From assembly GCA_001604135.1 (NCBI GenBank), contig LVAT01000013.1:186001-250000 (forward strand): a DNA stretch of 64,000 nt, given 5' to 3'. The notes under the pieces were generated by a model, which was given only the letters and a program-made list of their open reading frames with translations, was not told where the DNA came from and made no database searches. Shown piece by piece: positions 1 through 64,000 of this stretch. The position numbers and the translations under genes are program-made. The DNA comes from Clostridiales bacterium Firm_14. GTDB lineage: Bacteria > Bacillota > Clostridia > Saccharofermentanales > Saccharofermentanaceae. The stretch's first letter is position 1. Each line of letters opens with the position of its first letter.

Positions 1-1
1 C

Positions 2-694
2 CAGGAAGACTCTGTTTATATCTCGCCGCTCGAAAAGATCGAAGATTCAGGTCTTGTAGCTGCCTGTTCCGACGGTATGGGCGGTCTTCTTAACGGTGAA
101 GTCGTATCGAAATATGTTACCGATTCTCTTAAAGAGAATTATCCTTTCAAATTCGATGCTCAGGCTGATAATGCGAAGATAATTTCCGGAATATCTGACA
201 AGGTTTATGAGGACTTCCATTTGAGTGCCGGAGCAACGCTCGTCATGGTCCATATTTCCGATGACCTGCTGAATTTCTACAGCTTAGGTGACAGCAACAT
301 CATCCTTATCCGCAATAACCGTGCGACGCTCCTTAATAACAAACAGAATTATGCGTCGATTATGATCAAGAAGTTCTCTGAAGGCGGTATCGATACGGTA
401 GATGCGTATAAGGATCCCAGAGCCAGAGGCCTTACTGATTTTGTCGGCAACTTCAAATGCAATGTCCAGATGACTTCCAAGCCCATGAAACTCAGGGATA
501 ATGATATTATTATCGTAGGTTCTGACGGTGTTACGGATTCAATGCCGCTGAACCGCATCGCCGGACATATCCATTCAGATCAGAATGCCCCCGGAATCGC
601 CAGAATGATCAAGTATGGCGTAAAGTCCAGTAAGAATCCCAGACAGGATAATTACTCGGCGATAATCATAAAGATGCGCAGGAGCATAGTGTGA
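2..694 (+). CDS. PP2C-type (PPM) Ser/Thr protein phosphatase, 5' end truncated by the window
   Basis: Open frame from base 2 reads ...SGLVAACSDGMGG (PP2C DGxGG motif), then IIVGSDGVTD and DNYSAIIIKM, the canonical C-terminal PP2C Asp motifs. Confidence 0.85.
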   Translation, partial: QEDSVYISPLEKIEDSGLVAACSDGMGGLLNGEVVSKYVTDSLKENYPFKFDAQADNAKIISGISDKVYEDFHLSAGATLVMVHISDDLLNFYSLGDSNIILIRNNRATLLNNKQNYASIMIKKFSEGGIDTVDAYKDPRARGLTDFVGNFKCNVQMTSKPMKLRDNDIIIVGSDGVTDSMPLNRIAGHIHSDQNAPGIARMIKYGVKSSKNPRQDNYSAIIIKMRRSIV

Positions 695-1233
695 TAGAGT
701 ATTACACATTTAAGCACAGGGGAGATGCCCTTGATTTCTCGGATGAAGTCTTCTTAAGACTTGTCCCTAATCTTACTGTTGCGCTTTTTTTCGGAAGCAA
801 CCTGAAGATCGCTCCTAAGAGCCAGGCGCTTCTTTTCTCTGAGATATTGAACAGTGAAGAAGGCTGCAAGAGTATCGAATACTTATCTTCGGTATTTGAT
901 GAGTGCCTTGATGAAGAATCTGAATATCTCATTTTGCGCGTGCTTAAGAACGGCGTCGAATGCTACAGAAGAGGCGGCGTTTTCGCGAAGATCGTAAAGG
1001 ACGGGCAGATACACGTCCTGCCCAACGGCTTCTTCGGACTTAATGTCGGCGACAGCATAGTCTGCGCTACTTCGAACTTCTATAAATACTTGACCGATGA
1101 AGGGATACTTGCTGACGCGCTCGTCTCTGGTTCTTGCAGCGATTGGATGAACATGCTGATAAGAAGGATCTCTGACCAGTGTCAGCTTAAGTGCGGAAAT
1201 CTGTCCGCAGTAACGCTCAAGTTGAACGAGTAA
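691..1233 (+). CDS. Degenerate PP2C-like protein (possible pseudophosphatase)
   Basis: GTG start overlaps the previous stop by 4 bp. The C-terminus aligns by eye to PP2C, but SDG is SNF and DN is GN. Confidence 0.6.
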   Translation: MIEYYTFKHRGDALDFSDEVFLRLVPNLTVALFFGSNLKIAPKSQALLFSEILNSEEGCKSIEYLSSVFDECLDEESEYLILRVLKNGVECYRRGGVFAKIVKDGQIHVLPNGFFGLNVGDSIVCATSNFYKYLTDEGILADALVSGSCSDWMNMLIRRISDQCQLKCGNLSAVTLKLNE

Positions 1234-3691
1234 GGTGGCTCTTTAAAGCTAGCTTTATTATCCTTCTTGCAGATCTCTCGATATCATCTTTTGAGATAAG
1301 ACCTTTCTTACAGGCCTTCATGATCTTTGCCGGAATAGTGGGAAGACCGGGCATTATAAGGTCAGTTCCTGCCTTGCAGCAGAGCTCGTCCAGACTCTCG
1401 TGGTGACCTGTTGCAAACCAGTCGGTCATGACGATTCCGTCAAAGCCCCATTCGTTCCTTAATATGCTGGTCTGAAGATCGTAGTTAAGGGCTGCATAGA
1501 CACCGTTTATCTTGTTGTAGCTGCACATGACGGCTTCAAGAGGCTGATCCTCAATTGCAGTCCTGAACGCCTTAAGATAAATCTCTCGCAAAGTCCGCTC
1601 GTCCATGTTGGAAGATGATACATTGCGCCTTGTCTCAAGGTTATTTGCCGCGAAATGCTTTATCGTCGGGAAACAGCCGCCTTCGTCGTGGACGCCACTG
1701 ATAACGCTCTTTGCCATAAGGCCAGTAAGGAGCGGATCTTCGGAATAGTATTCGTAGTTTCTGCCGCACAAAGGATTCCTGTGGATATTAACAGCAGGCG
1801 CGAGCCAGAATACTACGCCGTATTCCTTCATCTCGACAGCCGTAGCATGTCCCAGCAATCTTGCATGATTCGTATCCCATGTCTGGGCAACAACGGTCTC
1901 TGAGGGCCATGAGGTGCAATACTGGTAGTAAAGATCTTTATTCTTGCCGGCTGTTGAAGTTCCGAGCTTCGAGATAATGTGACTGCTACGTAATGCTTCA
2001 GGCAGGGTAGGAACCGCGAAAAGATTATGAAGCGGCTTTGTTGAGATTTGAGTCAGATTAATGCCCTGAGGACCGTCAGCCATCGGCATCTGGTCGATTC
2101 CTTTGCGGAAGAGCTTGGCCGTAGTATATCCGACAGCGCCGAAAACCCTGTGCCTGAAAGGTCCTAAGTAAGTCCTTCCGACAAGAAGTTTGCTCATGTC
2201 TTTTAATGTCAGGTTAGATACGATCCTGTCTATCTCTGAATTGCTTTCAAATTCAGGCGTCTTATATTTATGCGTGACAGTTTTGATATCTGATGAGAAG
2301 ATCTGAGATCTTCTGATATCAGACGGAATCTCACGTGAATTCTTCTCGTGGATCATGAAATCGATCTTACGGTCTGGTATTGAGATTGCTTCCGTCTTTT
2401 CCGTAACGGCATCTTTATCAAGTTCAACGGCTAATAAGGGAGTGTCATTTAAGTAGACAACATATTCGCCTTGCTCTAAGACAAACTGATGCTTGTCGTT
2501 ATCGAAAGCTGCGAAGTCCTTAAGATCAAAATCAAGAGATATGTATTCTTTCTTGCCGGGTTCGATCTCCATGGTTTTTGCGAAGGCGGCAAGGATTCTT
2601 GCTTCTCTTATCAGAGTGTTTTCGGGGCATGACAAGAAGAGCTTAACGACTTCACGGCCTGCCTTATCTCCGGTATTTCTGACCTTGGCATTTACAGAGA
2701 TCTTCGTGCCGCGGTTAACACAATAATCCGCCTCCGTCTCAAAGGTGGTATAGCTTAAGCCGTAACCGAATCCGTATCTTGGTTTGATCTTTTTCTTTTC
2801 GAACCATCTGTAACCGACGAAGATGCCTTCTCTGTAGTCTTCCTGATGCATCTCAGGATTTCTTTCAGAGAAAGTATCAGAAGAAGGGTAGTCTTCGTAT
2901 TTATATCCCCAGGTGTCTGCAAGCCTTCCTGAAGGATTGACTTTTCCTGTCAGGACATCAGCAAGCGCATTTCCTGATTCCATGCCGCCCTGCATTAGAA
3001 GCACTACGGCAGAGAACTTGATATCGTCTAAGAAAGAAAGATCGATCACAGCACCGACATTCAATACGAGGATCGAATCTTTGTGGTTCTCAGTGATGGA
3101 ACGCATGAGAGTAATCTCATCTTCGGTGGCATAATAATCGCCCGGAATATCTTTTCTGTCAGCACCTTCACCGGCCTGCCTCGCGAGTACAAAGATCGCA
3201 ACTTCAGAATCTTTGCAGTCATCTTTTGTAACTGATCTTCCGGCAGGCAGATAGAAAGGATTATCTGCAGCATAATCCATGTGCTCTCTTACAGAGATCT
3301 TTCGAAGAGCCTTCTTAAGGTTTTGCTTATAAGCCTGAAGTTCAGTATCAAAGAGAATGTCATATTCATCGAGCCAGCTGCCGCTCGTGACAGTTATATT
3401 CGCGTTTTTTAAGCCTTCTTCAACATTAACGCTGTATCTGGGATTGTTTTCGCCTGATCCTGTGCCTCCGAAAACCGTATGTCTGGCACCAGCACCGTAA
3501 AGAGCAATGCTCTTTGTGTTAAGCGGAAGTATGCCGTTGTTCTCAAGCAGGACTATGCCGTCAGCACAGATCTTCCTAGCGAGATCACGGTGCTCTTTCT
3601 CTCGGTCTGAAACGGAAGGATCCTTTTGTGCATAGAATACAGGCTTCATATCAACCCAATCTCTCGTAGAATTCTTTTCTGAAATCTCCAA
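1217..3691 (-). CDS. Glycoside hydrolase family 3 beta-glucosidase-like, permuted domain order
   Basis: 824 aa. The GH3 nucleophile motif [14 protein letters not shown] is near the C-terminus; the sandwich and FnIII-like part precedes it. Confidence 0.88.
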
Positions 3692-4769
3692 GCCTGTCTT
3701 CAGCTATAGCCTGACGGATGCGCTCCATAAGAACGAGCAGGAAGTGGATGTTGTGATAGGTGCAGAGCCTTAAGCCGAACATCTCGTTAGCTTTGATAAG
3801 ATGTCTTACGTAAGCTGCGGAGAAATTAGTGCATGCATAGCAGTCGCAGTCAGGATCCATGGGACCGAAGTCTTCAGCGAATTTCTTGTCTCTGATGATC
3901 TTCTTGCCGTAGTCGGTGAGGATGGTTCCGTGCCTGCCCATTCTTGTGGGAAGAACGCAGTCGAACATGTCGACGCCTCTGCAGGCACCTTCAATAAGGT
4001 AATCGGGAGTTCCGACACCCATCAGATAACGGGGCTTTTCTTCCGGCATAAGAGGGACTGTGCAGTCGATCATGTCGAGAAAGAGATTCTTGGGCTCGCC
4101 GACGGAGATGCCTCCGATAGCAAATCCGGGAAGATCGAAAGATGTGATCGCATCGGCGCTCTTCTTACGGAGATCAGGATACATGGAGCCCTGGATGATA
4201 CCGAAAAGCGCCTGCTCATCAGGTCTCTTATGAGCTTCGATGCAGCGCTCGAGCCATCTTGTCGTCTTAGCCTGTGATCTGTCTGCGTAAGCGTGATCGC
4301 AAGGGTAGGGGCAGCATTCATCGAATGCCATGATGATGTCAGCGCCCAGGTCATTTTGTACCTGCATGGATATCTCAGGTGTTAAGAAGAGTTTTCTGCC
4401 GTCGATGTGCGAACTGAACTTAACGCCGTCTTCCTTTACATCCTTAGGCTTTGCAAGAGAGAATACCTGGAATCCGCCGCTGTCTGTAAGGATCGCGCCT
4501 TTCCAGTTCATGAACTTGTGAAGGCCGCCTGCCTTGGCAACTATGTCGCTTCCGGGTCTGAGCCATAAGTGATATGTGTTGGAGAGCATTATTCCTGCGC
4601 CCATTCCGTAAACTTCTTCAGGGCTCATACCCTTAACGGACGCTTGCGTTCCTACAGGCATAAAGGCAGGCGTCATGAAGGTTCCGTGAGGTGTGTGGAC
4701 CTTACCTAATCTTGCGCCTGTCTGAGCGCATGTGTGGATGTGTTCGTACCATACGGGGTAGTTGGACAT
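3651..4769 (-). CDS. tgt: tRNA-guanine (queuine) transglycosylase
   Basis: [57 protein letters not shown] zinc-site region. Start chosen at the internal Met. Confidence 0.95.
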
Positions 4770-4770
4770 A

Positions 4771-5808
4771 TCAGTTCTCCAAATCTGTAATGAACATTGC
4801 GTCGCCGAACGAGAAGAATCTGTATTCCTCTTCAACGGCATGCTTATAAGCGTTTAAAACGTTCTCTCTTCCTGCAAGTGCCGATACAAGCATTATCAGT
4901 GTTGATTCAGGCAAATGGAAGTTCGTGATAAGTGAATCTACGCACTTGAATTCGTAACCGGGATAGATGAATATCTGAGTATAACCTGATGCGGGCATCA
5001 TCTCGGGATCGTTCGATGCTACTGTCTCAAGCGTTCTGGTAGATGTTGTGCCCACGGAAATGATCCTTCTTCCTTCGCTTCTGGCTTTCCTTATTATGTC
5101 AGAAGCTTCCTTGGGGAAGTCATACCATTCAGAATGCATCTCATGATCTTCAATTGTTTCAGCCTTAACGGGTCTGAACGTGCCGAGGCCTACATGAAGA
5201 GTAAGCTCTGCGATCTCAATTCCCATATCCTGTAATTCGGCAAGCAGTTCCTTTGTGAAGTGAAGGCCTGCCGTAGGAGCAGCGGCAGAGCCGGAATCTT
5301 TGGAATAGACAGTCTGATAACGCTCAGGGTCGTCCAATTTCTCGTGGATATAAGGCGGGAGGGGAATAGTTCCTGCTTTGTCGAGAACTTCTTCCCAGAC
5401 ACCTTTGAATTCGAATCTGATGATCCTGTTGCCGCTCTCAAGCACCTGTTCGCATTCGGCCTCAAGTTCTCCGGGAATGAATGTCATTCGTTTTCCTTCT
5501 CTGACCTTTTTGCCGGGGCGTGCCAATGTTTCCCAGTGATTGTCGTCGATCCTCTTTAAGAGAAGAAGTTCAACAGGGCTCTGGGTATCAGAACGTACAC
5601 CCAATAATCTGGCCGGAATGACTCTGGTGTTATTGATAACAAGAACATCGCCTTTCTTCAGGAATTTCTTGATATCAGGGAAGTGGCCGTCAATTACCTT
5701 GCCGGTCTTCTTGTCGAGCACCAGAAGACGTGAAGCCAGACGGTCCTTTGTGGGAACCTGGGCAATGAGTCTCTCGGGCAGATCATAATAAAAATCAGAA
5801 GTCTTCAT
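4771..5808 (-). CDS. queA: S-adenosylmethionine:tRNA ribosyltransferase-isomerase
   Basis: [41 protein letters not shown]; immediately upstream of tgt. Confidence 0.95.
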
Positions 5809-5962
5809 ATTCCATGCCTTATAAAATAAATATAACGACAGAAGTTTATCACAAAATACAAGAAAATGCGGATTGAGATATGGGTATTTGATATCGCGCG
5901 TTTTTTTAGTCTGCTAAAATCATTTTGACGCCCGTCAGAAACCATTTTAAAGGAGAATCGAT

Positions 5963-6979
5963 ATGAGAGCATTATTCATCGGCGGAACAGGCACCATCAG
6001 CAGTGCGATCACAAGAAGATTGGCCAAAGATCCTTCGTGGGAATTGTGGCTTATTAACCGCGGAAACAGGGCAGATACTGTTCCTGAGAATGTTCATCAG
6101 ATCGCATGTGACATAAACGATGAAGAGGCCGTAAAAAAGGCTCTGGAAGGCATGACTTTTGACTGTATAGGAGAATTCATCGGTTTTACGGTTGACCAGG
6201 TAGAGCGCGACTACAGGCTTTTCAAGGACATCACAAGGCAGTATATCTATATCAGTTCAGCATCAGCATACAATAAGCCTGCTGCAAGCTATATCATTAC
6301 TGAAGGAACAACACTTGCTAACCCTCATTGGGAATATTCGAGAAATAAGATCGCATGCGAGCAGTTCCTTATGGAAAAGTACAGAGAGGAAGGATTCCCT
6401 GTAACTATCGTTAGACCCAGTCATACATATGACGAGAGATCGATCCCACTCGGTGTTCACGGCAAGAACGGCTCCTGGCAGGTCATTAAGCGCATGATGG
6501 ACGGCAGACCGGTAATCATCCACGGTGACGGAGAGTCTTTATGGCATCTGACGTTCAATGAAGATTTTGCTGTCGGTTACACGGCGCTTATGGGTAACCG
6601 TCACGCGATCGGCGAAGCTTTCCAGTTAACAGGCGATGAGGTCCTTACATGGAATCAGATCTATCAGACAATCGCTGACGCTCTTGGCGTTGAGCTTAAG
6701 GCATATCATGTATCATCTGAACTCCTGACCGCTTTAGGACCAGATTATGACTTCGAAGGAAGCCTTACGGGTGATAAGGCTGTATCTGTAGCTTTCGATA
6801 ACAGCAAGATCAAGAGACTTGCACCTGATCTTAAGACTAATGTTCCTCTGCATAAAGGCGTAAGGATCGCTCTGAATTACATTCTGGACCATGAGGAGTG
6901 CAGGAAAGAGGACCCGGAATTTGATAAGTGGTGTGACAAAGTCATCGAAAAGATCAACGAACTAAAAGCATCATTCTGA
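5963..6979 (+). CDS. NAD-dependent epimerase/dehydratase (extended SDR)
   Basis: N-terminal MRALFIGGTGTISSAITRRL Rossmann motif; ISSASAY; 338 aa. Confidence 0.8.
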   Translation: MRALFIGGTGTISSAITRRLAKDPSWELWLINRGNRADTVPENVHQIACDINDEEAVKKALEGMTFDCIGEFIGFTVDQVERDYRLFKDITRQYIYISSASAYNKPAASYIITEGTTLANPHWEYSRNKIACEQFLMEKYREEGFPVTIVRPSHTYDERSIPLGVHGKNGSWQVIKRMMDGRPVIIHGDGESLWHLTFNEDFAVGYTALMGNRHAIGEAFQLTGDEVLTWNQIYQTIADALGVELKAYHVSSELLTALGPDYDFEGSLTGDKAVSVAFDNSKIKRLAPDLKTNVPLHKGVRIALNYILDHEECRKEDPEFDKWCDKVIEKINELKASF

Positions 6980-7076
6980 TTATTTACAGATTAAAACCAC
7001 TGATCTGATATGTTTATTGTGCAAATATCAGACTTTTGTTGTAAAATGAATTAGTTTTTTCGAAGGGAGACTATAT

Positions 7077-8444
7077 ATGTCCGAAATTCCTTACAAGATC
7101 TATTTATCCGAGAACGAGATTCCTTCAGCATGGTATAACGTCCGCGCTGACATGAAGAACAAACCCGCTCCGCTTCTTAATCCCGGAACAGGTGAGCCTT
7201 TAAAGGCTGAGGATCTTTATCCCATCTTCTGTGAAGAGCTTTCAAAGCAGGAAATGAACAATACCGATGCATATATCGATATTCCGGGTGAAGTTCTCGA
7301 TTTCTATAAGATGTACAGACCTTCTCCGCTCGTAAGAGCATATTGCCTTGAGAAGGCTTTGGGCACACCTGCTCATATCTACTATAAATTCGAAGGTAAC
7401 AATACTTCCGGTTCACACAAGCTCAATTCAGCTATCGCTCAGGCATATTACGCTAAGAAGCAGGGCCTCAAGGGTGTTACGACAGAGACAGGCGCAGGCC
7501 AGTGGGGTACAGCACTTTCAATGGCTACGGCTTACTTCGGACTCGACTGCCAGGTTTACATGGTTAAGGTCTCCTATGAGCAGAAGCCTTTCAGAAGAGA
7601 GGTCATGAGAACATACGGCGCTACCGTCACACCTTCTCCTTCAATGCTCACTAACGTCGGCCGCAGGATCAACGAGGAATTCCCCGGAACAAACGGCTCT
7701 CTTGGATGCGCTATTTCTGAGGCTGTTGAGGCAGCTACAACTCAGGAAGGCTACAGATATGTTCTTGGTTCAGTTCTTAACCAGGTATTGCTCCATCAGT
7801 CAGTTATCGGTCTTGAGACAAAGGCTGCACTTGATAAGATCGGCGTTAAGGCTGACATGATCATCGGCTGTGCAGGCGGCGGTTCCAACTTGGGCGGTCT
7901 TATCTCACCTTTCGTAGGCGAGATGTTAAGAGGCGAGAACCAGTATGAGATCATCGCTGTTGAGCCTGCTTCCTGTCCTTCATTCACAAGAGGCTCCTTC
8001 GTTTACGATTTCTGCGATACAGGACGTGTTTGCCCTCTTGCTAAGATGTACACATTGGGCTCCAACTTCATGCCCGCACCTAACCATGCAGGCGGCTTAA
8101 GATATCACGGCATGAGCACGATCCTTTCACAGCTCTATGCTGACGGTTACATGAAGGCTACATCTGCAAAGCAGACTGATGTATTTGCAGCTGCTGAGCA
8201 GTTCGCAAGAGTCGAGGGAATCCTTCCTGCACCTGAGAGCTCACACGCAATCAAGGTTGCTATCGACGAAGCTCTTAAGTGCAAAGAGACAGGCGAAGCT
8301 AAGAACATCGTATTCGGTCTCACAGGAACAGGTTACTTCGACCTCGTTGCTTACCAGAAGTACAACGACGGCGTTATGGATGACTACATTCCTACAGATG
8401 ACGAGATCGCTGCTTCTTTGGCTCAGTGTCCTAAGCTCGGCTGA
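7077..8444 (+). CDS. TrpB2-type tryptophan synthase beta-like, PLP-dependent
   Basis: GNNTSGSHKLNSAIAQAYYAKKQG (PLP Lys), ETGAGQWGTAL, IGCAGGGSNLGG; long N-terminal extension typical of TrpB2. Confidence 0.9.
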   Translation: MSEIPYKIYLSENEIPSAWYNVRADMKNKPAPLLNPGTGEPLKAEDLYPIFCEELSKQEMNNTDAYIDIPGEVLDFYKMYRPSPLVRAYCLEKALGTPAHIYYKFEGNNTSGSHKLNSAIAQAYYAKKQGLKGVTTETGAGQWGTALSMATAYFGLDCQVYMVKVSYEQKPFRREVMRTYGATVTPSPSMLTNVGRRINEEFPGTNGSLGCAISEAVEAATTQEGYRYVLGSVLNQVLLHQSVIGLETKAALDKIGVKADMIIGCAGGGSNLGGLISPFVGEMLRGENQYEIIAVEPASCPSFTRGSFVYDFCDTGRVCPLAKMYTLGSNFMPAPNHAGGLRYHGMSTILSQLYADGYMKATSAKQTDVFAAAEQFARVEGILPAPESSHAIKVAIDEALKCKETGEAKNIVFGLTGTGYFDLVAYQKYNDGVMDDYIPTDDEIAASLAQCPKLG

Positions 8445-8468
8445 TACAGGAAATAAATCTGTAATTCA

Positions 8469-8500
8469 CGGGGTCGCTATATGGCGGCCCCGTTTGTTTT
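8469..8500 (+). terminator. Rho-independent terminator downstream of the TrpB2 gene
   Basis: CGGGGtCGCtatatgGCGgCCCCG followed by TTTGTTTTT. Confidence 0.8.
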
Positions 8501-8574
8501 TCGAATAATATTGAAAAATATGGCTCTGTAGTAATAAAATTGGATTTAGCTTAAGGGAATAAGGGAGATCATTC

Positions 8575-9522
8575 ATGGCTGATTTCGATACAGATTGGAA
8601 GATAACGGGCTCGCCGGATCCTGCTACACCGGATCCCCAGCCTCATCAGGCACCGGTTCAGGCTCCTGTTCAGACGCTGCCTCAGATGCCGGTTTATCAG
8701 GCTCCTGTTCAGCAGGCGCCAACGACTGTCCCCGGTTTTGCTCCGCCTGCTCAGCAGGCTCCTGCTACAGTGCCCGGCTTTGCACCGCCGCCTGTTCAGC
8801 AGGTACAGCCTCAGCAACCCATGGCTCAGCCTGTAGTCATCGGATATAACGTAAACGGTCCTGTTTACCGTAATGCCAGCGGCTTTGTTGCGCCGGCGCC
8901 TGCTGTCGATCACACGGAAGAGAGGGAAGTGAACCTTGCTGAGATCCAGAAGATGATCAATCATTTTTCTCCTAAGGTCGATGTCTATCAGGAGTATGAG
9001 ACCTGCCAGAAGGATATCATCAAGTTCTCGAAAACCAGTGTAGCTCCTTTAGTGTGGGGCATCTTGATCATTCTTCATGGTGTTGTAAGCGCAATTATGT
9101 CTGCTACATCCAAATCGAAGAATAACATCATGATCTATGCGATCGTTACTGCTGCATTTGTAGTCATTGGTGCAGGTTTTATTGCTCTTTATATCTGGAA
9201 GAAAAAGAGACACAAGAAAAAGATCGAAGCTCTTCTTACGAAGTTTGAGGACCTTTCGGGCCAGCTTAAGATCATCTATAACGGCTACAGCGGCTGCGTA
9301 TTGCCCGCCGAATATACCGATCCCAGGCTTCTTCATAAGTTCCAGACACTGATCTATCAGGGAAGGGTATTCTCGATCGGAAGTGCGCTTAACAGCCAGC
9401 TGGCATTGCCCGGTGTATATCAGCGCATCATGAATGCGAAGAGGCAGTTTGATCTGAATACTGCTGCAAGATTTAACGGAACACCGGCGTTCTTCAATGC
9501 CTTCCGTTATTTTCCTCATTAA
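8575..9522 (+). CDS. Pro/Gln-rich protein with transmembrane segments, function unknown
   Basis: N-terminal repeats QQAPTTVPGFAPPAQQAPATVPGFAPP; hydrophobic segments LVWGILIILHGVVSAIMSA and IYAIVTAAFVVIGAGFIALYIW. Confidence 0.7.
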   Translation: MADFDTDWKITGSPDPATPDPQPHQAPVQAPVQTLPQMPVYQAPVQQAPTTVPGFAPPAQQAPATVPGFAPPPVQQVQPQQPMAQPVVIGYNVNGPVYRNASGFVAPAPAVDHTEEREVNLAEIQKMINHFSPKVDVYQEYETCQKDIIKFSKTSVAPLVWGILIILHGVVSAIMSATSKSKNNIMIYAIVTAAFVVIGAGFIALYIWKKKRHKKKIEALLTKFEDLSGQLKIIYNGYSGCVLPAEYTDPRLLHKFQTLIYQGRVFSIGSALNSQLALPGVYQRIMNAKRQFDLNTAARFNGTPAFFNAFRYFPH

Positions 9523-11147
9523 GTAGCGCTGTCGTTATTCATCTTTGACAGCTGGTCACGGCGCTTGACGCAAGGGATCTTGATCTCAAAGCAGGCACCG
9601 CCAGTTTCTTTGTTGTGTGCTTTTACCGTGCCGCCGTGCTCTTCAGCGATCGCAAGTGCCAGTGCAAGACCGATTCCGTGTTTACCGTCTGAGCCCTTTG
9701 AGAAACGCTCGAAAAGGTGATCAGCAACTTCAGGCGCGATACCCGGACCGTCATCTGAGATCTCAAATACAACGGAATCATCTTCCTTGTAGCATCTTAA
9801 GGTAACTGCGGTCTTGCAGTATCTCAGGCAGTTGGAGAAGATGTTTTCGAGACATCTGATGAGATCGTTCTCATTGCCGTAGATATAAGCGTTCCTGATC
9901 TTGATATCGTTGATGATAGCTTTGTCTTCGTGAATGAAGTTGCCTCTGACGCGGTCGATGATCGTATCACAGATCTTTCTGGCATTGATGGTCTGCTTCT
10001 TAACTTCGTAGTTGCCGGACTTGCTCATGTCCATCTTGGAGATGGAAAGGAGGTTCTCAACAAGGCCTGATAAACGTCCCGTCTCATCGATGATGACGTC
10101 TATGGCGTTATTTCTGTCTTCGTCGCTCTCGAAAACCCCGTATTTCAAGCCTTCCGCATAACCCTGGATAGACATCAGAGGCGTTCTTAATTCGTGTGAA
10201 GCATTCTGGAAGAAAGTCTTCTGTTCAATATCGGATTCTTCGAGCTTATAAGCCATCTGGTTCATTACGTCGCCCAATTCGGAGAGCTCTTTACTGACAA
10301 TATGACCCTTGAGGGGCTTAAAGTCACTTTTTGCGATCCTTTTTGCAAATCTCGAGAGCCTCTGGGTAGAGAAGATGAGAGGATAGGTCATGACGATACT
10401 TAAGACGCCGGCAATGATGATGGCAAGTAATGCGGCCTGGATCAACGCAAGTGAGTTGGTCGCCATGAATGAATAATATGAGGCTGAGTTTACATAGACG
10501 CAAAGATAGTAATTCGAGAAAAGATCCTCGATATTTGCTTCAGAATTAGGATCTGATAACTGAATATCGGGATTGTTGGGATCCTGCGGCTCAGTCTCTT
10601 TCTTTGGTGCAAAACCGACGGTTCTGTAATAGACGATGCTTCCGTCGAGATCGATCGTCTGGGTCTTGTTAAAGCTCTCATAGCCGCCTTCCTCGATGAC
10701 CTTATTGATTACTCTCATGGAAGTATTCGTGTAAGAGACAGAGTAATAAGCGTTCGGCCATAAAACGGTGAACTTGCCGGTCTTCTTGTCCAATGTATAG
10801 AGTGCGATGTTTGCCTGGTTCGAGAGGTTATCTGAAGTGGCGATCGAGTTTAAGAGGTAGGCTCTGATGCTGTCATCGGCATTCTCATATGTATTGTCGA
10901 GCTGAAGGGCAAATGCGCTGGTAAGGTTCACGGTGGATTCAACCGCATTATCGAGACGGCTGTTGCACTGGTCATCAATATAATCCTTGAAGATTGATTG
11001 GATATAGATGTTGATGATAAAAACGGCCAAAATGATAATAACGATCTCGACCGCAAAAAAGTGCAGCGAGATCGGTATTCTTATGGCCGATTTATTCTTG
11101 GATGGCTTTTTAGGTTTTAACCGTGCCTTATCAGGCTTTTCAGTCAT
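9519..11147 (-). CDS. Sensor histidine kinase
   Basis: HELRTPLMSIQGYAEGL H-box, NCLRYCKTA N-box, DDGPGI and GIGLALALAIAEEHGG; N-terminal TM and extracellular region. Confidence 0.93.
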   Translation of the reverse strand: MTEKPDKARLKPKKPSKNKSAIRIPISLHFFAVEIVIIILAVFIINIYIQSIFKDYIDDQCNSRLDNAVESTVNLTSAFALQLDNTYENADDSIRAYLLNSIATSDNLSNQANIALYTLDKKTGKFTVLWPNAYYSVSYTNTSMRVINKVIEEGGYESFNKTQTIDLDGSIVYYRTVGFAPKKETEPQDPNNPDIQLSDPNSEANIEDLFSNYYLCVYVNSASYYSFMATNSLALIQAALLAIIIAGVLSIVMTYPLIFSTQRLSRFAKRIAKSDFKPLKGHIVSKELSELGDVMNQMAYKLEESDIEQKTFFQNASHELRTPLMSIQGYAEGLKYGVFESDEDRNNAIDVIIDETGRLSGLVENLLSISKMDMSKSGNYEVKKQTINARKICDTIIDRVRGNFIHEDKAIINDIKIRNAYIYGNENDLIRCLENIFSNCLRYCKTAVTLRCYKEDDSVVFEISDDGPGIAPEVADHLFERFSKGSDGKHGIGLALALAIAEEHGGTVKAHNKETGGACFEIKIPCVKRRDQLSKMNNDSAT

Positions 11148-11899
11148 TAGTCCTGATTGTCTCCGTCGTCTTCGTCATCTGCTTCTTCTGTTGTTCTGTC
11201 TACGAGTCTGAAGCCGTAACCCCAGATAGTAGATATTTTAGCATCTGACTTGGAAATTTTCTTCCTTAATCTTTTGACGGTGTCATCAGCAACTCTGGTC
11301 TCGACCTGAGTCTCATAACCCCAGATCTTGTCCAGTAATTCAGCTCTGGATACGGCTCTGTCCCTGTTTGAGATGAGATATGTTAAGAGCTGGTATTCGT
11401 TAGGAGTAAGCGGGAGAGGCTTACCCTGCATGGTTGTTTCCTTAGTCTTTCTGTTGATGATGATGTCGGCAAATTCATAAACCGCATCATTATCAGGCTT
11501 ATCACCTGTCTTGCCCGTGATCTCTTCCTGTCTCTTAAGGATGGACTTAACCTTGGATACGAGCTTGATAGGGGAGAACGGCTTTGTGAAATAGTCGTCG
11601 CTGCCCATGTCGAGACCCTGAATATAGTCGGTGTCGCTGTCCTTTGCCGTGAGCATGATGATCGGCACGTTGGAAGTCTTACGGATCTCCTTAAGAATGA
11701 AGAAACCGTCGTGTCCGGGCATCATTACGTCCAATATGATCAGATCAGCAGGTGAATTGGAAAATACTTCAAAAAGCTTGTCGCCTGTAGGGAATCCTGT
11801 TACGTGGAAGCCCTCTCTCTCGAGGAATGTCTTAAGCAGGTTTCTGATGTTATCGTCATCGTCGGCGATATAAATAAGTTTGTTCATTATTATCTCCAT
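11147..11899 (-). CDS. OmpR-family response regulator
   Basis: IADDDDNIRNLLKTFL, LIILDVMMPGHDG, LTAKDSDTDYIQGLDMGSDDYFTKPF; winged-helix C-terminus LTPNEYQLLTYL. Confidence 0.93.
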   Translation of the reverse strand: MEIIMNKLIYIADDDDNIRNLLKTFLEREGFHVTGFPTGDKLFEVFSNSPADLIILDVMMPGHDGFFILKEIRKTSNVPIIMLTAKDSDTDYIQGLDMGSDDYFTKPFSPIKLVSKVKSILKRQEEITGKTGDKPDNDAVYEFADIIINRKTKETTMQGKPLPLTPNEYQLLTYLISNRDRAVSRAELLDKIWGYETQVETRVADDTVKRLRKKISKSDAKISTIWGYGFRLVDRTTEEADDEDDGDNQD

Positions 11900-12056
11900 C
11901 TTCTCAAAATGAATTTACCCGCTTATTTTATATGAAAAAGAATTGTTATTAGGTCACAAAATGGTGCAAATGTGCGGAAATAGTGCAAATAACTTTAGTT
12001 TTGTCTATGTTTATGGTTAAATGTGTGTGCTTAAAAACGAAAGTCGAGGAGATATT

Positions 12057-13079
12057 ATGTCAACAGTACTTGTTACCGGCGGTAATGGTTATATTGGTTC
12101 ACATACAGTCATTTCTTTATTCGAGAACGGCTACGATGTTGTGATCGCTGACAATCTTTCTAACAGTAAGATGGAAGTTCAGAACCGTCTCGAAAAGATC
12201 ACCGGTAAGAGATTTAAGTTTTACAATGTCGATTGCTGCGATATTGATGCTTTAAGAAAAGTTTTCGAAGAGAACAAGATCGACGCGATCATTCATTTCG
12301 CAGGCCTCAAAGCAGTAGGCGAATCCGTTAAGATCCCTTTGGATTATTACTCCAACAACATCGATAGTATGATCAATGTATGCCGCCTCATGACTGAGTT
12401 CGGCGTTGATAAGCTCGTTTTCAGTTCTTCCGCTACAGTCTATGGCGAGAGCGAGGATGTTCCTTTTACTGAGGAGAGCCCTCTCGGAACATGCACAAAT
12501 CCTTACGGCTGGACAAAGTGGATGCTCGAACAGATCCTGAAGGATTACGCTAAATCAGAGCCTTCCAAGAGGATCTGTCTCTTAAGATATTTCAACCCCG
12601 TTGGTGCTCATGAGAGCGGTCTCATCGGCGAAGATCCCAGAGGAATTCCCAACAACCTTTTCCCTTACATTTCCAAGGTTGCCGGCGGCACATTGGACTG
12701 CCTCACGATCTTCGGTGACGATTACGACACACCGGACGGAACATGTCTTCGTGACTACATTCACGTAGTTGACCTTGCTGACGGTCACGTCAAGGCCATC
12801 CGTTATCTCGAGAAGACTGATGAATCCGTAAGCATCTTTAATATCGGTACCGGCAAGGGTACATCAGTAATCGAAGCTGTTAACGCATTTGAGAAAGCAT
12901 GCGGTCACGAGATCAATCACAAGATCGGTCCCAGAAGACCCGGCGATATTGCAGTCTGCTATGCATCCACTAAGAAAGCAGAAGAAGTGCTTGGCTTTAA
13001 GGCTAAGTACGGAATTGATGAGATGTGCTCATCCTGCTGGAAGTGGCAGACTATGAATCCGGAAGGTCTTAAGGACTAA
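12057..13079 (+). CDS. galE: UDP-glucose 4-epimerase
   Basis: MSTVLVTGGNGYIGSHTVISL; SSSATVYG; NPYGWTKWMLEQIL; RYFNPVGAHESGLIGEDPRGIPNNL. Confidence 0.95.
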   Translation: MSTVLVTGGNGYIGSHTVISLFENGYDVVIADNLSNSKMEVQNRLEKITGKRFKFYNVDCCDIDALRKVFEENKIDAIIHFAGLKAVGESVKIPLDYYSNNIDSMINVCRLMTEFGVDKLVFSSSATVYGESEDVPFTEESPLGTCTNPYGWTKWMLEQILKDYAKSEPSKRICLLRYFNPVGAHESGLIGEDPRGIPNNLFPYISKVAGGTLDCLTIFGDDYDTPDGTCLRDYIHVVDLADGHVKAIRYLEKTDESVSIFNIGTGKGTSVIEAVNAFEKACGHEINHKIGPRRPGDIAVCYASTKKAEEVLGFKAKYGIDEMCSSCWKWQTMNPEGLKD

Positions 13080-13100
13080 GGGTTCATTTTTAGGAGATTT

Positions 13101-14324
13101 ATGGATAACAGAAACAGAAGTGTAAAGAATCATTCTGACGAAGAGGCTTCTTACTACGGTTTTTCGAAGGACGTAACCAAGAGAGCTTCCAAGGCTAAGC
13201 GTAAAGTCAAAAAACTTAACCACTTAAAACTTCGTCTGATCTTCGGTACATTGGCTGCGCTCTTAGGTGTTGTCATAGGACTTGCTCTCTTCGGTGTCTG
13301 GTACAAGGATTATCTCTTAAACCAGATTACTTATGAGACATCTTCGCCCGATGAAGTTGCTACGATCATTGATGAATACGGTGATACCGTTTTGTTGGGC
13401 GATCTGACTGAAAGCACGCAGTTTAGTGTGTTCCAGGATGAGCCGATCAAGAATTTCCTTCTTATAGGTATCGACAGCAGATCCAAGAAATACAGCAGCG
13501 ACGGTAAGGGCGACAGATCAGATGTCATCGTTGTAATGTCAGTTGATTCCAACAAGGGAACCATCAAGCTCGTGTCGATTGCAAGAGACTCGTATGCTTA
13601 TTTCCCGGGCTATTCAAAGCCCCATAAGATCAATGCGGCGATGTCTTACGGCGGACCTGCTCTTCTTCAGGCAACTGTCGAAAGTTGTTTAAGGATCAAG
13701 ATCGACGGCTATGCATATGTTAACTTCAGCAACATGGCTCAGATAATCGACGCCGTTGGCGGCGTATACGTAAACATGACTTCAGGTGAGAAGAAGGTCG
13801 CAAACCAGTATATCCGCGAGCTTTCCAAGAGCGCTGCCCTGATCACCGATACCGGTGACGGCACCTGGCTTAACGGTACCCAGGCAGTAGCTTACGCGAG
13901 AGTCAGATATGTAGGTAACGGCGACTACGAGCGTATGGAAAGACAGATCGAAGTATTAAGAAGCCTCATGACCCAGTATATGAAGCTGTCGGCTACCAAA
14001 AAGCTCGCCTGCATGGATGACGTTCTCGGTTCCATCGTTACCAATATCGATAAGAAAGATATCGAGAAATACGCATTCGACTTCCTTCCTTCGCTTAAGA
14101 AGGCCGAGATGCAGTACATCCAGCTTCCGATCGACGGATGCCTTAACCAGGGTACATACGGCGGCGAGTGGAGTATGCGTGTCAACTGGAACGCAATGAT
14201 CCCTTATATTCAGCAATTCTTCTATGGCAAGAAGTATGATTTCGATCCTGTGAAAATTCCGCCTAAAGCACCGGAATTAAGTGATTGTAAGACTGATATA
14301 CCTCTCGAAAAACTCATTCATTAG
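13101..14324 (+). CDS. LytR-CpsA-Psr (LCP) family protein
   Basis: N-terminal TM; NFLLIGIDSRS; GDRSDVIVVMSVD; KLVSIARDSY; LNGTQAVAYARVRYVGNGDYERMERQ. Confidence 0.92.
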   Translation: MDNRNRSVKNHSDEEASYYGFSKDVTKRASKAKRKVKKLNHLKLRLIFGTLAALLGVVIGLALFGVWYKDYLLNQITYETSSPDEVATIIDEYGDTVLLGDLTESTQFSVFQDEPIKNFLLIGIDSRSKKYSSDGKGDRSDVIVVMSVDSNKGTIKLVSIARDSYAYFPGYSKPHKINAAMSYGGPALLQATVESCLRIKIDGYAYVNFSNMAQIIDAVGGVYVNMTSGEKKVANQYIRELSKSAALITDTGDGTWLNGTQAVAYARVRYVGNGDYERMERQIEVLRSLMTQYMKLSATKKLACMDDVLGSIVTNIDKKDIEKYAFDFLPSLKKAEMQYIQLPIDGCLNQGTYGGEWSMRVNWNAMIPYIQQFFYGKKYDFDPVKIPPKAPELSDCKTDIPLEKLIH

Positions 14325-14351
14325 AGTTTTTGACTTTTTTTGATTTTCGTA

Positions 14352-14380
14352 TTGACAGTCTCGGTTTAAAGAATTATATT
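14352..14380 (+). promoter_or_regulatory. Sigma-A-type promoter of groES-groEL
   Basis: TTGACA (14352-14357), 17-bp spacer, TATATT (14375-14380), directly upstream of CIRCE. Confidence 0.8.
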
Positions 14381-14389
14381 TTGTTGTGG

Positions 14390-14416
14390 TTAGCACTTAA
14401 GGGTTAAGAGTGCTAA
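14390..14416 (+). promoter_or_regulatory. CIRCE element (HrcA operator)
   Basis: TTAGCACTT-N9-GAGTGCTAA; one mismatch from consensus TTAGCACTC-N9-GAGTGCTAA; upstream of groES. Confidence 0.95.
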
Positions 14417-14447
14417 CCGCAATTTCATTGTATTGGAGGTCTTTTTT

Positions 14448-14735
14448 ATGACAATTAAGCCCTTAGCAGATAAGGTAGTAGTAAAGAAACTTCAGGCTGA
14501 AGAGACAACAAAGAGCGGCATTATCCTGTCCTCAGGTGCTCAGCAGAAGCCTCAGATCGCAGAGATCATCGCAGTCGGTCCCGGCGGAATCGTAGACGGC
14601 AATGAGATAAAGATGGAAGTTCAGGTTGGCCAGAAGGTCATCATCCGTGACTATGCCGGCACAAACGTAAAGCTCGACGGTGAGGAATACATTATCGTTC
14701 GTCAGGACGACATCGCTGCTATCGTTGAAGATTGA
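14448..14735 (+). CDS. groES: Co-chaperonin GroES
   Basis: [46 protein letters not shown]. Confidence 0.97.
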
Positions 14736-14741
14736 TAATAA

Positions 14742-16373
<1,632 letters not shown>

Positions 16374-16386
16374 TCGTTCGCAATAC

Positions 16387-16442
16387 TAATTTTCGCGAGC
16401 GGGGCTTCCGCGCTACGCTTGTGCAGAAGCTCGCGAAAATTA
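16387..16442. terminator. Perfect 14-bp inverted repeat downstream of groEL, putative terminator or 3' hairpin
   Basis: TAATTTTCGCGAGC (16387-16400) / GCTCGCGAAAATTA (16429-16442). Confidence 0.6.
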
Positions 16443-16475
16443 TATTGCTCACTTACAGAAGTATTAATTTTTTGG

Positions 16476-16504
16476 ACCGCTCCGGGTTGGGGCGGTTCTT
16501 TTTT
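16476..16504 (+). terminator. Rho-independent terminator
   Basis: ACCGCTCC gggtt GGGGCGGT (one G-U pair) followed by TCTTTTTT. Confidence 0.7.
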
Positions 16505-16530
16505 GTAGATTTTCTGTTTGCCGGTTTTCT

Positions 16531-16644
16531 ATGGACGCAAAATGAGACAGAAATGAATAAAACCGTCTCTAAAATCGTCCATGAGGCCTCTGATAGACGA
16601 AGATTGGGACGAATTTAGCCAAAACCGTCTCAGTTTCCGTCCAT
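16531..16644. repeat. Intergenic repeat cluster: one inverted and two direct copies of GTCTC-N6-CGTCCAT
   Basis: ATGGACG-CAAAAT-GAGAC (16531-16548); GTCTC-TAAAAT-CGTCCAT (16565-16582); GTCTC-AGTTTC-CGTCCAT (16627-16644). Confidence 0.8.
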
Positions 16645-16728
16645 GATCTATGCGATGAACAGCCTTACCGATTTATCTTTTTACTAAAATCTCCCAGTTG
16701 TGTATAATTACTCTGTTTGAGGTGAATC

Positions 16729-17307
16729 ATGCTACAGGACAGTTTTATTGAGACAAGCGTTACGCGCAAGACAGGCTTTACAGAGGTTATATTCAACACC
16801 TTCCTTATTACGGCCTGCATTATCACGGTTTTCTTCGTTAATTTCATTCCACTCTCATTGGGATATAATGCCTGGTTTATCACGGGTATCATTTCATTTG
16901 GCATTGTTGCGGGTGTTGTTATCCTCATCAAGCGCGAAAAGAAGATCTATGAGATAGAGATGTCCAATGACCTTGTAGACTGTGCTGTCATCAACGGCGA
17001 TAACAAGCGTGATGACCTTATAAGCTTTTCAATCAAGGATTGCGATTATATCGGACCTGTTACTTCTGACAGGTTTGAATCAGACAGGGCAAATGCCTAC
17101 TATGTGGTCAGGATGACCGATTTCAAGAATTTCGATATCGAAGATACATACTGGTATTTCCTTGTTACTCAGGAAGGCGCCTCCATAATGGTCGTTTTCC
17201 ACTATAAGGATGAGATGTACCAGGTGTTCAGAAGATATAATCCGAGGAATACCATCCCCATGAATAAGCTGCCTAAGAAGGCAACTAAGGAAGAAGAAAA
17301 TGTCTGA
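16729..17307 (+). CDS. Membrane protein of unknown function
   Basis: Two N-terminal hydrophobic segments (FNTFLITACIITVFFVNFIPL, WFITGIISFGIVAGVVILI), then a soluble domain; 4-codon-scale overlap with the next gene. Confidence 0.65.
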   Translation: MLQDSFIETSVTRKTGFTEVIFNTFLITACIITVFFVNFIPLSLGYNAWFITGIISFGIVAGVVILIKREKKIYEIEMSNDLVDCAVINGDNKRDDLISFSIKDCDYIGPVTSDRFESDRANAYYVVRMTDFKNFDIEDTYWYFLVTQEGASIMVVFHYKDEMYQVFRRYNPRNTIPMNKLPKKATKEEENV

Positions 17308-18070
17308 ATTTCTAACATATACGGATATGGAAGTCTATTGCAAGGCGACTGAATGCGGCATAGGCGATAAATTGTACTGCTCCACATTGATAGGCGATCT
17401 TCAGGAAGCTGCGGAGAGGGGCTCCAATGCGATGGGATTCGGCACTGATTTCCTTAAGGAAAATGAGATCTGCTGGATAATCCTTAAGATGAGGCTTCAG
17501 TTTACCGAGCTTCCTTCCTGGCATGACACTTTCAAGATCAGGACATGGGGCAGTTATATCGATAAGTTCTATTTCGGCCGTGAATTTGAGATCTTTAGCT
17601 CAGATAACAGGCAGATAGGCAAGGCAACATCTGTATGGATCCTTGCAGACTGGAATACCCACAGGCCGGTAATTCCGCAGAAAAGGTCCGAATTGCCTCT
17701 CCCGGTCGTTCAGAATCCTGTTCTTGTATTTGATGAGAAAGCTCCTAAGATCCGTTTCCCGGAACGTAATGAGATTGCAGGTGATATCGAAAAGCCTGTA
17801 ATTATCAAATATGCTGATTATAACGAGCTCGACCGTAACAGGCATGTCAATAATTCACGTTATACCGCATGGGCTTATGATGCCCTGTTTAAGTGCGGTT
17901 ATGACGTCACGAAGATCGAAGACCTCGTGATCAACTATAACAGTGAAGTTAAGGCAGGGGAGAAGGTCGAGCTGTTTATATCCAAAAATGAGGACAAGGT
18001 TACTGTTTTCGGCTACAAAAACATCGATACGAAGGTTTTTGCCGTTGAAATGACCATGAGAAACGCCTGA
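17300..18070 (+). CDS. Acyl-ACP thioesterase family protein (hotdog fold)
   Basis: GDLQEAAERGSNAMGFG; WHDTFKIRTW; YADYNELDRNRHVNNSRYTAWAYDAL. Confidence 0.82.
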   Translation: MSEFLTYTDMEVYCKATECGIGDKLYCSTLIGDLQEAAERGSNAMGFGTDFLKENEICWIILKMRLQFTELPSWHDTFKIRTWGSYIDKFYFGREFEIFSSDNRQIGKATSVWILADWNTHRPVIPQKRSELPLPVVQNPVLVFDEKAPKIRFPERNEIAGDIEKPVIIKYADYNELDRNRHVNNSRYTAWAYDALFKCGYDVTKIEDLVINYNSEVKAGEKVELFISKNEDKVTVFGYKNIDTKVFAVEMTMRNA

Positions 18071-18168
18071 GTTCTCAATAACTTTTGCTTTTTTGCTCCT
18101 TTTTACGCTTTTTTGTTTTTCTTACTTTGTTATAATAGAGAGTTGTATCAGACTTTCTGGAGGTAGCA

Positions 18169-19122
18169 ATGATCGAGATTAATAATCTTGTGAAGAGATA
18201 TGGCGACAAAAAAGCCGTAAAAGGTATCTCGTTCACAGTCAATGACGGTGAAGTCCTCGGTTTTCTGGGTCCTAATGGTGCCGGCAAGACCACAACTATG
18301 AACATCATTACCGGATATCTTTCTTCAACATCCGGAACAGTTAAGGTAAACGGCCACGATATCCTTGAGGAACCTGAACTTGCCAAGAAAGAGATCGGCT
18401 ATCTCCCTGAGAATCCGCCTCTCTATAATGATATGACCGTAAAGGATTATCTGAACTTTATCTGCGATCTTAAGGGCGTAGCTAAGGAAAAGCGTAAGAG
18501 CCAGCTTGAGAGCATCGTTGCAATGGTCAAGATCTCCGATGTCTATTACAGACTCATCGGGAATCTCTCCAAGGGATATAAGCAGAGAGTCGGTATTGCA
18601 CAGGCATTGGTCGGTAATCCTTCCATCCTGATTCTTGATGAGCCCACTGTCGGTCTTGACCCGAGTCAGATCATTGAGATCAGAAGGCTCATAAAAGCAC
18701 TTTCGAAGAATCACTCGGTCATCATCAGTTCTCACATTCTTTCAGAAATTCAGGAGATCGCAGACAGGGTAGTAATCATAAACAGAGGAAAGATCGCAGC
18801 CATCGATACGATCACTGACCTTTCCAAGAGATTGTCCGGACAGTCGAAGGTACTTCTTACATTTATAGGTCCTGTCAATGATGCCGTTGCAAAGATAAGA
18901 ACGGTGAAGGGCGTCAGTTCAGCGATCTCACGTGTTGCTAACAACAAGTTCTCACAGATGGAGATCACGATTCCCGCAAACGATACAGCTGAGACGAGGA
19001 TCGCAATATTCAACCTGATGGCAAGGGAAGGCTGGCCAATCTTAGAGCTCAGATCGCTCGATCCGTCACTTGAAGAGATATTCTTGAACATTACTTCCGG
19101 AAAAGGAGGCGTTAAATCATGA
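18169..19122 (+). CDS. ABC transporter ATP-binding protein (GldA-like)
   Basis: GFLGPNGAGKTTTMNIITGYL Walker A, LSKGYKQRVGIAQAL signature, ILILDEPTVGLDP Walker B. Confidence 0.93.
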   Translation: MIEINNLVKRYGDKKAVKGISFTVNDGEVLGFLGPNGAGKTTTMNIITGYLSSTSGTVKVNGHDILEEPELAKKEIGYLPENPPLYNDMTVKDYLNFICDLKGVAKEKRKSQLESIVAMVKISDVYYRLIGNLSKGYKQRVGIAQALVGNPSILILDEPTVGLDPSQIIEIRRLIKALSKNHSVIISSHILSEIQEIADRVVIINRGKIAAIDTITDLSKRLSGQSKVLLTFIGPVNDAVAKIRTVKGVSSAISRVANNKFSQMEITIPANDTAETRIAIFNLMAREGWPILELRSLDPSLEEIFLNITSGKGGVKS

Positions 19123-19880
19123 CGGCTTTTTTCAAGAGGGAATTCTTATCTTATTTCCGTTCACCTGTAGGTTATGTTGCAATTGCTTTGTTCTCATTCC
19201 TTTCAGGCTTTATCTTTTATTCCCAGTTCGCTTCCGGTTCCGTAGACATCGCAAGTGAAGTAATCTCGCTCAGATCATTCTTCGTTATCATCGTTCCTAT
19301 CATCACGATGGGACTTCTTTCAGAAGATAAGAAGAGAGGCACAGACATCTTGTATTACACAACGCCTGTAAGTCTCTTTAACGTTGTAATCGGCAAGGCA
19401 TTGGCAGCTTTCGCTTTATATGCTGTCATGTTTGTCAACGTTATCATCCACATAATCGTTACTTTGATCTGCGGCGGTAAGTTCGGCGTCGGATCAGTAG
19501 GTGCCGTAATAGTTTTCTTCTTTATGGCATTCATGTTTATCTCGATCGGTCTGTTCGCATCTGCGATCACTGATAACCAGATCATTTCCGCAATTGTAGC
19601 GTTTATCTTCATCCTGATCTCGCAGTTATTGAGCACTATAGCTCAATACGTTGGCACTGCGGTCATTTCTATCCTCGGGATCATGAAGATCAAGAGCGCA
19701 GAGACTGTCGGCAGAGCTTTCAACAGTGCGATCAGCTGGCTGGATCCTTTTGAGAAGACAAAGGATTTCCGTCTTGGCTTATTCTCGGTTTCGGCTTTGT
19801 TTTTCCTCTTTTCGATAGGCTTACTGTTCCTTTACTTTACGTTCAGGATCCTCGAAAAGAAGCGCTGGAGCCAGGCTTGA
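19119..19880 (+). CDS. ABC transporter permease (GldF / ABC-2 type)
   Basis: Multi-TM; MTAFFKREFLSYFRSPVGYVAIALFSFLSGF; overlaps the ATPase gene by 4 bp. Confidence 0.85.
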   Translation: MTAFFKREFLSYFRSPVGYVAIALFSFLSGFIFYSQFASGSVDIASEVISLRSFFVIIVPIITMGLLSEDKKRGTDILYYTTPVSLFNVVIGKALAAFALYAVMFVNVIIHIIVTLICGGKFGVGSVGAVIVFFFMAFMFISIGLFASAITDNQIISAIVAFIFILISQLLSTIAQYVGTAVISILGIMKIKSAETVGRAFNSAISWLDPFEKTKDFRLGLFSVSALFFLFSIGLLFLYFTFRILEKKRWSQA

Positions 19881-19898
19881 TTGAGGGGTGTTGATAAT

Positions 19899-21401
19899 AT
19901 GGACAAGACGATAAATAGCGAAAATAAAAAGCATCAGGATATCCGCTCTCTCAAGCTGAAACAGTATTCCATCGGTTCTGTTATCCTGCTTGTGTGCATT
20001 GTTTTAGTTGTAAATTTCCTTTTGGACAGGATCTTCGGCAAGGCTCTGACTTTCGATTTCTCTGATTATAATCAGAACTCGATCTCCAAGGAGACAGAGG
20101 ATTATCTGGATTCGCTGCCTGCTGATACAAAGATCAGGGTAATCGGTCTTTTTGACCGTCCCGATAATGTATCCGGCACTCCGTATCAGTATATCCTGCC
20201 TTTGCTTGATGATTATGTACGTAAGTCTGACGGCAAGGTGTCTGTTGAATTTATTAATCCGTTGACACATCCTACGATCATCTCAGAACTTGATCCTTCG
20301 AATGCGCATGACCTTTCTTCGCACACTGATTCACTGGTTGTTGAGTATAACGGAAAGATCAAGGTCATTTCGCCGATCGACTGTTATTCATTCAATGTCG
20401 AATATTTTTACCAGACCGGTGATTATCTTGTAACAGGCAACAATACTGAGTATGTCTTCACGAATACGATGAACACACTTACTCAAGGATTTTCCTGCAA
20501 AGCATACTTTGTTACCGGCCTTAAAGAGGACGGCAGCGTTTATCTCAAACAGATCTTAGAATCAATGTCTTTCGACTGCGGAGAGATCCCTGTATCCGAT
20601 AACTTCGCAGTACCTGAAGACTGCGATCTTTTGATCTTAAATGGTCCCAATAGCGACATTCCCGAGAAGGTCTATGTTGCTTTGACCGAATATGTTAAGA
20701 ACGGCGGAAAGCTTTTGGTTTCCATCAATTTCAGCATGAAGAACGTTTCTGACGGTTTTGAGAGACTTAATAAGCTCCTTAACCAGATGAATGTAAATAT
20801 CGATCCTGCTCTTATCTCTGAGAATAATCCCGGATATCAGTTAAATGGTTATTCTCAGGATTCTGCAGTCATCATTACTGATGCATTTAAGGATTTCTCG
20901 AATATCTCACTCCTGCACAGCACAAATGCCAGATCTGTAAGGGCCATAAGCAATCCTGAATCGGCTTATAAGATCTATCCTGTACTTGTAACGAGCCCTA
21001 ATGCTTCAACATATGATATCGATAAGACCGGTAATGCCATTGAAAACAGCCTGGTTGAGAACAAGCAGTTTAATGTAGCTGTTCTTACTGAAAATGAAGA
21101 AACGGGTTCTGCCGCATACATTTTCGGTACGCTTAACTTTACGTCTGATGAATATATTTCCTCATACGGCCTTAACGATTCCAATGTTGATTTCCTTAAG
21201 TCCTGTGTAAGGGATCTCACAAGTTCAAAGCAGTTAAATGTTTTGAATATTGCCACTAAGAACGTCGACGATTTCTCGATCAAAACCGCACATGCCACAA
21301 GTTCTTCGGCAACAGCTGTTCTTGTCGCTTTCATGATCGTTGTTCCTGTCGCCTTTGTAGCTCTGGCTGTCATTGTTTATACAAAGAGGAAGAACCTTTG
21401 A
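19899..21401 (+). CDS. GldG-like ABC accessory protein
   Basis: N-terminal TM, DFSDYNQNSISKETEDYLDSLPADTKIRVIGLFD, C-terminal TM; directly after the GldF-like gene. Confidence 0.75.
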   Translation: MDKTINSENKKHQDIRSLKLKQYSIGSVILLVCIVLVVNFLLDRIFGKALTFDFSDYNQNSISKETEDYLDSLPADTKIRVIGLFDRPDNVSGTPYQYILPLLDDYVRKSDGKVSVEFINPLTHPTIISELDPSNAHDLSSHTDSLVVEYNGKIKVISPIDCYSFNVEYFYQTGDYLVTGNNTEYVFTNTMNTLTQGFSCKAYFVTGLKEDGSVYLKQILESMSFDCGEIPVSDNFAVPEDCDLLILNGPNSDIPEKVYVALTEYVKNGGKLLVSINFSMKNVSDGFERLNKLLNQMNVNIDPALISENNPGYQLNGYSQDSAVIITDAFKDFSNISLLHSTNARSVRAISNPESAYKIYPVLVTSPNASTYDIDKTGNAIENSLVENKQFNVAVLTENEETGSAAYIFGTLNFTSDEYISSYGLNDSNVDFLKSCVRDLTSSKQLNVLNIATKNVDDFSIKTAHATSSSATAVLVAFMIVVPVAFVALAVIVYTKRKNL

Positions 21402-21402
21402 T

Positions 21403-22896
21403 ATGAAGACCGTAAAGAATCTTATTGTTCCGGCAATAGTACTCTTTGCAATGATTGTTTTTGCAGTCATTTATTTTTCTGTTGAAAGCTTCCGAAATAA
21501 AAATGCAAATAATTCACCGGCCGATACTGAAGTAGAGGTCTTGAATCTTTCAGCCGCAGATATCTCTTCGGTTTCCGTATATAACAAAGCGAAAAACAGT
21601 GAGACTGTTGTATCCTGCGCTTCCGGCAGTACAGGGGAGATCATCTATGAGTTAAAGGGCAGTGATGTTGATGCAGGTGAGACTTATTCCCAGGAAAAAC
21701 TTGCTGATTATGTCGGCGGCCTGATCTATTACGTCAGCAGTGTAACGGCTTCAACGACAGCTGATTATTCTGAATACGGTCTGGATGATCCATGCTATAA
21801 GATTACGATCTCGAAAAGAGACGGCAATACAACAACTGTTTGTTTAGGCAATATATCGCCTGATGGTATGTATTGTTATATGTGCTTTCAGGGAGCATCT
21901 GAGATATATTGCGTTAATTCAATGAAGCTCTCGCTTGCAGAGAAAACATTTATTGATTTCCTTGAAGCGTTCGCTCTGAACATTGATTATAGTGATGTGA
22001 AATCTGTCCATTTTGACAGGAAGACTGACGGCCTTGCGCTCGATGCTTATGTTAAGAAAAACGGTTCAGGCATAGCGGATTTTGAGATTTATTCTCCCGT
22101 AAAACACAATGCAAGCGGTTACTTCGGCAATATGATCGATTCTGTTGCTACCCTCACTATTTCCGAGTTTGTCTCTAATAATCTTGCTGATCTGTCAAAA
22201 TACGGTTTGGATAAACCCGTTTACAGCTTTTCTTTTACTCATGTGGACGGCTCGAAAGACGAGGTTTATTTCAGCAAAGTCGTTGATGATTACTGCTACG
22301 GATATATTAAGAACGTAAACAGGATCTTTTCCCTGTATGAGAGTCAGATTGAAGGCATAAATCTTCAGGATACTGTTCTGATCGATCCTTATATCTGTTA
22401 TTGCTATGCGAAGAATATCTCTTCAATAACAGGCGTTTATGGCAGTAAGTCTTTTAAGTTCGAGATTCAGGTTTCTGACAGTGACAGCATAATATCAGAT
22501 AATTCCGTTGTTACTCTTGACGGCAGAAATGCCAAGATATCAGACTCTTCCGGCAGATCTTACTGCTCGCTTCTTTTCGAGAGCATAGCGTGCATTAAGA
22601 TCGGAGGTATTGAGATTGCCGATAAGGCAAAGCCTTCTTCTGCGGCAGAGCTCTCGCTTACTTTTATCGATAAGAGTTATTCAACTACCGTATACGAGTT
22701 CTACAGAAGAGATCTCGACACATACTACGTTTTTAAAGACGGGGAATACATGAACTTCTATGTGTACGCCACAGAGATATTCAATGATGGCGGCACGGAT
22801 ACATACAGCTATGGTTATTGGAGAGCTTACGAGCTTTTGAACCTGGCTATTTCAGAAAACATGAACGGAATTTACGATTTGCAAAGTGATGAATAG
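21403..22896 (+). CDS. DUF4340 domain-containing protein
   Basis: N-terminal TM; repeated ADYSEYGLDDPCYKITISKRDGN and LADLSKYGLDKPVYSFSFTHVDGS modules. Confidence 0.75.
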   Translation: MKTVKNLIVPAIVLFAMIVFAVIYFSVESFRNKNANNSPADTEVEVLNLSAADISSVSVYNKAKNSETVVSCASGSTGEIIYELKGSDVDAGETYSQEKLADYVGGLIYYVSSVTASTTADYSEYGLDDPCYKITISKRDGNTTTVCLGNISPDGMYCYMCFQGASEIYCVNSMKLSLAEKTFIDFLEAFALNIDYSDVKSVHFDRKTDGLALDAYVKKNGSGIADFEIYSPVKHNASGYFGNMIDSVATLTISEFVSNNLADLSKYGLDKPVYSFSFTHVDGSKDEVYFSKVVDDYCYGYIKNVNRIFSLYESQIEGINLQDTVLIDPYICYCYAKNISSITGVYGSKSFKFEIQVSDSDSIISDNSVVTLDGRNAKISDSSGRSYCSLLFESIACIKIGGIEIADKAKPSSAAELSLTFIDKSYSTTVYEFYRRDLDTYYVFKDGEYMNFYVYATEIFNDGGTDTYSYGYWRAYELLNLAISENMNGIYDLQSDE

Positions 22897-24103
22897 GGAA
22901 ATGGATAACAAAGAAAAGGTTAAAGCAAAAAAGAAAACAACAAATAAGCCTGCCGCGAAGAAAAATAACGGAAGCGTATCTCAGGCTGCGATAAGAAAAG
23001 CACTGACGATCGCAGTAATGATCTTCTCGCTTGTTCTCATCATCAGCATTGCGCTGATCTTTGTTGTGTCCAAGAAGATCGAATCGCTTGCCGGTGCAGA
23101 CGCACAGATCAAGCTCTCGGCTCAGGGCGGTTTCGAATGCGAGTATTCTGAAGCACAGAAACTCTATCCGTATGGAGACGGCTGTATCAAGGTCACTTCA
23201 GAGCGTATCGCATATCTTAACCTTACCGGTAATGAGATATTTTCCACGATGGTCTCATACCAGAACCCCCAGTGCGTGATCTTCGGTGATACGGTTACTG
23301 TCTTTGACCGTGACGGTTACAGCTTTACGGTGCTTGATAAGGACGGCGTATGGTACAGCAAGCCGATGGCAAATCCCATTAAGTCCGTTCAGATGTCGGA
23401 TGCGGGATTTATCGCTGTAATCACAGGCGGCGAGGATTCTTATGGCGACGTTACGCTATTCGACAATTCAGGAAACCAGCTTGCCGTATGGACATCATAT
23501 AACTCAGGTTTCCCGATCTGCTGCGCATTTAACGGCGATTCATCGCTCCTTGCCGTATCCACGATCAACACGAGTGGTGCCGTTATCGTTCCTTATATCA
23601 GAGTTTTCTCGATCTATAAGAACGACAAGGTCTATGAAGTATTTGATAATGCTGTCTATACGACGGATGACAGCGTCATATTCGCTTCGATCTGCTATGT
23701 CGGAAATAAGCTTTGCTGCTTTACTTCCAATTCTTTGTATGAGGTCAAGGATAACAACCTCGCAAAGATGAATTACGATTTCTCTGCGATCAGCTATGTA
23801 AAGACCGTAAACGGGAACCTTTTCGTTACCTATTCCGACGGTATAAGCCAGTTAAATAAGCTTGCTGTCATCGATTCCAAAGACGCGATCCTTTATAACT
23901 CCAATATCGGAACGAACATCATCTGCGTTGCGCAGAACAAGACCAGCTATGCGATAAGCGTTGATAAGAGAGTCTTCATTATCAACTCGAACGGCGTAAT
24001 CACCAACGACTATTCAGTCGATGAGGATATCATCAGAATGAACTTCATCTCCGGCAATAAGCTCTGCGTAGTATCTGCGAGCGGTGTTCATACGATCAAT
24101 TAA
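22886..24103 (+). CDS. TM-anchored beta-propeller-like protein (DUF5711-like)
   Basis: Lys-rich N-terminus and TM (AVMIFSLVLIISIALIFVV), then repeated propeller-like strands; start could be 22901. Confidence 0.6.
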   Translation: MMNREMDNKEKVKAKKKTTNKPAAKKNNGSVSQAAIRKALTIAVMIFSLVLIISIALIFVVSKKIESLAGADAQIKLSAQGGFECEYSEAQKLYPYGDGCIKVTSERIAYLNLTGNEIFSTMVSYQNPQCVIFGDTVTVFDRDGYSFTVLDKDGVWYSKPMANPIKSVQMSDAGFIAVITGGEDSYGDVTLFDNSGNQLAVWTSYNSGFPICCAFNGDSSLLAVSTINTSGAVIVPYIRVFSIYKNDKVYEVFDNAVYTTDDSVIFASICYVGNKLCCFTSNSLYEVKDNNLAKMNYDFSAISYVKTVNGNLFVTYSDGISQLNKLAVIDSKDAILYNSNIGTNIICVAQNKTSYAISVDKRVFIINSNGVITNDYSVDEDIIRMNFISGNKLCVVSASGVHTIN

Positions 24104-24112
24104 GGTGTTCAT

Positions 24113-24763
24113 ATGGAAACTGAAGTCAAGCTCAGCTTTAATAATTTCGACAGCCTCTTAAGCGTTGCAGCTTCGGAACTTTTCTCGGAGTTTATGACAG
24201 GTGGCGGTCCCAAGTCCATGGCGCTCGAGAACTATTACCTTGATACTCCCGACATGAAGATCTTAAACCGTTATGGTTCAGTAAGGAAAAGGATCGTAAG
24301 CGGAGAAGCATCTTATATCGAAGGCACTGTCAAATACGGCGGCGGTGCAGCTTCAGGTCTGCACAAGCGTTACGAATGGAATGTCAGACTTGATGGTGAC
24401 TTCTCCATCGAAGAATTTAAGAAGAACGTGCCTTCTGACGGCGATCCGGTTGAGCTTCTTGATGAGGTTTTCGAGGACGTTACGACATCAGATCTTAAGC
24501 TCCTCTGTTTTAATTCTTTCGAGAGGACCATTTATGAATTGGATTATTTCGGAAGCAGGATAGAGGCATGCTTTGACAGCGGCGTTATCTATAACTCCGA
24601 TAAGAGCGAATCTGAAGATATATGCGAGCTTGAGCTCGAATTAATCGATGGCGGCGAAGACGATCTGATGGATCTTACCGAACGGATCAAGTCTGAGTTT
24701 GTCTGCGTTCCATTAGATAAAAGCAAGTTTCAAAGAACTCTTGAATTGGCGAAAAGGGGATAA
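24113..24763 (+). CDS. CYTH domain protein (triphosphatase-like)
   Basis: METEVKLSF; NYYLDTPDMKIL; GSVRKRIV; CELELELIDGGEDDL. Confidence 0.75.
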   Translation: METEVKLSFNNFDSLLSVAASELFSEFMTGGGPKSMALENYYLDTPDMKILNRYGSVRKRIVSGEASYIEGTVKYGGGAASGLHKRYEWNVRLDGDFSIEEFKKNVPSDGDPVELLDEVFEDVTTSDLKLLCFNSFERTIYELDYFGSRIEACFDSGVIYNSDKSESEDICELELELIDGGEDDLMDLTERIKSEFVCVPLDKSKFQRTLELAKRG

Positions 24764-24769
24764 TAGCTT

Positions 24770-26035
24770 ATGAAGAGTACAGTTTACGATTGTTTGATTG
24801 TAGGTGGCGGCGCAGCAGGCCTTTATTGTGCTGCGCAGCTCGCAAGGACTGCCTTTTATTCGGGTAAGAAGATCCTGATCCTGGAAGGCGGAAGCCGCGT
24901 AGGAAATAAGCTTGCGCTGACCGGCAGCGGCAGATGCAATCTTACTAATACCGAGATCGATCTTACTAAATACAATACGGATGATGCTGTAAGGCTCGCA
25001 TCCTGTTTTGACAGATACGGTGAGACAGATACCAGCTATTTCTATGAGAATGTATTGGGCGTCGTTCTGGAGCAGAAAGGAACTCTCGTTTATCCTTCAA
25101 CATTTAAGAGCTCTACTGTTGTCGATGCTTTGAGATTCTATCTTGCCGACAATAACGTTGAGACTGTCTTGAAAGAGCGCGTTGAAGAGATCAAAAAGAT
25201 CGACAATATCTATGAGCTTAAGACTGACAGCGGCAAGACATACATAACAAAGAAACTCGTCATTGCAACTGGCGGCATCACATATCCTTCTACGGGTTCT
25301 ACCGGTGATGTCTTAAAGCTCGTCGAAGGCCTTACTGATAAGACCTGCTTTGTCCCGTTCAGACCTGCTCTCACTTCGCTTACAGCTAACATGCCCGGCA
25401 TTAAGGGTATGGCCGGAATTAAGTGCAGAGGCGATGTTAAGATCGTCGGCGGCGACGGAAATATCAAGGCAAGATCTGAAGGCGAGATCCTTTTTACCAA
25501 AGAAGGCGGCATCTCCGGAATCTGCGTAATGGATGTATCCGATGCCGTTGTTAGACTTTTCGAAGAGGGCGACGAGGGCATAAAGGCAGTCTTGAATCTT
25601 ACCGGCAAGACAGGCGGCGAGATCTTGCAGATGATCTACATCAGAAGACAGATGTATCCCCACAGAAACTGCGCGGATGCCTTATCCGGCATGCTCCTCA
25701 GAAATGTTACTGATTTCGTTATGAAGAAGATGGGGCTTAAGGCTGACAAGATGACTTTAAGGGATCTGGACGATGCCAAGCTTGTCGAATTAACTAATCT
25801 CCTGTGTGCTTTCCCTATCAAGATCACAGGTTACGGCGGAGAAGACAAGGCTCAGGTATCCTCAGGCGGATTCAAGCTCTCCAAACTTGACGACAACATG
25901 CAGGTAAAGTACTGCAACGGCCTTTATATCATTGGCGAGGCTGTAAACGTTAACGGCATCTGCGGCGGTTACAATCTGCAGTGGGCCTGGACTTCTGCAG
26001 CTCTTGCAGCGGAAGGAATATCTCAAAATGTTTGA
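24770..26035 (+). CDS. HI0933/YhiN-family flavoprotein (FAD-binding oxidoreductase)
   Basis: DCLIVGGGAAGLYCAAQLA; NKLALTGSGRCNLTNTE; GGYNLQWAWTSAALAA. Confidence 0.9.
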   Translation: MKSTVYDCLIVGGGAAGLYCAAQLARTAFYSGKKILILEGGSRVGNKLALTGSGRCNLTNTEIDLTKYNTDDAVRLASCFDRYGETDTSYFYENVLGVVLEQKGTLVYPSTFKSSTVVDALRFYLADNNVETVLKERVEEIKKIDNIYELKTDSGKTYITKKLVIATGGITYPSTGSTGDVLKLVEGLTDKTCFVPFRPALTSLTANMPGIKGMAGIKCRGDVKIVGGDGNIKARSEGEILFTKEGGISGICVMDVSDAVVRLFEEGDEGIKAVLNLTGKTGGEILQMIYIRRQMYPHRNCADALSGMLLRNVTDFVMKKMGLKADKMTLRDLDDAKLVELTNLLCAFPIKITGYGGEDKAQVSSGGFKLSKLDDNMQVKYCNGLYIIGEAVNVNGICGGYNLQWAWTSAALAAEGISQNV

Positions 26036-27662
26036 GATAAGAGTTGTCCCAAGAGTCAATAAAGATATAGCAGTAAACAAGATACCTGATTCGGTTCTAA
26101 TCATCGGACAAATAAAGAGATCAGGTAATAAAGCAATGCGCAAGGGCCTTGAAGACTTGGAAGAAGGCAATTGCATATTGGATATTTCCAAGAAATTCAT
26201 CGACGCCAGGCACGGAAAGGTCGTTATCAATTACAGGTTTGACTTCATAACTCCCGAAGCAAGAGACATTCTCGAAAAGGACTCTGTTGCAAATGCCATG
26301 CCTTATCTGTCGGATTTTGAAGGCGAAAAGGAATATAAGCGGCCTGTTGTCGTAGGCACGGGTCCTGCCGGACTATATGCTGCACTTATCCTTGCAAAAT
26401 ACGGACTAAGACCCATCGTACTTGAGAGAGGGCCGGAAATGTCCCGGCGTATCGCTGATACTGAGGATTTCAAGCAGGGCAGGGCGAAGATCAAACCCAA
26501 TTCCAACATTCAGTTTGGAGAGGGAGGAGCCGGAACCTTTTCTGACGGCAAGCTCTATTCAGGAATCAGTTCCGGCCTTAAGGATTATGTCTTAAGGTCC
26601 ATGATCGCCCACGGTGCGCCTTCCGACATCCTTTACGACGCTCATCCCCATATCGGTACAGACCGTCTGAGAAAAGTCGTTACGGGCGTCAGGGAAGAGA
26701 TAATCTCACTTGGCGGCGAAGTCAGATTTAACACGACTTTTCTGGGCTGCAAGACAGAAAAGGGCGCACTTAAGACCATTACAGTTGCTGATTCTACCTG
26801 CACTTATGAGATTCAGACAGACCGCTTGATCTTAGCCATCGGGCATTCAAGCAGAGATACTTTCAGAGCCTTGAACAGGCTCGGCATAGAAATGCAGTCA
26901 AAGCCTTTTTCCGTCGGCGTCCGCATCGAGCATCTTAAGAAAGATATCGATACCTCTCAATACGGATTTGATTCTGATTATTCTTCAGACATAACGCCTG
27001 CTATCTATAAGCTTTCGTGTGATACCAAGACCGGTAGAAAGCTCTATACATTCTGCATGTGCCCGGGCGGCGAAGTTGTTGCCGCGCAGTCTGATGAGAA
27101 CAGCGTATGCACTAACGGAATGAGCCTCCGCGCCAGAAATAACACGAATTCCAACAGCGCGATCCTTGTTCCTGTTGATCTTAATGATTACGGTGACGGC
27201 GTTCTTGACGGCATAAGATTCCAGGAAGAGCTGGAACATAAGGCATTTTTGGCCGGCGGTTCGACAGGTAGGGCGCCTTCCGTAAGATATGGTGATCTCA
27301 TAAAAGGTCAGAAGACCACTGAATTCGGCAAGGTCAAGCCTTCATTCATGCCGGGTGTAACATGTTCTGATCTGTCTGAAGTGTTCCCGGAGGCCATTTT
27401 AGAGACCATCAAGGACGGCGTAGGGATCATGGGCAGGAGGATCAAGGGATTTGATGATCCGGACAGCGTTCTTACCGCGGTCGAAGCCAGGAGTTCTTCT
27501 CCTGTAAGGATCGTTAGAGATCCCGAGACTTATCAGAGTACGACGGTTAAGGGCATTTTCCCGTGTGGAGAAGGAGCCGGATATGCCGGAGGCATTATGT
27601 CTTCTGCGATAGACGGTATAAAATGCGCCAATAAACTTGCCGTTTCTTTGCTCGATAAATGA
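26028..27662 (+). CDS. FAD-dependent dehydrogenase
   Basis: VVVGTGPAGLYAALILAKYGLRPIVLERG; FGEGGAGTFSDGKLYSG; GEGAGYAGGIMSSAIDG. Confidence 0.9.
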   Translation: MFEIRVVPRVNKDIAVNKIPDSVLIIGQIKRSGNKAMRKGLEDLEEGNCILDISKKFIDARHGKVVINYRFDFITPEARDILEKDSVANAMPYLSDFEGEKEYKRPVVVGTGPAGLYAALILAKYGLRPIVLERGPEMSRRIADTEDFKQGRAKIKPNSNIQFGEGGAGTFSDGKLYSGISSGLKDYVLRSMIAHGAPSDILYDAHPHIGTDRLRKVVTGVREEIISLGGEVRFNTTFLGCKTEKGALKTITVADSTCTYEIQTDRLILAIGHSSRDTFRALNRLGIEMQSKPFSVGVRIEHLKKDIDTSQYGFDSDYSSDITPAIYKLSCDTKTGRKLYTFCMCPGGEVVAAQSDENSVCTNGMSLRARNNTNSNSAILVPVDLNDYGDGVLDGIRFQEELEHKAFLAGGSTGRAPSVRYGDLIKGQKTTEFGKVKPSFMPGVTCSDLSEVFPEAILETIKDGVGIMGRRIKGFDDPDSVLTAVEARSSSPVRIVRDPETYQSTTVKGIFPCGEGAGYAGGIMSSAIDGIKCANKLAVSLLDK

Positions 27663-27732
27663 TTGGCGCTTTAATTTCGGTATTTTCGAGTTATTATATC
27701 GATAGATAAAGAAAGCTTTGGGAGGAATAAAT

Positions 27733-28017
27733 ATGAACAGTGAGAAGAACACAGCCGTAGTAACAGTTTTGGGCAAGGACAGAGTCGGCATTATCGCTGA
27801 TGTTTCAAGACTTCTTGCAGATTACGGCATTAACATCAATGACATTTCCCAGACGATCCTTGATGATATCTTCACAATGGTCATGATGGTTGACCTTAAG
27901 GATCTGGTTATCGAAGAATCCGATATCTCAGACAAACTTTCAGAACTTGGTAAGAAGCTTGGCGTACAGATCACGATCCAGCACACAGGCCTTTTCAACG
28001 CCATGCACACCATCTGA
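27733..28017 (+). CDS. ACT domain protein
   Basis: AVVTVLGKDRVGIIADVSRLLADYGININDISQT; pairs with the downstream UPF0210 gene. Confidence 0.9.
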   Translation: MNSEKNTAVVTVLGKDRVGIIADVSRLLADYGININDISQTILDDIFTMVMMVDLKDLVIEESDISDKLSELGKKLGVQITIQHTGLFNAMHTI

Positions 28018-28041
28018 TATTCGGAATTTAGCGAGGCTATT

Positions 28042-29400
28042 ATGATTAACGAACACGAAATAATCGAAACGATGCAGATGTTCAACAGCCAGCATCTGGA
28101 TATCCGTACGATCACTATGGGTATCTCGCTTATGGACTGCGCTGCTCCCACTGTTGAAGAATCATGCAACAGGATCTACGACAAGATCTGCAGATATGCG
28201 GGAAAGCTCGTTGAGACGGGCGAACTTATCAGCAAGAAGTACGGAATTCCGATCATTCACAAGAGAATTTCCGTAACACCTATATCTATTGTAGCCGCTG
28301 CATGCGGAGCATCTGATTACACTCCTTTTGCAAAGGTTCTGGACAAGGCGGCAAGGACTTGCGGAGTTAACTTCATCGGCGGTTTCTCGGCTCTTGTACA
28401 GAAGGGCTATACGAATTCCGATAAGGTATTGATCAATTCCATTCCTGAAGCGCTCGCTTCAACTGAATTTGTCTGCTCCAGCATTAACCTGGCGTCCACA
28501 AGGACCGGTATCAACATGGATGCCGTAAGAGACATGGGCGTCATCATCAAGAAGACTGCTGAAGCTACCAAGGACAAGGGTGCTCTTGGCTGCGCAAAGC
28601 TCGTTGTTTTCGCTAATGCGCCTGAGGATAATCCGTTCATGGCCGGTGCTTTCTTAGGACCCGGCGAGCCTGAATGCGTTATCAATGTCGGTATTTCCGG
28701 TCCCGGCGTCGTTAAGCACGCGTTAGAAGGCGTTAAAGGCAAGGACCTGGGCGTCGTAGCTGAGACTATTAAGAAAGCTGCATTTAAGATCACGCGTGTC
28801 GGTGAGCTCGTTGCCAGGGAAGCATCTGAGAGACTTAAAGTTCCTTTCGGAATCATTGACTTGTCTCTTGCTCCGACACCTGCAGTAGGTGACTCCGTAG
28901 CAAGGCTTTTGGAAGAATTCGGTCTTGAGACATGCGGTACATGGGGCACAACGGCTGCTCTTGCTATGCTCAATGACGCTGTAAAGAAGGGCGGCATCAT
29001 GGCGTCTTCTTATGTAGGCGGCCTCTCCGGAGCTTTCATTCCGGTATCTGAAGATGAAGGAATGATCGCTGCGGCAAGATCCGGTTCCTTAAAGCTCGAG
29101 AAGCTCGAAGCTATGACATGCGTATGCTCAGTAGGTCTTGATATGATCGCCATTCCCGGTGATACGACAGCTGAGACTATCTCAGGCATCATCGCAGATG
29201 AGATGGCTTTAGGTACGTTTAATAACAAGACTACTGCAGTAAGACTCATTCCCGTACCGGGTAAGACGGTAGGTGACAGTGTTGAGTTCGGCGGACTCCT
29301 CGGAACTGCGCCGATCATGGATGTCAACAGAGCTTCATGCGCTGACTTCATCCACAGAGGCGGAAGGATCCCTGCTCCTATCCATTCAATGCGTAACTGA
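28042..29400 (+). CDS. UPF0210 / PFL family protein (DUF711)
   Basis: [57 protein letters not shown]. Confidence 0.92.
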
Positions 29401-29406
29401 TAGCCT

Positions 29407-30162
29407 ATGAAAAAGGAGAAGCCGGTCATTACGGAAAGTCAGGAATTACCGGTTGCAGAAGCCGGTGAGGCTAATCCTGAAGTCAAGAAGACCAAGACCA
29501 AGCGTTTTTGGGAATATGTTACTGACTATAAGCGTACGACTGTCGCTCTGACTTTGCCTTCGGCTGTCTTCGACATCTCGTATTCCGGTTTTCTCTTCGC
29601 GATGTCGATCATCTTCATGTCGTACTGGCTCTTTATGATGTCGGTATATACATTCCTGCTTTTCTGTATACGCATCAATGTGCTTTACAGAGCAGGAAGA
29701 GGAGCTGTGTTTAAGAAGAACAAGAAATTCAGCGAGAGAAATAATTACAGGAAGTTTTCCTGGAAACTCATCTTCCTAGACGCGGTTATCGCATTCAATA
29801 TGTTTGTGATAGTCAGGTTCAATGTGCTTCACAACTATGCAGGCTTCCTGATATATCTTTTCGGAATCTATGTAATCTATAAAGTGTCTTTGGCCGTTAT
29901 AAATCTCTTTAGGGCTCACAAGTCAAGATCTCTTACGGCATTGTCATTAAGAAAGATCGGCATAACTGATGCCCTTGTATCAAGTCTCGCCCTTGAATGG
30001 GCATTATCTCACAGAGAGATCGGTGATCTTTCTGTTCTTATTTCGCAGATCGAAAAGTACATCGGCATCCTTGTTGTTGCTGTTATTTTTCTGATGGGAC
30101 TTGGCGGACTTATTACCTGTGCAAGATTAAAGGCCAAAGAAAAGAAAGAAGGAACAGTTTAA
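29407..30162 (+). CDS. Polytopic membrane protein, function unknown
   Basis: Several hydrophobic segments (IIFMSYWLFMMSVYTFLLFCI, YIGILVVAVIFLMGLGGLITC). Confidence 0.6.
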   Translation: MKKEKPVITESQELPVAEAGEANPEVKKTKTKRFWEYVTDYKRTTVALTLPSAVFDISYSGFLFAMSIIFMSYWLFMMSVYTFLLFCIRINVLYRAGRGAVFKKNKKFSERNNYRKFSWKLIFLDAVIAFNMFVIVRFNVLHNYAGFLIYLFGIYVIYKVSLAVINLFRAHKSRSLTALSLRKIGITDALVSSLALEWALSHREIGDLSVLISQIEKYIGILVVAVIFLMGLGGLITCARLKAKEKKEGTV

Positions 30163-31473
30163 ATGTGGTATGAAGAGGCAGTGTTCTATCAGATATATCC
30201 TTTGGGTTTCTGCGGAGCACCATTTGAGAATGACGGCAAACCCGAGAAGAGAATACTTAAGGTCCTTGACTGGATCCCTCACATGAAGAAACTCGGTATC
30301 AACGCCATCTATTTCTCGCCTGTATTCGAATCTGATACTCACGGCTACAATACAAGAGATTACGGCCTTATCGACACTAGACTCGGTACAAATGATGACT
30401 TCAAAAAAGTCGTGGACGCTCTTCATAAAGAGAATATCAGAGTTGTCTTGGACGGTGTCTTCAATCACGTTGGAAGAGGCTTCTGGGCTTTTAAGGATGT
30501 TCGGGAAAAGCGCTGGGATTCTCCTTACAAGGACTGGTTCCATATCTCTTTCGAGGGCAACTCCAACTATAATGACGGGTTCTGGTACGAAGGCTGGGAG
30601 GGCAATTACGATCTCGTAAAACTTAATCTTAGGAATCCTGCGGTCATCGATCACATCTTGGATAAGGTCAACTATTGGATCGATTTCTTTGATATCGACG
30701 GATTGAGGCTTGATGTCGCATACTGCCTGGATCACGAGTTCTTAAGAAGACTTCGTGAATTTACTGATTCTAAGAAGAATGATTTCTTCCTCCTTGGAGA
30801 AGTCCTTCACGGCGAATACGGCAGGATGCTTAACGACATGCATCTGCATTCTCTTACTAACTATCAGTGCTATAAGGGAATCTATTCTTCGTTTAATTCT
30901 GCAAACATGTTCGAGATAATGCATTCTCTGATGAGACTCTTCGGACCTGAGGACTGGACTGTTTGCAGGGGAGCGCATCTCTTATCTTTTGCGGATAACC
31001 ATGATGTAACCCGTATTGCTTCTATCTTAAGCGATGAGAGAAATCTTCCTCTGGTCTATACTCTTGTATTCACAATGCCCGGAATCCCCTGTGTTTATTA
31101 CGGTTCCGAGTGGGGAACGAAGGCCAGGAAAGAAGAGGGTGATCCTGCTTTAAGAGTATCTTTTGATAAGCCTGAATGGAACAGCTTAACAGATCACATC
31201 TCGAGATTATCCGATATTAAGAAGTCCAGCAATGCGCTTAATTACGGCGGTCTCAGGATCGTTGTCCTTACGAATAAGCAGGTCATCTTCGAGCGTAATT
31301 CCGGTGACCAGAGGATAATGGTTGCCATAAACATGGATGATAATCCGTATACAGCTCATTTCGATGCAGGCTGCGGCCAGGCCAATGAGCTTATCTCAGG
31401 CACGATCCACGATTTTGGCGGCGGTTCAACATTGCAGCCGAAGTCATCTGAGATCTGGCTTATGGAAAGATAA
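30163..31473 (+). CDS. GH13 alpha-amylase family protein
   Basis: VVLDGVFNHVG, DIDGLRLDVAYCLD, FLLGEVLHGEYG, FADNHDVTR: the four GH13 conserved regions. Confidence 0.93.
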   Translation: MWYEEAVFYQIYPLGFCGAPFENDGKPEKRILKVLDWIPHMKKLGINAIYFSPVFESDTHGYNTRDYGLIDTRLGTNDDFKKVVDALHKENIRVVLDGVFNHVGRGFWAFKDVREKRWDSPYKDWFHISFEGNSNYNDGFWYEGWEGNYDLVKLNLRNPAVIDHILDKVNYWIDFFDIDGLRLDVAYCLDHEFLRRLREFTDSKKNDFFLLGEVLHGEYGRMLNDMHLHSLTNYQCYKGIYSSFNSANMFEIMHSLMRLFGPEDWTVCRGAHLLSFADNHDVTRIASILSDERNLPLVYTLVFTMPGIPCVYYGSEWGTKARKEEGDPALRVSFDKPEWNSLTDHISRLSDIKKSSNALNYGGLRIVVLTNKQVIFERNSGDQRIMVAINMDDNPYTAHFDAGCGQANELISGTIHDFGGGSTLQPKSSEIWLMER

Positions 31474-31556
31474 TGAGCACTGCAACATTTTAATTCTCTT
31501 AACTGTATTTATAGCAAATGCTTAGGGATTATTATGTCCGTTCACGGAGGTTATTC

Positions 31557-33107
31557 ATGAGAAAGACTGCTTTGTTATTAACCACAGTAATGATGGCTGC
31601 TACGCTTTTTACGGGATGCAATATCAATCCGGAAAATCCGAAAGAAACAAGCAAAACAACTTTTGACAGTGCGCTTGATTCTGAGATTCAAAAGCAATTG
31701 GATGCTGACGGACCGCACTACGAATCAATGGCAATTGATTTTAATCCCAAAGACTACGGACGCATCATTCCTAACATCACTGCGTATACAGAGGATATGT
31801 GGGCTAAAGAGAATGATTCAGCCCTTTATGCATTTATCGATCTTAACGGCGAGATGATATGCGGCCCGCTTTTCGATTACGTCTCATATGACAAGAACTC
31901 CGATTCATATATCGTAAGAAGAACAGAGAACGGCGTCAGCAAATACGGTTTCTTATCTTCCAACGGTGCTGTGTTTACAGGTCTTTTTTTCGACGGAGCA
32001 GCTGCAGCGCAGAACACTGATGATGACGAGTTATGCTTCTTCGGTTCTATCTATGAGGACGGCAAGCTTTGGGTCTGTCCGATCAATATCGATCTTGAGA
32101 TCCTTCTGCCTACAGCAGTCACAATCGATGAAGGCGAACTTTCTTTAACTGCTTCTGATTCACAGCTTTCAGTTCTCTATATGAATGATGAGAGCGCTGT
32201 CATGATCAACCGCAAGGAATTCTATTATTCGACCTTCCTGGTTGATATCAAGAGCGGCAACGTGCTTCAGAAATTTGGTTTTGGTGGCTCTGAGTCTTGC
32301 AATATCTTCGGTAACGTTATCGTTAAGCAGGATATCAGAGGGCAGGGAATTACAGTATACGGTATGAACGGAAGCGTTCTTGTAGAAGATCCCAAGGCCT
32401 ATTCCGGCAGATTAAGCAGAGATCTTTATATGGTCGCAAATGACGGCGAACTTAAGATCTATGACGGCGATTGGAATAAGGTCGACTCAATGACAATATC
32501 TTCGGATGATCTTGTAATGACTTCATTCGGAAGGATCGCAGTTGTCGGAGATCACGACACAAAGGTATATGACAAGACCTTAAAACTCATAAACACTTTG
32601 GATTATGCATTGGAAGGCGGAACGTATTTCAGGGACTGGTATGATTTCGGCGAAGGCAATATGTTCTACGATTCCATATCAGCAACAAATGAGATCATTA
32701 ACCTTAATAACGGCAACAAGCTCTCGAAAGAAGACGGATTCTTTTATGAATTTTCCAACGGATACATTCTGGCGGATAATGAGAGCAACGGTAACGATCC
32801 GGTAAAGAAGTTCAGAGTATACGACAGGGAATTCAAAGAGATCATCTCCGGTGAAGGCTCTGCATATATTGCAGCTGACAGATTAACAAATGACCTTTAC
32901 CTGATAATCTTGAATGATGGTGCGTTCACTGTCTATTCAATGCCTTCGATGGATGTTAAGTTCAGGCTCAAGGCATTCTGTTACAGCCTTAATCCCATCG
33001 GCGGAAAGTTCTACGGTAATGACAAACAGCACTTTGTCTTCGTAGACGGCAAGGGAAATGAAATTCTCTGCTACGAACTCGATTATAAAAAGGTGAACGA
33101 GATCTAA
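31557..33107 (+). CDS. Secreted lipoprotein, WG/KWG-repeat-like
   Basis: Lipobox LFTGCN; ALYAFIDLNGEMICGPLFDYVSYD and KYGFLSSNGAVFTGLFFDGA. Confidence 0.65.
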   Translation: MRKTALLLTTVMMAATLFTGCNINPENPKETSKTTFDSALDSEIQKQLDADGPHYESMAIDFNPKDYGRIIPNITAYTEDMWAKENDSALYAFIDLNGEMICGPLFDYVSYDKNSDSYIVRRTENGVSKYGFLSSNGAVFTGLFFDGAAAAQNTDDDELCFFGSIYEDGKLWVCPINIDLEILLPTAVTIDEGELSLTASDSQLSVLYMNDESAVMINRKEFYYSTFLVDIKSGNVLQKFGFGGSESCNIFGNVIVKQDIRGQGITVYGMNGSVLVEDPKAYSGRLSRDLYMVANDGELKIYDGDWNKVDSMTISSDDLVMTSFGRIAVVGDHDTKVYDKTLKLINTLDYALEGGTYFRDWYDFGEGNMFYDSISATNEIINLNNGNKLSKEDGFFYEFSNGYILADNESNGNDPVKKFRVYDREFKEIISGEGSAYIAADRLTNDLYLIILNDGAFTVYSMPSMDVKFRLKAFCYSLNPIGGKFYGNDKQHFVFVDGKGNEILCYELDYKKVNEI

Positions 33108-33218
33108 TTTAAATATCGTATTTAACTAAAATAATTCCTGCTATTTGTATGATTTTATCCCGTTAAAGAGGATGAACTGTCATATATAATTTAGATATTA
33201 CGAAATAGGGGGTGCATT

Positions 33219-35012
33219 ATGAAGAGATTTCAGAAGACCGTAGCCGCTTTAATGGTTTTATCAATGCTTCTTTCGCTTGGTTCCTGTGCGAATCAGAGAA
33301 GAAAAGGCATTGAGCGAGAAACAAGTCCTGACGCTTCCAAAAGGGAATACCTTGAGACTGAACCGGTTGTTACTCCTACAGATCCGATAGTTACCGACGG
33401 ACCCGCACCGACGGATGCTCCTCCGGGCGAGATCGTTGATTTTACAATGTTTACCGGCATGGCCGGCAAGGATATTGATCCGAATAATGAGATCCGACAA
33501 CTGATCGCGGAGGAGACCGGTGTCCGTGTTACTGAAGCATGGTTAAGTAATCAGTCAGAACAGGAGGCCGTTGCCAGCTTAATGGCTTCCGGTAATTTGC
33601 CTGATTTCATTGATGTAAGTGAGATGTCGAAGCTTTATGAAGGCGACTATCTTATTGCCTGGGATCAATATATAGAGAAATATCCGAACATCAAGGAACT
33701 CTATTCTGAGAAGGAATGGGACAGCTTCAGACAGAGTGACGGTCATATCTATTGGGCAAATGTCTTTGACCGCTTCTATCAGAAAGATACTACGACACTT
33801 TCAACAGGACAGGCGTTCTGGATCCAGGCAAGGGTTCTTGAAGCTTATGGTTATCCTAAGATCGAGACACTTGACCAGTATTTCGAGATCATCGAAAAGT
33901 ATGCAAAAGAGCATCCTGAGCTTCCCAACGGCACTAAGGTAATCCCTTATACATGCCTTTGCGAAGACTGGAAGTATTTCTGCCTTGAAGCTCCTCCGAT
34001 GTATCTGGACGGATATCCCAATAACGGTTGTGTTGGTGTTGATATCAGCGGCGGCATAAATAATCCCAAAGTCGTTGACTATAACATGACTGATACGGCC
34101 AAGGCTTATTTCAAGAAGCTTAACGAGGAATATCAGAAGGGCATCGTAGATCCAGAATTTGCTGACCAGAATTACGACAAATATATTGAGAAGTTATGTA
34201 CCGGTGCTGTTCTCGGAATGTGCGACGATTACTGGAATTTCGGTTATTCCATCATGGGTTCTTTCAGCGTTGAACAGAAGGGCCCTAAGGGTTCTGTCGT
34301 TCCGAGCGAGATCGGCTGCGATTATGTTCCTTTGGGCTTGGTAATGAAGTCCGGCACAAAGAATCAATGGTATTCTACTGATTACACTATCAATACGGCT
34401 TCAGGAATCGGTGTTACTACAAGCTGTATTAATCCGGAACTCGCATTCAAGTTCTTAAATGACATGCTTTCACAGGAGATCCACGACCTCCGCTTCTGGG
34501 GTGTTGAAGGTGAGGATTATCTTGTTGACGACAAAGGCATGTACTACAGAACTCAGGAGATGAGAGATCAGTGGAACAATCCGTCTTACAGGGCAAAACA
34601 TGTATGTGAATACTCTTACATGCCGCAGTGGAGAGGCATAAGCAGAGACGGCAAGAACTGCATGATGCCCAGGGATCAGGGTTCCGAGTATAAGGCTACT
34701 CTGCCTGAACCTGTCGCTAAGTGCTTTGAGGCATACGGTGCAAACAATTATGTTGAGATGATCGGTTCTGACATGTCAGACAGAGGTCCGTGGTTCGCAC
34801 TCTGGAGCTGGTCAAATGGTCTGTTTGGTGATGAACCTGCAGGAAAAGCATGGAGTGACATGGGTAAGTGCAAGCATAAATGGCTGCCTGAATTAGTTAA
34901 GACCGGCGATTTTGAAAAGACCTGGAATAACTATGTTGCTGAATATAAGGAATGCAATCCTCAGGTCTTCTTAGATGAAGCTCAGGCTGAAATTAAGAGA
35001 AGAATGGGTTAA
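33219..35012 (+). CDS. Extracellular solute-binding protein (family 1-like) lipoprotein
   Basis: Lipobox LSLGSCAN; large periplasmic-binding-type domain with EEYQKGIVDPEFADQNYDKYIEKLCTGA. Confidence 0.8.
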   Translation: MKRFQKTVAALMVLSMLLSLGSCANQRRKGIERETSPDASKREYLETEPVVTPTDPIVTDGPAPTDAPPGEIVDFTMFTGMAGKDIDPNNEIRQLIAEETGVRVTEAWLSNQSEQEAVASLMASGNLPDFIDVSEMSKLYEGDYLIAWDQYIEKYPNIKELYSEKEWDSFRQSDGHIYWANVFDRFYQKDTTTLSTGQAFWIQARVLEAYGYPKIETLDQYFEIIEKYAKEHPELPNGTKVIPYTCLCEDWKYFCLEAPPMYLDGYPNNGCVGVDISGGINNPKVVDYNMTDTAKAYFKKLNEEYQKGIVDPEFADQNYDKYIEKLCTGAVLGMCDDYWNFGYSIMGSFSVEQKGPKGSVVPSEIGCDYVPLGLVMKSGTKNQWYSTDYTINTASGIGVTTSCINPELAFKFLNDMLSQEIHDLRFWGVEGEDYLVDDKGMYYRTQEMRDQWNNPSYRAKHVCEYSYMPQWRGISRDGKNCMMPRDQGSEYKATLPEPVAKCFEAYGANNYVEMIGSDMSDRGPWFALWSWSNGLFGDEPAGKAWSDMGKCKHKWLPELVKTGDFEKTWNNYVAEYKECNPQVFLDEAQAEIKRRMG

Positions 35013-35022
35013 GGAGGTTTTT

Positions 35023-35616
35023 ATGAAGTACGTTAAGAATGTTTTATGCACAGCTTTGATCTTTGTAATGCTGTTAAGTTTGACCGGGTGCGGAACAGGA
35101 AAGCTCTCTCACAAGAAGATGGCCCAGTTCCTTGAAAAGCAGGATCTTGAAGAATGTGAAGATTTTGACGATTATACAAAGATCTACGGCAAGATGAAGA
35201 AGGGCAACGAAGGATTTATCTCTTCTGAAGGCAAAGAAGCCCAGAAGATCTATAACAAAGTGTTCAACCGCCTAAACCAGTATTCAAAATACGATGTAAC
35301 CGCTGCTACGTCAGCTTTCATTTATGATTCAGACGGTCTGAATTATCTTTTTATGTTCACTTTCGAGGACGAAAAAGACGCTGAAAAGTTCTATAAGAAA
35401 CTTTCCAAGTCAATTGACGATCCCGATGATGAAGGCGAAGAAAAGGGCTTGAGATTCACTTTATTAAATCAGAAGAAGAACACAAAGAAGAGTTATATCA
35501 CAGGTATCTATCTTGAGAAGAACACAGTACTGTTCTTAAGAGGCCAGACAACTGACGAAGATTTCGCAGATGACCTCTGCGCAGAATTCAAGATCCCGTC
35601 TCCGTTTGACACGTAA
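35023..35616 (+). CDS. Lipoprotein, function unknown
   Basis: Lipobox LLSLTGCGTG; 197 aa downstream of the solute-binding protein. Confidence 0.65.
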   Translation: MKYVKNVLCTALIFVMLLSLTGCGTGKLSHKKMAQFLEKQDLEECEDFDDYTKIYGKMKKGNEGFISSEGKEAQKIYNKVFNRLNQYSKYDVTAATSAFIYDSDGLNYLFMFTFEDEKDAEKFYKKLSKSIDDPDDEGEEKGLRFTLLNQKKNTKKSYITGIYLEKNTVLFLRGQTTDEDFADDLCAEFKIPSPFDT

Positions 35617-35656
35617 GGTTATTGTGTAACCGTTTAATCAAACATCCTAATTTATG

Positions 35657-35690
35657 AGGGCTTTCAATCGAAAGCCCTTAATTATTTTCT
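35657..35690. terminator. Terminator between convergent genes
   Basis: AGGGCTTTC aatc GAAAGCCCT followed by TAATTATTTTCTT. Confidence 0.75.
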
Positions 35691-37051
35691 TACTGTTCGT
35701 CCAAGTATTTCTTAACCGTATCAGGTGCAGGTCCGCCCGTAAGGCTTCTGCCTTCAACGCATGTTTTCAAAGAGATTGCATCGTAAACATCTTCTTCGAA
35801 AGCAGGAGAGAATTCCTTAAGCTTTTCGAGCTTAACATCAAGAAGAGAAATATTATTCTCGATGCAGTAATGTACGAGCTTTCCTGAGATAGCATGAGTC
35901 TCGCGGAAGGGAAGACCTTTCTTTACAAGATAATCTGCGAGGTCAGTAGCGTTTGTAAATCCGCCAAGAGCTGCAGCTTCCATGTTGTCCTTGCGGATCG
36001 TCATTGTCTTGATCATGCCGGTGAAGGGAGGAAGAACTGCCTTGATCGTCTCGATGCAGTCAAACATTGCTTCCTGAACCTCCTGCATATCCTTGTTATA
36101 TGTAAGAGGCAATCCCTTCATGATTACGAGCAATGAGATAAGGTCACCGTAAACGCGTCCTGTCTTACCACGTGTAAGCTCTGCAACGTCAGGATTCTTC
36201 TTCTGGGGCATCATGGAAGAGCCTGTAGAATAAGCATCGTCCAATTCATAGAACTTGAATTCCTGTGAAGCATAGAGGATGATCTCTTCGCTCATTCTTG
36301 ATAAGTGCATCATGAGGATAGAGCATGCAGATGCGAACTCGATCGCAAAGTCTCTGTCAGCTACGCCGTCAAGAGAGCAGAGCGTAACGCCGTTCATACC
36401 GAGCTGTTCTGCAACGAACTCACGGTCAAGAGGATATGTTGTTCCTGCAAGAGCGCCGGAACCTAAAGGAGAGATGTTAGCACGGTCCTTTGCAGCGTTG
36501 ATCCTGTCGATATCACGCTTGAACATCTCGATATAAGCCGATAGATAGTGAGCATATGTGATGGGCTGAGCTCTCTGAAGATGAGTGTAACCGGGCATGT
36601 AAGTCTCAGTGTTAGCCTTCGCGATATCAACCAAAGTATCGATCAGGTCATCTAAGAGCTCAACGATCTCGCCGGCTTCGTCAACCATATAAAGGCGCTG
36701 GTCAAGAGCAACCTGGTCATTTCTTGATCTTCCGGTGTGAAGGCGCTTGCCGGCATCACCGATTCGGTTAGTAAGCTCTTCTTCAATGAACATATGAATG
36801 TCTTCTGCATCTGAATCGAAAGTAAGCTTGCCGGATTCGATGTCTTCCTTGATCGAGAGAAGTCCGCTCTTTATGTCTTCAGCGTCCTTTTGAGAGATGA
36901 CACCCTGCTTTGCGAGCATCTGGGAATGAGCTATTGAACCCTCAATGTCCTGACTGTACATCTTGCAGTCAAAGGGAAGGGAAGAGTTGTAATCGTTTAC
37001 TTCTTTGTCAGTAGCCTTCTCGAAGCGTCCTGCCCACATTTTCTTTGCCAT
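35690..37051 (-). CDS. argH: Argininosuccinate lyase
   Basis: MAKKMWAGRFEKATDKEVNDYNSSLPFD; GSSMMPQKKNPDVAELTRGKTGRVYG. Confidence 0.97.
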   Translation of the reverse strand: MAKKMWAGRFEKATDKEVNDYNSSLPFDCKMYSQDIEGSIAHSQMLAKQGVISQKDAEDIKSGLLSIKEDIESGKLTFDSDAEDIHMFIEEELTNRIGDAGKRLHTGRSRNDQVALDQRLYMVDEAGEIVELLDDLIDTLVDIAKANTETYMPGYTHLQRAQPITYAHYLSAYIEMFKRDIDRINAAKDRANISPLGSGALAGTTYPLDREFVAEQLGMNGVTLCSLDGVADRDFAIEFASACSILMMHLSRMSEEIILYASQEFKFYELDDAYSTGSSMMPQKKNPDVAELTRGKTGRVYGDLISLLVIMKGLPLTYNKDMQEVQEAMFDCIETIKAVLPPFTGMIKTMTIRKDNMEAAALGGFTNATDLADYLVKKGLPFRETHAISGKLVHYCIENNISLLDVKLEKLKEFSPAFEEDVYDAISLKTCVEGRSLTGGPAPDTVKKYLDEQ

Positions 37052-37054
37052 AAG

Positions 37055-37513
37055 TTACTCCTTTACATAATCAGGATCTATTCTGATGAGATCAGTAAGA
37101 GCCTTGTTTCTGTAGTTAAGATCTTCACGAAGCGTAAAGCCCAGTGACTCCCAGAAAGCGTTTCCGCCTTCATTCTTCTTAAAAGCGACGAGAAGGACTT
37201 TTGTGATCCCTTCTTCGTCAAGCGCATTCAGTGCGAGCTCTACTAATTGGGCGCCGATTCCTTCGCGTCTGTGATCCGGAGAAACACACGCATGCTGTAT
37301 GATCCCGCGCCTGCCGTCGTGTCCACATAATATTACACCAACAACCTTTTGCTCACAAACGGCAACAAAAGAGGTGCTGGGGTTACGCTTCAGGTATTTT
37401 TCGATCCCTTCTCTTGAATCGTCCTTGTTGTTAAGTCCGTTACCGCACTTGATCCAAAGCTCGTATGCCTGTTCGTAATCTTCGATCGTCATAAGCCTGT
37501 ATGTGATCTGCAT
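37055..37513 (-). CDS. GNAT family N-acetyltransferase
   Basis: ACVSPDHRREGIGAQLVELAL acetyl-CoA site; FWESLGFTLRED. Confidence 0.88.
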   Translation of the reverse strand: MQITYRLMTIEDYEQAYELWIKCGNGLNNKDDSREGIEKYLKRNPSTSFVAVCEQKVVGVILCGHDGRRGIIQHACVSPDHRREGIGAQLVELALNALDEEGITKVLLVAFKKNEGGNAFWESLGFTLREDLNYRNKALTDLIRIDPDYVKE

Positions 37514-37619
37514 AATTTACCTCTTTTCTTGATTTATCGAAAACGCCTGCGAAAGGCCTCATTCCGATAATTTCACCAAACAGCCGCCAAAAACAAAGAC
37601 GCGCAACTCAATCAAAGTA

Positions 37620-37651
37620 AAAAAGAGGGGATCGGCTGACCGACCCCCTCC
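37620..37651 (-). terminator. Rho-independent terminator of the argG transcript
   Basis: Minus strand GAGGGGgTCGGtcagCCGAtCCCCTC followed by TTTTT. Confidence 0.85.
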
Positions 37652-37671
37652 AGAATAATCACTTAATAGAA

Positions 37672-38886
37672 TCAGAGAAGTCCGTTCTTCTGCTTCATCT
37701 TTGCGTTGACTTTCATAGGGAGACCGAAGCAGTTGATGAATCCGCCTGCATCAGCCTGGTTGTAAACATCATCAGCCTCGAAAGTAGCGATCTCAGGATC
37801 GTAGAGAGAGAAGGGTGATGTTGTGCCTGCAGGTGTGCAGTTGCCCTTGTAGAGCTTCATCTTAACTTCACCTGTAACAACTTCCTGTGTCTTGTCTACG
37901 AATGCAGAGAGTGCTTCTCTGAGAGGGTGGAACCACTGACCATAGTAAACGAGTTCGGAGAACTTCTGTGCTACGAGATCCTTGTAGTGGATCGTGTCAC
38001 GCTCAACTGTGAGGAGCTCGAGCTCTCTGTGAGCAGCGAAAAGAAGTGTTCCGCCGGGAGTCTCATAAACGCCACGGCTCTTCATGCCTACGAGACGGTT
38101 CTCAACGATGTCTGCGATACCAACGCCGTTAGCTGCAGCAACCTTGTTGCAGTATCTGAGGAGGTCAGCAGGAGAGAGCTTCTGTCCGTCAACTTCTACA
38201 GGGATACCCTTCTCGAACTTGATAGTTACATATGTGGGAGTATCAGGTGCCTTCTCAGGAGATACCATGAGCTCAAGGATCTTGTCGAGGTTAGGCTCAT
38301 TTGCAGGATCTTCGAGATCCATACCTTCGTGAGAGAGGTGCCAGAGGTTCTCGTCCTTGGAATAGTTGTTTTCCTTTGTAACAGGAACGTCGATTCCACG
38401 AGCCTGAGCGTAGTCGATCTCTTCGTCACGAGACTTGATGTCCCAGATTCTCCAGGGAGCCAGGATCTTCATGTCAGGATCAAGAGCCTTGATAGAGAGC
38501 TCGAATCTTACCTGGTCGTTGCCCTTACCGGTGCAGCCGTGAACGATAGTTGTGCATCCGTTAGCGTGAGCAGCTTCAACGAAGTGCTTAGCGATGACCG
38601 GACGTGCCATGGATGTACCGAGAAGGTACTTGCCCTCATAAACTGCATTAGCCTTGAGAGTAGGGAAGACGAAGTCAGAAACGAATTCCTCAGAAATGTC
38701 TTCGATAATGCACTTGATAGCGCCGCACTTAAGTGCCTTCTTCTCGAGATAGTCGTGATCAACACCAACGCCGACCTCGCCGCAGTAAGCTACGACTTCG
38801 CAGTCATAGTGCTCAAGGAGCCACGGGATGATGATAGAAGTATCAAGTCCGCCTGAATAAGCCAGTAAGAATTTTTCTTTTGCCAT
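37672..38886 (-). CDS. argG: Argininosuccinate synthase
   Basis: [33 protein letters not shown]. Confidence 0.97.
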
Positions 38887-38902
38887 AAGGCACCTCCGAT
38901 TT

Positions 38903-38941
38903 ATGAATATTTATGCATAACTTTGTATAAACTTCGCATAT
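38903..38941 (-). promoter_or_regulatory. Putative tandem ARG boxes (ArgR operator) upstream of argG
   Basis: ATGAATATTTATGCATAA (38903-38920), 3-bp spacer, TGTATAAACTTCGCATAT (38924-38941). Confidence 0.55.
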
Positions 38942-39130
38942 CATACACTTGAGTTCTTTACAAGTCAACACACAAATTTTAATCTTGGGCTTTTATAAAA
39001 GCAAATAAGAATAAAGAATTATTTTTTGTGCATGTTTTCATTATTACCGTTTTGTAAAAAGCCCTGATTATGTATACAATCTTATGTGGCATAATATGCA
39101 ATTATATTTTCGAGGGGACCTCATACTCAA

Positions 39131-39994
39131 ATGGCTTATCCGTTGATGGAACATCTTATCGGTAAAGGCTTTCTTTATTGCGGCAAGTATTACAGAGTCA
39201 GTTCCGAACTGACTGAATCACTTCAAAAACCAGTAGATATCAGGATCTATTATGAGACCATCAGGGTAAAAGACGGTGTTCTTTTATTCGTTGAAGATCA
39301 TCTTCAAAGACTCGTAAATTCCGTTAAGGGCCTGGAGAACTTTCCGGTCGACACCTCCAAGATCTTGGCTGAAAGCTACAGCTTCATCGATCTGGACGGT
39401 ATCAGGGACGGCTCTGTCAGAATAGTTCTTACAAAAGAAACATTACTTATTCATCAGGCTGATATTACGATACCTTCTTCTGAGCAGTTCGAAAAAGGCA
39501 TCAATACGAGCATTCTCAACTGGGAGCGTAAGACTCCGAACCTTAAGATATTCAGGGGCGATTATAAGACTACTGTTAATGAGAAGTTTAAGGTGGAGAA
39601 CAGCCACGGACTTCCTTTCGAGCTCGTATTAACGGACAACGAGGGCAAACTCTATGAGGGCTCCATGTCCAATCTCTTTGTCATCAGGGACGGCAAGGTC
39701 TATTCCGCACCAGATAATAAGATCCTTATAGGTATTACCAGGAAGAGGGTCATGACTGCTCTTGAGCGTTCGGGCTTAAAGCTTGAGATCGGAACATTCG
39801 CTCCTGAAGAGCTGGATCCTAAGGCTGATGCGGTATTTGTAAGCAGCACGCCTTTCGACATCCTGCCTGTAAGGTATATGGATGATTATGAGTTTGACTC
39901 TGCGAATAATGAGATCCTTAAGATGATCTCTAAGATGTATCAGGAATATACATCTGAATATATCGACGCTGCGAAGCGTGCTTTGAACGGATAA
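39131..39994 (+). CDS. Class IV aminotransferase (BCAT / aminodeoxychorismate lyase-like)
   Basis: YYETIRVKDGVLLFVEDHLQRL; YKTTVNEKFKVE (PLP Lys region); LYEGSMSNLFVIRDG; GITRKRVM. Confidence 0.87.
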   Translation: MAYPLMEHLIGKGFLYCGKYYRVSSELTESLQKPVDIRIYYETIRVKDGVLLFVEDHLQRLVNSVKGLENFPVDTSKILAESYSFIDLDGIRDGSVRIVLTKETLLIHQADITIPSSEQFEKGINTSILNWERKTPNLKIFRGDYKTTVNEKFKVENSHGLPFELVLTDNEGKLYEGSMSNLFVIRDGKVYSAPDNKILIGITRKRVMTALERSGLKLEIGTFAPEELDPKADAVFVSSTPFDILPVRYMDDYEFDSANNEILKMISKMYQEYTSEYIDAAKRALNG

Positions 39995-40013
39995 TTATTT
40001 GGAGGTGGTATAA

Positions 40014-41942
40014 ATGGAGGCTAAATCAGGAAAGATATCGGTTACTACCGAGAATATTTTCCCGGTTATCAGACAATGGCTCTATGAAGATAAGGATATC
40101 TTTGTAAGAGAATTAGTATCGAACTGTGCGGATGCAATTGCAAAGCACAGAAGGCTCGTGGAACTCGGCAAGGCTGAGAAAGAGCCCGGCAATGCCGATT
40201 ACAAGATCACTGTTACTTACGATGACGATAACAAGACTATCTCATTCGAAGATAACGGCATCGGCATGACAGAGAATGAGGTTGAGAAGTATATCAACCA
40301 GATCGCTTTCTCCGGCGCGCTTGATTTCGTAACCAAGTATCAGCAGGAATCAACAGATAAGACCGGCATCATCGGTCACTTCGGTCTTGGTTTCTATTCC
40401 GCATTCATGGTAGCTGACGAAGTAACCATCGATACTAAGAGCTTCATTGAAGATTCCGAGCCTGTCATCTGGAAGTCCAATGACGGTATGGATTATGAGA
40501 TCCTGCCTTCAGAGAAGAAGGGCAGAGGTACCATCATCACTTTGAAGCTTTCTGAAGATGCAATTAAGATCTTCGATTCTGCAACGCTCAGAATGACGAT
40601 CCGTAAGTATTGCTATTTCGCACCAGCAGACATCTACTTCGTTGATACAAAGTCTGACAGACTCCACGAGGAAGCAGAGCAGAAGCGCAAGAAGGAAGCA
40701 GAAGAGAAGGGCGAGACATTTACGCCTTCTCCGGTATCTTATGTTCCGGTAAACAACAAATCGCCTCTCTGGACAAAGAAGCCCTCTGAGTGCACCGAAT
40801 CCGAATATAAGCAGTTCTATCATTCAGTATTTAACGACGGCCGTGATCCCTTATTCTGGATCCACCTCAACATGGATTATCCCTTCACACTTCAGGGTAT
40901 CCTTTATTTCCCTAAGACTGACAACATCTACCAGTCTCTTGAGGGCCGTATCAAGATCTATAATCACCAGATCTTTGTAGCAGACAACATCGAAGAGATC
41001 ATTCCTGATTTCCTGTTCCTCTTACAGGGATGCCTTGACTGCTCTGATCTCCCTTTGAACGTTTCACGTTCCGCATTGCAGCAGGATGAATACGTAAAGA
41101 AGCTTTCAGGCCACATCATTAAGAAGGTTTCCGATAAGCTTAACGACCTCTTCAAGAAGCAGAGAGAAGATTTCGAGAAATACTGGTCCGACATCTCCGT
41201 ATTCGTTAAGTACGGCATGATGAAGGAAGAGAAGTTCTATGAGAAGGTTGAATCAATCTGCCTCTTTGAGACCGTTGACGGTACCTTCAAGACCATCGAA
41301 GAGCTTACTTCCGAAGATAAGAAGACCATAAGATATACGACTGATCCCAAGGCTCAGGCAGCTTATGTCGAGATGAGCAAGAATGACGGCTTTGAAGTAG
41401 TCGTAATGGATCAGGAGATCGATAATAACTTCATGTCCTATATGGAAATGAAGAAGCCTGATTACAAGTTCAAGCGTGTTGACTCTGAGCTTTCCGGTAA
41501 GGAATCCGATGAAGAGACGAAGAATAAGCTTAAGGACTTCTTCAGAAGCGCAGTGGGTGATGAGAAGCTCATCGTTTTCGCGCAGGAGATGGGAAAAGAC
41601 AATCTCCCTGCATTGATACGTGAAGCTGAACATAACAGAAGAATGAAGGAAATGCGCGCACAGTATGAGAGAATGATGTCAGCAATGGGCAATATGTCCG
41701 AAGAAGAACTCGCAGACATGTTCCCTGAGACAGAAGAGCTCGTCGTTAATACCGACAGCCCTCTCATTACCAAGCTTGAGGCTCTTGAGTCCATGGGCAC
41801 CAAGAAGGAAGAAGCTGACCGCCTGGCACAGCATATCTACGATCAGGCTAAGCTTGCACACGGATCCCTTGACAGCGCAGGCCTCGAGAGATTCCTTAAG
41901 TACAACACCGAATTGCTCTCCAAGAGCGCTGATAATCTGTAA
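40014..41942 (+). CDS. htpG: HSP90-family chaperone HtpG
   Basis: FVRELVSNCADAIAKHR; DNGIGMTENEVEKYINQIAFSGA; GHFGLGFYSAFMVAD. Confidence 0.95.
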   Translation: MEAKSGKISVTTENIFPVIRQWLYEDKDIFVRELVSNCADAIAKHRRLVELGKAEKEPGNADYKITVTYDDDNKTISFEDNGIGMTENEVEKYINQIAFSGALDFVTKYQQESTDKTGIIGHFGLGFYSAFMVADEVTIDTKSFIEDSEPVIWKSNDGMDYEILPSEKKGRGTIITLKLSEDAIKIFDSATLRMTIRKYCYFAPADIYFVDTKSDRLHEEAEQKRKKEAEEKGETFTPSPVSYVPVNNKSPLWTKKPSECTESEYKQFYHSVFNDGRDPLFWIHLNMDYPFTLQGILYFPKTDNIYQSLEGRIKIYNHQIFVADNIEEIIPDFLFLLQGCLDCSDLPLNVSRSALQQDEYVKKLSGHIIKKVSDKLNDLFKKQREDFEKYWSDISVFVKYGMMKEEKFYEKVESICLFETVDGTFKTIEELTSEDKKTIRYTTDPKAQAAYVEMSKNDGFEVVVMDQEIDNNFMSYMEMKKPDYKFKRVDSELSGKESDEETKNKLKDFFRSAVGDEKLIVFAQEMGKDNLPALIREAEHNRRMKEMRAQYERMMSAMGNMSEEELADMFPETEELVVNTDSPLITKLEALESMGTKKEEADRLAQHIYDQAKLAHGSLDSAGLERFLKYNTELLSKSADNL

Positions 41943-41964
41943 TTTATTTCACAAGGAGAACCTT

Positions 41965-44900
41965 ATGAACGAGAATGATGTAAGACGAGTACTGTCAGAG
42001 AAAAAAGAAGGCTTTAACGTTGAAGCAGGCGGAATCCTTCATGATGTTAAATACGATCTTAACGTATCAGGCATCACAAAGGTCCGTGTCGTAAACCGTT
42101 ATGACGTGTCAGGCGTTACTGATGAAGAGTTCGAGAACGCTAAGCCTGTCGTATTCAGTGAACCGCCGGTAGATATCCTCTACGATGAGACTGTAGATCT
42201 TTCAGATGCAGCATATGTTCTCATCATCGAGTCTTTGCCCGGCCAGTACGACCAGAGAGCAGATTCAGCAGCTCAGTGTATCCAGTTTATGACCGCTAAG
42301 GAAAGACCAATCGTAAAGTGCGCTAAGATCGTTGCTTTCTACGGATCTGTTTCAGATGAAGAGAAGGATAAGATCAAGAGTTATCTCATTAACCCCGTTG
42401 AAGCACGTGAAGCTTCTGCTGATAAGCCTGCAACACTCGTAGATAAGTATGATATTCCTACAACGGTTCCAAGTGTCGACGGTTTCCTCGAAATGACTGA
42501 CGAGGATCTCGAGAACTTAAGAAAATCCATGGGACTTGCTATGAGCTTTGCAGACATCAAGTTCGTTCAGGATTTCTTCAGAGAGCAGGGAAGAGTACCC
42601 ACAGTTACTGAGATCCGTGTTCTTGATACATACTGGTCTGACCACTGCCGTCACACAACATTCCTTACAAACCTCACAGACATCAAGTTTGAAGGCGATG
42701 ACGAGCTCACGGCGGAGATCAAGGAAACATATAAAGATTACCTTGCAACACGAGAAGATGTTTACGGCGACAGAATCTCCAAGAAGCCTATCTGCCTTAT
42801 GGATATCGGTACCATCGCAGGAAAGAAGCTTAAGAAGGACGGCAAGCTTGCTGACCTTGATGAGTCCGAAGAGATAAATGCTTGCTCCATCAAGGTAAGG
42901 ATCGAAGTAGACGGAAAGCCTGAAGATTACATCTTCATGTTCAAGAACGAGACACATAACCATCCTACAGAGATCGAACCTTTCGGTGGTGCTGCAACAT
43001 GCCTGGGCGGTGCTATCAGAGACCCTCTCTCAGGAAGATCTTATGTATATCAGGCAATGAGAGTTACCGGCGCAGGCGATCCTACGGTACCTGTTGAACT
43101 CACACTTAAGGGTAAGCTCTCACAGAAGAAGCTCTGTCGCACGGCTGCTGCAGGCTATTCTTCCTATGGTAACCAGATCGGACTTGCAACAGGACTGGTC
43201 GATGAAGTTTACCATCCCGGTTATATCGCAAAGAGAATGGAGATCGGTGCCGTTGTAGGCGCTGCTCCTGCTTCAAATATCGTAAGAGAAAGACCTCAGG
43301 CAGGAGACATCGTTGTACTCCTTGGCGGCAGAACAGGCCGTGACGGTATCGGCGGAGCTACAGGTTCATCCAAGGCTCACGATACACAGTCCGTTGTAAC
43401 ATGCGGTTCTGAGGTTCAGAAGGGTAATCCTCCTACTGAGAGAAAGCTCCAGAGACTCTTCAGAGATCCTGAGGTTACAAGACTCATCATCAGATGTAAT
43501 GACTTCGGTGCAGGCGGCGTTTCTGTTGCTATCGGCGAGCTCGCAGAAGGCCTTTCTATCAATCTTGATGCAGTTCCGAAGAAGTACGACGGCCTTGACG
43601 GTACAGAGATCGCAATCTCCGAGTCACAGGAGAGAATGGCTGTTGTAGTACATCCTGCTGATCTTGATAAGTTCATGGCTGCTGCAGCAAAGGAGAACCT
43701 TGAAGCTACAGTAGTTGCAGAGGTTACGGAAGAACCCATCATGAAGATGGTATGGAACGGCAACACTATTGTTGATCTTCCAAGATCGTTCATCGATACG
43801 AACGGTGCTACACAGTATGCAGAAGCTGACGTTGTACCTCAGGGCAAGGGTGAATTCCTTGATACACCTGCAAACGGTTTTGTAGAAGGCAACTTCGCAG
43901 AGAGCCTTAAGGGAACACTTAATTCTTTGGAAGGCGCTTCCAGAAAGGGTCTTATCGAGAGATTCGACTCTTCTATCGGAGCTGCTACAGTCGTATGGCC
44001 TTACGGCGGTAAGATGCAGAATTCACCTGAGGAAGGTATGGCTGCAAAGATCCCGCTCGATCACGGCACAACACATGACTGTTCCGTTATGACATACGGT
44101 TTTGATCCTTACTACATGGAATGGAATCCTTATGCAGGCGCTTACCATTCAGTAGTTGAGTCACTTCTTAAGCTCCTTGCAATGGGCGTTGATCCTTCAA
44201 AGGCTAGACTCACATTCCAGGAATATTTCGAGAGAATGGGCAGCAGCGAATCATGGGGCAAGCCTCTTTCCGCACTCCTCGGTGCTTACAAGGCCCAGCT
44301 CGATTACGGTACAGCTGCGATCGGCGGTAAGGACTCTATGTCCGGTACATTTAACGATATCCACGTACCTCCGACGCTCGTAAGCTTTGCAGTTGGTATG
44401 TCCACAACTGATAAGATCATCACATCCACACTTACAGGCAAGGGCCAGAAGCTCTACCTCATCAAGTGTGCACGTGACGGCAAGGGTTCTTACAAGAAGG
44501 ATCATGTATTAAGAGTCTTCAAGGCTGTAAAAGAGCTCCTCGACAGAGGCGAGATCAAGAATGCATCTGTTGTTAAGAGCGCAGGCGTTGCAGCAAGAGT
44601 TGCACAGATGTGCTTCGGTAATAAGTTGGGCTTCGATTTCTCTGATAAGCTTGACGAGCGCGATCTCTTCTCCAAGACATTGGCTTCCATCATCGTAGCG
44701 ATCCCTTCAGACGGCAACGCCGTAGATAAGGTTGAGATGGCAGGCGGCAAGTTCCTCGGTACGACGAATGATACCGGCGACTTCACATATGCAGGCGCAA
44801 CTCTTTCCGGCAAGGATGCATTAGAGGCATTTGAAGGAAAGCTCGAAAGGATCTTCCCGACAGTTGCAAAGTCTGCTGACATGCCTTTCGCTATCGACGT

Positions 44901-45750
44901 ATATACAGCAGGAGAGCCTAAGAAAGCTGCTCCCGGCGTGCTCAAGGGCGCTAAGCCGAAGGTAATCATCCCCGTATTCCCGGGCAACAACTGCGAGATC
45001 GACTCTGCAAGAGCTTTCGAGAGAGCAGGCGCTGATGCTGAAGTATTCGTTATAAGGAACAGGAACCAGAATGATATCAACGAATCATTCGCTGAATTGG
45101 CTGCTAAGATCCGTGAAGCAAACATCATGATGATCCCTGGCGGCTTCTCGGCAGGCGACGAGCCTGAGGGTTCCGGTAAGTTCATTACTGCATCCTTAAG
45201 AAACAGCGGCATCGCTGATGCTATCGCTGATCTCCTCGACAACAGAGACGGTCTTGCGCTCGGTATCTGCAACGGCTTCCAGGCACTCATTAAGTTAGGA
45301 CTTGTACCTTTCGGCAAGATCTGCGACATGACACCTGACAGCCCTACGCTTACTTTCAATAACATCGGCAGACACCAGAATAAGTATGCAAGGACCAAGA
45401 TCATGACCAACAAGTCACCTTGGCTCTCACTCTGCACACCCGGTGAGATCTACGATATCCCGCTCTCACACGGTGAAGGCAAGTTCGTAGCATCTGAAGA
45501 CCTGGTAAGAAAGCTTGCTGCTAACGGCCAGATTGCAACATGCTATGTCGATCTCGACGGCAACTACGCAGCTGACACGGATTTCAATGCCAACGGTTCC
45601 ATCTGTGCTATCGAAGGTATCACTTCACCCGACGGACGCGTATTGGGTAAGATGGGTCATACCGAAAGATATGAATCCGACCTTACAAAGAACATTCCCG
45701 GCAACAAGTATCAGAAGATATTCGAATCAGGTGTAGCATATTTCCTGTAA
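41965..45750 (+). CDS. purL: Phosphoribosylformylglycinamidine synthase
   Basis: About 1260 aa single-chain form: [48 protein letters not shown], glutaminase domain [20 protein letters not shown]. Confidence 0.96.
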   Translation: [1261 protein letters not shown]

Positions 45751-45756
45751 TTTAAG

Positions 45757-46554
45757 ATGAACAGAGATTCTATAAGAGACATTTTGCAATCTGAAGGACT
45801 TCTGCCCCAGAGCAAATTCGGGCAGAACTTCCTTTGTGATGAAGTAATAATCCAGAAAATAGTAGATCTCTGTGAGATCAAAAGGGAAGACATGGTCTTG
45901 GAAGTCGGCCCTGGCTTAGGAAGCTTAACGTTCCCTTTGTCTTTGAAGACTGATAACTTAGGCTGTGTTGAGATCGATAAGGGTCTTGCAGATCACTTAA
46001 GCGATACCATCACCAATGCCACGATCTTCCACCAGGATTTCCTTAAATATGAACGCCCTGAGAATATAAATATCGATGTCGTCGTAAGTAATATCCCTTA
46101 TTACATCATGACGGACATTATGAAGAAGTTGTTCGGCGAGTATTCCGATGCCAGGAAAATGGTGTTCATGGTAGAGGATGAAGCGATCGCCAGGATCGAC
46201 TGCAGGCCGGGAAGCAAACAGTACGGACCTTTGGCCGTGCTTGCAAGCCTCTATGGCGATTACAAGTATGAGATCAAGGTGCCTTCGACCGCATTCATTC
46301 CACAGCCCAGAACGACATCGGCAGTAATAAGCTTTACAAGGACAAAGACTGCTGATTATCTGACTCCCGAGTTTGTTAAGTTCCTTAACACGTGCTTTTC
46401 GATGAGAAGGAAGATGCTTAAGAAGAACCTCGCAGGCTTTGCATCATCCGAAGCGATCGAGAATGCGATACTTCATATGGGACTAAAGGCAACCTGCAGG
46501 GCAGAGGAGCTGAAACCGGGCGAATTCGTAAGACTCTTTAAGGTCTTATGCTGA
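45757..46554 (+). CDS. rsmA: 16S rRNA (adenine1518-N6/adenine1519-N6)-dimethyltransferase
   Basis: SKFGQNFLCDEVIIQKIVDL; VLEVGPGLGSLTFPL; VVSNIPYYIMTDIM. Confidence 0.95.
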   Translation: MNRDSIRDILQSEGLLPQSKFGQNFLCDEVIIQKIVDLCEIKREDMVLEVGPGLGSLTFPLSLKTDNLGCVEIDKGLADHLSDTITNATIFHQDFLKYERPENINIDVVVSNIPYYIMTDIMKKLFGEYSDARKMVFMVEDEAIARIDCRPGSKQYGPLAVLASLYGDYKYEIKVPSTAFIPQPRTTSAVISFTRTKTADYLTPEFVKFLNTCFSMRRKMLKKNLAGFASSEAIENAILHMGLKATCRAEELKPGEFVRLFKVLC

Positions 46555-46636
46555 AAAATACACACAAAGCGGCGTTTACTTATAAATATAGCAAAGTGTT
46601 ATAATTATATATCTTCTAATTTAGCGGAGGTCTTTT

Positions 46637-47209
46637 ATGAAAAAATCCAATGCCAGTTTGCTTGGCAAATATTCTGACGGCTCTTACAAACGTAAGGGTA
46701 AAAAAGATCAGCCCGCTATCGTAGAGTATAAGCAGCTCTACAAAGGGGAGATAAAGGCCAAGACCGTTACAGAGAAGAAGTATATTACGCTGGATGAGAA
46801 GATCAAATTGCGTACCAAGCCCAAGGATCAGGAAGAGTCCAAGGAAGAGAGTGCACAGATCACTATAGGCGGCGTACAGTATCTCGTAAGAAGCGGTGAT
46901 GCGGGCTACGATCACATGATGAAGGTAGGCGCCCTTGCTGACGAGATCTACACAGAAACAAAGAAGAATAACCCTTATATCGCAACGAATAAGACCGCTA
47001 TCATGTCTCTTTTCGAAGCCTGCGACCAGCTCATCGCATTGAGAGCCGAGATCAGCACTCTTAAGACTGAGCTTACATATTACAAAGTCAAAGCCAACGA
47101 ATATGCTAAAGAGAGAAGACCTGATATCAAGCCTACTCCCATGGAGGAGCTTGCCGATAAGGTCAGCGAAGGATTATTCGAGCATTTAAAGAAGACTGAT
47201 GACAAATAA
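46637..47209 (+). CDS. ZapA-like cell division protein
   Basis: ITIGGVQYLVRSGDAGYDHMMKVGALADEIYTETKKNNPYIATNKTAIMSLFEACDQL with a C-terminal coiled coil. Confidence 0.6.
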   Translation: MKKSNASLLGKYSDGSYKRKGKKDQPAIVEYKQLYKGEIKAKTVTEKKYITLDEKIKLRTKPKDQEESKEESAQITIGGVQYLVRSGDAGYDHMMKVGALADEIYTETKKNNPYIATNKTAIMSLFEACDQLIALRAEISTLKTELTYYKVKANEYAKERRPDIKPTPMEELADKVSEGLFEHLKKTDDK

Positions 47210-49577
47210 TCGAATTGAACTTTTAGCTCCGGCTGGCAACCTTGAGATCCTTAAAGTTGCCATCGACAGCGGAGCAGATTCCGTATATCTCGGACTCAAA
47301 GAATATTCCGCAAGAGCGGGAGCTGATAACTTTACCCTTGATGACTTAGAGCAGGGCGTAGACTACGCTCATTTAAGGTCGTCCAAGGTTTTTCTTGCCG
47401 TAAACACTCTGATGTCGGATCAGGAGTTCGAACTCTTTTATCCTACGATTGCAGAAGCGGTAAATATCGGTGTTGACGGACTTATCGTTCAGGATCTGGC
47501 GGTCCTTCATAAGCTCGCCCAGGATTTTCCGGACGTAATCATCAATGCCAGCACTCAGATGAATGTCTATTCAGCAGATGAGTTTAAGAAGCTCTCTGAG
47601 ATCGGCGTTAACAGAGTAGTTCTCCCAAGAGAATTATCCTGCGATGAGATCGAGACTCGTACGAAGATCGCGAAAGGATATAACTTGGAGACCGAAGTCT
47701 TTGCTCACGGCGCAGTCTGCGTATGTGCATCAGGTCTCTGCCTTTTCTCTGCGATGAACCGCAGCGGCACGAGATCCGGCAACAGAGGATCCTGCGCGCA
47801 GCCTTGCAGGGAAGAGTACGGCCTTTATAACAACGGATTAAGACTTAAGGAAGGACATCTCTTGTCACCTAAGGACAGGGATGTTTCCGAATACTTGGAA
47901 CGTCTTATCAGGAGCGGCGTAAAGAGCCTCAAGATCGAAGGCCGCATGAGAGATGCAAACTATGTAAGGTCTGCAGTTTATTGCTACAGACGCATGATAG
48001 ACGCATATTACGAAGGCGATCTCAATAAGGATCTCATTAAGGATATCAGATATGACCTTCTTATCAATTTCAACAGGGGAGGAGCTTTTACTTCCCAGTA
48101 TTTGAGCGGCAGCAAGGATGACCATCTGTTATCCGGCGAATATCCCGGCAAGTATGGCGTCAGGATCGGCCGTATAAGCCGCCTGGACGCAGGAGCAGGA
48201 AATGTAACCGTCGGCATCAAGAACGGCGCGTTAGAGCCTCAGAAGGGCGATTTCATATCCATCAGGGAGAATGCCAGAGAGATCTGTTCTTTCCCGGTAG
48301 GCAAGACTAATACCGATCTTAACGGTCTTGCGCTTAAGGGCTTACATCCTGACATGATCAAGAAGCTTAAGCCCGGCATGGAAGTCTTCCTCATGAACCA
48401 TGAGATCTTCATTGCCAAGCAGGACTTAAGAAGAACACCTGTGACGATTAGCATTTCGAGCACAGACACAGAGATCACCGCTACTGCAACCATTATTTCC
48501 GGTCTTGCTCAGGGAATATCTGCTGAATCCAAAGTCGTCATTCCTGATGATTTTGAAGGCAGGCCGATTGAGAAGGACAGGATCACAGAGCAGCTTTCAA
48601 AGACTCTGGATACACCTTTTACGGTTGATTCCGTAGAGTTCGAAGATACCGATAAGATCTATTGCCCCGTGAGCGTAATCAACTATTTAAGGCGTGATCT
48701 TCTTACCGTTCTTGAAGTAAACGTAGTCAATTCATTTAAGAAGACTTACGGTACTGATTATGTTGAAGATTCCGAGTATTTCGGAGAGCAGGAGCCTACT
48801 CCCGGCACGGTCAGGAACATGTACTCATATCCTGTATTAAGGCTTAATGAGGATATTTTGGAAGAAGGCGCTGATATCTATGCTTTCAGCATCTATGACC
48901 TTGCTGATCCTGATATCTACAGCGTTGCGATAGATTTCGTAAGAGACCAGGGCGCATCTCTTGTTCTGATGCTTCCTGATTTCTATCACGATAAGCTTAA
49001 CAAGATCATCGATTACGTTATCTCACTGCTTAAGGTAGATCTCGAAGATGCCTTTGTGGCTGTCATGTCTTCGAAAATATTTACTGACCGCAAGTTCTTG
49101 AAAGATAATCTTGAGTTCTATGCATCTGCAGGTTCCAACATCTACAGCGCGAAGTCATTGTCACATGCTTTTGGTCTTGCCGATGCCGTCATGCCTTCAC
49201 ATGAGATCACACCCGATGATCTTATCCTTAACTTAAGGCATCTGACTGAATCTTTCGAGATAGGGGAGAAAAAGCCTAAGATCATTATTCATTCAGAAGG
49301 CCTTATTCCCTGGATGCAGTCTGATTTCTGTGCAGCAGGAAGGAACCAGAGGCCCTGTTCTTTCTGCAGAGGCAATGCCTTCTATGACATGAAGGCAAAG
49401 AGAGAAAACGACGGAACATGCCTTAAGGTTGTACCTCATCCTTTGGATTGTTCATGCACTATATACGGCAGAGCCAAGAACCCTGTAGATCAGGATTACG
49501 CTGATGCGATCGCTGATCTCGGATTCGACGTCATCTGTAATTACACGATATTACCCGGAGGTGCGATAAATGACTGA
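47199..49577 (+). CDS. U32 family peptidase-like (collagenase-like / RlhA-related)
   Basis: IELLAPAGNLEILKVAIDSGADSVYLGL; EVFAHGAVCVCASGLCLFSAMNRSGTRSGNRGSCAQPCREEY. Confidence 0.92.
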   Translation: MTNNRIELLAPAGNLEILKVAIDSGADSVYLGLKEYSARAGADNFTLDDLEQGVDYAHLRSSKVFLAVNTLMSDQEFELFYPTIAEAVNIGVDGLIVQDLAVLHKLAQDFPDVIINASTQMNVYSADEFKKLSEIGVNRVVLPRELSCDEIETRTKIAKGYNLETEVFAHGAVCVCASGLCLFSAMNRSGTRSGNRGSCAQPCREEYGLYNNGLRLKEGHLLSPKDRDVSEYLERLIRSGVKSLKIEGRMRDANYVRSAVYCYRRMIDAYYEGDLNKDLIKDIRYDLLINFNRGGAFTSQYLSGSKDDHLLSGEYPGKYGVRIGRISRLDAGAGNVTVGIKNGALEPQKGDFISIRENAREICSFPVGKTNTDLNGLALKGLHPDMIKKLKPGMEVFLMNHEIFIAKQDLRRTPVTISISSTDTEITATATIISGLAQGISAESKVVIPDDFEGRPIEKDRITEQLSKTLDTPFTVDSVEFEDTDKIYCPVSVINYLRRDLLTVLEVNVVNSFKKTYGTDYVEDSEYFGEQEPTPGTVRNMYSYPVLRLNEDILEEGADIYAFSIYDLADPDIYSVAIDFVRDQGASLVLMLPDFYHDKLNKIIDYVISLLKVDLEDAFVAVMSSKIFTDRKFLKDNLEFYASAGSNIYSAKSLSHAFGLADAVMPSHEITPDDLILNLRHLTESFEIGEKKPKIIIHSEGLIPWMQSDFCAAGRNQRPCSFCRGNAFYDMKAKRENDGTCLKVVPHPLDCSCTIYGRAKNPVDQDYADAIADLGFDVICNYTILPGGAIND

Positions 49578-50064
49578 CATATATATTGAAAAGTGCAGGA
49601 AAGATGCCAAGCTTCCTTCTTATGCTCATGACGGCGATGCCGGCATGGATCTCTATGCAGCTGAAGACGTAATAATCGAGCCCGGCAAGTCAGCACTTGT
49701 ACCGATTGGCATCAAGATGGCCATTCCTTACGGCTATGAAGTACAGATAAGACCCAGGAGCGGCGTTTCATTGAAGACACCTTTAAGGATCCCCAACGCT
49801 CCCGGCACGATCGATTGCGGCTACAGGGATGAAGTAAACGTAATTATCTATAACGATTCATTCTTCCAGGATGAAGGCATTAATGAGCCTTTAACCATCG
49901 ACATGAAGGGCTGCGTCCACGGCACATACAAGATCAGAAAAGGCGACAGGATCGCCCAGATGGTCGTTGCAAAAGTCGAATATGCAAGCTTTGTTGAGAC
50001 TGATAATGTTAAGGCAATAGGCGAAGACCGCGGCGGCGGATTTGGCTCTTCTGGAGTTAACTGA
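49570..50064 (+). CDS. dut: dUTP diphosphatase
   Basis: HDGDAGMDLYAAEDV; PRSGVSLKTPLRIPNAPGTIDCGYRDEV; KGDRIAQMVV; RGGGFGSSG. Confidence 0.96.
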   Translation: MTDIYIEKCRKDAKLPSYAHDGDAGMDLYAAEDVIIEPGKSALVPIGIKMAIPYGYEVQIRPRSGVSLKTPLRIPNAPGTIDCGYRDEVNVIIYNDSFFQDEGINEPLTIDMKGCVHGTYKIRKGDRIAQMVVAKVEYASFVETDNVKAIGEDRGGGFGSSGVN

Positions 50065-51107
50065 TGAGCAGAGTTTCAAGCGGATTTGTCAGCTTTTCGA
50101 GCGGCGGTACAAAGCGCAGAAGCCCCTTTATTACAAGGCTTGCGCTTGTACTAAGCTTTTTTGCCGTAGTACTCATCTTATTTCTTGCACTGACGGTTTT
50201 CTCATCCAACAGATTGATGAACGTTAAGGGCAATATCGTTACCAACGTTCCGTCTAATATCCTGCCTTCATACAGCACTACGAGCTTCCAGTCAGCTGAT
50301 GGCCAGACATCTTTGCAGGGATGGTTCTTTAAGACCAAGAATCCTACATCGACGATCATCGTAGTACATGATTCAGGATCCAACCGACTTCCGTTCGGCG
50401 TCGAAATGATCGATATGTTAGAGAGCTGGCTCGAGAACGGATACAACGTATTCTTATTTGATCAGAGGAACTGCGGTACGTCAGGCGGTGACTGCTGCAC
50501 ATACGGTTATCTCGAATGGCAGGACGTTTTAGGCGCCATCGGCATCGTTAAGCAGATATCCGTAACCACGGACGTAATCTTATTTGGTATCGGCACGGGA
50601 TGCACATCTTCGCTTCTTGCTTACGCGAACCTTCCGCCGGCAGGCGCAAGCGAACAGGACCTTGCAGCTTACGATAAGAACATCAGGAATCTTGATTTCG
50701 ATAAGACATACATCGCAGGCATGATCCTTGATTCTCCCGCCAAGGAGACGGACGACTACATTAAGCCTGTAGTAAGAAGAAGTGAACCTTTGGGATTCAT
50801 AACACAGTTTTCGATCCCTTATGCGATCAGAGTATCTTCGGGCGGAACAAATATCAGCCTTGCGGCCGAGATCGCGAGACTTCCTATACCGTTGCTTATC
50901 ATATACGGCGGTCACGACACATTCATCGGCGCTGATAAGATAGACCAGATAATTACCGAGCGAAGCAGACTTAACTCCAGTATCACAAGGAGCGTAATGG
51001 TCTCAGGCGCCGGCTATCTGGAGGAATACGGCATCAATAAGAATCTTTACATCAAGACAGTCAATAACTTCTTGAACGAATACTATCTGGTAGACGAGAC
51101 AACATGA
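50064..51107 (+). CDS. Membrane-anchored alpha/beta hydrolase
   Basis: N-terminal TM; IIVVHDSGSNRLPFG; NVFLFDQRNCGTSGG; LLIIYGGHDTFIGADKI. Confidence 0.8.
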   Translation: MSRVSSGFVSFSSGGTKRRSPFITRLALVLSFFAVVLILFLALTVFSSNRLMNVKGNIVTNVPSNILPSYSTTSFQSADGQTSLQGWFFKTKNPTSTIIVVHDSGSNRLPFGVEMIDMLESWLENGYNVFLFDQRNCGTSGGDCCTYGYLEWQDVLGAIGIVKQISVTTDVILFGIGTGCTSSLLAYANLPPAGASEQDLAAYDKNIRNLDFDKTYIAGMILDSPAKETDDYIKPVVRRSEPLGFITQFSIPYAIRVSSGGTNISLAAEIARLPIPLLIIYGGHDTFIGADKIDQIITERSRLNSSITRSVMVSGAGYLEEYGINKNLYIKTVNNFLNEYYLVDETT

Positions 51108-52120
51108 GCGAAAAGGACGTTTTGATCTTAGGAATAGAGAGCTCCTGTGATGAGACAGCCGCATCCGTCGTTAAGAACGGACGCGTTATCTTAAGCAACG
51201 TTATTGCTTCACAGGCAGATTTCCACGAAGAATACGGCGGCGTTGTGCCTGAACTCGCATCCAGAATGCACGTTGATGCAGTCTATCCTACGGTACAGAA
51301 GGCTCTGGCAGAAGCAGGCGTAACGCTTGATGAAATCGACGCTGTAGCAGTCACTTACGGCCCCGGACTTGTAGGCGCTTTGCTCGTCGGCCTATCCTGT
51401 GCCAAAGGTTTATGCGAAGTTTCCGGTAAGCCCTTAGTTGGCGTAAATCACTTAAAAGGCCATATTGCAGCTAATTATCTCAGCTTCGAAGAATTAGAGC
51501 CTCCGTTCCTTTGTCTGTGCGTCAGCGGCGGCAATTCCATGATCGTCAGAGTAGATGATTATACAGACATGAAAGTCCTTGGCAGGACCAGAGACGATGC
51601 TGCAGGTGAAGCGATCGATAAGATCGCTCGTATTGTGGGCCTTGGTTATCCTGGCGGCCCCAAGATGGACAAGGCAGGGCAGGGGGGCGACACCACCAAA
51701 TACGTCTTCTCCAAGACGCATATGGGTGATACGCTTGATTTCTCGTTCTCCGGTCTTAAGACTTCTGCGCTTAATCTCATCAACGGATTGAGACAGAAGG
51801 GCGAAGAGATCGATCTTAAGGATTTCACGGCATCCTACCAACAGGCTATAGCTGATGCTCTGTTGAAGAATACAATGACGGCAGTGGAGCAGACAGGAAT
51901 AAAGAAGCTTTGCCTCGCAGGCGGCGTTTCCGCGAACTCATTCTTAAGAAACACTTTCGATAAGGCAGCCAAAAAGAAGGGGATTAAGCTCTATTATCCT
52001 GAATTGAAGTATTGTACCGACAATGCCGCAATGATCGCATCCTGCGGCTACTACGAATACATGAACGGTAAGCGCGATTCATTGGACCTCAACGCTTATC
52101 CGTCACTGCAAATGCAGTAA
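51104..52120 (+). CDS. tsaD: tRNA N6-adenosine threonylcarbamoyltransferase
   Basis: LILGIESSCDETAASVV; GVNHLKGHIAANYL; CLAGGVSANSFLR. Confidence 0.97.
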   Translation: MSEKDVLILGIESSCDETAASVVKNGRVILSNVIASQADFHEEYGGVVPELASRMHVDAVYPTVQKALAEAGVTLDEIDAVAVTYGPGLVGALLVGLSCAKGLCEVSGKPLVGVNHLKGHIAANYLSFEELEPPFLCLCVSGGNSMIVRVDDYTDMKVLGRTRDDAAGEAIDKIARIVGLGYPGGPKMDKAGQGGDTTKYVFSKTHMGDTLDFSFSGLKTSALNLINGLRQKGEEIDLKDFTASYQQAIADALLKNTMTAVEQTGIKKLCLAGGVSANSFLRNTFDKAAKKKGIKLYYPELKYCTDNAAMIASCGYYEYMNGKRDSLDLNAYPSLQMQ

Positions 52121-52180
52121 ATTAAGGCTTTTCGAGCTTTTTAGTTGCAAAAATAGCTTTTGCATATAAAATATACGATT

Positions 52181-52657
52181 ATGGCAATCAAAAAAGGTAT
52201 AAAAATAATAGCAGAGAACAGAAAAGCCTATCACGATTACTATATCGATGAGAGGTATGAGGCAGGCGTAGCTTTATCCGGCACTGAGGTTAAGAGCCTT
52301 CGTGCGGGCAAGGTCAACCTTAAGGACTCTTATGTTCAGGTAAAAGACGGGGAGATGTGGCTTATAGGTGTTCATATAAGTCCTTACGAGAACGGAAACA
52401 GATTTAATCTCGATCCTGAACGCAACAGAAAGCTTCTCATGCATAAGAAAGAGATAATCCGCCTGTATTCCACAGTCAAGCAGGACGGTCTTACGTTGGT
52501 GCCCACAAAATGCTATTTCAAGGACAGCAAAGTTAAGTTTGAGATCGGTCTTGCGAGAGGTAAGAAGGATTACGACAAGCGTGAAGACCTTGCAAAGAAA
52601 CAGGCAAACAGAGATATCGACCGTGCCATGAAGAATATCAAAAAATATAATGATTGA
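52181..52657 (+). CDS. smpB: SsrA-binding protein
   Basis: IKIIAENRKAYHDYYIDERYEAGVALSGTEVKSLRAGKVNLKDSYV. Confidence 0.96.
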   Translation: MAIKKGIKIIAENRKAYHDYYIDERYEAGVALSGTEVKSLRAGKVNLKDSYVQVKDGEMWLIGVHISPYENGNRFNLDPERNRKLLMHKKEIIRLYSTVKQDGLTLVPTKCYFKDSKVKFEIGLARGKKDYDKREDLAKKQANRDIDRAMKNIKKYND

Positions 52658-52693
52658 TATATAATTACTGTATCAAACTAAAAGGGAAGACCT

Positions 52694-53251
52694 ATGACGA
52701 CCGAAAGAATCAGAAATGCAGCACACGAGAAGGAGATATCTATAAGATATATCCTACTTGCTGTGATCTTTTGGATCATTACGGTTGCATTGATCGTCAT
52801 GATCTTCCATTTTTCCGGCCAGTCAGCAACACAGTCATCCAACACATCTAACATGGTAGTCAATATCATCAATGAGGTATTAGGCGTAGATATTGAGGAT
52901 GATACCGTAATAAGAAAGGTAGCTCACGCTACTGAATTCGCCATCCTGACGGCCTTTACATTTGCAGCTCTGTCATCGACAAATAAGATCTCCAATAAGA
53001 CATCCTATGCCGAGAGCCCCGTAAAGCTCATGAGATCCGATAACGAGATGAATATCGTTTTTACATTATGGTTTACGATCCTTAATGCGATCTTCGACGA
53101 ATATCATCAGTTATTCGTTGACGGCCGCGACGGTTCGATCCGAGATGTTCTTATCGATCTCATCGGCATCGTCATCGTGCTTATAATCATTCGTGTTGCA
53201 TTCACGATCTACCTGAAGACGAAGGGTAAGTCTGAGATCGTATACACCTGA
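52694..53251 (+). CDS. VanZ family membrane protein
   Basis: FHFSGQSATQSS; RKVAHATEFAILTAFTFAAL; DEYHQLFVDGRDGSIRDVLIDLIG. Confidence 0.88.
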   Translation: MTTERIRNAAHEKEISIRYILLAVIFWIITVALIVMIFHFSGQSATQSSNTSNMVVNIINEVLGVDIEDDTVIRKVAHATEFAILTAFTFAALSSTNKISNKTSYAESPVKLMRSDNEMNIVFTLWFTILNAIFDEYHQLFVDGRDGSIRDVLIDLIGIVIVLIIIRVAFTIYLKTKGKSEIVYT

Positions 53252-53370
53252 TCCCACAAAATCATTTATAAAGAAGAATACCCCTTTTTCTGAATTTTAT
53301 TCTATATCTAATTCGGTATAATTACAATTTTGGTGAATTGGGAAGAGGTAAAAAATAAGTATATGATGAA

Positions 53371-53518
53371 ATACCTACTTAGAATGCGATTATTAAGTCT
53401 AAGTTGGTATCAAAATCTGAGTTCTGGATTGTGATTAAATCTTTATACCTACCTGCGTGTCTATTTCATATTCTAAGTTGGTATTTGTTTTCTGTTGATC
53501 AAAAATTCATACCAACTT
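53371..53518. repeat. Hairpin-forming repeats of AAGTTGGTAT / ATACCAACTT
   Basis: ATACCTACTTAGA (53371-53383) / TCTAAGTTGGTAT (53398-53410), one mismatch; AAGTTGGTAT (53475-53484) / ATACCAACTT (53509-53518), perfect. Confidence 0.75.
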
Positions 53519-53601
53519 GAAATTCGTTTTTGGTCTTTTAGTATGTATTTTCGTAATCCTGGTTTCTGGCGTTCTGTTTCTATGATTTCTTACTGATCAT
53601 T

Positions 53602-53772
53602 AACCGCCATTTATTCATAATTTGTTTTTTGGCGGTTCTCGAAAATTCTTACTGAGCCTGATTTACCGTCATTTTTCGAATTCTGTTTTTTTTGACAGCA
53701 GAACAGTTGTTCGTTTTTGGGCAGGAGGGGACTGAACAACCGCCAAATCCTTATTTCCAACGTTTTGGCGGT
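53602..53772. repeat. Hairpin repeats of ACCGCCA / TGGCGGT
   Basis: AACCGCCA (53602-53609) / TGGCGGTT (53630-53637); ACCGCCAAA (53739-53747) / TTTGGCGGT (53764-53772). Confidence 0.75.
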
Positions 53773-53782
53773 AATCAGTATA

Positions 53783-55195
53783 TTAATTTTCGTTTTCTGC
53801 TTTAGAATCCTCAGGTCTCTTCCCTTCAGCCTTGATCAATTTATTGATATATCTGAAGAAGAATAACGGTTCTGCGACTTCGAACGGTATTAATACGATG
53901 ATATTGGCCAGAACTACGCCTATCATGCCGCCAGTGAGCTTTACGAAGACCCAGGCAAGCGGAATATCGATTACTGCTGCGATCGTCATTAAGACCATCT
54001 GCGGCTTGAAATACGAGAAGCCGTTGCCGATGCTCGTATTGACGTTGTGTACCAGGAATATGAATCCTGAGAGCGCGAAAATAACAGCGTACACGTAATT
54101 AACGTCGATCGCTTTGTCCTTAAGCCAGATGTTTACGATCGGCTGCAATACGATAACGATCAGTAATAAAACGATCAATGCAAGCACGCTAAAGCCCAGG
54201 AGCAGCATGTATGTTTTCTTGATCCAAGTGTAGCGTTTCTCGACCTTTGCCTTGGTTACGGCTGACCAGATCGGAATCAAAACGAGCGAACAGATCGCTG
54301 CTACGGAGTTAAATATCTTGAAATAAACCTGGTAAATGACTACGTCTGAAGGTCCGCAGAATGCTGAGATCAGGAATTCGTTGGTCGATGAAATGACCAT
54401 GAATATCAGCTGGAGCCATAATAATGTCAGGCCGATCTTAAGAAGTGATTTAGCCGAATCTTTGGACCAGAATTTGATCGAAGGTCTGATATTTCTGAAT
54501 TTGCCGCAGAAAAGGATCAGACTTACAACGATCAATGGCAGATTTACAGCCAGAATATTGAAATACGAGATCGCAATGATCGATGAAGACGTATCCCCTG
54601 CCGGCAGCAGATTTATTACTATAAAGATGATTACATTAGATAATAATGCCAGAAGATTAACGAGTCCGGACTTCTGGATCGCGTAAAGTATCGACGTTAC
54701 GAGCTTTAAAACGAACTGTATCAGAACGCCGATGAACGCTATCTGTATCGCATATCTTAATACCGGCAAAGCCAGATCTTCTTCATTGATATTAAGGATT
54801 GCATTCCAGTTCAGAAGCTGAATTACAATGCTTCCGATTATGCCGAGAACAACTACTAAAGCAGCAGAAGCGATATAGGTAGAGGAGACTAGCGTCCTCC
54901 CTCCTTTTGTGTCGTTCTCAGCCAGTGCTTTGGGAAGCTTATTACGAAGGCCGTTGCCGATGCCGAGATCGAAGATCAATACCCAGTTAATGATCGATAA
55001 TATTGTGTACCAGACGCCCAGTACATTGTCATTTCCGAAGAATCTGATGTATGCAGGCAGCAAAAACAACGTGAGCAACATCGATCCGCCCTTTACCAGG
55101 AACGCACCCAAGATGTTGATAAAGATATTCTTGTTGTTCTTTACAGCGCCGAAAACACTGTCCTTGCTGATCTTCACGATATTCCCTTTCATCAA
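53783..55195 (-). CDS. Polysaccharide flippase (Wzx / MATE-like)
   Basis: About 12 hydrophobic segments; NIFINILGAFLVKGGSMLLTLFLLPAYIRFFG and DLGIGNGLRNKLPKALAENDTKGGRTLVSSTY. Confidence 0.85.
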   Translation of the reverse strand: MMKGNIVKISKDSVFGAVKNNKNIFINILGAFLVKGGSMLLTLFLLPAYIRFFGNDNVLGVWYTILSIINWVLIFDLGIGNGLRNKLPKALAENDTKGGRTLVSSTYIASAALVVVLGIIGSIVIQLLNWNAILNINEEDLALPVLRYAIQIAFIGVLIQFVLKLVTSILYAIQKSGLVNLLALLSNVIIFIVINLLPAGDTSSSIIAISYFNILAVNLPLIVVSLILFCGKFRNIRPSIKFWSKDSAKSLLKIGLTLLWLQLIFMVISSTNEFLISAFCGPSDVVIYQVYFKIFNSVAAICSLVLIPIWSAVTKAKVEKRYTWIKKTYMLLLGFSVLALIVLLLIVIVLQPIVNIWLKDKAIDVNYVYAVIFALSGFIFLVHNVNTSIGNGFSYFKPQMVLMTIAAVIDIPLAWVFVKLTGGMIGVVLANIIVLIPFEVAEPLFFFRYINKLIKAEGKRPEDSKAENEN

Positions 55196-55313
55196 AACAG
55201 GGGAGCTCCCCTCCCCTATCTTATCAGAGTTGTAATTATCCGATTTTATTTAATTCACGTCAATATAAGCCTAGTAGTTAAGTTGTAGGATTATTCTTCC
55301 ATTGCCATGCATT

Positions 55314-55490
55314 CAACTATACATGTTGAAATAGCACCTGCCTGACCGTCCGTCAAGGGACGGCAAGCCTCATCTAGCGACGCCCTTGACTGCCGCTCAG
55401 TACGCAGGTGCTTGTTTTGTGGTTAAGAGGCTGGAAGCCCAGCCTCGCATCGAACGATGCCGGTCGTAACCGATAATTTGATTACGATTT
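55314..55490. ncRNA. Candidate structured RNA, unidentified class
   Basis: Consecutive inverted repeats: AGCACCTGC...GCAGGTGCT enclosing GTCAAGGG...CCCTTGAC; AGGCTGG aag cCCAGCCT; GCATCG aa CGATGC; CGTAA...TTACG inside CGGT...ACCG. Confidence 0.4.
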
Positions 55491-55758
55491 CAACCGATTT
55501 CCAATATTTCCAGACCGACAAAACATTTCAAATCTACATGCGTTAGCAGACAAGTTTTCGCTGAAAAACCTGCAAATCAGAGCTGAATCTTACAAAAACC
55601 TGCAGATATGTGGACAAAAACATCTGAAAAGCCCCAAAAAAACCTACAAAGAATTATATGTTCAGGCATACCTTATTCTTGCTTTTAATATATATAGTCA
55701 GAAATCGAATTACGAATATAATATCTATGGGATAATAGCACTACTTCGGAGGTTATTT

Positions 55759-57081
55759 ATGAAGCTTAATAACAGAATCATATCTGCGGTTCTTACTGTC
55801 ATTCTTATCTTCTCGGTTGCTTCATGCTACAAGGTAAAACCTGAAGACATAGCGGCGACTGCCGATACTTACGCAAAGTGCGTCCAGTATCTGGATGCCG
55901 AGAGGATCCTTGATAACACTGAAGCTATTGATGAAGCTGCTTCAGAGGCTTTTAGGAAGAAGCTCACGCTCGCTGATTACGAATACGATCAGGCCGACAT
56001 TAAGTCCATCATTGCCCAGACGATCCAGTACACGGTAAATAATGAATCCGTTACTGTTAATGGCAAGTCTGCAACATGCGATGTTACTTTCACAAGACTC
56101 AAATATGAGGCTGCATTTAACAATCTCGTAGGACTTAAGGATGCTCATCTCAAGGCACTTCACGAGTGCCAAGAGACATTCAGCACTACGATCACCATAA
56201 CTTTTAATAAACAGGAAGACGGCCGCTGGATAGCTGCAACGGATACTGTTGCAAAGCTTAATGAGCTCTATTCTTTCCTGGATGCCAAATTTGATTTCTC
56301 GCCTGATACTCCGGACATCTTTGACAGCACTTCATGGCTCTTCAGCAAGGACGGAAAATACGAGAACACAAAGTGCATCGAGCTCGATATCTGGTTCAAG
56401 TACGATCCTGAAAAAGAGTTCTACTATACAGTTTCCAAGGACAATACAGAGCTTTATAAGAGCGAGCCTGAGGCTACGACGGATATCTTCTTCAGAGCAA
56501 AATTCGATAAGTCTCTTGGAGCAAAGACGACAAGCACGGGTTACATCAACCAGGGAATCTATAACATCAAGATCTACAGAAAAGACGGCCTCCTTATGGC
56601 TGATGAGACAACAACTGTTATCGTTAACGGCGCAAAGCCTGCACCTGAGATAACATCAGCACCTAAGGGCGCTTCTTATTCGATCAAGGATCCTTCTTTC
56701 GCTTCTATCAAGAGCCTTGGCTGGTGGGATTATTCAGGTACGCTTTTATCTGACGGCATCTACTGCTTTAATACAAAGACACTGGCATTCTCGATCGAGC
56801 TATTAAGCGATGCTAAGCCTGTTTATTACGCTTATTATTTCGTGCCCGGCGAGAACGCCAATACAAAGAATATCGACTATTCCAAGCCAGTTTATTCAAA
56901 TACGATCGAGCAGTTCATCTATATCGACGGTACGACATTCTTCAACTTCGATTATAGTCCGGCAACGATCGAAGTCGGCACCTATGTCCTTGTCATCGCG
57001 AAAGATGCATTCAGCCTTGATAAGCCCTATGTAACGGCTACATGTAAGATAATTCCTCAGTCTTCTGAAGAATTCCTCTGA
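55759..57081 (+). CDS. Lipoprotein, function unknown
   Basis: Signal peptide with lipobox FSVASCYK; 440 aa. Confidence 0.65.
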   Translation: MKLNNRIISAVLTVILIFSVASCYKVKPEDIAATADTYAKCVQYLDAERILDNTEAIDEAASEAFRKKLTLADYEYDQADIKSIIAQTIQYTVNNESVTVNGKSATCDVTFTRLKYEAAFNNLVGLKDAHLKALHECQETFSTTITITFNKQEDGRWIAATDTVAKLNELYSFLDAKFDFSPDTPDIFDSTSWLFSKDGKYENTKCIELDIWFKYDPEKEFYYTVSKDNTELYKSEPEATTDIFFRAKFDKSLGAKTTSTGYINQGIYNIKIYRKDGLLMADETTTVIVNGAKPAPEITSAPKGASYSIKDPSFASIKSLGWWDYSGTLLSDGIYCFNTKTLAFSIELLSDAKPVYYAYYFVPGENANTKNIDYSKPVYSNTIEQFIYIDGTTFFNFDYSPATIEVGTYVLVIAKDAFSLDKPYVTATCKIIPQSSEEFL

Positions 57082-57101
57082 TAAGAAAATCAAGCAAAAA
57101 A

Positions 57102-57129
57102 GAGGGCCTTATTTATTAAGGCCCTTTTC
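57102..57129. terminator. Bidirectional terminator between convergent genes
   Basis: AGGGCCTT atttatt AAGGCCCT with A-rich left and T-rich right flanks. Confidence 0.75.
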
Positions 57130-58296
57130 TAATGCGGGATTAATGATGTCCTTGATGATGAACTCTGCTGTCGCATCGATGTTATCGTAAGGAACGATCT
57201 TAGGAAGCGTTACGCCGAAGGCTTTCTCGGACTTCTTTATAAGATCGTCTGTATAGATCAGGCACCCGTTCTTAATGTCTTCAACGCCGTCTAAAGCAAG
57301 AGACTGACGGTTCTTGGTTATCATGTCATCAAGCGCAAATACGCTCTCATCAATATATGCTGTAGGCTCTTCGGAGGTTCCGTCCACGATTACCGGGAAG
57401 CCGCCGATATTGCCGAATACGCCCGGTGAGAAGAACTTCATCTTTGTATTTCTGCGCAAAGCAGTCAAAATGCAGTTGATGATGTCGAAATTAGAAGAAG
57501 CGTTCATCATGTTGCGCTTGGAATCCGTAGGCATCGTTATTACGCACTTCTTAAGGATGTCATCCTGATCGAGCTTGATTTCCTCGCCCTTGTAAGATGC
57601 CTTAAGAAGCTGCTCCAGACCTTCATTCTGGCCTTCCTTGCTGATAACGACGTCGTGGAAATGCGCTGTGGCGATATCAACGTCGATGTTCCAGAAATCA
57701 GCTACGCCTATCTCATTTGCGATCGCGAACTTAAGGCGCGGCAGCAGGTGATTTAAGTTGCCTGAGCCGAAATCAGGATAAGCAACGCCGCTGGATTTGA
57801 GCCACGGGATAGTGCCGTCTGAATAGGAAGTATTGATAACAATGCCCTTCCCTTCAGCCTTCGTATATCCGAGCATGATGTTCCTGATGTATTTGATCGC
57901 AAGAGGCGTCCAGATGCCGTAAGCGCGGATATTCTTCCATGAGATCGATCCGTACTTAAGGCCGGGATAAACTCTGCTGGAATTTACTATGAAGTCAGGC
58001 TGATACTTAGAAATGAGTGCAGCGATTGAATCAACGTCATCGAGATTGCAGGTGCCGTCGACAATGACATTTGACTTGTTCTGGCGTCTGATCAAGGCCG
58101 CAACGCGGGCGATATTGACGTCGCACTGGAGCTTGTCGGCATTTCTGCCTGCAACAATGATCTCCAGATTCTCGTCATTTGAAGAGAGAAGATAACTCAA
58201 AAGATAATTTCCGACACTACCAAGGCCAATTATCATGACCTTGATGCGTCCTTCCTGATCGTGCTTTCTGATAAGCTTTAACTTCTCTTCTAACAT
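57109..58296 (-). CDS. Rossmann-fold dehydrogenase (saccharopine dehydrogenase-like)
   Basis: IKVMIIGLGSVGNYLLSYLLSS nucleotide-binding motif; IIVAGRNADKLQCDV. Confidence 0.6.
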   Translation of the reverse strand: MLEEKLKLIRKHDQEGRIKVMIIGLGSVGNYLLSYLLSSNDENLEIIVAGRNADKLQCDVNIARVAALIRRQNKSNVIVDGTCNLDDVDSIAALISKYQPDFIVNSSRVYPGLKYGSISWKNIRAYGIWTPLAIKYIRNIMLGYTKAEGKGIVINTSYSDGTIPWLKSSGVAYPDFGSGNLNHLLPRLKFAIANEIGVADFWNIDVDIATAHFHDVVISKEGQNEGLEQLLKASYKGEEIKLDQDDILKKCVITMPTDSKRNMMNASSNFDIINCILTALRRNTKMKFFSPGVFGNIGGFPVIVDGTSEEPTAYIDESVFALDDMITKNRQSLALDGVEDIKNGCLIYTDDLIKKSEKAFGVTLPKIVPYDNIDATAEFIIKDIINPALEKGLNK

Positions 58297-58313
58297 AACG
58301 GTTTTCCTTTCTA

Positions 58314-59072
58314 TTAGAGGCCTGCAGTAATAAAATCATTTACCGTATTGCAGTTGATCCACGTCTTCATTGTTACTATGTCTATCATCTCGCCGTTTTT
58401 GGCAAGATTCTGGAAATATTCATTTATCAGTACCAGATTAGTGCAAGTAAAACGCTCAGGATCGCTTTCTGTAACGAGCTTTGTAAGAAGCGGAATATCC
58501 GTGAACTTCCATATCTGTCCTGAGTTATAGATGGCCGTAAAAGGCTCATCGATCTTAAGCTGGCCGTGTGCTGTGTCGTAGATGTAATGCGGTACATTTT
58601 CGAGATCGTAGTAAAGCGCAACAGCCTTATTGGCTTTAATAGCTTCGCTGTTTATAGTGATCACGCTGTTCTTTGATTCGGCAACGCACGAAAAGCTCCC
58701 GTCATCCACAAACAGGTCGCCTTCAGCAAACAATACCTCAGTGATGTCCTTGCCGTAGATCTTAAGCGCTGCATCAAGGCCGAGATAAAGGCTCCAGCCG
58801 GAACCGTATTCTGCATACTGCTCATTATTTACGAGCATGACCTTCTCGCTTACTTCGGAAGGAAGAACGCTGTTGATATAATCTTCGAGTTCATTTATAA
58901 GAAAGCCGCCTACAACCACAAAAAGGTCGTAGGAAGCGGCCTGCGTCAGCATGTGATTAAGAAGAGTCTTAAGAGGGTCTTCTCTGTTGTAAATGCACTT
59001 AACGGTGGGCTTTCCGATGCTCTCGGAAAACCTTGTTGCCGAACCTGCTACTGTTGTAAGAAATTCTCTCAT
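58314..59072 (-). CDS. Nucleotidyltransferase-like protein (LicC-like)
   Basis: VAGSATRFSESIGKPTVK (modified GxGxR...PK signature); LVNNEQYAEYGSGWSLYLGLDAAL...VLFAEGDLFVDDGSF resembles the LicC-type core. Confidence 0.6.
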   Translation of the reverse strand: MREFLTTVAGSATRFSESIGKPTVKCIYNREDPLKTLLNHMLTQAASYDLFVVVGGFLINELEDYINSVLPSEVSEKVMLVNNEQYAEYGSGWSLYLGLDAALKIYGKDITEVLFAEGDLFVDDGSFSCVAESKNSVITINSEAIKANKAVALYYDLENVPHYIYDTAHGQLKIDEPFTAIYNSGQIWKFTDIPLLTKLVTESDPERFTCTNLVLINEYFQNLAKNGEMIDIVTMKTWINCNTVNDFITAGL

Positions 59073-60073
59073 CCGTTCTTCCTAAAATCGATTATCATGT
59101 CGATTCCTTCTTCTAATGTTATCTTAGGAGCCCAGCCTGTTCTTGTTCTGAGCTTCTCTGTGGAGAGCACGCGTCTTACAGGGTCTGATTCCCTGTAGCC
59201 TTCAAAAGTGATCTCAGGATTCTCGATTCCGAGCTTGCCTGCGATAAGAGCAACAAGATCAAGGATAGAGATCTCCTCTTCTGTTGCAACGTTGTAAACG
59301 CTTCCGTCCATTGCATCCGGGTGCTCAAGAAGGTGAAGAACGGCATCGCACGAGTCGATGTTATGAAGGAACGTTCTCTTGTTAACCTTGGAATTTTCGA
59401 GCAATACGACCTTGCCGTCATTGATAAGGCTGTTAACGATATGAGGCAGGATGTGCTTTGCAAAGCGCTCATTCTTGCTGTAGACGTTGGCAAATCTTAA
59501 GGATGCGCCACGGATCTTGCCTGTATCAACGGCATCCTTCATGAAGAACTCAGTAAGTAGCTTGCCTGTTGCATAAGATGTTCTCTGGCTGTGCTCTGCA
59601 TCAGACATGAGAAGATAATCGGATTCCTTAACTCCGCCCTCCTTGAAGGACTGCATGGAATATACTTCGGAGGTTGAGCAGTTGATATAAGCATCAGCGC
59701 CTACTGAGATAGCCTGCTCAAGGAATGCCTTCATTCCAAGAAGGTTCGTGTCGAATGTCGTATATACGTGATAGAAATATTCTGTATGAACAACGGCTGC
59801 GCAGTTGATGTAGAAGACCTTGTCGAAGTCCTTTTTCTTAGATACTACGAGATATTCGATCTCAGCCATCTGGGCCGCATTGTTGATGTCATACTGGAAG
59901 AAAGTAAATCTGTCGTCGTCGATAACGTCTGAGACTGTATCGATCGATGAACAGAAGAAGTTATCGAACCCGATGACACTTCCCTTGTTGCCGTTAAGGA
60001 TCTGTCTTACCAATTCATTACCGGTCATGCCGGTTACGCCGCTGATCACATAAAGATTATTCATATTGATCAC
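59069..60073 (-). CDS. NAD-dependent epimerase/dehydratase (extended SDR)
   Basis: NLYVISGVTGMTGNELVRQIL; NCSTSEVYS; YATGK catalytic motif; 4-bp overlaps with both neighbours. Confidence 0.85.
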   Translation of the reverse strand: MINMNNLYVISGVTGMTGNELVRQILNGNKGSVIGFDNFFCSSIDTVSDVIDDDRFTFFQYDINNAAQMAEIEYLVVSKKKDFDKVFYINCAAVVHTEYFYHVYTTFDTNLLGMKAFLEQAISVGADAYINCSTSEVYSMQSFKEGGVKESDYLLMSDAEHSQRTSYATGKLLTEFFMKDAVDTGKIRGASLRFANVYSKNERFAKHILPHIVNSLINDGKVVLLENSKVNKRTFLHNIDSCDAVLHLLEHPDAMDGSVYNVATEEEISILDLVALIAGKLGIENPEITFEGYRESDPVRRVLSTEKLRTRTGWAPKITLEEGIDMIIDFRKNG

Positions 60074-60813
60074 ACTCCGTTTGTTAATCTCTCGCTATAA
60101 AAAGGATCTACCTGATCGTTATACAGGCTCTGCTCAAATTTTACATCATAAGGCACCGAAATGAGACTTACTCCCTTCTCTGTATCAAGGATAGCATACT
60201 GAGCCTTGGGATTATGGTTTCTGGGCTGCCCTACACTGCCAGGATTGATGAACACGACCTTTTTCTTATTGCGCATCGAAGGATTATCGCACTTATAGAA
60301 CTTGTCGAAAACATGTGTATAGTGGCTGTGTCCGGATAAGACATAATCGTATACTTCATAGCCCTCCCAGGCCCCGTCAGAGCCGTTTGCGGAGTCGACA
60401 TGGATAGATTTCCAATAAGGGTCTAAAAGGCTTCCGTGGACAGCCAGGAACTTCTTCCCTTCAAGCTCAAATTCGGCCTTGCCTGACTTGCCGTCCATTG
60501 CGTTAAGGAAAGCTATAGATTCATCTGTGAGCTGGGATTTGGTGTATTTTGCGGACAAAATGCCACGCTCAGTTGAGAAATGCGCATAATCGTCTTCCAT
60601 AATGGACTGCTCGTGGTTGCCCCAGATATTGCAGATTACGGGAATATCCAGCCTCTTAATGATCGAAATGACTTCATTTGAGCGCATTCCGTAGTTAATA
60701 AGATCGCCCAAAAGCGCAATATAATCAGGCGTACCATTCGCCCTGATATTATTTAAGACGCTCTCCAAAGCGGATACATTTCCATGTATATCCGATAGAA
60801 TTGCAATTCTCAT
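60070..60813 (-). CDS. Calcineurin-like metallophosphoesterase
   Basis: MRIAILSDIHGNVSALESVL; ALLGDLINYG; IWGNHE; LSGHSHYTHVF; INPGSVGQPRNHNPKAQYAIL. Confidence 0.93.
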   Translation of the reverse strand: MRIAILSDIHGNVSALESVLNNIRANGTPDYIALLGDLINYGMRSNEVISIIKRLDIPVICNIWGNHEQSIMEDDYAHFSTERGILSAKYTKSQLTDESIAFLNAMDGKSGKAEFELEGKKFLAVHGSLLDPYWKSIHVDSANGSDGAWEGYEVYDYVLSGHSHYTHVFDKFYKCDNPSMRNKKKVVFINPGSVGQPRNHNPKAQYAILDTEKGVSLISVPYDVKFEQSLYNDQVDPFYSERLTNGV

Positions 60814-60916
60814 AAAACCAAATACACCACCATTTCTAATTGATTAATAATAATATAAAAAGGCGAAATCTCAAAATGGCAGGTGTGGCAATATAAAGTT
60901 TCTGTAATCAAAAATA

Positions 60917-60938
60917 AGAGGTGCCTTTCAGCACCTCT
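60917..60938 (-). terminator. Rho-independent terminator downstream of the tandem lipoprotein genes
   Basis: Minus strand AGAGGTGC tgaaag GCACCTCT followed by TATTTTTG. Confidence 0.8.
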
Positions 60939-60943
60939 ATTCA

Positions 60944-61594
60944 TTAACTTCCGTGCTGAAAGTTAAGGCATGCTCTCTCAAATTCGACGTTATTGTATGC
61001 CGGACTGTCTTTTAACAATTTCTGATAATCATCCTCTTCGGCGGCAGGTATGCATAAGACATACTGACCTCTGACATAAAGAACCATACAGTCAATATAT
61101 GTTTCTGCATCCGTAAGGAATGAGATCTTGCTGCCTGTTTCGAGGTGTTTGTAATGATAGATATCCATATCAAGTTCAATGATATAGACATTGTATTTGT
61201 ACCAAGGTTCTTCCTTTTCATCAGAAGGAGCTTCGGAATAATCGTAATTGATCCTGAAATAGTCTTTGATACCTGAGAGTGCATTCTTAGACGCAAGTTC
61301 AGGATCCATCTGGGTTTTAAGGAGCTTGTGTCCGTCGTGCTTAGGATCAAATTCCGTTGTATAGAATTTATTTGTAATCTCGTCCAAGGTTTGTTTGATC
61401 ATCCCATCGTACTTAAGTTCCACAGTTGTTTCGACCGGTTCTGTGGTTTCTTCAGTAGCTTCAGTAGTTTCTTCTGTAGTTTCTGTAACTGTTGTCTCTT
61501 CTGAAGTTGTTGTTACGCTTGTCTCAGTTGTATTGCAAGCAGCAAAACCAAATAAAACTGTGCATGCTAATACTGTTGATATAACCTTTTTCAT
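60944..61594 (-). CDS. Thr/Glu-rich lipoprotein, function unknown (paralog A)
   Basis: Lipobox LFGFAACNTT; linker ETSVTTTSEETTVTETTEETTEATEETTEPVETT; shared YVLCIPA motif with paralog B. Confidence 0.65.
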   Translation of the reverse strand: MKKVISTVLACTVLFGFAACNTTETSVTTTSEETTVTETTEETTEATEETTEPVETTVELKYDGMIKQTLDEITNKFYTTEFDPKHDGHKLLKTQMDPELASKNALSGIKDYFRINYDYSEAPSDEKEEPWYKYNVYIIELDMDIYHYKHLETGSKISFLTDAETYIDCMVLYVRGQYVLCIPAAEEDDYQKLLKDSPAYNNVEFERACLNFQHGS

Positions 61595-61616
61595 TATTAA
61601 TTACCCCTCAGATTTA

Positions 61617-62294
61617 TTATGTCATTCCAATAAAGGCTTCATATCCCTTTTGAGCATTACCTAATGTAAACTCAGGCATAGTCTCCTCAATGGTCTTATC
61701 ATCTTTTATATAATCACTCGCATGAATGCATAATACATATTGCTTATTAATGGCTGTTACTACAGCAGCATTAGTAGAGTATCCATCGAAGAATGTTATC
61801 ATGCCGCCAGTCTTTAGATTCTTATACATATCTGAAGTCGTATCGACTTCGAAAATGTAAATTTCAACTTTCAATTCTCTGATGGTTGTATTTCCGTCTG
61901 TTTGGATATCATATCGATCTATATAAGCATAATTATTGATTCCCTTTGCCTGGTTCTTCTCAGCAGTAGAAGAATCCATATACTTCAGGTTCAGATAGTT
62001 TTTATAATCACTGCCAAGACCTGTTACCGTTATAGCGACAACCTCATCAAGATTTAGAAGGAGATCGCCTTCGTTCTTAGCGAATGTAGGAACAGTCGTT
62101 GTCTCTACAACATATTCTGTAGATGCTGTTTCTGATTCGCTTGTTGTAGTTGTTTCAGTCTCTTCAATCTCATTTTCAGACTTAATATCATCTGATTTTT
62201 CCCTGTCGCCTTTTCTTTTGTTATCGCTGAGATCACATGAAGCAAAGCATACTAACATCGCGCAGGCTAATAAGCCACTTACTAATTTTTTCAT
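61617..62294 (-). CDS. Thr/Glu-rich lipoprotein, function unknown (paralog B)
   Basis: Lipobox LVCFASCDLS; linker ETETTTTSESETASTEYVVETTT; QYVLCIHASDY matches paralog A. Confidence 0.65.
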   Translation of the reverse strand: MKKLVSGLLACAMLVCFASCDLSDNKRKGDREKSDDIKSENEIEETETTTTSESETASTEYVVETTTVPTFAKNEGDLLLNLDEVVAITVTGLGSDYKNYLNLKYMDSSTAEKNQAKGINNYAYIDRYDIQTDGNTTIRELKVEIYIFEVDTTSDMYKNLKTGGMITFFDGYSTNAAVVTAINKQYVLCIHASDYIKDDKTIEETMPEFTLGNAQKGYEAFIGMT

Positions 62295-62399
62295 TTCTAC
62301 TTCCCCCAAAAAATCAAATAGCGGACACTCAGTCCGCTATCATTTTACATTATCAAGTATGTCAAGAATATGTTAAAAATGTAAGATTCCTGATTGTGA

Positions 62400-63882
62400 C
62401 TAAAATGTCACTTTGAGCTGAATATAAAGGCTTATGAAGCTGAATCGACTTGGCTATTTACCAGCTTGTGACTGATATTTTTAAATCTCCGAAATGAATA
62501 GTATCATATCGGCTCTTTAATGGCACTAGCCTGATGCCTCTACCTGATCTAATTCAGGCTGCTTTTATCTTGATTATCTGTTCTCCTGTCTTGATGGGAA
62601 TTGCTCTTGTGTCGCCCAGTTTCATCATCTGATATGCCGCATTTATATCTGCATTTATCAATATCCCGGTGTTGCTTTTGAATAATCCGCGTTCTATCCT
62701 GCGCGTTTTGTCATAGTAAGTTCTGGTTGGTTCTTCTCCATCAAGATAACTTGTTCCGCTCGTGTAGCTTTCACTTACAGTCTTTACCTCAATACCTTCA
62801 AGTCTTGCTTTGTACACAATCATGTCAGTAAGGGTCTTATATGGTATGGATACAAAGTTCTGGTTTGTTATGTTTCCCATGTGTACTTCCTGTTTCCATC
62901 CGTGATTGGATCCAATCACTATGAGTCCGACTCCTGACGAGACAGCCATGTCTACGATCTTCCTGCTTGCTTTGTGCATGTAGTCTTTTATCTTGCGATT
63001 CCTTTTTGCCGTAAGTTTATTCATTCTTTTGGTACTGTTCTTTCCGTTATATATCTTCGCCTCCTTTTGCATATGCGCTTTTGCCTTGTTGTAGTATTGG
63101 TTTATCGATTTCAGCGGTTTCCCATTGATTATCACGGGCCTGTCTTCAGAATCCCATGCGGCTGCTATAAGATTGTTTACTCCCAAGTCTATCCCCATGA
63201 CCTTTGTCCCACATATCTGCTTTTCTTCTTTCTCATACATCAGACTGATAAGTATGGAGTTCTTAAAAATCTTTATGCGTATCTGCCTTACGTTTCCGTG
63301 TCTTGCACGGATGTGTATGCCGCTAAGAAACTTGGGCATAGTAACATTACCAGCCTCATCCACTTTGAAGTTCTGACTGGTGATCACAAGAGAACTTCTT
63401 CCTGTCTTCGGGTCGAGATATCCCGGTACATGCGGATGTTCCTTAAACTTCTTCTGATCTTTCCCATATTCTGCTGTCGCCCTGTAGAAAGACTTCCACT
63501 CTCTGCACTTCTCCTGTATGCATATCTGGCTGCATGTCGCATACGGAACGTCTTTATATACTTCCGTTCCTTTCAGATACCAGCTGAGGAAATATGCATC
63601 GGCTATGTATCCGTTATTAGCATTGATATAACGTAGCCGCTTACTTTCAGAACGGCCGGCATTGTATTCCTCGAGCGCTTTGTTTATTTCTTGGATTAAT
63701 TCTTTTTCCCAATCCTCAAGTGCTTTTCCGTTCACGATCTTCTTATGGATGCGGTAGCACTGTTTTATCAGGTAGTTGACGCTGTTGGAAAGATTCTTCA
63801 CTTTATAGCAGTAACTGTCTATCTCGTGAAGAAGCTTCTTATTGTTATGTTTCTTTATTCTGTGTTCTTCCGAGAGTATCAT
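62400..63882 (-). mobile_element. IS200/IS605-type element remnant or tnpB-only element (boundaries approximate)
   Basis: tnpB ORF plus a structured 3' flank; no tnpA in the window, but the 5' side is cut by the window end. Confidence 0.55.
62554..63882 (-). CDS. tnpB: TnpB-family RNA-guided nuclease, zinc-finger cysteines absent
   Basis: RuvC motifs GIDLGVNNL, SESYTSGTSYLDGE and NADINAAYQM; CxxC pairs missing around GLFKSNTGILINAD. Confidence 0.9.
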   Translation of the reverse strand: MILSEEHRIKKHNNKKLLHEIDSYCYKVKNLSNSVNYLIKQCYRIHKKIVNGKALEDWEKELIQEINKALEEYNAGRSESKRLRYINANNGYIADAYFLSWYLKGTEVYKDVPYATCSQICIQEKCREWKSFYRATAEYGKDQKKFKEHPHVPGYLDPKTGRSSLVITSQNFKVDEAGNVTMPKFLSGIHIRARHGNVRQIRIKIFKNSILISLMYEKEEKQICGTKVMGIDLGVNNLIAAAWDSEDRPVIINGKPLKSINQYYNKAKAHMQKEAKIYNGKNSTKRMNKLTAKRNRKIKDYMHKASRKIVDMAVSSGVGLIVIGSNHGWKQEVHMGNITNQNFVSIPYKTLTDMIVYKARLEGIEVKTVSESYTSGTSYLDGEEPTRTYYDKTRRIERGLFKSNTGILINADINAAYQMMKLGDTRAIPIKTGEQIIKIKAA

Positions 63883-64000
63883 GTTACATACCTCTTATCT
63901 CTATGTGACAAATGAAAGGTGCGGTCTTGCCGATATATTGCTGTTATGTACTGTTATTTCCTTCAAAGAATCGAGTTTTTATGACGCCAGTAAAATACAG

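Follow-up and report, generated by a model that had tools for sequence, protein, structure and literature searches.

The hairpins at 55314-55490 of the window (the whole 64,000-nt stretch of DNA that was analysed) are likely to make up a structured end of a mobile DNA element that belongs to the genus; the element would be small, mosaic and MITE/BIME-like, and probably served by a PD-(D/E)XK-like protein. We put the probability of this reading at about 0.7. Since copies of the structure bracket an unclassified nuclease-like gene, its appearance is that of a mobile-element end and not of a free-standing RNA. The first-pass annotation had proposed a structured RNA; there is indeed a covarying family without an Rfam match, but the presence of multiple copies per genome, their convergent pairing, the empty orthologous gaps, the bracketed nuclease genes and the lack of a preference for G-U over A-C in the main hairpin all favour interspersed mobile DNA over an independent RNA gene. 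Intergenic hairpins with strong covariation are in most cases taken as new RNAs; what can tell mobile DNA from RNA here is the number of copies, the geometry of the pairs, the empty sites and the G-U versus A-C count.

The segment lies, as had been described, between two divergent genes: 53783-55195 on the minus strand, which encodes a MatE-like membrane protein (the Pfam MatE match is slightly below the cut-off), and 55759-57081 on the plus strand, whose product is of unknown family and begins with a signal-like stretch. The absence of a coding frame also holds, there being no ORF of at least 40 aa across 55314-55490, and every hairpin listed in the first-pass annotation was found on inspection of the sequence. 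As a unit, the series stands only in part: 55331-55466 is conserved, but the initial palindrome and the last stem, at about 55460-55490, occur in the window copy and not in its relatives. The features are as follows.

55331-55466, plus strand: conserved structured element of the left-end type (match to covariance model R1 at 55329-55467, 126.5 bits; 71 relatives aligned).
55333-55412, plus strand: long hairpin with outer stem AGCACCTGC/GCAGGTGCT, inner stem CCGTCAAGGG/CCCTTGACTG and an apical stem (helices 1-4).
55427-55446, plus strand: second hairpin, GAGGCTGG/CCAGCCTC (helix 5; six of eight pairs changed on both sides).
55447-55460, plus strand: third hairpin, GCATC/GATGC (helix 6; five of five pairs changed on both sides).
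55313-55330, no strand assigned: palindrome TTCAAC/GTTGAA, seen in the sequence of this copy, outside the conserved unit and not in relatives.
55468-55706, no strand assigned: AT-rich arm with half-sites of the type CCGACAAA / CCTGCAAA (three CCKRCAA sites in 239 bp).
55296-55706, no strand assigned: inserted segment, limits approximate, as compared with three congeners (G005, G020 and G025) whose orthologous gap is without it.

In general the unit runs as TAGCACCTGC..(GCCGTCAAGG..CCTTGACTGC)..GCAGGTGCT, followed by a linker with TTNAAG at its end and then by the hairpins GAGGYSG/CSRCCTC and GCATC/GATGC. Many copies start with GTAG, primary sequence is conserved in the family at CCGTCAAGG and CTTGAC, and the inner stem contains a conserved C-T or C-C mismatch that is unpaired in 68 of 70 distinct copies. 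On the plus strand a 281-nt stretch folds at -91.3 kcal/mol (z -5.5, with none of 200 shuffles as good), the minus strand of the same stretch gives z -5.2, and the 136-nt core folded with DNA parameters gives z -4.9. With z at about -5, the hairpins are real and well past chance. Reading them as a terminator was rejected, since the flanking genes are divergent and there is no terminator-like site at the element. We note that at 55695-55722 the end of the insertion adjoins the probable promoter of the plus-strand gene, and that the -35 sequence of this gene is TAGTCA in the window as against TTGACT at the equivalent place in G005; from this difference and the adjoining insertion end, expression of the gene may be altered.

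When the sequence was searched with BLAST, relatives were found both in the window's genome and in congeners. An alignment of ten of these, built with MAFFT and made without fitting to the structure model, has 18 of 36 pairs changed on both sides. Covariance model R1 was then used to collect copies. The window's genome has four strong ones, and 18 of 59 genomes from the genus (Saccharofermentans-type rumen Clostridia) have 1-15 each. When 188 genomes of the order were covered, 25 of those carrying the element belonged to this genus and one to another genus of the same family; beyond these there was a single weak match. In the alignment of 71 copies (A4), which was fitted to the model and hence leans towards the structure, 27 of the 36 pairs are changed on both sides, with 231 double-change cells where shuffles give 61, and the structure collapses when it is slid. 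The pairing is strongly supported by this covariation. No match was found to the covariance models of Rfam 15, on either strand and to E = 1, so that the scan and the homology and covariation check set out in the first-pass annotation both came out as needed for a new family, and nothing on this repeat family was found in the literature searched. There is no match to the element in phages or plasmids, for which reason a phage or plasmid origin was set aside, and a search of viral contigs with one pattern was also without a match.

Some weaker matches were discarded. Those lying opposite strong copies mostly come from reading the palindrome in reverse, and a possible second window copy at 9717-9849 on the minus strand, with 18 bits and a position within a histidine-kinase-like coding sequence, was taken as chance on account of both its score and its place. 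Exact 18-bp matches in many congeners fall in a conserved coding stretch resembling ribosomal protein S9 and are unrelated. A second long hairpin occurs just downstream of the plus-strand element at six loci (L070, L079, L096, L101, L102 and L103), with a GTCAAGG/CCTTGAC core, in opposite orientation and within ACAGATCAGCC/GGCTGATCTGT; it also occurs alone in G070 and G027.

The evidence for mobility comes from empty sites and from the geometry of the copies. About 410 bp present in the window are missing from the orthologous gap of the three congeners, and two other copies (C5, in the window's genome, and L102, in another genome) are likewise missing from relatives. No target-site duplication or clean insertion junction could be read at the empty sites examined, where the junctions are too diverged. 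At one locus (C16) the pair in the window's genome is gene-less, whereas in three relatives the space between the same neighbours holds a nuclease gene in divergent orientation, or what is left of one; the three are L187 (G020, in which the nuclease copy is shortened), L185 (G077) and L180 (G025). All 14 close pairs are convergent, the left copy being on the plus strand and the right copy on the minus strand, and most of them are gene-less. The inner gap is 312-409 bp in pairs without a gene and 938-1017 bp in those with one nuclease gene, and the pair at L105:1507-5372 spans 3.9 kb, with an inner gap of 3593 bp that holds two genes (an 817-aa ORF and the nuclease). Short copies that carry no gene and have terminal inverted repeats are thus dispersed in the manner of MITEs, while the window copy has one end only. 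CCKRCAA has a density of 12.6 per kb in the window arm, of 0.9 per kb in the window outside this arm, and of 8.7-32 per kb inside other gene-less elements, an enrichment that is descriptive only, the motif having been picked after the sequences were read.

The linked protein is 260-270 aa long, is encoded in 77 of 78 genomes of the genus and has no convincing match in Pfam or NCBIfam. It has an E..PD..E-x-G pattern of invariant residues, with E146, D178 and E193 invariant or nearly so, and it is similar to the C-terminal region of PADLOC PDC-S68 (E 2e-7). A confident AlphaFold model (pLDDT 89) has fold matches to several PD-(D/E)XK nucleases (DrdV, viral cap-snatching endonucleases, PvuRts1I, MGME1 and Cas4), although these matches are weak and none is below E 0.01, and we therefore call the protein PD-(D/E)XK-like, a putative member of an unclassified nuclease-like family. 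The named records that encode close relatives are gut and rumen metagenome genomes of Saccharofermentans or Clostridiales, which makes a host of this kind probable for the window too.

A homologue of this gene lies within 400 bp of 27 of the 71 copies, and in 26 of these 27 it is on the inner side of the element; 20 of the 26 inner-side genes run towards the element, and the copy at L118:1863-2824 is the only one of the 27 with reversed orientation to the nuclease gene. Since there are a few nuclease genes per 2-3 Mb, the chance expectation for such proximity is well under one, for copies that were gathered by the repeat and not by the nuclease but that are not independent, some being orthologous between related genomes. 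Where the copies are paired, the other one is found inverted on the far side of the nuclease gene. Gene-bearing elements share their ends with gene-less ones, and the nuclease-like protein would be a candidate transposase. It counts against the mobile-element reading that members of the nuclease family in this genus are for the most part without such a structured end, as do the reversed L118 copy, the weak fold matches, the lack of a readable junction and the excess of G-T over A-C in the two short hairpins. CCGACAA-type half-sites are common to element interiors and to the upstream regions of some nuclease subfamilies, and the promoters of one other subfamily carry TGAGACT/AGTCTCA. In this subfamily (A; L149, L013 and L164, for example) most start codons have two TGAGACT/AGTCTCA sites in the 200 bp upstream, which are a possible operator. 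Many nuclease genes are also found inside locus-specific palindromic repeat arrays, often flanking both sides (L162, L164-L168, L170-L173 and L175), in which the repeated word differs by locus and the layout (half-site, paired half-sites, half-site) is similar; these palindromes are possibly the cognate sites of each protein.

An alternative that we consider improbable is that the unit is a genuine structured RNA carried on a mobile element, either a small RNA or a UTR element that controls the nuclease or is its RNA partner. This would agree with the strong covariation and with the series of several hairpins, a shape that RNA families typically have; also, where a nuclease gene is carried, the element lies directly against the stop end of that gene and would thus fall in its 3' untranslated region. 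The second copy beyond the gene is inverted, however, and the window copy has no adjoining nuclease gene at all. Neither an element-specific promoter nor a terminator was found at the element. A folded RNA is expected to tolerate G-U above A-C, and the two short hairpins do show G-T above A-C (49 versus 28 cells, two closing pairs giving 31 of the 49), but the main hairpin has no such preference, with 13 G-T versus 18 A-C cells as compared with 65 G-U versus 7 A-C in the 41 tRNAs of the window's genome (Fisher p 6e-7). As G-U is no commoner than A-C in the main hairpin, the pairing is probably maintained in DNA, through selection or through correction between the arms, which is still compatible with transcription.

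It is less likely again that the copies are REP/BIME-type repeats moved by a RAYT-type Y1 (HUH) transposase. The imperfect hairpins with a conserved mismatch, the inverted pairing and the intergenic location do resemble REPs and BIMEs (PMC3733652, PMC6006769), and the GTAG at the start of many copies fits as well, but a Y1_Tnp (PF01797) match is absent from the window's genome (G000) and from 13 of 18 carrier genomes, which makes such an enzyme unlikely; moreover the linked gene encodes a different protein, and a unit measures about 135 bp, with three hairpins, and not 20-40 bp. Least credible is that these are inert palindromes without a dedicated enzyme, kept by mutational correction between the arms and linked to the nuclease by hitch-hiking in intergenic hot spots: template switching between arms could give Watson-Crick-only double changes, and the missing junction signature suits this idea, but conserved primary sequence, a mismatch that has escaped correction and a fixed geometry with respect to the nuclease gene, with every close pair convergent, all speak against it.

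If the unit is the end of a mobile DNA element, we infer that a trans-acting protein, most likely the linked nuclease, recognises this end as DNA, either as a single-strand hairpin or as a cruciform, and that it mobilises the element by cutting the folded end during excision or copying; the conserved mismatch may mark the strand. The window copy, with its single structured end and its half-site arm, is probably a derivative that is non-autonomous or has decayed, and it now sits upstream of two divergent genes. We suggest only tentatively that a new class of mobile element is represented here, in which a small PD-(D/E)XK nuclease would transpose three-hairpin DNA ends (single-stranded or cruciform) and nuclease subfamilies would share half-sites with gene-less derivatives. 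An abundant and unclassified nuclease-like family gains a candidate DNA substrate.

Several known systems invite comparison. The BOX, RUP and SPRITE repeats of pneumococci have a modular build. They too are interspersed structured intergenic repeats (PMC3049150), and the element family differs from them in that gene-bearing versions exist. Integron attC sites (PMC6393395) are work-alikes only, being folded single-stranded DNA with a strand preference, whereas no integrase or cassette array was seen beside copies of the element and core-site motifs were not recognised by eye. REPs, BIMEs and REPINs with their RAYTs (PMC3733652, PMC3116915, PMC6006769) share with it the imperfect intergenic palindromes, the inverted dimers and a flanking gene for a presumed mobilising enzyme, although the units of the element are much longer, there are few copies per genome, and most carriers are without a Y1 enzyme. 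From bacterial MITEs (reviewed in PMC10969869) the element differs in that its ends are three-hairpin structures of about 135 bp with covariation, its linked gene is PD-(D/E)XK-like and not a recognised transposase, and no target-site duplication was read; it is like them in being short, gene-less and dispersed, with terminal inverted repeats and longer, gene-carrying relatives.
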